DNA from: Candidatus Altimarinota bacterium | GTDB taxonomy: Bacteria > Patescibacteriota > Gracilibacteria > Absconditabacterales > Absconditicoccaceae | Reading direction: 5' to 3' | Length of the DNA stretch: 43,591 nt | NCBI GenBank assembly: GCA_021734475.1 | Contig: JAIPIU010000002.1 | Location: 1 to 43,591, forward strand | In this document: in pieces, positions 1 to 43,591 of the stretch | How the letters are laid out: each line of letters opens with the position of its first letter | How positions within the stretch are numbered: the stretch's first letter is position 1 | The notes under the pieces: generated by a model | What the model was told of the DNA's origin: nothing | What the model saw: only the letters and a program-made list of their open reading frames with translations | The model's database searches: none | Translations under genes and position numbers: made by a program

Positions 1-1
1 T

Positions 2-424
2 GTTAGTTTTAGTCCTCAACGAAATTTTCCAAATAATACATGAGTATCTATTACTTGAATATTCTTGGATTTAGCTTGATCTACTTGAATAGCTAATTTC
101 TCTTTCACTACTAGACCTGGCTGTGATTATTTTGGATGTTCAACATTTTTGGGAATTAATATAGATTGAATAACTTCAGATTTTGACTGAGATTTTTTAA
201 TAATTACATGAACCAATCCAGATTGACCATATCCATATTTCACATGAATAAACAATGAAATACTGATGTGTTGACCAAATTTTACATGAACAACTATCGA
301 CTGAAATATACCATTAACAGATACAAACAATCAATCAGTATTGTGAATATTCTATACATGAACTAAATTATATATTACATGACTCGACCTAATACTAAGC
401 TGAAATACTATTTTTATCCAATAA
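2..424 (+). CDS. C-terminal part of a secreted or surface protein (5' end outside window)
   Basis: An open frame enters from the left edge and ends at TAA. It is rich in Thr, Asn, Ile and Gly, with most glycines written as TGA. Short phrases such as FTGT and ITG recur at roughly even spacing, which suggests beta-rich extracellular repeats. There is no transmembrane segment in the visible part. It lies 8 bases upstream of a cohesin-like surface protein and two genes upstream of an SLH-like one, so a role in the cell envelope is inferred. I recognise no family. The start and total length cannot be seen. Confidence 0.7.
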
Positions 425-432
425 ATTATATT

Positions 433-1143
433 ATGAAAGAAAAAATTCTAGCATTATCTATACTATCTATTCTCACACTATCATCTTTTGCCAATGCTTG
501 AGAATTATTGCTAGAACCATCAAATTGAAAATATTCTCCATGATGTATGATATGAATTGATATAGTAATGGATCCAGAATGAAAAGAAATATCAGCCACA
601 GATATAGTAATAGAAAGTTCTATGAAATTTATAAAATTTGAAGCTACAGAAGTATTTCCATATTTCTTCCCACCCAAGACAATATGAAACATGGTTCACA
701 TAGTTTGATTCACATCATGACCTTCTCAATGGATAAAAGAAAAGTGAGTAATATGAAAAATATATTTTAAACCATTAAATAAATCTGATTTAGATTGAAG
801 TATAAAATTTTTTATTAAGAAAAAATGAGATACAACTGATTCTAATATGAGTATATGATGATGAATAGATGTATTGGAAGATACACGAAACTGATTTTAT
901 ACATTTGATTGAGATGACTGTACTTATCCAGAAGAAGAAATTATAGAAATTCAAGAAACAACAACAAAAGAAAATTTCGAAAAATCGTTAGACAAAACAA
1001 TCCAAAAAGTTGAAAAAGAACATAGATCAGAAACTTTAAAACAATCTCGAGAAAATAATAAATCTTATATAATATGATTATTTATTATTGTAATTCTTTT
1101 AGCTATTTATTTCAAAGTCTTCAAATGAAACAAGAAACATTAA
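433..1143 (+). CDS. Membrane-anchored protein with cohesin-like domain
   Basis: The 236-residue product begins with a signal peptide (residues 1-22, ending near SSFANA). Residues about 25-150 have the look of a cohesin or cohesin-like carbohydrate-binding beta sandwich: an opening YSPG strand, an I-D-I-V strand, then alternating hydrophobic strands. A charged linker (about 165-205) leads to one C-terminal membrane helix (IIGLFIIVILLAIYF) and a basic tail. This is a type I envelope protein with its domain outside. Its last bases overlap the start of the next gene (1125), so the two are probably co-translated. The fold assignment is from pattern only. At least 19 glycines are coded by TGA. Confidence 0.72.
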
Positions 1144-4121
1144 GAAAGACAATAAAAAAGATTTTGATAATGAGCACATTGCTTATAGCTTTTTGATTAA
1201 CACAAAAAACAAACTGACAATATTATTATTATGATTCATGAACTAGTACTTATCCATATCAACAATGATGTAATGAAGAGTTAAATCTTAGAATAAATAC
1301 TCAGTGAGATAATATAAGAGCTGGACGCTTTCATTTAATTTTAGATCCATCGACCACCAATTACAATACTTCATCTGATTCAACCACACTTAGGACAAAT
1401 TTATTTGAAGCAAACAACCAAACATTTATAGATCGATCTTCAGCAGCATCACCATCACGAAAAGATCCATCTAAAATAATTTTACAAATAGATCGTTCAA
1501 ATAGCACAACTGATTATAACTGATCCAATTGATTATATTGAGTAATAAAATTTATTCCTGTTTACAATCCATCTACATTTTATTGATCGTTTGGGATGGA
1601 ATACACTCCATGAGCATATACAACAGAAACGACATTAAGTTTCGCTTGATGAACAGAAGCAATAAATCCAAGCGAACAAAACACTCGTTTAACATGAACA
1701 TATCAAATTTTACAAGAACCATGTATAGATGACACAAATAGTCCTAGTATAAACATATCTACACCAATAAATCAATGAAACAAACAAAGTCACTTAAATT
1801 GAATATCTCTATCTTTAGATGAAGCAGTAGGAGTTATTTGATCCAATGTACCATATATCTGGACATGATGACATACTATATGGACATGAAATCCATGATG
1901 AACTATTTCCAATCAATACTGAATAAATCTAAATACATTTACACTTACAATAAATTGAAACTCTCAAACAAAAACATTTACATGATGAAGTCTTTGAGTT
2001 AATGCTATATGAAATGATAGAACACGACAAGATAACTATAAAAACTACAACATAACAATATCTTCATGACAATTGTTTGATTATTGAATAGAAAAAACAA
2101 TCACAATCACAACGAGTGTAGATGACCTAAAATGAAATCATTCAAACTTAAATACAATCAACTTCAATTATCCTATATCTCCACGAGCTTTATGAAATTT
2201 TGTACCTTCTAATTGAGCTATCTTTGTAAATTTATCTGCTCCAGTTCAATTATGAATTCAAGATAACCGAGCATGAGTAGATTCTTGATCTATCAGAGTT
2301 ACTCTTAGTGGAATAAATTGAACAAATTATTGACCATATATATTTAGTGGTAGTGATTTAAATCTTAGTTGAGTTGCCTGATCTGCAAATCAACCAGATT
2401 ATTATATAAACATCACAAACCACATAGATTTCCCAGCATCATGAACCATCAAAGTATCAGTGTATGCTGAAGATATGGAAAATAATGTAGATAATATAAA
2501 TGATTATACTTTTACTACTAGACCAAATTGTGGAGAATTACAATGTTGTGATGTAACCATAATTACAAGAGATGATCAAATAGATTACAACCAAGATACG
2601 ATTTATATATCATGACGAAATTCACCAATATTTTATACATGAGTAGATTGATCTTGATATATAGATTGTAACTCAACAGATGTAGGAATGAAAATATATA
2701 ACTGAGACTGACTAAATTCATGATCAGCTTCAGTATTATCAAACTATTATGATTTCAGTAATCTATTATTATCTTGAAGAAATTGAGTATCAGCAATACT
2801 TTCATGAGACACTATATATCTTTCAATCACAAGTTTGTTTTGATATAATATCACCTGAGCAATATTATTCTACACATGAGAAATTCAAACTTGAACATTA
2901 GTATGAATAGAAGATATAGATTTGACTATAGAAAATTCTTTTGATACATGAATAGTAATGCAATCTACATGAAATCAAAGCTCACCAGAAGTGATAGAAG
3001 CATATATACCTCCAAACACAACAATCATACAAACATGAGCTCAATGTTTACCAGTACTTATGCAACATCCTATACTAACATGAAAAAATTATGCTCAAAG
3101 CTGACTAATAGATTATGACATATATACAGCATTCAAAATATGATTTATATGTTCATGAAGCCAAGCTAAATTTTATGACAATTCATGAGATCTAAAAGAA
3201 ATTGAAATCAGAATAAAAGATCCTAATCTAGTAGAAAGCTGAGTTGTAAAAGTACGATATTCAAATGATCTAGTAAATCGAAACACACTATGAACTGCTA
3301 ATGTAGTAAATTATATAGCAAGTTTCCAAACCACTCATTTCACATATTTTGCACTATGAGACGATAAACCTACACGACAACAACCTCCATGTATATGATG
3401 TGGTGGATGAGGTGGTGGATGATTGACAAAAGACGATTGTCCTGATTGAGATTATTCAGATAGCTATTATGATAGAGATTGTGGAGATCCAGATTCTCAT
3501 CAAATCACAAATTTCTGTTGAGTATGACCAAACAAATACTCTACTGAAATGGTAGATGCATTCCAATATGCTTATTGATTATGAATCACTACAATGTGTC
3601 CAATAGAATCAGCTCGTTTGGATCAATATATCCTCAGAAAAGAATTAGCAAAAATGATTTCAGAATTTGCTATTAAAGTTATTTGAATATATCCAGATTT
3701 CTCCAAAACAGAATGTGATGAATACAACGATATACGAACAGAATCTCAAGAATTACAATTCTATATGAGACTATCTTGTAGATTGTGACTGATGTGATTA
3801 CATACAGATTGAATCACAGTAAAATACAACTTTGATCCAAACCAATATGTAGATAGAGCACAATTTGGTACTATCATGTCTAGATTAATATTTGGATGAA
3901 CATATAATTGAAACAAAGATAATCGATATATAGACCACTTAAATGCCCTCAAAGCACACTGAGTAATGAATTATATAGACAATCCTGCCATGAAAGAACT
4001 CAGATGATATGTAATGATCATGATGCAACGTGCAGATGAAAGTTGAATAATCAAAAGAATGCGTCCTGTAATAGATTTTATAAATTGAGCTCATAAAATA
4101 TTCGATATTTTAGGTGAATAA
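1125..4121 (+). CDS. Large secreted surface protein with SLH-like C-terminus
   Basis: The 998-residue product has an N-terminal hydrophobic signal segment (about residues 10-25) and a long beta-rich extracellular part full of Thr, Asn and Gly. A glycine/cysteine-rich hinge lies near residue 760 (CGCGGGGG once TGA is read as Gly). From about residue 805 the sequence resembles S-layer homology modules: AYGLGITTMCP followed by an LRKELAKMI helix, then a second unit with DRAQFGTIMSRL. SLH modules bind cell-wall polymers, so this protein is probably held on the cell surface by its C-terminus. Over a hundred in-frame TGA codons would break it under the standard code. It overlaps the cohesin-like gene by 19 bases. 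Confidence 0.75.
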
Positions 4122-4125
4122 AAAA

Positions 4126-4146
4126 ATCCCTGTAAAAAACAGGGAT
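4126..4146 (-). terminator. Intrinsic terminator of purB
   Basis: An 8-bp stem (ATCCCTGT with ACAGGGAT) and a short A loop. On the minus strand it is followed by a T run, so it ends the purB transcript. The plus strand shows no T tract after the stem. Confidence 0.8.
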
Positions 4147-4154
4147 AGTAAAAA

Positions 4155-5495
4155 TTAATCAATCATTCCAATATAATTGGATGGCGAAATATCAAGCAAT
4201 TCTGCTTTAATTTCATCTGATACTTGTAAAGAACCAATAAACACAACAATATCTTGCCGAGAAACTTGCTCGCCAGTGCGAGTAAGTTTTTTCAATTCTT
4301 CATAAGGATTTGGATATCCTTCTCTACGAAGAATTGTCTGAATAGCTTCTGCAACGACAGCATGATTATTATTCAAATCTTTTGAAAGTTTAGCCTGATT
4401 CAAGACAATTTTCCCCAAACCTTTCTTGATAGAATTCAAAGCAATAATCATATGAGCCATAGGAACACCCAGATTTCGAATCAGAGTAGATCCACTGAGA
4501 TCTCTTTGCAGACGAGAAACTGGTAAAGTTTTTGCAAGGTATTCCAAGCCTGCATTTGCCCAACCCAAATTTCCTTCAGCATTTTCGAAATCAATTGGAT
4601 TTACTTTGTGAGGCATAGTTGAAGAACCAACTTCTCCATCTTTTGGCTTCTGAACAAAATAACCCATAGAGATATAAGTCCACATATCTTTAGCAAAATC
4701 AATTAATATTGTATTGATTCTAACTAAATTATGTAAATTCTCTGCTAAGCTATCGTAATGTTCAATCTGAGTCGTTGGCCAATCTCTTCGAAGATCAAAA
4801 CCCATCAAAAAAGTTTCAGCAAATACTCTCCAATCTATCTCAGGATATGCCAGATATTGAGCATTCATATTACCTGTTGCTCCACCAAATTTGGCGGATA
4901 AAGGAATAGCTTTATTAAACTCCTTCTGAAGTCTATTTACAAAAACAGCTAATTCTTTTCCAACAGTCGTTGGAGACGCTGGTTGACCATGAGTATGTGC
5001 CAACATTGGAATGTTTTTCCAAATATCAGCATAGCTGTCCATAGATTTAAATACTTCATTTAATAATGGCAAATAAACCTCATTCAAAGCCTCTTGAAAA
5101 AGCGATGTTCTAGATGTAGAATCAACATCCTGAGATGTTAATCCAAAATGAACAAATTCAGCATATTCTCCCCAACCAGCTTCCGAAAGTTTTTCTTTAA
5201 GAAAATATTCTACTGCTTTCACGTCATGGTTAGTAACTTTTTCAATTTCTTTTATACGTTTTGCATTTTCCAAAGAAAAGCTTTTAGCATAATTTCTCAT
5301 TGTTTCAATGAGAGCAGTACCACGTAATGCTTCAAGTTGAGGAAGCCAGTCAATTAATTGAATAAAGTACTCAACTTCGACCAAAAATCTCCTCCTAATC
5401 AGAGCATATTCGCTAAAATAAGCATCCAATACCTGAGTTTGTTTTTGATATCTCCCATCAATAGGAGAAATTGCTGTTAAAGAATTTAATTCCAT
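4155..5495 (-). CDS. purB: Adenylosuccinate lyase
   Basis: PurB splits adenylosuccinate to AMP and fumarate (and SAICAR to AICAR in de novo synthesis). The 446-residue product carries the superfamily signature SSTMPHKVNP with the catalytic serine loop, the AHTHGQPASPTT motif with the general-acid histidine, and TSQDVDSTS near residue 120. Length and sequence match the E. coli-type PurB clade, and the ATG start gives the expected MELNSLTAISPIDGRY opening. Every one of roughly 28 glycines uses a GGN codon and none uses TGA, unlike neighbouring metabolic genes. This is strong evidence of recent transfer from a standard-code bacterium. No other purine biosynthesis gene adjoins it, so a role in AMP interconversion or salvage is inferred. 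Confidence 0.95.
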   Translation of the reverse strand: MELNSLTAISPIDGRYQKQTQVLDAYFSEYALIRRRFLVEVEYFIQLIDWLPQLEALRGTALIETMRNYAKSFSLENAKRIKEIEKVTNHDVKAVEYFLKEKLSEAGWGEYAEFVHFGLTSQDVDSTSRTSLFQEALNEVYLPLLNEVFKSMDSYADIWKNIPMLAHTHGQPASPTTVGKELAVFVNRLQKEFNKAIPLSAKFGGATGNMNAQYLAYPEIDWRVFAETFLMGFDLRRDWPTTQIEHYDSLAENLHNLVRINTILIDFAKDMWTYISMGYFVQKPKDGEVGSSTMPHKVNPIDFENAEGNLGWANAGLEYLAKTLPVSRLQRDLSGSTLIRNLGVPMAHMIIALNSIKKGLGKIVLNQAKLSKDLNNNHAVVAEAIQTILRREGYPNPYEELKKLTRTGEQVSRQDIVVFIGSLQVSDEIKAELLDISPSNYIGMID

Positions 5496-5545
5496 AATTT
5501 TAAATTTAAATTTATATTTTATTTTTTATTTCAATAAGAAATAGT

Positions 5546-5573
5546 AATTTAATTATTAGAAATAAAAAGTCAA
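5546..5573 (-). promoter_or_regulatory. Probable purB promoter
   Basis: On the minus strand TTGACT (5573-5568) is followed after 16 bases by TAAATT (5551-5546), about 50 bases upstream of the purB start. The -10 match is only fair and the region is AT-rich, so this is tentative. Confidence 0.4.
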
Positions 5574-5617
5574 ATATTTATTCTATTTAAATTCCAATTA
5601 GCAATAAAATATTTAAA

Positions 5618-5645
5618 TTGACTTTAAATACAAAATACATATAAT
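5618..5645 (+). promoter_or_regulatory. Sigma-70-type promoter for the 67-residue membrane protein
   Basis: TTGACT and a perfect TATAAT are separated by 16 bases. The start codon is 25 bases downstream of the -10 box. One of the best promoter matches in the window. Confidence 0.6.
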
Positions 5646-5669
5646 AAATAAAATAAAAACAATAATATT

Positions 5670-5873
5670 ATGAAAAAATTATCTTTAAGTATTTTTTTAT
5701 TTATCAGCCTTATTTTTGTGTTTGGTGCTTTTCAGTATGGAAACGGAATTGGAATAGCTCCCTTCCAAAATAGCTGGCAAAGCTTATTTGTAGGAATAGG
5801 TTTGGTAATCAGCGGAATCTTTCTAATGAGAGTAATCTTCGAAAAAATTCGTATCTCAATAGAAACCTACTAA
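5670..5873 (+). CDS. Small two-helix membrane protein, TGA-free
   Basis: A 67-residue product with two hydrophobic segments (about residues 5-24 and 37-55) and a basic C-terminal end (RVIFEKIRI). No family is recognised. All eight or so glycines are GGN (GGA, GGT, GGC) and there is no internal TGA, a pattern shared with the divergent neighbour purB. The two may have arrived on one piece of foreign DNA. It has its own good promoter upstream and a strong terminator 17 bases after the TAA stop, so it is a single-gene unit. Confidence 0.65.
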   Translation: MKKLSLSIFLFISLIFVFGAFQYGNGIGIAPFQNSWQSLFVGIGLVISGIFLMRVIFEKIRISIETY

Positions 5874-5890
5874 CAAAGTAATGAATCAAA

Positions 5891-5922
5891 AAACCGCAGG
5901 GAATTTTTCTGCGGTTTTTTTT
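5891..5922. terminator. Bidirectional intrinsic terminator
   Basis: A 9-bp stem (AAACCGCAG with CTGCGGTTT) followed by eight Ts on the plus strand and preceded by As, so it can also end the leftward nrdG transcript. It overlaps the nrdG stop codon. Confidence 0.85.
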
Positions 5923-6634
5923 ATCATTTCCTAATTTCACAATTTCTAACATATCTAGAAGCAAGTTGTTGAAATTCATATAACTCTTCATCTGAAAATG
6001 GTTTTCAACCAAAGTTAGGATCTAGAGTATTTCATCATATATAATTTTGTAAATAATAATTTTTTGCTCATCTAATATAATGAGCCATAGCTTCTATATC
6101 TTCTATATTATGTAATCATTTTGCAATAGTCGTTCTATATTCATAGTCTATATTTCATTCCAACAATACTTGTAATAGTTTTTGATAACTTATAAAAAAT
6201 TCTGAAGGTTGAGAGACTCATATTGCTTGTTCATAAAGTGGTATACTATGTTTAAGATCGACTGCAACATAATCAAGTATTCCATCTTGTATCATTCTTT
6301 TTACTATTCTAAAATCTCTACCATTAGTATCCAATTTTACAAAAAATCACATCTCCTTAATTTTCTTAGCAAATTCATATAAATCATTATGTAAAGTAGG
6401 TTCTCAACCACATATACTTACGCCATCCAAAAGACCTTTTCTATTCTCCAAAAAATTAAAAAATACTGACTCTGGAATCAGATCATTTTGAAACAACATC
6501 ATTTTTTCTGGCAATACACATTCTGGATTATGACAAAAATGACAACGAAAATTACATCATTGAGTAAAAACCACACAAGCCATTTTGCCTGGATAATCTA
6601 TCATTGTTGATTGTTGTATGCCTGCTAGTTTCAC
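5921..6634 (-). CDS. nrdG: Anaerobic ribonucleoside-triphosphate reductase activating protein (radical SAM)
   Basis: NrdG uses S-adenosylmethionine and a [4Fe-4S] cluster to place the glycyl radical on NrdD. The 237-residue product has the radical-SAM cluster motif CNFRCHFC (C27, C31, C34) and the GGE motif in ICGGEPTL. I chose the GTG at 6634 because it keeps the family opening LAGIQQSTMIDYPGK; the ATG at 6604 would cut off the first strand. It stops at TAA after an in-frame TGA. It lies in the same leftward cluster as nrdD but several genes downstream, with small nucleotide-related genes between them. Confidence 0.9.
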
Positions 6635-6656
6635 TTCTTTAAATAATAAATTAAAT

Positions 6657-7094
6657 TTATAATTTCCCTTGTTTCATAAGATCTATTGTTCAAGGTCATA
6701 ATTGTTTTTTCATAATAGTGCTTCTATCTTTTATGAAATAATCATTTATTCTTTCTACTTGTTTAGAAGAGGTATTATTGGGTATTTTATTTCTATCAAA
6801 ATATTTGATTTTATCGGCTTCTTCATTTAAAGTAATCTTTCATCATATTATTTTACACACAAATTGGAAAACTAAATCATCTTTCTCTGGTTTATAATAC
6901 AATCACATAAATTCGCTTATTTCTGCATCATATCAAGTTTCTTCTTTAACTTCACGTATTACTGCTTCCCATGGAGATTCTCACATTTCTACTTTTCATC
7001 AAGGTAAATTCCACAAGTCATAATCATTTCTATGACAAAGTAGTACTTGATTTTTTTCGTTTAAAATAATAGCAAACGCTCACATACTAGCCAT
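6657..7094 (-). CDS. Nudix hydrolase
   Basis: A 145-residue protein with a complete Nudix box at residues 33-55 (GGKVEMGESPWEAVIREVKEETG region: G, E, RE, EE, G in register), the metal-binding site for hydrolysis of nucleoside diphosphates linked to another group. The N-terminal MASMGAFAIILNEKNQVLL is the usual first beta strands. Substrate cannot be told from sequence; house-cleaning of damaged dNTPs is likely given the neighbours. Its stop is 22 bases upstream of the nrdG start codon. TGA codons supply two conserved glycines of the box. Confidence 0.88.
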
Positions 7095-7110
7095 TTATTT
7101 AGTTTATAAT

Positions 7111-7770
7111 TTATAAATTAGAGATGTTTTTTATTCTAGCTATTGCTTTATCCATATTTCTCATTCCTTGTCATACAGGATAAAAAACAGGATAAATTTT
7201 GTAAATTTTATTTTTTATTGTTAGTTCTTCAAATTTATTTTTGTTATAGTCAGATACTTTTATATTTTTTCATAGTAAAATCGAGCTAACCTGATTACCA
7301 AAACAAATTATTTTTTGAGGCTGAATTCTATCTATTTCTTCATATATAAGTTCTAGATATTCCTTAAATATATTATTATGTAATGGTCTAGCATCTATTT
7401 GAGTACATTTAGCAAGATTTGTAATATAAATCTTATCTTTAGCTAACTTACTATATAAATCCAAACAAAACTCTGGAGACCAAGTACTAAGATTCATTCA
7501 ATAAATCTGATCAAATATATCTTTAGATATAATACCTATCTTATAAAATAGCTTTCGAATATTTTTTGTTCATAACCACGGAGCCTGTAATCATTTCCAT
7601 TTTTTATCTGAAGAGACGTTTTTTCAAGTAGGATTCATAAAAATAAAAAACAAATCTGGCTTATTTATACATCATGCTCCATAAACAGAGTTCAAACTTT
7701 TATCTCAAAAAATTTTTTGAAGTTTATCGAATTTAGGAAATAGATTATCCAATTGTAAATTTATTTTCAT
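7111..7770 (-). CDS. Uracil-DNA glycosylase superfamily protein
   Basis: The 219-residue product shows the superfamily pattern in order: GAG..NKPDLFFIFMNPTG near residues 31-50 (the motif-1 region, normally the water-activating loop), ITNLAKCTQ in the middle, and RIQPQKIICFGNQVS, the usual core strand before the DNA-intercalation loop. It most resembles the divergent UdgX/family 4-5 style or uncharacterised branches, not family 1 Ung. The role is probably removal of uracil or another deaminated base. Its start overlaps the ASCH gene end by 10 bases, so the two are co-translated. Confidence 0.72.
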
Positions 7771-8180
7771 AAATATTTCTCAATATCTAAAGCTACATTT
7801 GCTTTGAAAAAATTTAAACTTCATTTACATTTTATAGGATCTATTTTTATCGTTCTTCAAATTATAAATCCATACAAAGGGTCATGAAATCGATTGGGAT
7901 TAGATGCACAGTGAAGATCTCTATCAGCATAAAATTCTTCTTTGTTTTTATATTTTTTTACGTCCAATATTTCTGCCAATCAAATAATAGCTCATTTAGC
8001 TTCTTTATCCGGTATTATTCATAGATATTCTTTTTTTGTATAGGGAGTTAAACTTGCATGCACCCAAAACCATCACCTATAACTAGTATTCCAAGTTCTA
8101 AGTTCTATTTTTTTTCTACCATTTACAATCAGACTTGCAAAAGGCTGTTTAAGTGATAGTGCTCTAATATTATCTTGCAT
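7761..8180 (-). CDS. ASCH-domain protein
   Basis: A 139-residue protein with the ASCH hallmark at the N-terminus: LSLKQPFASLIVNGRKKIELRTW, then a WFWVHAS strand. ASCH domains have a PUA-like beta barrel and act in RNA binding, and some are nucleases or N4-acetylcytidine amidohydrolases. The Lys and Glu of the GRKKIELR stretch correspond to the conserved motif. It sits between a small helical protein and a uracil-DNA-glycosylase-like gene. The last codons (TTA TGA AAA TAA) read through the neighbour's ATG, which needs TGA to be sense. Confidence 0.82.
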
Positions 8181-8183
8181 TTT

Positions 8184-8444
8184 TTATTTTTTATCTAAAT
8201 TTAACTTTTCCATAAATTTATCAAATCTTTTTTTATAAAGATCATCCATTTTACCAAGGTCCAAATTTTGTCTCAAACAGACTTTAGTAATCTGAATCAA
8301 ATCAATAAGTTCTGCATACAGATGTTCATCTCAATTTTCCAACAATTCCAAACATTCTATTAAATGATGTTTTAGTTGTTCGTTTGTAAATTCTTTTTCA
8401 TTCCATTTTGGAAAAGATAATAATTTTCCAGAAAAATCTTCCAT
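8184..8444 (-). CDS. Small helical hypothetical protein
   Basis: An 86-residue, highly charged, mostly helical product (helices about 20-38, 42-60, 63-82). No signal peptide or membrane segment. Only one TGA glycine and few glycines overall. The gap to the downstream ASCH gene is 3 bases, which supports it as a real member of the leftward operon. I recognise no family. Confidence 0.65.
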
Positions 8445-8560
8445 TAATATTTCTCACAAAAATAAAAAGTAAAGTTTGGTTTAATAGAATCTATTTTTAT
8501 TTTTCTATATTTCAACTTTACCTTAATATATACAAAGACGCTATAAAAACTTGAATTTTT

Positions 8561-8644
8561 ATGAAAGTTTTTAAACGTCGACGTTATACCGATGATTTTA
8601 GATACTTCAATTTCAAACGAAGTAAAGAAGCTGAAGATTTCTAA
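8561..8644 (+). CDS. Possible 27-residue basic peptide
   Basis: ATG to TAA gives a peptide with a strongly basic N-terminal half (KVFKRRRY) and an acidic end (EAEDF). It lies alone on the plus strand between two leftward genes, preceded by the TATA-like sequence TATAAA at about 8541-8546. The length and charge resemble tiny ribosomal or RNA-binding peptides but I recognise no family. It contains no glycine, so codon use gives no help. Confidence 0.3.
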   Translation: MKVFKRRRYTDDFRYFNFKRSKEAEDF

Positions 8645-8660
8645 AACATTCGGTATTTAA

Positions 8661-9107
8661 TTAATTTTTATATACAGTCTTATCCAAATAATTTTTAATA
8701 ACCTTTTCGCTAGGGAAGAATAATGGTTTAGGCAGATTATTCAAATCAAATCGTCCCCATTTCGTAATTTCATCTGGTTCCATCACTTGAGCCTCTCATT
8801 CAAAATCTTCACACAAAAACCCTATAGTTACAAAATGTTTATCTGGGACAATATCATTAGCTATGCTTATTATTCTAATTTTATCTTTATCTATTTTTAT
8901 TCATGTTTCTTCCAATGTTTCACGATAACAAGTATCTTCAAAACTCTCATGAAAATGCATTTTCCCACCAGGCATAGTCCAAGTTCACTCACCATGAAGC
9001 TCACTATCTGCTTTTTGAGGATCTTCATGTCTTTGTCATAACAAAACTTTTCCATCTCTAAGTACCATCACGCCAAACCCCACTCCTATTTTTTTTTCTT
9101 CGGACAT
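8661..9107 (-). CDS. Nudix hydrolase (second copy)
   Basis: A 148-residue Nudix protein with box GGKMHFHESFEDTCYRETLEETG at about residues 47-69, preceded by GTWTMPGGK as in MutT/NUDT15-like enzymes. It differs from the copy at 6657..7094 by a longer N-terminal part and a C-terminal KPLFFPSEKVI segment. Probable role: hydrolysis of oxidised or otherwise unwanted nucleoside triphosphates. Substrate not determined from sequence. It follows the NrdD tail gene on the same strand. Confidence 0.87.
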
Positions 9108-9165
9108 AAATCCAATTAACAGAATAAATAATTTTTTAATTTTTAATTCGTTAATTTTTTAATTA

Positions 9166-9375
9166 CTATCAACATGGACAAGATGCAATTGCAAACTTTC
9201 TTACAAATTCAGAATTAGAAGATTTTTGTTCGTCAAAATATTTTCTAGAATAAAACTCTGATTTCTTTCAAATATTGTAATGACTTACAGGTCTCAGATA
9301 ACCCATTACTCTAGTATAAACTTGACATGGAGTTCTCTGAATCTCCTTTCATTCCTTGTTGTAAAATGTTTGCAT
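9166..9375 (-). CDS. Separate glycyl-radical (C-terminal) domain of class III NrdD
   Basis: A 69-residue protein that matches the last part of class III ribonucleotide reductases: CQVYTRVMGYLRPVSHYN followed by GKKSEFYSRKYF. The RVMGYLRPV loop holds the glycine (G25 here, codon GGT) that carries the radical in NrdD. The large NrdD gene just upstream ends after its zinc-binding segment and lacks this loop, so the two products probably act together. The C-terminal CPCG could bind metal. It starts 47 bases after the nrdD stop. Confidence 0.75.
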
Positions 9376-9422
9376 TTTTTTTAGAATTTATAATATAAAG
9401 ATATATTTTTGAAAATTTAACA

Positions 9423-11630
9423 CTAATTTATTCTTCTATTCTTCAAAACCCTTAATTTCTCTTCATCTGAAGTATGTTTTTCTCTCGTTTCCATATTAAA
9501 TTCTTCTCAAGCATATCACAATTCTTTATCACATTTTGGACAAAAGTCATGTTCTCATACTACATAACCATGCTTAGGACATATAGAAAATACTGGACTA
9601 ACTGTAATATATGGTAATTGATAATTTTCTATAACTTTTTTTACTAAATTTTTACATGCCTTAGCATCAGACAATCTTTCTCACATATACAAATGTAAGA
9701 CAGTTCATCAAGTGAATTTACATTGTAATTCATTTTGCATCTCCAAAGCTTCAAATGGATCATCAGTATATCACACTGGAAGTTGACTAGAATTGGTATA
9801 ATAAGGAGCATCATCTGTTCATGCCTGTATAATTCACGGTAATTGTTTTTTATCTTCTCTAGCAAATCTATATGTTGTTCATTCTGCTGGCGTAGCTTCC
9901 AAATTATAAAGATTTCCAGTTTCTTCTTGATATTCTTTTAGCTTTTCTCTCATAAAATCCATGATTTCTATAGCAAATTCTTTTCATTTATCGGTAGAAA
10001 TATCTTCTTTTCAATTTGTAAAATTTAATATCGCTTCATTCATTCCATTCAAACCTATAGTAGAAAAATGATTTCTGAAAGAGTGTAAATATCTCTTTGT
10101 ATATGGATAAAATCATCTATCCAACCAATTAGAAATTTCTTTTCTTTTCAATTCCAAAGACATCTTTGCTAAATTCATCAAACGCAAAACCTGAGCTTTG
10201 AATCAATCTTTATCTCATTTAAAATTAAATCAAATTCTAGCTAAATTTAATGTTACTACTCATATAGATCCGGTCATTTCTGCAGAGCCAAAAAGTCATC
10301 ATCATCTTTTTTCTAATTGAGTCAAATCCAGCTGAAGTCTACAACACATAGATCTAACTGCTCATGGTTTATATGCATCAGGATTTTCTACTTTCGTTAT
10401 TTTTCAATCTTTATCTTTTTTTACTTTAAACTGAGATCATACAAAATTTTGAAAATATGGTATTCAATATTTAGCAGTCATCTCAAATAATAAATTTATA
10501 TCTGGATCATCCCAAGGAAAATCTTCAGTAATATTATAAGTAGGTATAGGAAAAGTAAATACAGCACCCGTACAATCTCAAGCAGTATAAACTTCTATCA
10601 ATACTCTATTTATAAGCTTCATCTCATCTTCCAACTCACTGAATTTTTTGTGATAATATCATCTATCTATACCGCCCAACATCAAAGCTTTATCTTTGAG
10701 ATCATCAGGACATTTTCGATCAAGAGTAATGTTTGTAAACGGAGTTTGTGTACCTCGTCTACTTGGAACATTCAATCAAAAAATAAAATTCTGCATCTGT
10801 TGTGTTACATATTTATGAGTTTTTTTATCTATAAATTCTTTTTTCTTTTTTTCAGATTCAAATTTCATTCATATTCAATCCAACTCTTTTTCTAATTCTG
10901 TTTTATATTTATGTACAAATGGTGCTAAATAAGTATCAAAAGAACTAAAAGCTTGAGCTCCTGCCCATTCATTTTGTAATGTTCAGAAAAAATTAATCAT
11001 CTGATTTACAGCAGATTGAAGATTCTTTGGTGGAGCAGACTGAACTCTATTATCTAGTCAATTAAAACCCTCTTCCAATAATTGTCTCAAAGACCATCAC
11101 GCACAATATCCACAAAACATATCCAAATCATGTATATGGTAATCTCCATTTCTATGTGCATCTCAGATTTCTTTTGGATAAACATGAGAGAGTCGATAGT
11201 TTGCTACTACTTTTCCAGAAATATTCAAAATCATACCACCAAGAGAATATCATTGATTAGCGTTTGCATTTACTCTCCAATCGGTTTGATACAAATATTC
11301 TTCCATAGTCTGTCAAACTTCTACAACTACATTTCTATCAGATCTAGATTCTGCTCTTTTTTGACGATACAATATATAATTTTTTGCTACATTCACATGT
11401 CAGTCCTCCATTAACACAGCTTCAACTGCATCTTGAATAATTTCAACCTCAGGAATATTATTTCAAATCTTTTTTTCTACCACTTTCATAACTTTGTTAG
11501 TTATTTTAGTTACATCAAATCATTCTTTTATATCCAAAGATTCAAATGCTAATTTTATAGCAGTTTCAATTCTTTTTTTATCAAAAGATACTATAGCTCA
11601 ATTTCTTTTTCTAACTTTATAAATCGCCAT
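9423..11630 (-). CDS. nrdD: Anaerobic ribonucleoside-triphosphate reductase, large part
   Basis: The 735-residue product makes deoxyribonucleotides under anoxia. Residues about 3-95 form an ATP-cone (VRKRNGAIVSFDKKRIE..) for allosteric control. The catalytic barrel follows, with GDYHIHDLD, the FTFPIPTYN segment and a TGSIGVVTLNLARIG strand. The zinc-site motif near the C-terminus is CPKHGY..CPKC. The chain then ends in a charged tail (KLRVLKNRRIN) without the expected glycyl-radical loop, which is coded next door at 9166..9375. Many conserved glycines are TGA. It is driven by a promoter overlapped by NrdR-like boxes and is followed by nrdG further down. Confidence 0.93.
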
Positions 11631-11692
11631 CTCTCTAATTTATATTTTATAATTTAAAATTTATGATTATTTATTATTTACTTATATTAGAA

Positions 11693-11720
11693 AATATACA
11701 ATATATAGTGTGTCATTCAA
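11693..11720 (-). promoter_or_regulatory. nrdD promoter
   Basis: On the minus strand TTGAAT (11720-11715) is followed after 16 bases by TATATT (11698-11693), about 60 bases upstream of the nrdD ATG. One NrdR-like box lies across the spacer, as expected for repression. Confidence 0.6.
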
Positions 11721-11744
11721 ATAGATGACCCCTATATATAGTAT
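11696..11744. promoter_or_regulatory. Pair of NrdR-like boxes
   Basis: Two 16-bp palindromic sites, ATACAATATATAGTGT (11696-11711) and CCCCTATATATAGTAT (11729-11744), match the NrdR consensus acaCwAtATaTwGtgt. Their centres are 33 bases apart, about three helical turns, as in known tandem NrdR operators. NrdR represses ribonucleotide reductase genes when dATP is high. The nrdR gene itself is not in the window. Confidence 0.7.
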
Positions 11745-11902
11745 CCTATAAATAATTCAATGGAAATTTCATTAAATATTTTTCACTCTGATATATATTA
11801 GTTAGCGACTTTTCAACATTTTTAACTCAAAAAATAGAAAAACAAACAATAAGAGCCAAAATCAAATAAAAATACTAGTTATAAACTAGCATATTCACGA
11901 TA

Positions 11903-12109
11903 TTATTTTCATCATTTTTTCAACACTTCTCTTCATTTCAATAAAACATTCATCAATTCTCATGATTTAGAGAAATTAGATCAATTTTTATAGGTATTTT
12001 TTAGCTCTTCCAACAAATCTTCTTTTATTCAATTCAAAAATTCCGTTTCGATAATAGATTCAATCAACAAAAATTCTTCAAAATCTTTGGTTTGTTGATA
12101 ATTTTCCAT
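11903..12109 (-). CDS. Small acidic helical hypothetical protein
   Basis: A 68-residue helical product with a run of acidic and hydrophobic residues (EEFLLIESIIETEFLNG) and a basic C-terminus (LLKGREVLKKGGK). Five glycines are TGA. An in-frame ATG 15 bases upstream (12124) directly follows GGAG and could be the true start, adding MVYNC. No family recognised. It sits alone, downstream of a terminator hairpin and upstream of nothing on this strand until nrdD. Confidence 0.5.
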
Positions 12110-12143
12110 ACAATTATAAACCATCTCCAAAAAATTAATTTTT

Positions 12144-12170
12144 AAAAAAATCCCAAACAAGAAGCTGGGA
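12144..12170 (-). terminator. Intrinsic terminator-like hairpin
   Basis: TCCCA and TGGGA pair around a 10-base loop, and the minus strand continues with seven Ts. It would end any leftward transcript coming from 12171-12300, where I see no convincing gene on that strand. Confidence 0.5.
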
Positions 12171-12237
12171 GTAATTATGATTTTTGAAAAACCTCCATTA
12201 TGATATTCTTTCAGATTTCTATTTCAATATATTTTTC

Positions 12238-12266
12238 TTGCTTTTTTTTATCAAAAAATATATAAT
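12238..12266 (+). promoter_or_regulatory. Promoter of the thrS leader
   Basis: TTGCTT, a 17-base spacer, then a perfect TATAAT at 12261-12266. It would start a transcript about 28 bases before the leader peptide ATG. Confidence 0.6.
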
Positions 12267-12300
12267 CATAATTGATTTAAAAAATCAACTAGAAAAACGG

Positions 12301-12354
12301 ATGAAAAAAACTACTCTAACTACGACTATTACGACAACAACCAAAGTCTGGTAG
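12301..12354 (+). CDS. Threonine-rich leader peptide controlling thrS
   Basis: ATG to TAG encodes the 17-residue peptide MKKTTLTTTITTTTKVW, with nine threonines read from all four ACN codons. It has the classical form of an amino-acid operon leader (compare E. coli ThrL) and lies upstream of threonyl-tRNA synthetase, between a good promoter and a terminator. Scarce Thr-tRNA would stall the ribosome on the ACN run. The TAG stop overlaps the first strand of the antiterminator, as expected for attenuation. Confidence 0.85.
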   Translation: MKKTTLTTTITTTTKVW

Positions 12355-12420
12355 GAGTTTAACGTTAGAGAAAAACACAATCAAAACTCCTGCTAATAAA
12401 ACATAGAGGAGATTTTTTTT
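12353..12420 (+). promoter_or_regulatory. Transcription attenuator (antiterminator/terminator) of thrS
   Basis: Three segments can pair in two ways. AGGAGTTT (12353-12360) pairs with AAACTCCT (12384-12391) to form an antiterminator. Alternatively CTCCT (12387-12391) pairs with AGGAG (12407-12411) just before eight Ts (12413-12420) to form a terminator. A ribosome that reaches the leader stop codon (12352-12354) covers the first segment and allows termination. A ribosome stalled on threonine codons leaves it free and allows read-through into thrS. This is inference from base pairing alone. Confidence 0.8.
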
Positions 12421-12472
12421 ATTTACGTTTATACATCATTCCAGCTTACTTAGCAAATACCCACACCAAACT

Positions 12473-12588
12473 GTCATTCCGGTCTCATCGACAAAGTCTG
12501 CAACCGGAATCCAAGTGAAACGAGTCCCGCAATGGCGGGATACGACAATAATATCGATTCCGGCTGCAAAGCTTGGCGCCGGAATGAC
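12473..12588. repeat. Composite CATTCCGG inverted repeat
   Basis: Two hairpin arms in opposite orientation: GTCATTCCGG...CCGGAATC (12473-12511) and GATTCCGG...CCGGAATGAC (12556-12588), with a small GTCCCGC/GCGGGAT hairpin between. The whole is a large imperfect palindrome. The same architecture recurs at 29607..29711, and single arms occur at four other places. Located between the thrS attenuator and thrS. Confidence 0.8.
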
Positions 12589-12620
12589 AAAAAGATAACA
12601 TTTATTATTTAAAATACAAA

Positions 12621-14501
12621 ATGAATCAAGAAAACGAATTACTTAAACCACGTCATAGTTTAGCACATATACTTGCTCAAGCTACGCAAAGATCAGTTGA
12701 TCCACTAGCAAGACTCGGAATTTGACCAGCGATTGATAATTGATTTTATTATGACTTTATTTTTTCAGATGGAATAGAATTCAAAGAAGAAAATCTCAAA
12801 AACTTAACTAAAATAATGCAAAAAATCACAAAAGAAAACCAACCTTTCCATAGGATAGAAACAGATTATGATAAGGCAAAAGAAATTATAAAAATTATGT
12901 GAGAAGATTTTAAAATAGAATTGTTAGATGAATTCAAATCTCAATGAGAAACAGTATTTTCTTTTTATATCAACACCATTCCAACTGAAGCAAAAGATAG
13001 ATTACTCAAAGATGTGAAACCTTGATACCTAGAAAAATATTCCAAAATCAATGAATATTTACTAAGCATTGGAGCATTGCAACAATGAAACTTTGCAACG
13101 TTCATCGATATGTGTGAATGACCTCATCTAGAAAACTCAAAAGAAATTACTTCTGACTCATTTAAAGCAGACAAAATTGCTTGAGCATACTGGAGATGAA
13201 ATGAAAAAAATCCTATGATGACTAGAATTTATTGACTAGCTTTTGAAAACAAAGAACAACTCAAAGAATATCAAGCTATGATAGAAGAAGCAAAAAAAAG
13301 AGATCATAGAATACTAGGAAAAGCGCTTGGTATATATGCTTTTGATGAAGAAGTGTGACCGGGATTACCATTACGATTACCAAATTGAACCATCATAGCG
13401 GATCAGTTAGAAAATCTTGCAAAAAGAAAAGAAGAAGAACAATGATATATGAGGGTTCGTTCTCCTCATATTGCAAAACAAGAATTATATCTTAGATCAT
13501 GACATCTACCATATTACAAAGAATCCATGTTCCCTCCTATGGAAATGGATGGAGAAATATATTATCTCAAAGCTATGAATTGTCCTCATCATCACAAAAT
13601 TTATGGAGCAGAGCCAAAAAGTTACAAAGATTTACCAATTAGATTTGCAGAATATTGACACTGCTATAGATATGAAGATTCAGGATCATTATTTGGACTT
13701 ATGAGAGTAAGATCTATGGCTATGAATGATGCGCATATTTATTGTACAGAAGAACAATTTGAAGAAGAATTTATGAAAGTAATAGAATTATATTTATACT
13801 ACTTCAATCTATTTGGAATAGATAAATATCAAATGAGATTATCCAAACATAGCAAAGAATGACTAGGTAAAAAATATGTAGATAACGAAGCACTATGGAT
13901 AAAAACAGAAAATCAAATCAGAGATGTAATGACAAAAAACAATATACCATTTGTAGAAGCAGATAATGAATGAGCTTTTTATGGACCTAAAATCGATGTT
14001 CAAATCCGATCTGTAATAGGTAGAGAATTTACTCTTGCTACAAATCAAGTTGATTTCGCTGTACCAGAAAGATTCAATCTTGTTTACAAAGACAAAGATT
14101 GAACAGATAAAACACCTATCTGTATCCACAGAGCACCATTAAGTACTCATGAAAGATTTATTTGATTCCTATTGGAACATTATTCAGGGGCATTTCCATT
14201 ACGACTTGCATCTAAACAGATAAAAATCATTCCTGTTGCTGATGTATTCAACGACTATGCAGAAAAAATTAAAAATAAATTTAAAGAAAACTGATTTAGA
14301 ATCTCAGTAGATAATAGCGACGATAGCTTTTCCAAAAAGATCAGAAACTGAGAACTTATGAAAATTCCCTATCTAATAATAGTAGGTGAAAAGGAAGAGA
14401 AATGAAACAATCTATCTATCAGAGAATTCAAATCCAAGAAACAATATGAAATCTGAGTTAATGAATTTTTGAAACAATGCCAAGATGAAATAAATATTTA
14501 A
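12621..14501 (+). CDS. thrS: Threonyl-tRNA synthetase (no TGS domain)
   Basis: Charges tRNA-Thr. The 626-residue product starts directly at the editing-domain region ([10 protein letters not shown], the HxxxH zinc motif of the SAD fold) and lacks the N-terminal TGS domain usual in bacteria. The class II core follows: LYLRSGHLPYYKE..MF, the motif with [22 protein letters not shown] (motif 2) and [20 protein letters not shown] (motif 3), then the anticodon-binding domain (about residue 530 on). The ATG is the first of the open frame. Expression is probably controlled by the Thr leader and attenuator at 12301..12420. Confidence 0.96.
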
Positions 14502-14518
14502 ATGTTTTGATACTATTT

Positions 14519-15187
14519 ATGGAAACTCATATCGTATTTGATTTAGACTGAACACTTTCTGATACACAAAAAATTCATCAACAAATTGAATCTGATTTTA
14601 TAAAGACAAAATGAATAGATATAGATCCAAAAACAATTTCTATAAAATATGCCTGAAGATCACCACAAGAACGAATACCAGAATTATTATCATCAAATAA
14701 TATCAATTTTACACAACAAGAAATAGAAGATTTTGTAATCCAAAAAGATGAAAAGATAATTTTATTATTAGAAAAATGAGAAATTAAATTAATAACCTAT
14801 GCTTCAGAAATTTTAGACTATTTATATAAACAAAACTACAAAATCTGAATTTCTTCATGAGCCTGTAGAGAATTTATAGATAAATTTATAAAATACTTTA
14901 ATCTAGAGAAAATAGTTACAGCGAGTACTAGCGCCAATGAGGTAGAAAACAAAAAACCACATCCAGATGTGTTTCTGTCTTCATTTGATAAACTTGAAAA
15001 ACAATATTGAATACCAGAAATAAAATATGTTATCTGAGATGGTCGATCTGATATGGAATGATGATATAAATCATGAGCAAAAACTATACGATTGAATTAT
15101 CAAAAAAAGATAAAACAAAATAATATATACTGTAATTTTGAAATAAAATCACTAAAAGAAATTCAAACTATTATATTAAACAATTAA
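14519..15187 (+). CDS. HAD-superfamily hydrolase
   Basis: A 222-residue phosphatase-like protein with motif I FDLDGTLSDT (nucleophile Asp near residue 8), a GISSG motif II region, a lysine in NKKPHPDVF (motif III) and the acidic motif IV IGDGRSDMEGG. The cap between motifs I and II is helical, which fits the phosphoglycolate-phosphatase/beta-phosphoglucomutase branch. Substrate is unknown. It starts 17 bases after thrS and ends one base before the HIT-like gene, so it is in the same operon. Confidence 0.88.
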
Positions 15188-15188
15188 T

Positions 15189-15572
15189 ATGAATTCTAAA
15201 CTACCCAAACCATTCGATAAAGCAATTATCTATCAAGACACCAAGCTATATGCATGTTTGGCAAATTATCCTATAGTAAAATGACATACAGTTGTAGTAC
15301 GAAAAAAATCAATATCCGATCTCCATCTATTATCCAAAAAAGATTATGAATATCTCATGGATAAAGTTGATGAATTAAGAAATGCTTTACTCAAGACATT
15401 CAAAATCAAAAAAGTTTATCTAATTTATATGGATGAAGCAAATCAAGTTCATCGACATTTAATACCAAGATATGATGAGAAATGATTCGACCTACTTCAA
15501 CATAAACCATCTAAATTAACAGATTTTTCATTAACTCAAAAAATAAAAAATAATTTGATTCTTAAAATATAA
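15189..15572 (+). CDS. HIT-like nucleotide-binding protein
   Basis: A 127-residue protein with the HIT layout: an N-terminal ..IYQDTKLYACLANYPIVKGHTVVV strand pair and, near the end, NQVHRHLIPRYDEKG. The usual HxHxHxx catalytic triad is reduced to HRHL, so the first histidine is replaced by Gln/Val context. It may be a hydrolase or phosphorylase acting on dinucleotides, or an inactive binder. It is packed between HAD and SET-domain genes (gaps of 1 and 4 bases). Confidence 0.7.
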
Positions 15573-15576
15573 TAAT

Positions 15577-15960
15577 ATGTTTCATATAAAAATTAAATTA
15601 GATAAAAGCAACATACACAATATTTGATTATTTGCAGATCAAGATATTTCTAAATGACAAATTATATATACAATTAATCCAACTTTAAATTTATCTCTAA
15701 CAGAAAAAGAATTTTCTGAATTAGATGAAAACGAAAAAGAAACAATAAAACATTATGGTTACTTCGACAAAGAAAATATGAAACGACATCTATCATTTGA
15801 TGACATCAGATTTTGTAATCATAGTATTGATAGTAATATTACACTTATAGATAATAAAATCATAGCCAAAAAAAATATCTCAAAATGAAATGAATTAACT
15901 CAAGATTATTCAGAATTTGAAGATCTTAGAAAAGAATTAATTAAAAAAAATCCGAGATAA
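15577..15960 (+). CDS. SET-domain protein (putative lysine methyltransferase)
   Basis: A compact 127-residue SET fold: GLFADQDISKGQIIYTI (the SAM-binding G.G-type opening), RFCNHSIDSN (the RFxNH motif that contributes to the pseudoknot and cofactor site) and GNELTQDYSEF with the conserved Tyr. There are no pre- or post-SET cysteines. Such short bacterial SET proteins methylate lysines on unknown partners. It is the last gene of the thrS group. Two conserved glycines are TGA. Confidence 0.78.
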
Positions 15961-15972
15961 AATCCCGGAATC
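15951..15972. terminator. Weak terminator hairpin between convergent genes
   Basis: CCGAGAT and ATCCCGG pair around AAA with one mismatch, across the end of the SET gene. No clear T run follows on the plus strand, so its activity is uncertain. Confidence 0.35.
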
Positions 15973-16487
15973 TAATAATAATTTCACTTCACTCCAATTT
16001 CTTCAAAAGCAGTTTCAATTTTTTTCATAGCATCTTGAGATGTTATCACATCTTCAATTTCTACGATAAAAAGGTCATTTGAATTTTCTGGATCAGAAGT
16101 AATGTTCGGAACACTAGCAAACTGATTTTTGTAAGAAAAGTGAACATTTTTAACTTTCTCTTTGAAGTCAAAAAAGATACCATTTGCAAAACTTTGTAAA
16201 GCAATCTCAACTGAAGATCGATCTGCATTCATTATTCTATTTGCAAAAACAGAAACAGTTTTTTTCAGTGCTTTTTTTTGAGCTTCTGTAATTTTTCCTT
16301 TTTGTAACAACCAATAATAGCGTTGTATAAAATGAGATAATCTTTTCAGATCGTTAATTTCTCTCATCAAACTTTGTTCTCTTAGTCTTACAACAAGAGC
16401 AACAATGATAGTAATAACAACACCGCCAACAAAAGCAAAAAGAACTTCCAAAGAAGTATAACAAGAAAGAATAATAAAAATTTTCAT
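15972..16487 (-). CDS. Single-pass membrane protein with a terminal TGA (probable import)
   Basis: From the ATG at 16487 the product has one N-terminal membrane helix (residues about 15-38) and then a cytosolic helical domain of some 130 residues, including LREQSLMREINDLKR. No internal TGA occurs: its glycines are GGN. The frame meets its first TGA at 15984-15986 right after EEIGVK, a natural-looking protein end, and would continue only GNYY to a TAG at 15972 if TGA is read as Gly. A further in-frame ATG at 16565 would add a second hydrophobic stretch, but a start at 16487 looks more natural. No family recognised. Confidence 0.65.
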
Positions 16488-16648
16488 ATAATTTGTTTTT
16501 TGTTTATACAAAAAAGTCAATACAAGTAGAAAAATAAATAAGCTTCCCCCTTGAAAAAAAATCATAATAATTTATACAATCAAATTGAGCCATTTTTTTT
16601 TGATTTAAAAATTATAAATTATAAATTTTTAATTATTAATTATAGTAC

Positions 16649-19285
16649 ATGTGTTTATTCAAAAAGAAAAAAAAGTACGTATACTCTTTTGCAGAAGGTA
16701 AATGAATATCCAAAGAAATCCTAGGTGGAAAATGAGCAAACTTATCTGAAATGGTTTCTATGTGATTACCGATTCCCAATTGATTTATTATCACAACAGA
16801 GTCTTGTGATCTTTATTATAAAAACAATAAATCACTCGCTCAAGAAATTTTGGATCAGATAGAACATCAACTAAAAAGCCTTGAACATCATATGTGAAAA
16901 AAATTATGAGATATAAATGACCCTCTATTAGTTTCTATTAGATCATGAGCAGCTTCTTCTATGCCAGGAATGATGGATACAATTTTAAATCTATGACTAA
17001 ATGATCAATCAGTTCAATGAATTATCAACAAAACTAACAATCCAAGATTTGCTCGAGATTCTTATAGAAGATTTTTGCAAATGTTTGGTGATGTTGTAAT
17101 GTGAGTAGAATACGATCACTTCGAAGAACAACTAGAAAAAATAAAGTCTGAAAAATGAGTAAAATTAGATACTGATTTAAGCGCTGAAGATTTACAAAAA
17201 TTAGTATGATTATACAAAGAAGTTATTTCCAAATATTCTTGAAAATCATTTCCAGAAGATCCTAGAGAACAATTGATTATGTCTGTAAATGCAGTTTTCA
17301 ATTCACGAAACAACGAAAGAGCGATAGTTTATAGAAAATTAAATGATATCAAATGATTACTTTGAACAGCAGTAAGTATACAATCTATGGTGTTTGGAAA
17401 TATGTGAGAAACATCTGGAACATGAGTTTGTTTTACTAGAAATCCCTCTACATGAGAAAATAAGTTTTATGGAGAATTTTTGATGAATGCTCAATGAGAA
17501 GATGTAGTCGCATGAATCAGGACTCCAGCTGAAATACAAGAACTAGAAAAAGTTATGCCAGTATGTTATGCAGAACTTGTAGAAATCTACAAAAGACTAG
17601 AAAAACACTACAAAGATATGCAAGATATGGAATTCACAATTCAAGAAGGAAAATTATATATTCTACAAACTAGAAATGGAAAAAGAACAGCTGCTGCTGC
17701 AGTAAAAATAGCAGTAGATATGAACTGAGAATGATTAATAGATGAAAAAACTGCTTTACTTAGAATACAACCAGAACAATTAGATGCTCTATTACATAAA
17801 CAAATCGATCCTGAAGCAAAAAAAACAGCAGAACTTTTGACTAAATGATTACCAGCTTCTCCATGAGCTGCAGCATGACAAATAGTTTTCAATGCAGAAA
17901 CAGCACACGAACGAAATGAAAATTGAAAAAAAGTTATGCTTGTAAGAATAGAAACTTCACCAGAAGATATAGTATGAATGGTAGCTTCTCAATGAATACT
18001 TACTGCTAGATGATGAATGACATCTCATGCAGCAGTAGTTGCAAGATGAATGTGAAAATGCTGTGTTTCATGATGTTCAGATATCATAATAGATGAGAAA
18101 AACAAAACTATGATAGTAAATTGAAAAACTTTTAATGAATGAGATACTATTACTCTAGATTGATCAACATGAGAAGTTTTTTCTGGATTATTAAAAGCTA
18201 TCGATCCAGAACTTAGTTGAGATTTCCAAACTATTATGACTTGGTCAGATAAATATAGAAAATTATGAATAAGAACAAATGCCGACACTCCAGAAGATTC
18301 TACTAGAGCAAGAGAATTTGGAGCAGAATGAATAGGCTTATGTAGGACAGAACATATGTTTTTTGCAGAAGATAGAATCAAAGCAGTTAGAGAAATGATA
18401 TTATCAGATAATTTAGAATGAAGACAAAAAGCTTTAGCTAAATTGTTACCATTTCAAAAAGCTGATTTTCTATGAATATTCAAAGCTATGCAATGACTTC
18501 CATGTACGATTAGATTTTTAGATCCACCATTACATGAATTTTTACCACAAGAAGAATCTGATATACAAGAATTAGCAAAAGATATGTGAATAGATATTAA
18601 TGTAATAAAAGAAAGAATTGCATGATTACATGAATTCAATCCAATGCTTGGACACAGATGATGTAGATTAGTAATCACATATCCAGAAATAGCTGAAATG
18701 CAAACAGAAGCAGTAATATCTGCAGCTTGTGAATTAAAAAAAGAATGAATAGATACTAAACCTGAAATCATGATACCTCTAGTATGATTCAAATCAGAAT
18801 TAGATTTTAATACTGAAATAGTAAGAAGAAAAGCCAAAGAAACTATGGACAAATACTGAATACAAATAGATTATAAATTATGAACAATGATAGAAGTACC
18901 TAGATGAGCAGTAACTGCAGATAAAATAGCTGAAACAGCAGAATTCTTCTCATTTGGAACAAACGATCTTACTCAGATGTGACTTGGATTCTCTAGAGAT
19001 GATGCTGGTAAATTCATCAAAGAATATGTAAATAAAAACATATTTGAAAAAGACCCATTCCAAACTATAGATCAAGATTGAGTATGAGAACTAGTTAAAA
19101 TAGCTATCGAAAAATGAAGAAAAACTAGACCAGATATCAAATTATGAATCTGTGGAGAACATGGTGGAGAATCACAATCTATAGATTTTTGTCATAGAGT
19201 ATGATTGGATTATGTTAGTTGTTCACCATTTAGAGTACCTATCGCAAGATTAGCAGCCGCTCACGCAGCTCTTAAGAACACATAA
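16649..19285 (+). CDS. ppdK: Pyruvate, phosphate dikinase
   Basis: Interconverts pyruvate, ATP and phosphate with PEP, AMP and PPi; in fermenters it often runs toward pyruvate to gain ATP from PPi. The 878-residue product has all domains: N-terminal ATP-grasp ([27 protein letters not shown]), the phosphohistidine swivel domain with [16 protein letters not shown] (catalytic His), and the C-terminal TIM barrel with [17 protein letters not shown] and ICGEHGG. Length fits the family (about 870-880). Very many glycines are TGA. It stands alone with its own terminator. Confidence 0.97.
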
Positions 19286-19310
19286 ACATTAAATTATTTT
19301 AACGATAGAA

Positions 19311-19337
19311 ATATCCCGCAAAAGCGGGATATTTTTT
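19311..19337 (+). terminator. Terminator of ppdK
   Basis: A 9-bp stem (ATATCCCGC with GCGGGATAT), a 4-base A loop and six Ts, 25 bases after the ppdK stop. Confidence 0.9.
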
Positions 19338-19704
19338 ATAAACCCATAGCAATATATACGCCTGTAATTACAGCTGAAATACATACATTGATTAGGCAAC
19401 ACAAGGTCGAACAAAAATGGCGGATTGTGAGACCTAGACCTTTTGGATACTTTTGGGGCAATGCCAAAAGTATCTCGTCGTCTGGGGACGAAACCCCAGT
19501 AAGAATATCAATATATTTTAGATTCCGGTTGCAATGAATAACACCGGAATGACATAAAAAAAAAGCTGAGCTAATAAAGCCCAACTTCAAAGAAGTAATC
19601 TAGTCTAGAGTTAGATAATTTCTTTTTGCAAAAAGATTTTAACAAATCTTTTATGTTCTTATTTTAAACAAAAAAACTCATTTGTCAAATTTCACAAGAC
19701 TTTT
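19338..19704. other. Intergenic region with stacked hairpins, no gene seen
   Basis: I see no credible coding frame here. It holds an 11-bp perfect hairpin GATACTTTTGG/CCAAAAGTATC (19446-19474), a 6-bp hairpin CTGGGG/CCCCAG (19482-19499) and one arm of the CATTCCGG repeat (19521-19553). The base composition is richer in G+C than the surrounding genes, so the stretch may be an inserted non-coding element. Confidence 0.5.
19521..19553 (-). repeat. CATTCCGG repeat, single arm
   Basis: GATTCCGG...CCGGAATGAC with a 17-base interior, the right-arm form of the dispersed repeat at 12473..12588. Confidence 0.75.
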
Positions 19705-20955
19705 TTATTCCAATTCATGTATAACCAAACCACTTCTAAGCTTAGGTTCAAACCAAGTAGTTTTGGGCGGCATAATATTTCCACTATCAGCTATATCTAT
19801 CAATTGTTTCATACTTACTGGATAAAGTGCAAAAGCTACTTTCATTTCTCCACTATCTACTCTTCTTTTTAATTCTCATAGTCATCTAAGACCTCAGACA
19901 AAATCTATTCTTTTATCAGTTCTAAGATCTTTAATTCCTAGTAAATTATCCAAAATTAAATTTGATAAAACACTTACATCCAATACTCATATAGGATCAC
20001 TATCATTGTATGTTCCATTTTTTGCATTTAAACAATACCACTTTCATCCCAGATACATACTAAATTCATGCAACTTACTAGATCTATATTCAGATTCTCA
20101 TTTTTCTTCTATATCAAAATTTTCTGATAATTTATTTATAAATTCTGATTCTTCCATACCATTCAAATCTTTCACAACACGGTTATAGTCCATTATATGA
20201 AGTTGATTATCTGGGAAATGCACCGCAAGAAAATAATTATATTCTTCATTTCCATTATGATTTGGATTATTGTTTTTCTTTTCATTTCCAACCAATGCAG
20301 CAGCAGCTGTTCTATGATGACCATCAGCAACATAAGTAGCAGGAATATTAGCAAATATATCTACTATTTTTTGGATAACATTTTGATCAGAAATTACTCG
20401 AAACTTATGACCAAAACCATCCAAATCTGCTACAAAATCATATTCAGCTTCTTGATTTTTTACAATATTATTTATTATTTCATCCAGTTCTTCTCTAGCA
20501 GGATATGAAAAAAATACTGGTTCCATATTAGCATCTGTGATACGTACATGTTTCATTCTATCTTCTTCTTTGTCTTTACGAGTAAGTTCATGTTTTTTGA
20601 TATTTCAGTTCATATAATCTTCTACTGCAGCACAAGCTACCAAACCATATTGAGTTCTTCAATTCATAGTCTGAGCATAAATATACAAACAATCCTGATC
20701 ATCTTTTTTGAGTCGTCAATTTTTCTTAAACAACTCTAAATTTTCTTTTGCTTTATCATAAACCACTTGATCATGTAGGTCCACATCGGTAGGCAAATCA
20801 ATTTCTGGCTTGATGATATGAAGCAATGAATATTCATTTCATTCAGCTTCTTTACGAGCCTCATTTGAATCCAAAACATCATAAGGACGTGAAGCTAAAT
20901 CTTTTACAATTTCCTTTGGTGGACGAAGTCATTTAAATGCTTTTATAACTACCAT
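19705..20955 (-). CDS. DUF1015 family protein
   Basis: A 416-residue protein that matches the DUF1015 family from end to end: the opening FKGLRPPKEIVKDLASRPYDV, the central YVADGHHRTAAA motif with two adjacent histidines, and the closing MPPKTTWFEPKLRSGLVI. The conserved DGHHR and Cys/His residues suggest an enzyme, but the reaction is not known; some family members sit beside serine or sugar metabolism genes. It is a single gene here. Confidence 0.88.
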
Positions 20956-20988
20956 TTACTATATATTTAAGAATTAAAAATCCGACTT

Positions 20989-21027
20989 GTCATTCCGGTC
21001 TCATTAGCAAAGCTTGCAACCGGAATC
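20989..21027 (+). repeat. CATTCCGG repeat, single arm
   Basis: GTCATTCCGGTCTC...GCAACCGGAATC, the left-arm form of the dispersed repeat, between the DUF1015 gene and a terminator. Confidence 0.75.
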
Positions 21028-21083
21028 TAAAAAATGACTTTTAATTATTAATCATTCTCTTAAATGTTTCAATATTTTTACAT

Positions 21084-21115
21084 TAAAAAAAGCTAGCAGA
21101 TAAAACCTACTAGCT
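21084..21115 (-). terminator. Terminator of the 81-residue gene
   Basis: AGCTAG and CTAGCT pair, and the minus strand runs on into seven Ts. It lies 15 bases after the stop of the leftward gene at 21130. Confidence 0.65.
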
Positions 21116-21129
21116 ATTTAACAAAAACA

Positions 21130-21375
21130 TTAAGGCAGTTGTTGGACCGTATAAGTAACATGACCAACATCAACCTGATCCGAACAAATAGATCCGGAGA
21201 CTACCGTACATTTTATAAATTTTTGGAATTCATTGGGATTATTTACCAACCTCTTCTCCAACATAATATCCGAACAAGACACACTTTCTATATTGCCATC
21301 TTCATCGATATTAACAGCAACAATAGATTGTGATGAACGAGTTTTTTTGAATTCAAATTTTAAATGCATAGACAT
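21130..21375 (-). CDS. Small hypothetical protein, TGA-free
   Basis: An 81-residue product with a beta-rich look and a central acidic patch (VNIDEDGNIE). It contains three cysteines and no membrane segment. Its few glycines are GGN (GGC, GGA, GGT), so it may be foreign, but the count is too small to be firm. The ATG at 21375 follows an AT-rich leader; an upstream in-frame ATG at 21438 would add a hydrophobic lysine-rich stretch that looks non-coding. No family recognised. Confidence 0.55.
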   Translation of the reverse strand: MSMHLKFEFKKTRSSQSIVAVNIDEDGNIESVSCSDIMLEKRLVNNPNEFQKFIKCTVVSGSICSDQVDVGHVTYTVQQLP

Positions 21376-21527
21376 AATTTTAAAGGTTTTTTTGTTTTTA
21401 TTCGAAATATAATATATAAATTTAGACAATAATGTCAAGTAATAATAAAAAGCTGAAAAAAATTTTTCTTGTATCTTCTCTTTCTAATTTTATAATCAGT
21501 TAATTTTTAATTCGTTAATCTTTTAAT

Positions 21528-22280
21528 CTGGAATCATACATCTCCAAATTTTCTATAGATGATATAATCAAACTAGAATCTCAAGATTCACAATTTTTGT
21601 CATTAAAAAACGCTCGAAAACAAATTAACAACGAATCAAAACATAAAATCAGAAATCAGAATTTATTTTTATTTTTGATACTACAAAATTCACTTATATC
21701 ATATCAAATTGCCTGATCATGAGAAAACTGGCGGGAAGAATTTTCACAAAAAATTATCAAAAATCGAAAGGTAATTTCAAGAAGCTTAATTAATAAAAAC
21801 AATATAGATCGACGATATGATTTTCTAACATCATCCAAATACAACAAAAGAATATACAATATCAAAAAATCAAGATTAATCAGATTCAATAAATTTTTGG
21901 GTAATATAGATCGAGAAAATAAAACTTTTTTTTTGAATCATTATCAAAACATGGAATGATTACTACAAAATATTTCACAGATAATGAATAGACCAGCAAA
22001 TTCCAAAACACTAACATTTGCTATCAAAATGTTTTGATATTGATCTAGGATTGTATTTTCCAAAACAATTTATTATCCTCACAACATAGCTATACCCATA
22101 GATTCTAGACTCAAAAAAATCTATGAAACATCAACAAACAAAAAAATATCAAACAAAACTAAAGATAAAAAAACATTAGAATCTTTTTTCAATAATTTAT
22201 CACAAAAACATAAGATCCCACCACTACATTTGGACTCTATTTTACGAATAGATTATCGAAAAAAGTATATATCAAAATAA
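21528..22280 (+). CDS. AGOG-type 8-oxoguanine DNA glycosylase/lyase
   Basis: The product resembles archaeal GO glycosylase (AGOG), which removes 8-oxoguanine. Clear family features are ..LQNSLISYQIAGSGENWREEF early on, then KTLTFAIKMFGYGSR in the helix-hairpin-helix region, the IPIDSRLKKIYE motif with the catalytic-type Asp, and PPLHLDSILR at the C-terminus. Length is 250 residues from a CTG at 21528. No ATG lies in frame before the conserved core; the frame begins after a TAA at 21516, so the start must be a non-ATG codon (CTG here, or TTG at 21597). Bacterial examples of this family are few. Confidence 0.72.
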
Positions 22281-22315
22281 AATCGGATTGATTTACACAA
22301 GGAAAAATGTAAAAA

Positions 22316-22338
22316 GACACGTGTTTTTTAAAAACACG
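22316..22338. terminator. Hairpin after the AGOG gene
   Basis: CGTGTTTTT (22320-22328) pairs with AAAAACACG (22330-22338). The loop is very small and no further T run follows; the T tract is inside the stem. It may end the AGOG transcript before atpB. Confidence 0.4.
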
Positions 22339-22354
22339 AAAACAGATAAAAAAC

Positions 22355-23170
22355 ATGGATAATTTAATAAACACGATATCAAATATCACAATGCATCCAG
22401 TATTTATGTGATGCTTATTGGAGATAATAATCATATCAATTATAATAATAGCATATAGAAATCAAAAAACTAAGTATAGTAGATTTCTACTTTTTTTTGA
22501 TAATATTTTTGAATGAATGTACAATTTTTTCGAAGAAATACTTTGAAAAGATAGTAAACATCGAATCAAATCATATGTAACGGCATTGTTTTTTATTATA
22601 ATTATATCAAATTTATTGTGAGTTACTTTAGATTTTTTGAATGTAGCTTTACCTGGTTTAGAAAATTATATATCTATACCAACAAGTGATTCAAATTTTA
22701 ATCTTGCAATGGCAATAGTATCTATATTGATGATATTATTTCTACAAATTAGACATCTATGACCACTCAAATTTTTTTATGAATATATACCATTTCGAGG
22801 GAAAAAAATAATTGATATAGAAAGATGAAATATGCCTGCGATAGTTTATTATCCAGCCAAAGTTTTTATAAAAATATTTGACATAGTTATATCTATGTTT
22901 GTATGAGCATTGGATATAATAGGAGTCTTTGCTAGAATAATATCACTTACATTTAGATTGACATGAAATATGACATCATGAACAATATTACTTTGAATCA
23001 TGGTAATGTGAATAAATTGATTAACCCAAAAATTATATAGTTGATTAGATTTGCCAATAATATTTCCCATTATATTATACCTTCAATCTATATTAGTAGC
23101 ATTGATACAAGCATTTGTTTTTTCACTACTGGTAGCTATATTTATCAAAGTATCTACAAGTGAAACATAA
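22355..23170 (+). CDS. atpB: ATP synthase F0 subunit a
   Basis: The stator channel subunit, 271 residues with about six membrane helices. The essential arginine is in SLTFRLTGNMTSG near residue 210, the helix that faces the c ring. A long charged loop (HLGPLKFFYEYIPFRGKKII) follows the second or third helix. It is the first gene of the ATP synthase operon, 75 bases after the AGOG stop, so the operon promoter must lie within or just before that gap. Many TGA glycines. Confidence 0.92.
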
Positions 23171-23193
23171 TTTTATATATTAAACATTAAACA

Positions 23194-23652
23194 ATGGACG
23201 CAAGTGGTTTACATTTATTATGAGCATGATTAGCTATCTGATTAGCTGGTTTATGAGCTGGTGTTTGAGAATGATTTATAGTAGCATGATGATTGAATGC
23301 AATTCTTAGAAACCCAGAAATGAAAAGTAAAATTATTACTTATATGGTATTGTTTATAGCTCTAACAGAATCTGTAGCTATATACTGACTTATCGTTGCT
23401 CTACAAATATTAGACAAAGATCCAAGCATAATTTCGGATCCATACAGACTTGTAGCAGCATGATTAGCTATATGAATAGCTGGTATTTGAGTAGGTATTT
23501 GAGAATGATATCTAGGTATGAAAGCCATACAAAATATGGGAAAAAATCCTGAACTTAATTCAACATTTATGGTACTTACAATATTGGGTATGGCTCTAAC
23601 AGAATCGGCTGCCATATACTGACTTGTTGTTGCTTTACAATTATTATGATAA
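23194..23652 (+). CDS. atpE: ATP synthase c subunit, tandem fused (four helices)
   Basis: The 152-residue protein is two c subunits in one chain. Repeat 1 (residues 1-73) and repeat 2 (about 78-152) each have a helical hairpin with the polar loop RNP or KNP. Each repeat keeps the ion-binding Glu in ALTES (E59, E137) and a second Glu in GEG on the first helix (E26, E104), exactly 33 residues apart. Ser and Tyr follow at +1 and +5 (S60/Y64, S138/Y142). This fits the two-carboxylate Na+-coordinating motif described for Fusobacterium nucleatum c rings. V-type c subunits are also duplicated but usually lose one carboxylate. Confidence 0.93.
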
Positions 23653-23658
23653 TTAACC

Positions 23659-24123
23659 ATGGATATACAGATAGATTTAGTAATTGCTCAAGTTATAAAT
23701 TTTTTGATATTAATAACTCTATTTAAAGTTTTTTTGTGAAACTACATTTCCAAAGAAATAGAAAAAAGAAGGGAACTTTTGAAAAAAATTAAATGAGCTG
23801 AAGATGAATACAACAAGATAATAGAACTTGCTAAAAAACAAAAGCAAAATATTATCGAAGAATCTCATCAACAAAAAGAAAGTATAATCAGACAATGAGA
23901 AATTTTAGCAAACAAAGAATCTCAAAAGATATTAGATACAGCAAATGACAAAGCTAATGAGATATTAAAATGAGCTGAAAAACAATGATGAAAAATCCAG
24001 GAAGAATTAAAAAACAACCGAGAAAATGCCGTAAAACAAACAAGTAAAATGTTAATCAAAAAAATTATTTGAGAAAACGTAGAAATACAAGAAAAATATT
24101 TAGAAAACATTAGTAAACTATAA
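23659..24123 (+). CDS. atpF: ATP synthase F0 subunit b
   Basis: The peripheral stalk subunit, 154 residues: one N-terminal membrane helix (about 6-28), then a long charged helix with many Lys/Glu/Gln suited to a dimeric coiled coil. It starts 6 bases after the c subunit stop and its TAA overlaps the ATG of the delta gene (TAATG). Glycines in the stalk are TGA. Confidence 0.88.
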
Positions 24124-24569
24124 TGAACATATCAAATAAACAACTAATAGAAATAATCAAAAAACAAGAACATAATAAATATCTAAATTTATTTGAAATA
24201 GTTTTTGTCATATCCAAAAAATATTCTAAATTATTATCTCTGCAAGAATTTATGAATGTCATAAAAACCACAAACAAAGATTTATTTGATCTAATTATAT
24301 TACTCAAAGAAATCAAAAAATTAAATAACAAAGATTTAAAATGGATAGTAAATCAAATCAAAAAAGATTCTCAAAAAAATGAAAAAACCATCAAAGTTTC
24401 AGTAAAATCAGATTTCAAAAATTTAATAGAAAATAATTTAAAAGAAAAATTTAACAACAGCCAAATAGATATAAACAACCAAAATGAATTATGAATAACA
24501 ATTAATGGAAACTGAATGATATATAAAAGAAATCTAGAAAACGATTTAAACAAAATATTTAAAAAATAA
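24123..24569 (+). CDS. atpH: ATP synthase F1 subunit delta
   Basis: A 148-residue, Lys/Asn/Ile-rich helical protein, with a short beta end (ELGITINGNGMIYKRN) as in OSCP/delta. Identification rests on its place between b and alpha, its length, and the helical N-terminal bundle; direct sequence similarity is weak. It would be cut at 24492 without TGA-to-Gly recoding, losing the C-terminal strands that contact the b subunit. Confidence 0.8.
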
Positions 24570-24590
24570 TTTTATTTATAAAACAAACAA

Positions 24591-26096
24591 ATGGACCTAG
24601 TAAAAGAGATATTATGAAAAATTGAAAAAGAAATACAGAAATCAGATCTATCGGATTCTCTATCTCAAAAATGACAAGTAATAGAAATAAAAGATTGAGT
24701 GGCTAATGTAATATGACTACAAGACGCTATGTTTTCTGAAATAGTGGAATTTGAAAATTGAATCAAATGATTAATCCTAGATTTGAATCAAAATACAGCT
24801 TGAATATTGATACTATGAGAAGCTAGTGAAATAAGAATATGAGACATGGTTAAAAACCTATGAAGAGTTTTGAGTATACCAGTTTGAGATGAATATTTAT
24901 GAAGAGTTTTAAACTGATTATGAACTCCTATAGATTGAAAAGATGAAATCAATTCTACAAATTTTGCTCCAGTAGAAAAAGTAGCTCCATGAATAATAGA
25001 TAGAAAATCAGTACATATACCACTAGAAACATGAATCAAAGCTATCGATTCTATGGTTCCTATAGGTAGATGACAAAGAGAGCTTATAATATGAAATAGA
25101 CAAACTGGTAAAACCACAATAGGAATAGATACAATATTAAACCAAAAATGAAAAGACGTTTATTGTGTTTATGTAGCCATATGACAAAAAGAAAGTAAAA
25201 TTTCCAGAATAGCTCAAACGCTAAAAGAAAAATGAGCCATGGATTATACAATCATAGTAAACGCTCCAGCAAACGCTCCAGCAGTTATACAATACATTGC
25301 GCCTTATATTGGATGTACATTATGAGAATATTTTATGCAACAATGAAAACACGCTCTAATTATATATGATGATTTATCCAAACATGCAGTTGCATATAGA
25401 GAAGTTTCCTTATTACTTAGAAGACCTCCTTGACGTGAAGCTTACCCATGAGATGTATTTTATTTACATTCCAGATTATTAGAAAGAGCAGCTATGTTGG
25501 ATGACAAAAATTGATGATGAAGTTTGACTGCTTTACCATTGATTGAAACAATGGATTCAGATGTTTCTGCTTACATACCGACAAATGTTATTTCTATCAC
25601 CGACTGACAAATATTTTTAGAAACAGACCTTTTCAACTCATGAATTAGACCAGCAATAAATGTATGATTATCCGTATCTCGTGTATGATGATCAGCTCAA
25701 ACCAAAATAATGAAAAAAATAGCCTGAAAACTCAGATTAGAATTAGCTACGTTTAGAGAATTAGCTAGTTTTGCACAATTTGCTTCTGATCTAGATGATT
25801 CAACTCAAAGAAAAATAGAAAAAGGGAAAAGACTTGTAGAAATTCTTAAACAATGAAATAATCAACCAATACCATTCTACAAACAAGTTGTTTTGATATA
25901 TGCTGGGATAAACAATTACTTAAACAACATAGATATAGAAAAAATCAAAGATTTTGAAAAAGATTTATATGACAAATTAGATTCAACATACGAAGATCTA
26001 AAATTACAAATAAAAGAAAAACAAGAACTAAATGAAGATATTCAAAAATGAATAGAAAAATTAATAAACGAATTATTAGAAGAATACAAAAAATAA
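24591..26096 (+). CDS. atpA: ATP synthase F1 subunit alpha
   Basis: The 501-residue regulatory-site subunit. It has the P-loop GNRQTGKTT near residue 170, [29 protein letters not shown] and the alpha signature with SVSRVGGSAQ (the arginine finger). The C-terminal helical domain ends in a Lys/Glu-rich tail. A clean ATG after a 21-base gap; the stop is TAA. Glycines of the P-loop and of the RRPPG turn are TGA. Confidence 0.97.
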
Positions 26097-26121
26097 CAAT
26101 TTACAAAATCTATATCAATCG

Positions 26122-26580
26122 ATGCTATTAAAAATTATTTCCCCAATCTGAATACCATTTCAATGAAAAGTTGAAAAAGTAATAATACCTACTCAAGTAG
26201 GAGAAATTGCCGTTCTTCCAAATCACAATCCTCTATCAAGCATAATCAAACCCTGAATAGTAAAAATAATGCCAGTTGAAAAAATCAATCCAGAAAAAAT
26301 GACAACAGCAATACATTTTATTTTGGAAGATGAGCGGATAAATATAGCTGTCTCTCAATGAGTTTTGTATCTAGATGGAGAAAATATATTAATGTTTGTT
26401 TCTACAGCTACTACAAATCCAAACACAGAAAAAGAGGATCTAGAAAAAATGAAAATACAATTAGAAAAGGATATACAAGAAATCAAAATTAAATGATCCG
26501 TTGAAGAAATAGAAAAAGCATACCTAACATTACAAAAAATTACAGCAGATCTCAAATTACACAAAATTAAATGAAATTAA
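26122..26580 (+). CDS. atpC: ATP synthase F1 subunit epsilon (displaced)
   Basis: A 152-residue protein with the epsilon beta-sandwich: IISPIGIPFQGKVEKVIIPT, GEIAVLPNHNPL, and PGIVKIMP, then a long C-terminal helical pair (about residues 95-150). Epsilon normally follows beta at the end of the operon; here it lies between alpha and gamma. It regulates rotation and couples the gamma shaft to the c ring. Confidence 0.88.
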
Positions 26581-26600
26581 TTTAGAAAATACAATAATAA

Positions 26601-27503
26601 ATGTGAAACAACAAACAGATAAAATGAAAGATAAAAATAGTAAGTAATCTCCAAAAGATAATGAAAGCAATGGAGATAGTTTCTACTATAAAATTACAAA
26701 AATCAAAAGAAAATGTTCAACATTTTAATGATTTTATGATGACTTTTTTGAATGTTTTACAAATAGTCCAAAACCGCATCGACATATTTAATATCGACAA
26801 AAGAAAACGAGATTCATGATGAAGAAGATTATTGATTGTTGTTACTTCTGATAAATGATTATGCTGATCTATAAATTCAAAATTATTAAAAATAGTTCAG
26901 CAAAAATATTCTCATATCAAATACAAAACCGATGTAATAGCTATATGAAAAAAATGATTAGAATTTTTTGTACGCAATTGACGAAATATAGTTGGAAATG
27001 CTCACATCAAAGATTCATTTAGTCAAGATGATCTCAAATGAGTATTCTCTTTTCTAAAAGATGCTATTGAAAATCAAAAATATGCCAAAATCAAAGTTTT
27101 CTTCAATTATTTCAAAAACACAGTGGTTCAAATACCTACTAGATTCAAAGTCTATCCATTAGATAAAGAAAGTTTTGATAAATTCCTTTTTGATATCAAT
27201 ATGAAATTGGAAAACATCAAAACCACAGAAAATAAATATCTAATGATAGAGCCAGATAAATATAATTATCAAAAAAATCTAGTTCAAATACTAATAGAAA
27301 GCATAACATACGCTGCTGTATTACAGAACAAAGCTTGAGAACATGCCTCACGCATGATAGCAATGAAAAATGCTAAAGATAATTGCAATAGTTTAAATAA
27401 AGCTCTAAGTATAGTTTACAACAAAAATCGTCAAGCTAAAATCACACAAGAAATATCTGAAATAGTTAGTGCAAAAATAGCTATAGAATGACAATCAGAT
27501 TAA
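26601..27503 (+). CDS. atpG: ATP synthase F1 subunit gamma
   Basis: The rotor shaft, 300 residues. The N-terminal helix reads [20 protein letters not shown], the middle has VVTSDKGLCGSIN, and the C-terminal helix has [14 protein letters not shown] with [17 protein letters not shown], all family hallmarks. The start ATG TGA (Met-Gly) shows that recoding is needed at codon 2. Twenty bases after epsilon, 28 bases before beta. Confidence 0.94.
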
Positions 27504-27531
27504 TATATTTTATTCAATAAAAATTCACAAA

Positions 27532-28934
<1,403 letters not shown>

Positions 28935-28938
<4 letters not shown>

Positions 28939-29507
28939 AATTTCATAAAATATTTTTTTGCATTATCTAGGTTTTTTTTCAGTTCCCAATATCTAGAATA
29001 ACTCAATTCTGTGGATTCATTTCCTTCAGATAAAAGATTATCAATATCTTTATAGAGCTTATCAAATTCTAATTTAAGCTCTTTTTTTTCTCATTTTTTT
29101 TCTATCTCCAATATTACTTTAGTCAAAGATAAAAAAGCCTTCTTTATCCTTTTTTCTACCAAAAAATCATCTGCATGTTCTCATATCAAATTCATCATTT
29201 TAGCCATAGTACCATATTTAGACTCTATATAATAAAGTTCCATCGATTTAAATTTTTTTGATTCTTTTTCTGACCATGGAGCATAATCCAAATATATTTT
29301 TAGACGACTTATATAAAGTTCAGTAGTTTTTATAAGTTCTCTTAGTTTATCTTCAGTCAAATCTTCTTCATCAAATTCCAATATACAACTAGAAATATTT
29401 TCATAACACAAATCTATTTCTTTTCTTATTTCTTCATATTCTTCTAAATCAAAAAAACTACTAAAATCAGCTCATTTATTTGATTCGATTCATTTAGGGG
29501 TATTCAT
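28935..29507 (-). CDS. Helical hypothetical protein
   Basis: A 190-residue, very acidic and lysine-rich product predicted to be all helix, likely forming coiled coils (for example LYKDIDNLLSEGNE and KKNLDNAKKYF). No signal or membrane helix. Five glycines are TGA. It faces atpD tail to tail with a 4-base overlap. I recognise no family and cannot assign a role. Confidence 0.7.
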
Positions 29508-29573
29508 AAAAAATACAATTAAAATTAAATTAACAATACAATAATATCCAAATCAATTTTTTTTTCAAATAAC

Positions 29574-29596
29574 AAAAAACCTGACTTATAGCCAGG
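29574..29596 (-). terminator. Leftward terminator
   Basis: CCTG and CAGG form the base of a hairpin, extended by one C-G pair after a mismatch, and the minus strand then runs into six Ts. It lies downstream of the GerMN gene and its repeat element. Confidence 0.5.
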
Positions 29597-29606
29597 ATCA
29601 GAATTG

Positions 29607-29711
29607 GTCATTCCGGTCTCGTTTTCGCCGAGGCGAATGCAACCGGAATCTAAATAGAGTCAATGATTAAACAGTCAAGATTCCGGCTGCAAAAAATAAC
29701 GCCGGAATGAC
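29607..29711. repeat. Composite CATTCCGG inverted repeat
   Basis: A left arm GTCATTCCGGTCTC...GCAACCGGAATC (29607-29650) and a right arm GATTCCGGCTGCAAA...CGCCGGAATGAC (29679-29711) face each other, as at 12473..12588. The arms of the two copies are nearly the same while the interiors differ. Confidence 0.8.
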
Positions 29712-29727
29712 TGTACAAATTTACGTT

Positions 29728-30390
29728 TTATGGTTGAAACAAGCTTTCTGGCAATAATTTAACTGATTTTACCATAGAAAACTGTTTAGCTGTTTTTTCT
29801 ATACTAGACCTCAGAATAAATACACGAGCCGATCCTCCAGCTGTAAATCCAGCCACTTCATTGAAAGTCAATTCCAAAGTTCAATCAGATTTCAAATCTA
29901 CATTCAACAGACGAAAATCATTGTTTGGAAACTCACTAACAAATCACACAGCAGACTCATCAGGCGAAATATTTCATTCCAATAGCATATTTATAGTATC
30001 TTGTATTATATTATTTGATTTAGCTACTACACGATCTACAGGCAAAACAGAAGATACATTTACTTGCTGATTAATAGGTAATTTTTGATCTTCAGTTTGA
30101 TTGAAATAATAAAGCTTCACATTTTGTGGTGAACTAGTTTTCAAAAGATTATCTTGACCATCTACATTAGTCAAAGAATTTGAAATATTATTTAATTGAT
30201 CCTGCATCAATTTAATCTGATCTATCAAATCTTGATTTGGATTAGTAACTGGTGGTTCAGCACAAATAACTTTAGCTCAAATTAAACCAGAAACATCTTT
30301 TGCTAATCCATCATCAAACCATCTCAAATATCATCGAAAAGCTGCAATAATTACAATCCAAAAAACACTTGTCCAAAAAATCTTTTTCAT
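29728..30390 (-). CDS. Membrane-anchored GerMN-domain protein
   Basis: The 220-residue product has one N-terminal membrane helix (IFWTSVFWIVIIAAF) and an outside part. Residues about 90-215 match a GerMN domain: KLYYFNQTED, VVAKSNNIIQDTINMLL, then a Gly-rich ELTFNEVAGFTAGGSARV segment and a closing LRSSIEKTAKQF helix. GerMN domains occur in spore germination proteins and in envelope lipoproteins; no sporulation is implied here. The next gene upstream has a related N-terminus. Confidence 0.78.
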
Positions 30391-30412
30391 TTTTCATAAA
30401 ATTAAAATAAAA

Positions 30413-30769
30413 TTAACTTCCTGTTCAAGCTCATGTTGCTTCTCATTCTGTTCATTCAGAAACCTCTACTACTTCTTCTACTTTAGGAGTTGGTAATTTA
30501 GGTGCTTCTACTTCTTGTGTAGTATCCAATTTCATATACAAACCTGAAAATCATTCTGTTACTTTTAATTGTAAATCATTTACTCCACTAAGTATTTGTT
30601 GAATAGGATCTACAATTTCTCATTCTTCTCACATATCGTCACTAGCCTCTATCGTCATAATCCAATTAGAAACCTTTTCTCATAAATCTTGATTCATAAA
30701 TTTCATATAAAATCCAGCTATGATTACTATCAAAGCCCAAAAAATAGTTGTCCAAATAACTCTTCACAT
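30413..30769 (-). CDS. Small membrane-anchored protein, N-terminus related to its neighbour
   Basis: A 118-residue product. Its first 35 residues (VIWTTIFWALIVIIAGFYMKF) resemble those of the GerMN protein (IFWTSVFWIVIIAAFRGYLRW), so the two share a membrane anchor module. The rest is acidic and ends in a low-complexity Glu/Thr/Gly tail (EGTEGEATGAGTGS) in which glycines are all TGA until the last. It starts 11 bases after the pseudouridine synthase region ends and is 22 bases upstream of the GerMN gene. Confidence 0.7.
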
Positions 30770-30825
30770 TATTCTAAATAATTAAAAAATAAATATCAAA
30801 CACTTGCTTTTAAATATTTTTGCTT

Positions 30826-31815
30826 TTAATTCAATTCAATTATACGATTGAAATCACTAGGTACGTCTGATTGAAATTCCTTATTTTTTTTAGATGATAT
30901 ATCCACAAAAGAGTATTTCCAACAATGTAAGAGTTGTCTATTTATATTCAACTTTTTATAAAGCTTTCTATTTACAGCAGGATTACCATATATTATATCT
31001 CCCAATACTGGATATCACTCACTAGATAAATGTATTCTAATCTGATGCATTCTTCAAGTATCTATCTTTATTTCAACCAATGAAATTTGTCAAAAATCTG
31101 GATGATAAATTGTCTTTTTATTCCAACACTCAGTTCTAGCTTTTATTCAAGATTTATCTACAATCATATGTGATCTATCAAATTTTTTATCATAAATTTT
31201 TTCTAATGATTTATCTATTAGCAAATGATTAGGAAAATCTCCTACAACAATAGTTAGATATTTTTTTTCTATTTTTCTATCTCTAATAATTTCATTAATA
31301 TACTGAAGTGCAACATAATTTTTTGCCGCTATCAAAACTCAGGAAGTATCTTTATCTAATCTATATCCAAATGAAGGTTTAAATGTTTCAGATTCGATAT
31401 TCAAACTTTTAGAAACGTAAGTTTCCAAGTAATCGTTCATACACAAATCACTCCAATGTTTATTGCTTGGATGAATCACAACGCCTGATGGTTTATCAAA
31501 TACTATCCAATTTATGTCTTCATATATTATCATATTTTTTATTTCATCTTTTTCTAATTTTTTAATCTTTCTTTCTTTTGGAGATATCAAAGCTCTCAAA
31601 TCTTTTTTTCACAAAACATCTTTTTCAAACTCTACTTTATCTCAAATTTGAAGTCTATATTCTTCTTTAGACTTTTTACCATTTACTTTTATATTTCATT
31701 TTCTTATCCATAAATAAATATCTCAAAGCTTAACTTCGGGATATATCTTACAATACTTCCTCATAAATCTATCAAATCTCTGATCTGCATTATTTTGATC
31801 TATTATTATTTCCAT
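30826..31815 (-). CDS. RluD-family pseudouridine synthase
   Basis: Converts uridine to pseudouridine in rRNA (or tRNA). The 329-residue product begins with an S4-like RNA-binding domain (about 1-75), then the RluA/RluD catalytic core: IVFDKPSGVVIHPSN and FGYRLDKDTSGVLIAAKN with the catalytic Asp in RLDKDTSG. The conserved MHQIRIHLSSEGYPVLGD motif lies near residue 265. The target position cannot be told from sequence. Ends at TAA, 56 bases before the small membrane protein. Confidence 0.93.
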
Positions 31816-31976
31816 ATTAAATATAAGATATAAAAAATCTTAACTAAGTTCAAATTAACAATAGAGCAATTATAAAAAAATCCCAAACAAATTCCATTTC
31901 TTTATTTGCTAAAAATCAATACTTTATTATACTAATCAAAATATTAAATATTTAATTCGATTTCATTATCTCAAAT

Positions 31977-32534
31977 ATGCCAAATAAGAAATGACACTGA
32001 CTTATTTTTATCGATACAGAAACTACAGGACTATCCTATACAGATCAGATTTTACAATTTGCTGCTATATACGGTATTTTTGATTGAAAAAGATTTCATG
32101 AAGAAAAGAGAATTAATCAATATATAAATATAACAACTAAGATAAATTTTTTTGCGCAGAGAGTTCATGGTATAAAAGAATCTATGGTTGCCAAATATTG
32201 ATATATAGATACTTATATAGATATATTTCTAAAACATATAAAAAAATCTGATTATATCATATGACACAATATTTCTTTTGATATTAGAATGCTTAGACAA
32301 GATTGTGAAAGAATATGAAGATTACACGATTGGGATAATATCAAAACTTTTTGTACAATGAAAGATATAGATTATACCAAAGAACTAAATCTAAAAAAAA
32401 GACCAAAACTAGGGTTATTATATTCTCATCTTTTTGATAAAGCATTTGAAAATGCTCATGATGCTATGTCTGATATCCAGGCTACAAAAGATTGTTTTCT
32501 AGAATTACACAAAAGATGAAAAATTTGTTTATAA
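31977..32534 (+). CDS. DEDDh 3'-5' exonuclease (DnaQ-like)
   Basis: The 185-residue product has the exonuclease motifs: ExoI FIDTETTGLS (D, E), ExoII IIGHNISFDIRML (N, D) and ExoIII NAHDAMSDIQAT (H, D). This is the DEDDh pattern of the DnaQ epsilon subunit and RNase T. It is free-standing, so it may proofread DNA Pol III or trim RNA. Divergent from the RluD-family gene, with a 161-base AT-rich spacer. Confidence 0.9.
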
Positions 32535-32549
32535 AATAATTAAAAATAA

Positions 32550-32795
32550 ATGCGATTTGTATATATACTTAGATGTAAAGATAACTCTCTATACACTGGG
32601 ATTACAAACAACTTAGAAAAAAGAATTTTTGATCATAATAATTCAAAAATTTGAGCAAAATATACAAAAAGTAGACGTCCTGTAAAGCTAGTCTGGAAAA
32701 AGAAAGTTTCTGATAAAAATACAGCATCCAAACTAGAATATAAAATCAAGAGGATGTGAAAACAAAAAAAAGAAGAATTGATTTTCCTTAAATAA
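32550..32795 (+). CDS. GIY-YIG domain protein (UPF0213/YhbQ-like)
   Basis: An 81-residue minimal GIY-YIG protein: FVYILRCKDNSLYTGITNNL gives the paired YIL..YTG strands, RIFDHN the conserved Arg, and LEYKIKRMGKQKKEELI the catalytic-type Glu with a basic helix. Single-domain members such as YhbQ are thought to be nucleases acting on DNA repair intermediates, though their roles are not settled. It lies 15 bases after the exonuclease, so the pair is probably one operon. Confidence 0.88.
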
Positions 32796-32798
32796 AAA

Positions 32799-32821
32799 AA
32801 ATCATAATAACGGTTATGATT
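32799..32821. terminator. Hairpin after the GIY-YIG gene
   Basis: AATCATAA and TTATGATT pair around TAACGG. The plus-strand T run after it is short, and an A run before it could serve as a T run on the other strand. Confidence 0.5.
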
Positions 32822-32831
32822 TATGATTTTA

Positions 32832-32865
32832 AGATGGAGTGGCTAATCCCGTAGGACTACGGGAC
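32832..32865. other. Partial copy of a tRNA-His 3' edge with a perfect hairpin
   Basis: AGATGGAGTGGCT repeats, with one change, the sequence that flanks and enters the tRNA-His gene at 32917 (AGATGGGGTGGCT). It is followed by a perfect hairpin TCCCGTAG/CTACGGGA (32847-32864). It may be a leftover of a duplicated tRNA or a terminator for the leftward tRNA transcript. Confidence 0.4.
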
Positions 32866-32918
32866 GACAAACTGAATTCTATTTTTCTTATTTAAGTTTT
32901 TTGTTTTAGGTTTTAAGA

Positions 32919-32995
32919 TGGGGTGGCTGACGGGGTTCGAACCCGCGACAAACGGAGTCACAGTCCGCTACTCTACCAGCTGAGCTACAGCCACC
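32919..32995 (-). tRNA. tRNA-His (anticodon GTG)
   Basis: A full cloverleaf on the minus strand. The acceptor has the extra G(-1) paired with C73 that marks tRNA-His. The anticodon loop is CTGTGAC with anticodon GTG. The T arm (GCGGG/CCCGT region with TTCGAAC) and D arm (GTAGCTCAGCTGGTAGAG) are standard. The gene encodes its CCA end (32919-32921). Confidence 0.95.
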
Positions 32996-33180
32996 ATATT
33001 TTTTATAAACTACAAAAACAGGAATCGTAACTATAATGATTTCCTTATTTTTTTCAAGCGATATAAATTTTATCTTAAATTATTTATTATTTTAAAATCT
33101 ATTAAATACCAAAAATAAAATCAGAATAAGATTAGTTTCGAACTATCAACTAAAACTTATTGTATTTTTTACATTTTCTC

Positions 33181-33208
33181 TTGACAAATGATATCACTTT
33201 CTTATAAA
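33181..33208 (+). promoter_or_regulatory. Promoter upstream of the 101-residue gene
   Basis: A perfect TTGACA (33181-33186), a 16-base spacer and TATAAA (33203-33208). It lies 29 bases upstream of the ATG at 33238. Confidence 0.65.
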
Positions 33209-33237
33209 ACTTATGTTTTATCTCTTAATCATATATC

Positions 33238-33543
33238 ATGAATTTGAGAAAAGATTGAGTTATTAGAGTAGATGACTGTGTATCTATAAGCGTAAGCGAC
33301 TATGGATGATGATCAAGCACTTATGAAGGCATTGTTATCGATACAAACAATGGCATCACTGTATTATTTACTGATGGTGATGTATGTAAGTACAGTAGTT
33401 CAGATAGACTAAGACTTTTAAACGGACGTAGAAGCTTGGAGATTGGAGAAAAAATTATCAAAGTCCTCCAAAAAATGACAGATCAAAAATCTGAGATCGA
33501 TAAACAAAGAAATGTAATTAGAGAGTATCTTCTAAAACTATAA
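33238..33543 (+). CDS. Hypothetical protein with SH3-like strands and a C-terminal helix
   Basis: A 101-residue product. The first 70 residues alternate strands and turns (RVDDCVSISVS, YEGIVIDTNNGITVLFTDGDV), similar to small SH3 or Tudor-like barrels. A helix follows (EKIIKVLQKMTDQKSEIDKQ). Glycines are a mixture of TGA and GGN. No family recognised with confidence. Single gene with a strong promoter. Confidence 0.65.
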
Positions 33544-33619
33544 TCAACAACAATATTTACGTTTTTTTTTCTCCACTACTTATTGTATAAATTACATTTA
33601 TTATATAACCCATATCAAA

Positions 33620-34612
33620 ATGAAATTACCCCAAGCTATAGATCAATACAAAAAGAATGAGATTTTAGCTCACGTAGAGCTAGATGATGTAATTATCAAA
33701 GTTACTCAGGAATTATGAGAAATACTAGAAGCAAAAATAAATAATAATGCCCCAGAATTAGAAAAAGAGACTTGAGATGCAATAGTAAATATATTATCCG
33801 CAAGCGCCTGAGTATGAATACTACCAGACATTGAAAATATTTCTACAAAAGAAAATATTTCTACAAAAGATTTGTTTATACAGATGAAAAATCGGACTCA
33901 AGGTATTCAGTCTCTTAGAAAAAGATATTCTAGAGATCAAGTTTCAAAAAAAGAATTAAAAATCATTACAGAAGTTTTTCTATCTCACGTTCTTAGTTAT
34001 GGATGAGTAGAAAAAAATTTGGAAGAAATACTACAGACAAATACAGCTAAGTTTGCTAAGCGTGTAAATCAATACAAACCAAATATAGATTTGAAATCCT
34101 ATATAAAAGAATATCAAGACTTCCCAAAAGCTCCAGTATCATTCAAAGATATATCTCCATTACTTAGATCCCCAGAAGCTATGAGATATATCAGTTTCGA
34201 ATTTGCAGAAAAATGTGCATGAGCTGATGTCATAGTATGATTGGATGCAAGATGATTTTTATTTTGACCATTAGTTGCGGAGATATTGAAAATACCTTTT
34301 GTAATGATCAGAAAAAAATGAAAATTACCAGGTGAAACGATCAATCAAGAATACAAAAAAGAATACTGATCAGATATAATGGAAATGCAAAAATGATCTA
34401 TATCACCATGACAAAAAGTCGCTTTGATAGATGATTTATTGGCTACATGATGAACTATGGATACTGCTTGAAAACTTATAGAAAATCTATGATGAAAAGT
34501 AGATAAAATTTTATGTGTAGTTCAGATCAATGATGAATTTTGTAGTCAAATGAGAGAAAAATATAACTTATCTAGATATGATATAGAAAGTATAGTTAAC
34601 TATGAAAAATAA
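33620..34612 (+). CDS. MazG-like / adenine phosphoribosyltransferase-type fusion
   Basis: A 330-residue two-domain protein. Residues about 1-65 have the MazG-type metal motif: E31xxE34 (QELGEILEA) and E50xxD53 (EKETGDAIVNIL), as in nucleoside-triphosphate pyrophosphohydrolases. From about 155 the sequence is an APRT-type phosphoribosyltransferase: FKDISPLLRSPEAM, VIVGLDARGFLFGP and the PRPP loop VALIDDLLATGGTMD (about 267-280). APRT makes AMP from adenine and PRPP. The middle holds a perfect 18-bp tandem duplication (33835-33870, ENISTK twice). The fusion would couple triphosphate cleanup with base salvage; this is inference. Confidence 0.82.
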
Positions 34613-34620
34613 TTTCATTT

Positions 34621-34655
34621 AAAAAAAGAGGTCAGCGAAATTCTGCTGACCTCTT
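34621..34655 (-). terminator. Terminator of the rRNA-like RNA
   Basis: A perfect 11-bp stem AAGAGGTCAGC/GCTGACCTCTT with an 8-base loop, followed on the minus strand by seven Ts. It also lies just past the convergent MazG-APRT gene. Confidence 0.85.
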
Positions 34656-34990
34656 AATCAAAGTTATGAGAACATTTACAAACAAGAATTGATAGGCTAC
34701 CATCTCCGATAAATACAGAGATCAAGAGCTTCGGTGATAAGATGTCCCCTCTGGATCATCAGTCTCCACTGGAAAGCGTAGTTCGGCTTTTAAACAAATG
34801 GCTGATTCCAAGCCAATGTTCCAATTTCTTAGACCATTATCTTTTTTATTAACCTTAGCTACTTGTCTGGTTTTCAACCTTTAAGCTAGGACTGGCAAAT
34901 AAATCATTACAATATGGCAAACATTTTTCAAAAACGCCAGAGCAACGTACTATATTTTAACGAATCTATCCATTCAAACATGGTAGAACT
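34621..34990 (-). ncRNA. Free-standing RNA resembling 23S rRNA domain II (GTPase-centre region)
   Basis: On the minus strand I find, in the order and spacing of 23S rRNA (about E. coli 1020-1200): GAAAACCAGAC, AGCTAAGGT (34860-34852), AACATTGGCTTGGAATCAGC then CATTTGTTTAAA (the L11/thiostrepton loop region), AAAGCCGAACTACGCTTTCC, CAGTGG, GGGGACATCTTATCACCGAAGCT and later GGTAGCC. The distance from AGCTAAGGT to CACCGAAGCT is about 133 bases, as in E. coli. Yet nearly invariant bases differ: the usual GTAATAGCTCACTGG is changed, and the base aligning with A1067 is G. It ends in its own strong terminator with no other rRNA nearby. The 5' end is uncertain (somewhere between about 34900 and 35045). 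It may be a decayed rRNA fragment or a repurposed mimic. Confidence 0.65.
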
Positions 34991-35232
34991 GCCAAAGAAC
35001 ATACATTACTTTAAATTGCTATTCGCCCAATCAATTCAAGTACAATGAAAATATATATTTATAATCAAAAATCAATAGTAAATATTATAAATAACCAAAA
35101 ATACAAAAATACAAATTGAAAAATATACTCAAAAATTTATAGTCACAAATATATGAAGTGAAATAGCAATTTAGAATTAATATTTATAAAATTTAAATCA
35201 TAAAACCTGACTTTATTTTTTTCTAAAATATT

Positions 35233-36222
35233 ATGAACCATCAAAACAATTTATGACGATCAAACACTAGAATTACAGTACTAGAATATTGTCAAAAAAA
35301 GTACTATTTCAACTATTACACACATTCTCTCAAAGAAATTGATGAAAAATTATGGTTAGATACCCTTATGTTAAAACATCTAAAAAGTATAGAAATGCGA
35401 GTCGGAGAAAAGACACATCATTTATTATCAGACTATCTTAAATTTTTGAAAAAATGATTAGCTAATCAAGAAAAAATAGATGAATTAAAAAAAGATATAG
35501 CTCAAATCATGATAGATGAATTTAATATTTCAAAAAATAGAGATTATGAAGCATGATATGACAGAAATCAAAGATTTTGATTATCAGAACATTACTATAA
35601 AATAGATGTTGATGATAGATTACAAGAAGCTATAAACAAAGTAACAAACAATTTAGATACTTTTATATCTAGTGAGTGGCACGATAAAGTTTTAAGATAT
35701 TTTGAAATAGCTCCAAGTACATATATAGAAAGTCCCAAGAGACCAGATTATGAAAACATGAGAATTATAATAGACAACATACCAGAATTATTAAATGTCT
35801 GTATATTAGCTTCTCCAGATTTTGGTGTAATAATGTGAGAAAATAAATATATTATTATAGATCGAAAATCTTGAAAAGAAAACCTAGATGATGAATGAGT
35901 ACCGGATCAAATAAAAGTCTATGCTCTCAAAATGTTAATAAAAAAAGGTGAAATAGAATTAAAAGATCTTGATATCAAATGATATGAAGTATATTTACCA
36001 AGTCTAAAAGAAATTGGCTGAGATATTACTGCCAAAGATATAGAAGATATCAAAAACAAAATCATAAACGATATAAACTTCCAAAAACAATTTATAGTAG
36101 ACTGAGATGTAGAAAAAAACATACCACTTCCACATAAAAATTTTAATAGAACCACCAGTGCAAAAAAATGTGAATCATGTACATTTAGAAAAGTTTGCGA
36201 AGATCTAAAATCTTTTGAATAA
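35233..36222 (+). CDS. PD-(D/E)XK nuclease, Cas4/RecB-like, with Fe-S cysteines
   Basis: A 329-residue product. The nuclease core is LASPDFGVIMGENKYIIIDRKSG (D, then D-x-K) followed by DQIKVYALKM, the RecB motif helix. An N-terminal cysteine in VLEYCQKKYYFNYY and a C-terminal CESCTFRKVCED (CxxC, five residues, C) form the four-cysteine [4Fe-4S] arrangement of Cas4 and AddB-type nucleases. No CRISPR array or cas gene is present, so a DNA-repair or stand-alone defence role is more likely. Its own terminator follows. Confidence 0.8.
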
Positions 36223-36248
36223 AAAATTAAAAATAGTTTACGAAAAAA

Positions 36249-36277
36249 ACTCCGAAACAACTCGGAGTCTTTTTTTA
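36249..36277. terminator. Bidirectional terminator
   Basis: ACTCCGA pairs with TCGGAGT around a 6-base loop, followed by CTTTTTTT and preceded by As. It ends both the Cas4-like gene and the leftward secreted-protein gene. Confidence 0.85.
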
Positions 36278-36290
36278 AATATTTTTTTAA

Positions 36291-37001
36291 TTATTTAACA
36301 TTTCCGTCTCCCTCAATTACAGGATTAGCACATCTTTCTGATCCGTCTCATCTTTCACAATCTTGAAAAATCATAGGACATTGAAATTTAACATAATCAT
36401 TTTCTCAATTTACAATATTATAAGAATATCATCCACAAGAACTTTTTCGCTCAATTTTTTCTCATAGATATCAATCAATTTTTACATTACATGAACCTAG
36501 TCATTTACAAGACCATTTACCATCACTAGAATAACAACTCTGTATAGTGTTACTATTATTAAACAAACATTTTACATATTCTTGGGTCATTTCATCTTCA
36601 TCTCGATCTACATCTATAAAATCATCACATTCCAAATTATTATCTAAATATTCACGAAGTAATTTTTCAAACATATGTTTAATTGTATTTTCTTTATTTA
36701 CATCTGGTTTTCTAAACTTTATTTTTGTTCTTTTCAAAATTTTATTAATATATCCATCTACATCTTCACAAGCAATCTGATTAATAAAATTAGGATATTT
36801 CCTAATAAATTTATCAAAAACCTTTTTTGCTATTAAATCATAATCCATATAAATAAACGCTTTTTCTGAAACAACAGTTGTAATTAAATTAGAATTATTA
36901 GATCTAACTAAGTCTGATCCGCTAGATCCAGCAGCAGACACCAAACCAAATCAAGCAATAGAAAATAAAACAGAATAAATAATAACTAAAACTTTTTTCA
37001 T
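36291..37001 (-). CDS. Secreted cysteine-rich hypothetical protein
   Basis: The 236-residue product has a classical signal peptide (MKKVLVIIYSVLFSIAGFG..VSAAG, cut near residue 24). The mature part has an acidic helical middle (DVDRDEDEM) and a C-terminal third with about ten cysteines (CYSSDGKWSC, GSCNVKIDG, SSCGGYSY, CPMIFQDCERGDGSERC), likely disulphide bonded outside the cell. No family recognised. Glycines in the Cys-rich part are mostly TGA. Confidence 0.72.
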
Positions 37002-37089
37002 CTTTCGAGGGTAAAAATTTAAAAACAGATACCTACATAGACGAAAAAATAAATAAAAAATTTTGATTACATAATTTAATTATTCGTAA

Positions 37090-37121
37090 CAAAAAAAAGA
37101 CGCACATTACTACGTCTTTTA
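37090..37121. terminator. Bidirectional terminator
   Basis: AAAAGACG pairs with CGTCTTTT; A and T runs form the stem base. It separates the two leftward genes at 36291 and 37149. Confidence 0.65.
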
Positions 37122-37148
37122 ATATTTAAACTTTTTCTAATCATTTAT

Positions 37149-37385
37149 TTAATCGATATCTCAGTCTTCATCTATATCGTTTCTATCTTCCCAAAAACCA
37201 CATCTTTCTCATTCTTTTATATCTCACTTCTCAATATTTTTATATTGTCCTTTCATACATCCTTCTCATCCAAAACTCCTATGAGCAAATATACCTTTTC
37301 CTATAGCACACAAAAAACCTAAAACAAATATACAAGTAATGATAAACAACAAAATGTTAGTTAATTTTTGACTCTTTCGATCCAT
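37149..37385 (-). CDS. Small single-pass membrane protein
   Basis: A 78-residue product with a hydrophobic helix at about residues 10-30 (ILLFIITCIFVLGFLCAIG) and an acidic tail (WEDRNDIDEDGDID). Four TGA glycines. A pair of cysteines (GCMKG, RCGFW) lies outside the helix. No family recognised. Confidence 0.6.
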
Positions 37386-37464
37386 AATTTTTGTTATAAA
37401 TTTAAAATAATACAACAAATATATAATTTACCTAGACAAAGTCCAACTAAAATTTTTTTATAAC

Positions 37465-37493
37465 TTGACTTTAAACCTCCATTTATTTATAGC
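37465..37493 (+). promoter_or_regulatory. Possible promoter of a short transcript
   Basis: TTGACT, a 17-base spacer, then TATAGC (37488-37493). It could drive the short unit that ends at the terminator at 37641..37668. Confidence 0.35.
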
Positions 37494-37536
37494 GAATATA
37501 GGATAATATATTTATCTTATATCTCAAATAAACTTT

Positions 37537-37683
37537 ATGGATATAAAAAAATTATTCAAAAGACACTCAATTAAAAAAATAATTTACGACACATCATTTC
37601 TAGCCCTCAGAAAATCTAAGTATCTCATATATTCAATCTCATCAGGCCACACAGCCTGATTTTTTTTATATTATTTTTTATAA
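37537..37683 (+). CDS. Doubtful 48-codon frame overlapping a terminator
   Basis: ATG to TAA gives a basic peptide (MDIKKLFKRHSIKKII...). Its only TGA sits inside the terminator stem at 37641..37668, which means a standard-code reading would stop there after about 40 residues. The unit could instead be a small non-coding RNA between the promoter near 37465 and the terminator. Confidence 0.25.
37641..37668 (+). terminator. Intrinsic terminator
   Basis: ATCAGGC and GCCTGAT pair around CACACA, followed by eight Ts. It lies just before the secreted-protein gene at 37687, so that gene needs its own promoter or read-through. Confidence 0.8.
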
Positions 37684-37686
37684 CAG

Positions 37687-38085
37687 ATGAACAAAAAATT
37701 GATTACTATTTGAACAGTTTGAGCTATTTTGATTTTTTCTGCTAATTTATCATCTTGACAAGAAATTGCAAAAGTGCTAAATCAAAAAAAACCACAAACA
37801 GAACAAATAAACAAAGAATTAAAAGATACATTAAATTTTCAAAATACAAACAAAGAGAAATACCAAGAACAAAAAAACAAAATGTTAAAAAATTGAGACA
37901 AAGAATTATTCAAAAAATTGATAGAAGTATATCTATCAAGTATAGAAGAAAAAATAATACAAAATCCTGAATGACGAAGACGTGAATTAGAATTATTGTA
38001 TTTTGATTGTGAATTTATTGATATAAAAACACCAGAAAAATTAAAATATTTATTATGACTTAGTAATTCTCGAGTAATAAACTAA
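37687..38085 (+). CDS. Secreted small hypothetical protein
   Basis: A 132-residue product with a signal sequence (ITIGTVGAILIFSANLSSG, cut near residue 24). The mature part is a long Lys/Gln/Glu/Asn-rich helix (about 30-100), then ELLYFDCEFIDIKTPEKLKYLLG. Five TGA glycines mark it as native to the genome. No family recognised. Confidence 0.65.
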
Positions 38086-38087
38086 AC

Positions 38088-38119
38088 TTGACATTTAGTG
38101 GAAAATATTTAAATATAAT
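38088..38119 (+). promoter_or_regulatory. Possible promoter of the SemiSWEET pair
   Basis: A perfect TTGACA (38088-38093) and perfect TATAAT (38114-38119) upstream of 38139, but the spacing of 20 bases is longer than usual. Confidence 0.4.
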
Positions 38120-38138
38120 CAAAACAAAAATAAAATCT

Positions 38139-38423
38139 ATGAAAGAGAAATTATTGTCATTGTGTAAATTCATATTTGGATTGGGTTTCTGGATTAGTGC
38201 TCTTAGTTTTGGAATGCAAGCATACGAAATTATGCTAAGCAAAAGCTCAGAAAATGTTTCCTTTATGATGTTTATTCTATTCACAATATTGAATACCAAT
38301 TCAATTTTATTTGGTAAATATGTTGTAAAAGATAAATTCTTGATGTGGGGAGCCATATCAAATTTAATTGTTTGTATTATTACATTAACCCTGATTCAAA
38401 TATATTGATATGACAAGTCATAG
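38139..38423 (+). CDS. SemiSWEET/PQ-loop sugar transporter (TGA-type stop at 38406)
   Basis: A small membrane protein of three helices: about residues 5-28, 38-56 and 62-84. The sequence (FIFGLGFWISALSFGMQAYEI, SSENVSFMMFILFTILNTN) is that of the SemiSWEET/PQ-loop family, whose dimers move sugars. All glycines are GGN. The first TGA of the frame is at 38406-38408, directly after the natural C-terminus (TLIQIY) and one base before the ATG of the next gene. If TGA is read as Gly, five more residues (GYDKS) are added up to TAG at 38421. I give the code-25 end. Confidence 0.72.
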
Positions 38424-38721
38424 TTTAGAAAATTTTAGAATAGGGGGAAATCAAAACTCTCCTATCAAAAATCCTTGGTGGGTAAAAGCAATTCCACACA
38501 TAATAATAATAGATGAATTAATAAATATGTTTATTAATATAAATCTATTTAGTGTTCTAATTCTATTATTGTGGATCTGGTACGGTAGCCAATTACAAAA
38601 AGACAAAATAATAGCATCTGACATGCTAAAAACCTTATTAGTTTTAATTGTCGTAATAAACGTACCAGGTATTATAAACAAAATACCTATTATTATTCAA
38701 ATGCTCTCAGGTCTTCTGTGA
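38410..38721 (+). CDS. Two-helix membrane protein ending in TGA (probable import)
   Basis: A 103-residue product: a polar N-terminus with NPWWVKAIPH, then hydrophobic helices at about 45-60 and 73-100. Glycines are GGN only. It ends in TGA at 38719-38721 within a hairpin that is followed by nine Ts, the natural end of a gene and transcript. Under code 25 the frame would run on through the T run to TAA at 38818, adding about 33 residues antisense to the next gene. Probably arrived with the SemiSWEET gene as a two-gene unit. Confidence 0.65.
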   Translation: MTSHSLENFRIGGNQNSPIKNPWWVKAIPHIIIIDELINMFININLFSVLILLLWIWYGSQLQKDKIIASDMLKTLLVLIVVINVPGIINKIPIIIQMLSGLL

Positions 38722-38732
38722 GCTTTTTTTTT
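38703..38732 (+). terminator. Terminator of the SemiSWEET pair
   Basis: GCTC (38703-38706) pairs with GAGC around a loop, or CTCA with TGAG, followed by nine Ts. The TGA stop lies in the right arm of the hairpin. Confidence 0.6.
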
Positions 38733-40173
38733 ATTTCTTTATTTTACCATGAGGAGTACCCTCAACAAATCCAGCGCTAGTTTGTACTCATACAATTGCC
38801 TTTTCAGAAAATTCCGCTAAATTTTTTGCTCATAAATATGTCATAGAACTACGTAAGCCCGTCATACATTCATCTACTATATCTCATACAGATTCCATTC
38901 AAGACTTAATATATATTCTAGAAGTCGATATTCCTTCACGAAACATCTGTTTTTGTGCTTGTTGAAATTTATTTAAATTCTGACTTCTATTACCCACAGC
39001 TTTTTTGGATGCCATACCATAATTTTCTTTATACATTTTTCATTCTTCATCATATTTCACATCTCATACAGACTCAAAAGTTCATGCCCATCGAGTACCT
39101 CGCATTACATGACTAGCTCATGCAGCCAAAGCTAATATAAAATCTCTAGGCGTTTTGATTCACCCATCAGCCCAGACAAATCATCAATGTTTTTTAGCTT
39201 CTTGTACACATTTATAAACAGCCGTAAATTGTGGTCTACCTACTCATGTTTTCATTCTTGTAGTACACATCGCTCATGGTCCTATTCATACTTTCACTCC
39301 ATCAGCTCATGCCAAAATCAATTCACGAGTAGCATCTTCTGTTATTACATTTCAAGCTATCACTTTTATTTTATCGCCATACATCGATCTGATTTTTTTA
39401 ATATTTTCTATCATAGATTTTTGATATCCATGAGCAGTATCCAATACAAAAATCCTTATTCCTAAATCAAATAAAATCTGAACTTTTTCATCGAAATTAT
39501 TTATTCCAACAGCCACTGCTACATCCAAATTTCCATTTTCATCTAGAGTTGGCTTATAGAGATTATTTCTAAGTGTATTCTTTTTTGTTAATATTCATCT
39601 AAGTTTTCATTGATCATCAACAACAGGCAAAGAAGAAATTCATTTTTCGTCCATTAGAATAAAAGCATCTTCATCAGAAATTCAGATTTTTCATGTAATC
39701 AATTTGGGTCTATTAATATTTCACAGCAATGTAAATTGATCTAGATTTTCAAGGTCCTGAGGCTTAAAAATAGATATAGCTTTATTTTCATCATCTATCA
39801 ATATCACACAATTATGAGCTCTTTTGTGAATAATTCATAGAGCATCTCTGATAGTATTTTGGGCTTTTACAGTAATAGGAGTATCATATTGAGTATCCGC
39901 ATTCTTGATATGTTTGATAATTCTAGTCAAAGTTTCTATATCCATGTCCTGAGGAAGTACAGATAATCATCCATAACGTGCTATAGTTTCTGCCATTCTT
40001 TTTCAACTCACAGCATTCATATTTGCAGTTATGATAGGTATATTGGTTCATAGATTTACAACTGGTTTTACATCAGCATCCAATCTAGATTTTCCATCAA
40101 AATAATTTTGAAACAAAAACACATCTTCATACACCAATTCTTCATTTTCGTAGATAGGGTTATTAAATTTCAT
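38731..40173 (-). CDS. IMP dehydrogenase / GMP reductase family protein with CBS pair
   Basis: A 480-residue TIM-barrel enzyme. IITANMNAVSGKRMAE opens the barrel. Two CBS domains are inserted at about 95-205 (TPITVKAQNTIRDALG, ISSLPVVDDQGKLRGILT). GVKVGIGPGAMCTTRMKTGVG holds the catalytic Cys, and FVWADGGIKTPRDF and LRSSMTYLGAKN follow. IMPDH makes XMP from IMP; GuaB1-type enzymes with CBS domains act as GMP reductase, and the two cannot be told apart here. Together with PurB and the APRT fusion it supports purine salvage. Confidence 0.88.
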
Positions 40174-40328
40174 ATTTAGAAGACAAAAAATAAAACACTG
40201 TGTTTACAGCGTTTACTATATTTACTTTATTTAGGTTAATTTACAAGCATTTCTAAAAAAATATTTAAGCTTGACATTTTACATCATAAAAATATTTTAA
40301 ACGAAACACAATCCGTAATCCACACTTT

Positions 40329-40360
40329 GTCATTGCGAGGAGTAAAACGACGTGGCAATC
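40329..40360 (+). repeat. GTCATTGCGAGG repeat
   Basis: GTCATTGCGAGG...CGTGGCAATC, a widespread bacterial intergenic palindrome type. A second copy in reverse orientation is at 41115..41138. Confidence 0.6.
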
Positions 40361-40398
40361 TTAAATAATTCAACATTTAATATTTCATATTAAAAATT

Positions 40399-40971
40399 AT
40401 GACACTTCCAGAAATCAAAGATTTTATGCCAAAAGACATAGCAAAAGATATCATCAAAGAAAAACAGATCCGTCCAGATCGAGATCAGTATTTTATGTTA
40501 TCAGCTGTTATTGCTGCTACACGTGCAAGCTGTATCAAATTCAATTCTGGAGCTGTTATAGCAAAAAACAAAAGAATCATAGCTTCATGATATAATGGCA
40601 ATCCTCCTTGAGTACCAAGCTGTCATGAACAGTGATTTTGCAACAAAGACGCAGCATGAGTAGATCGATCATCCAAATGATCAGGACACTGCCTAGCCAC
40701 TCACGCTGAAGCAAATGCAATAGTACAAAATCACGAACAAAATTTACAATGAGCAACTATGTATTGCCTACATTTCCCATGTAACGAATGTGCAAAACTT
40801 ATTGCATCATCATGAATCAAAGAAGTGGTTTATCTCAAAATGTATCGCGAACAAGTACCCAAAGCTGAACTAATTTTCAATCACGCTAAAATAAAATTTA
40901 GACAAATGGAAATGCATTATGATCAAATGTTAAAAAAAATAGAACAAGTCATGAAATCAACGAAAGAATAG
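40399..40971 (+). CDS. Deoxycytidylate deaminase-like protein
   Basis: The 190-residue product has the zinc-dependent deaminase motifs HAEANAI (His ligand, catalytic Glu) near residue 102 and PCNECAK (two Cys ligands) near residue 125, with an inserted Cys/His-rich loop (SCHEQGFCNKDAAG) typical of dCMP deaminase. dCMP deaminase makes dUMP for thymidylate synthesis. The N-terminal 40 residues precede the domain start FMLSAVIAATRASC. TGA codons supply several glycines, including a conserved one in the ASGYNGNPPG segment. Confidence 0.9.
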
Positions 40972-40975
40972 ACTA

Positions 40976-41007
40976 GTCATTCCGGCGTTATTTTTGCAGC
41001 CGAAATC
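40976..41007 (+). repeat. CATTCCGG repeat, single degraded arm
   Basis: GTCATTCCGGCG...GCAGCCGAAATC, a shorter and slightly altered form of the dispersed repeat, placed 5 bases after the dCMP deaminase stop. Confidence 0.65.
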
Positions 41008-41074
41008 TAAAAAAACAATCCCTTCCACCCGAGGTTTAATATACATCGCAAACTAACCCCAGGTGGTACTATAG

Positions 41075-41104
41075 AAAAAAGCCACTCAATTGAGTAGCTT
41101 TTTT
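41075..41104. terminator. Bidirectional terminator
   Basis: AAGC(C)ACTCA pairs with TGAGT(A)GCTT with one mismatch, flanked by As on the left and Ts on the right. It ends the deaminase and metK transcripts. Confidence 0.75.
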
Positions 41105-41114
41105 ATATATTTAA

Positions 41115-41138
41115 GATTGCTTCGTACCTCGCAATGAC
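41115..41138 (-). repeat. GTCATTGCGAGG repeat, reverse copy
   Basis: On the minus strand GTCATTGCGAGGTACGAAGC followed by AATC, the partner of 40329..40360. Confidence 0.55.
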
Positions 41139-41149
41139 TTTTATAATGA

Positions 41150-42274
41150 CTATAATAAATTCTTAAACACTTCTACACTATCTAAACTCTCCCAACTAAA
41201 CTCATCTCTTCCAAAATGCCCATAAGCAGCTGTTGCTTGAAAAATAGGTCTTTTAAGATCCAGTTTCTCTATAATTCATTTTGGACTAAGATCAAAATTC
41301 TTCTTTATTACATCAACTATTCTTTCTATATCTACTTTTTCTGTTCAGAAACAATCAAGATAAATACTCAATGGCTGTACCACTCATATAGCATATCATA
41401 ATTGAATTTCACATCTATCACAAACCTCACTTGCTACTATATTTTTTGCTAAATACCTAGCTATGTAAGCAGCGCTCCTATCTACCTTACTAGGATCTTT
41501 TCCACTAAAAGCTCATCCACCATGCCTTCATATTCATCCATAAGTATCTACAATTATTTTTCTTCATGTGAGTCATGTATCTCCAGCCGGTCATCAAATA
41601 TGAAAATTACCAGTAGGGTTTATAAAATATTTTGTATTTTCATCTACCATACTTCCAACTATTGGATTGATTACAAATTCTTTGATATCTTCTCTAAGTT
41701 TTTCTTGAGTCACTTTATCACTATGCTGACTAGAAACCACTATAGTATCGATTCTCACAAATTTATTCCCATCATATTCGACTGTTACCTGCGTTTTTCC
41801 ATCAGGCCAAATATAATCAAGAGTTCAGTCTTTTCTTACTTTTGCTAATTGTCTAGCTAATTTATGTGCAAGATCTATTGTAATGGGTAAATATGAGTCT
41901 GTTTCATTTGTCGCATATCCATACATAATTCATTGGTCTCCAGCTCATCAGGTATCTACTCACATAGCTATATCAGGAGATTGTTTGTGAAGTAATATTT
42001 GGACATCACATTTTTCCCCGTCAAAAAATTTTTCCTCACTATCATATCATATATGTACAATAGTATCTCTTATAACTTTTTCAAAATCTACATTTGCAGT
42101 AGTTGTAATCTCTCAAGATACAATCGCCTTTCAAGTAGTAAGTAAAGATTCACACGCAACTCTAGAATTAGGATCTTGAGCTAAACATGCATCCAAAACT
42201 GAATCTGAAATCTGATCACACATTTTGTCAGGATGTCCTTCCGTCACAGATTCACTAGTAATAAAATGTTTCAT
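41150..42274 (-). CDS. metK: S-adenosylmethionine synthetase
   Basis: Makes SAM from methionine and ATP. The 374-residue product has the opening [20 protein letters not shown], the hexapeptide GAGDQGIMYGYA, the signature [19 protein letters not shown] and [23 protein letters not shown]. It starts with the ATG at 42274 and stops at TAG. It lies downstream of a SAM-I riboswitch with a terminator, so it is turned off when SAM is plentiful. Confidence 0.97.
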
Positions 42275-42312
42275 AATATTATTATATTAAAAATAAAAAT
42301 AACTACACTATC

Positions 42313-42356
42313 GTCATTCCGGTGTTATTTTCGCCTAAGCGAATGCAACCGGAATC
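42313..42356 (+). repeat. CATTCCGG repeat in the metK leader
   Basis: GTCATTCCGGTG...GCAACCGGAATC, left-arm form with a GCCTAAGCG centre, placed between the riboswitch terminator and the metK start codon, so it is transcribed with metK. Confidence 0.75.
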
Positions 42357-42393
42357 TTAAACGTTTTTACATTGCTACGTTTTTACGTTCTAC

Positions 42394-42420
42394 AAAAAAA
42401 CTTTCCACTAGCAGGGAAAG
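42394..42420 (-). terminator. Riboswitch-controlled terminator of metK
   Basis: On the minus strand CTTTCC pairs with GGAAAG around CTGCTAGT, then seven Ts. The left arm can compete with aptamer-proximal pyrimidine-rich sequence, as in S-box attenuation. Confidence 0.75.
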
Positions 42421-42444
42421 CTCAAACAAAGAAAATTTCTGTTT

Positions 42445-42538
42445 AATATCTTTCCCATAAGGGTAGGAATTAGCACCGTACAAAAGTCGGTTGCTGGAAC
42501 GCATAACGAGCCTATTCTCTATCGTTCCTCTTGATATT
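42445..42538 (-). promoter_or_regulatory. SAM-I (S-box) riboswitch
   Basis: Minus-strand aptamer upstream of metK. It has the S-box consensus ATCAAGAGGAACG at the start, CAGCAACCG in the middle and GGTGCTAATTCC near the 3' side, with P1 formed by AATATC and GATATT. S-box aptamers bind SAM and let the downstream terminator (42394..42420) form. Confidence 0.9.
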
Positions 42539-42548
42539 GTAAATACAC

Positions 42549-42577
42549 TTTATATTCGACAACAATTCAACAGTAAA
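42549..42577 (-). promoter_or_regulatory. Probable metK promoter
   Basis: Minus strand TTTACT (42577-42572), a 17-base spacer and TATAAA (42554-42549), about 11 bases before the riboswitch aptamer. Confidence 0.45.
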
Positions 42578-42681
42578 AAAAATCAAATAATATTCAAGAT
42601 AAAATACACAATAAGTTTTTAATCAAAAAGATGTCAGATAAAAAGCCAGATATAAAACAACCATTTTTATTAAAAATTTAC

Positions 42682-42709
42682 TTGATTTCACTTATGATAT
42701 ATATATAAA
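42682..42709 (+). promoter_or_regulatory. Promoter of the tRNA-Gly(UCA) gene
   Basis: TTGATT, a 16-base spacer and TATAAA (42704-42709), 27 bases before the tRNA. It may drive the whole rightward group. Confidence 0.5.
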
Positions 42710-42736
42710 ACTTAAACAGCTAATTTTTTTGTATAT

Positions 42737-42810
42737 GCGGATATGATGTAATTGGTGTAGCATAGCAGACTTCAGCTCTGTTCGTACGGGTTCGAGTCCC
42801 GTTATCCGCT
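42737..42810 (+). tRNA. tRNA-Gly with anticodon UCA, reads UGA
   Basis: A complete cloverleaf: acceptor GCGGATA/TATCCGC, a short D stem, anticodon stem GCAGA/TCTGT with loop CTTCAGC (anticodon TCA at 42772-42774), and T arm ACGGG/CCCGT. Identity marks for glycyl-tRNA synthetase are present: G1-C72, C2-G71, the middle anticodon base C35 and discriminator U73. This is the tRNA that inserts glycine at UGA. CCA is not encoded. Variable loop of 4 bases. Confidence 0.95.
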
Positions 42811-42830
42811 TATTTGTATTAATTATCAAA

Positions 42831-43076
42831 ATGCTAAAACAAATTATAATATGATTATTACTAGCTTTTTGATGAGCTTGTTTGGTTTACTTTTCAGCTC
42901 AACTAACTGACATAATAGGTAGAATTCCTCGAGCAGAAAAAAATTTATGATGAACCAAAAACGCTTTGATTTTGTTTGGATTTTTTATTATCGTGCTTTG
43001 ATTTCTTATTCTATTTTGAATGGTAGAATTATGATCTCAAACTGATCTTAAATGATTCGAAACACAAGTCCAATAA
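42831..43076 (+). CDS. Small two-helix membrane protein
   Basis: An 81-residue product with two hydrophobic helices (about 3-28 and 44-66) around a short basic loop (RIPRAEKNLGG). It contains eleven TGA glycines, so it cannot be expressed under the standard code. It follows the UGA-decoding tRNA by 20 bases and is probably in the same transcript. No family recognised. Confidence 0.68.
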
Positions 43077-43119
43077 TCCTAAATTTTAAGCTTTAAGCTT
43101 TCAACTTTAGGCTTTAAAT

Positions 43120-43202
43120 GGGGAGATGGCAGAGCGGTCAATTGCATCAGACTGTAAATCTGACGCCTCACGGCTACGTAGGTTCAAATCCTACTCTCCC
43201 CA
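43120..43202 (+). tRNA. tRNA-Tyr (anticodon GTA)
   Basis: Acceptor GGGGAGA/TCTCCCC, anticodon loop CTGTAAA, and a long variable arm, as bacterial tRNA-Tyr (class II) requires. Discriminator A73. Confidence 0.95.
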
Positions 43203-43207
43203 AACTT

Positions 43208-43284
43208 GGGCCCTTAGCTCATTTGGCTAGAGCGCCTGCTTTGCACGCAGGAGGTGATCGGTTCGACTCCGATAGGGTCCACCA
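43208..43284 (+). tRNA. tRNA-Ala (anticodon TGC)
   Basis: Acceptor GGGCCCT/AGGGTCC with the G3-U70 wobble pair that defines tRNA-Ala. Anticodon loop TTTGCAC. CCA is encoded (43282-43284). Confidence 0.95.
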
Positions 43285-43315
43285 TTAGAACTAAAATCAA
43301 AAAACCAAAAACTAA

Positions 43316-43356
43316 ATTTGAATTTTAGGCTTTAGGCTTTAGGCTTTAGGTTTTAG
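43316..43356 (+). repeat. Tandem TTTAGGC heptad array
   Basis: About three exact TTTAGGC units with an altered unit at each edge, between the tRNA-Ala and tRNA-Arg genes. Related TTTAAGC and TTTAGGC words occur at 43084-43118, before tRNA-Tyr. Confidence 0.6.
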
Positions 43357-43361
43357 AATAA

Positions 43362-43433
43362 GCTCCCGTAGTTCAATGGATAGAACAACAGCCTTCTAAG
43401 CTGTGGATCTAAGTTCGATTCTTAGCGGGGGTA
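43362..43433 (+). tRNA. tRNA-Arg (anticodon TCT)
   Basis: Acceptor GCTCCCG with CGGGGGT (two G-U pairs), anticodon stem ACAGC/GCTGT, loop CTTCTAA, discriminator A73. CCA not encoded. Confidence 0.92.
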
Positions 43434-43478
43434 AATTAAATTAAAAAATCATATCCATTGGGTTAATTATAAAAAAGA

Positions 43479-43553
43479 GCTCTCGTAGTCTAGCTGGTCT
43501 AGGACGTCACCCTCTCACGGTGAAGATCGCGGGTTCGAATCCCGCCGGGAGTG
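43479..43553 (+). tRNA. tRNA-Glu (anticodon CTC)
   Basis: Acceptor GCTCTCG with CGGGAGT, anticodon stem TCACC/GGTGA, loop CTCTCAC, discriminator G73. CCA not encoded. Confidence 0.92.
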
Positions 43554-43591
43554 ATTTGAAAAAAAACAATAAAAAGCTGAATCGTAGTATA

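Follow-up and report, generated by a model that had tools for sequence, protein, structure and literature searches.

The threonine-tRNA ligase gene thrS of the window, by which we mean the whole 43,591-nucleotide stretch of DNA analysed here (contig 4, bases 1–43591, of a 1.17-Mb genome that reads TGA as glycine), is very probably controlled by a ribosome-mediated transcription attenuator. A threonine-rich leader peptide is encoded 320 bases before thrS, and downstream the RNA can form either of two mutually exclusive hairpins, an antiterminator and a terminator with a U-run (Table 1). Judged from sequence comparison, which gives it good support, this is a known kind of attenuator, ribosome-mediated and placed before a synthetase gene, in a lineage where it was not expected: named near relatives of the source genome are labelled candidate division SR1 and Patescibacteria. 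Attenuation is the simplest reading; autogenous control by the synthetase, a plain terminator and a decayed switch, each weighed below, explain less.

Table 1. Features of the thrS leader region, with window coordinates
Feature	Position	Strand	Details and evidence
Candidate sigma-70 type promoter of leader transcript	12238-12266	+	TTGCTT (12238-12243), 17 nt, TATAAT (12261-12266); by eye
Leader peptide ORF	12301-12354	+	MKKTTLTTTITTTTKVW*, 17 residues, nine Thr codons; kept before thrS in relatives
Segment 1, protector stem 5' arm	12314-12320	+	CTCTAAC, in leader codons; folds; helix covaries in relatives
Segment 2, antiterminator 5' arm	12349-12360	+	TGGTAGGAGTTT, overlaps TAG stop; folds, pairing statistics
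Protector stem 3' arm	12364-12370	+	GTTAGAG, in spacer just after segment 2; folds, covariation
Segment 3, common to antiterminator and terminator	12384-12395	+	AAACTCCTGCTA; folds, pairing statistics
Terminator hairpin (segments 3 and 4)	12383-12420	+	T8 run at 12413-12420; folds, pairing statistics
Repeat element between terminator and thrS, outside the switch	12472-12589		118 bp, 11-bp terminal inverted repeats TGTCATTCCGG
thrS, threonine-tRNA ligase, controlled gene	12621-14501	+	626 aa, 23 TGA codons as Gly; TIGR00418, 603 bits against a cut-off of 384

The leader ORF translates as M K K T T L T T T I T T T T K V W stop, with threonine codons ACT (four), ACG (two), ACA (two) and ACC (one) and a TAG stop at 12352–12354. 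Threonine thus occupies 9 of 17 positions in an ORF 5′ of thrS, as the cognate codon should in a ribosome-mediated attenuator, and this is the sole threonine-rich ORF among the 683 ATG ORFs of 10–35 codons in the window. No clear Shine-Dalgarno sequence was found for it. The candidate promoter has a poor TTGCTT hexamer and was absent from the output of the consensus scan; relatives have a comparable CTTG(C/T)...TA-rich arrangement at the equivalent position.

The antiterminator, formed by segments 2 and 3 (2:3), is a 12-bp helix (−14.1 kcal/mol, z = −3.05) matched by 0 of 200 shuffles, and the terminator (3:4) pairs AAAACTCCT with AGGAG-A-TTTT, with an inner CTA/TAG (12383–12416), at about −8 kcal/mol. 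On its own the window terminator is a weak one, at a P of about 0.07 relative to shuffles, and was not picked up by the consensus terminator scan; jointly, the two helices are better than 300 of 300 shuffles. Leader RNA cut before segment 4 folds as 2:3 (−15.6 kcal/mol, z = −2.28), and the whole leader is most stable as the terminator plus a further stem between the leader codons and the region near the antiterminator arm (minimum free energy −23.0 kcal/mol, z = −3.78; 0 of 200 shuffles as good). Lying across 2:3 yet leaving 3:4 able to form, this further stem would serve as a protector stem, and through it termination is the predicted default fold. The TAG stop lies inside segment 2, where a ribosome would mask the antiterminator arm. 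By position, and with the footprint size taken from general knowledge, a ribosome on the last threonine codon (12340–12342) would free the AGGAGTTT core of segment 2 and a ribosome at the stop would cover that core. The original prediction of a 17-residue peptide with nine threonines before thrS, a TAG stop on the antiterminator and exclusive pairing of antiterminator and terminator-T8 is thus borne out by the ORF, the folds and the shuffles. It had called the attenuator complete; the parts that it listed are present, but it had missed the protector stem, as well as the repeat-bearing stretch of about 200 bases before the thrS ATG.

From this arrangement we infer termination, stalling and a threonine response. 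RNA polymerase would transcribe the leader while a ribosome translates the threonine-rich peptide. With ample charged Thr-tRNA, the ribosome would reach the TAG and cover segment 2, segments 3 and 4 would pair, and transcription would stop at the T8 run. With charged Thr-tRNA scarce, the ribosome would stall on the threonine codons and open the protector stem, leaving segment 2 free to pair with segment 3, which would block the terminator and let thrS be transcribed. If the leader carried no ribosome, the protector stem would form and the transcript would terminate by default. Such an attenuator would imply that these cells, which can hardly be cultured, couple transcription tightly to translation and have functional intrinsic termination.

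The thr operon leader (thrL, Rfam RF00506, Thr_leader) is alike in its threonine-rich peptide and its protector, antiterminator and terminator logic. It controls threonine biosynthesis genes and carries isoleucine codons too, whereas no threonine synthase gene (thrC) was detected in the source genome by a search that was positive in 14 of 14 control genomes. When the threshold was relaxed, RF00506 alone among Rfam families matched (12309–12419, 21.6 bits, E = 0.1); since this score is below the gathering threshold of 55 bits, the window leader is not a member of that family. No Rfam family matched the leader at its gathering threshold, and a T-box riboswitch was rejected: neither the gathering threshold nor a cut-off of E = 5 gave a T-box match. 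Given the lack of a T-box and the sub-threshold Thr_leader match, the window element would so function like the thr operon leader without belonging to RF00506.

Among synthetase genes, E. coli pheST is controlled by the pheM leader attenuator. As in the thrS leader, a cognate leader peptide and exclusive hairpins control synthetase transcription; pheST differs in amino acid (phenylalanine) and in coming from Gammaproteobacteria. It is cited among attenuated synthetase genes in PMC1262725, which also describes trpS and leuS attenuators in Streptomyces, and histidine leader peptides precede hisS paralogues and hisZ in bacilli (PMC2965389). These Streptomyces and bacillar leaders are likewise cognate and placed before synthetase genes outside Proteobacteria, but for other amino acids and in other phyla. 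Known leader-peptide attenuators come chiefly from Proteobacteria, Actinobacteria and some Firmicutes (PMC2965389, PMC1262725), and attenuation of aminoacyl-tRNA operons has been surveyed comparatively (Lopatovskaya 2010, as cited in PMC4833913). Only Streptomyces lividans proved relevant in our literature search for thrS leader-peptide attenuation: a thrL leader before thrS has been proposed there, on thin evidence (PMC8079986). It too encodes a threonine-bearing leader peptide, but has two threonines among its 18 residues, a single hairpin and no U-run, and its authors call termination unclear (PMC8079986). The claim that no case had been described is therefore too strong for thrS. For Patescibacteria, no leader-peptide report was found in a search that covered few subscription papers; its one hit was a genome report judged irrelevant.

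thrS was found in 187 of 192 genomes, and the sequence upstream of it was examined in 42 genomes of the SR1 family. A threonine-rich ORF with an equivalent arrangement precedes thrS in 23 of these 42, usually about 130–180 bases before the thrS match, and one further leader (MKYSALSTTTTTTTGHIVW, in G003) was found at a contig end by a covariance model. As the leader is missing from about half of the SR1-family genomes, it is not essential. Elsewhere in the class, families f5, f7, f14, f15, f16 and f22 also include members with a threonine-rich leader before thrS, the f22 leader being a single and the least certain case. Segment sequences differ between families (in G160, for example, they are CGGAGGTCC, GGACCTCCGA and TCGGAGGTTTTTT), and in most non-SR1 leaders the peptide still ends with a stop on or next to segment 2, with segments 3 and 4 and the T-run following in that order. 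The original prediction had named loss of threonine codons or alternative pairing among relatives as a refutation; both are conserved despite divergence of the remaining leader. Among 80 named thrS loci (eight SR1-like, one Peribacteraceae and 71 from other lineages), the Peribacteraceae record (L121) also has a threonine-rich leader before thrS, and none was found at the 71 loci of other lineages (Bacteroidota, Chloroflexota, Poribacteria, Magasanikbacteria and others).

Short ORFs at other synthetase loci of the same genomes served as a control, and 2 of 9007 were threonine-rich. An amino-acid-blind search for the architecture, whose detector required a stop, segments 2 to 4 and a T-run and, being stricter than the first scan, missed some leaders, matched 18 genomes at thrS, 17 of them with a threonine-rich peptide. 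These results bear on the possibility that the hairpin is an ordinary constitutive terminator, or the ORF a product of chance, with no regulation, as the near-chance strength of the terminator alone (P of 0.07) would allow. This is extremely improbable: elsewhere about 2 ORFs in 9000 are threonine-rich, seven families show the arrangement in front of thrS, and the gene upstream of the leader, for anaerobic ribonucleotide reductase, lies on the opposite strand, so that the hairpin and T-run do not end an upstream gene of the + strand.

The joint strength of 2:3 and 3:4 reached P ≤ 0.01 in 22 of 26 leaders, which supports attenuation. Across a 23-sequence alignment, 88.4% of cells were paired in 2:3 and 87.5% in 3:4, against 28–58% when slid, and these helix counts err slightly on the pessimistic side, since segment 4 is displaced in some rows of the automatic MAFFT alignment. 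Changes in the two helices are mostly wobble, with little compensatory change in both, as expected where one arm serves two partners; shuffling the 3′ letters alone did not clearly set 2:3 and 3:4 apart. The protector stem covaries, with 32 cells altered on both sides, a number reached in 0 of 500 shuffles.

The 44 leaders have a mean of 7 threonines and use all four threonine codons, and the third-base G/C share of these codons tracks the GC content of the locus (r = 0.81), which indicates selection for the residue, threonine, and not for the DNA. No leader in the recoded families stops at TGA, a count that partly follows from the code used for ORF calling, and five in non-recoded families do. 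In-frame TGA codons occur inside the leaders of G042 and G181, both from recoded families, and such a leader is an independent sign of UGA read as sense. The wobble pattern is among the features that would go unexplained if ThrRS bound a tRNA-Thr-like fold of the leader, as in E. coli, and the ORF were incidental. Autogenous control of E. coli thrS has precedent in its favour (it is mentioned in PMC2965389), but here it would also leave the threonine-rich peptide and the stop on segment 2 unaccounted for, as well as the persistence of the peptide from family to family where the segment sequences change. In E. coli, moreover, the operator is translational and adjoins the start codon, whereas the window element lies about 200 bases off and ends in a T-run; we regard autogenous control as very unlikely.

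Between the terminator and the thrS ATG (12621) lie about 200 bases, which hold the repeat element. At up to one mismatch, the window contains 9 occurrences of GTCATTCCGG where 0.5 would be expected, and the element is therefore probably a small mobile repeat; further window copies of its end sequence lie at 19544, 20989, 29607, 29702, 40976 and 42313. A second thrS promoter could lie within this stretch. The attenuator might accordingly work in relatives and have decayed here, once the repeat insertion at 12472–12589 had parted the leader from a thrS with its own promoter, and the window terminator is indeed weaker than those of some relatives and other SR1-family genomes have no leader. Yet all arms of the window leader are intact, and G001 and G035 retain intact leaders that lie 657 and 571 bases from thrS, which means that selection has not lapsed through distance alone; decay is accordingly a slim prospect beside a working attenuator. 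By eye, the stretch between leader and thrS in G001 (L002) and G035 (L040) ends in a NUDIX-like frame, and the switch may govern a two-gene operon there.

A covariance model built from leaders including that of the window found the thrS leader as the only strong match in the source genome, with two weak matches (E = 0.04 and 0.07). Before pheS, hisS, ileS, leuS, serS and argS, the search for cognate leaders returned scattered ORFs only, and a conserved cognate pattern was absent. The valS gene of G020 (L336) is preceded by a valine-bearing leader, MKTNTLSVVVVN, in the same arrangement with exclusive hairpins and a T-run. Valine-bearing leaders before valS, arranged in this way, were also noticed by eye in the SR1-family genomes G027 (MKTSKLSVVI, L383) and G035 (MKNSNISVVI, L384), and G013 (L335) has a candidate valS leader ending SSVVVTL.

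The thrS leader is a comparatively well-supported attenuator case in Patescibacteria, in small genomes without a detected threonine synthase. Through the leader, threonine starvation would become readable at the transcript level in metatranscriptomes. More tentatively, and with somewhat less than even confidence, we suggest that synthetase leader-peptide attenuation, of thrS across the class and of valS in some genera, is a standing and so far unreported form of amino-acid sensing in Patescibacteria. As these cells appear unable to make threonine, it would report how much threonine is supplied from outside and perhaps also the condition of a host or prey cell, and it may have been rebuilt in unrelated sequence in lineages both with and without recoded UGA.

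Two further observations were made near the far end of the window. Another RNA control element, a SAM riboswitch (RF00162, 47 bits, 42443–42540, − strand), lies before metK (41150–42274, − strand). ARAGORN called a selenocysteine tRNA with anticodon TCA at 42737–42810 (+ strand); as the genome reads TGA as glycine, this is more likely a UGA-reading tRNA-Gly.
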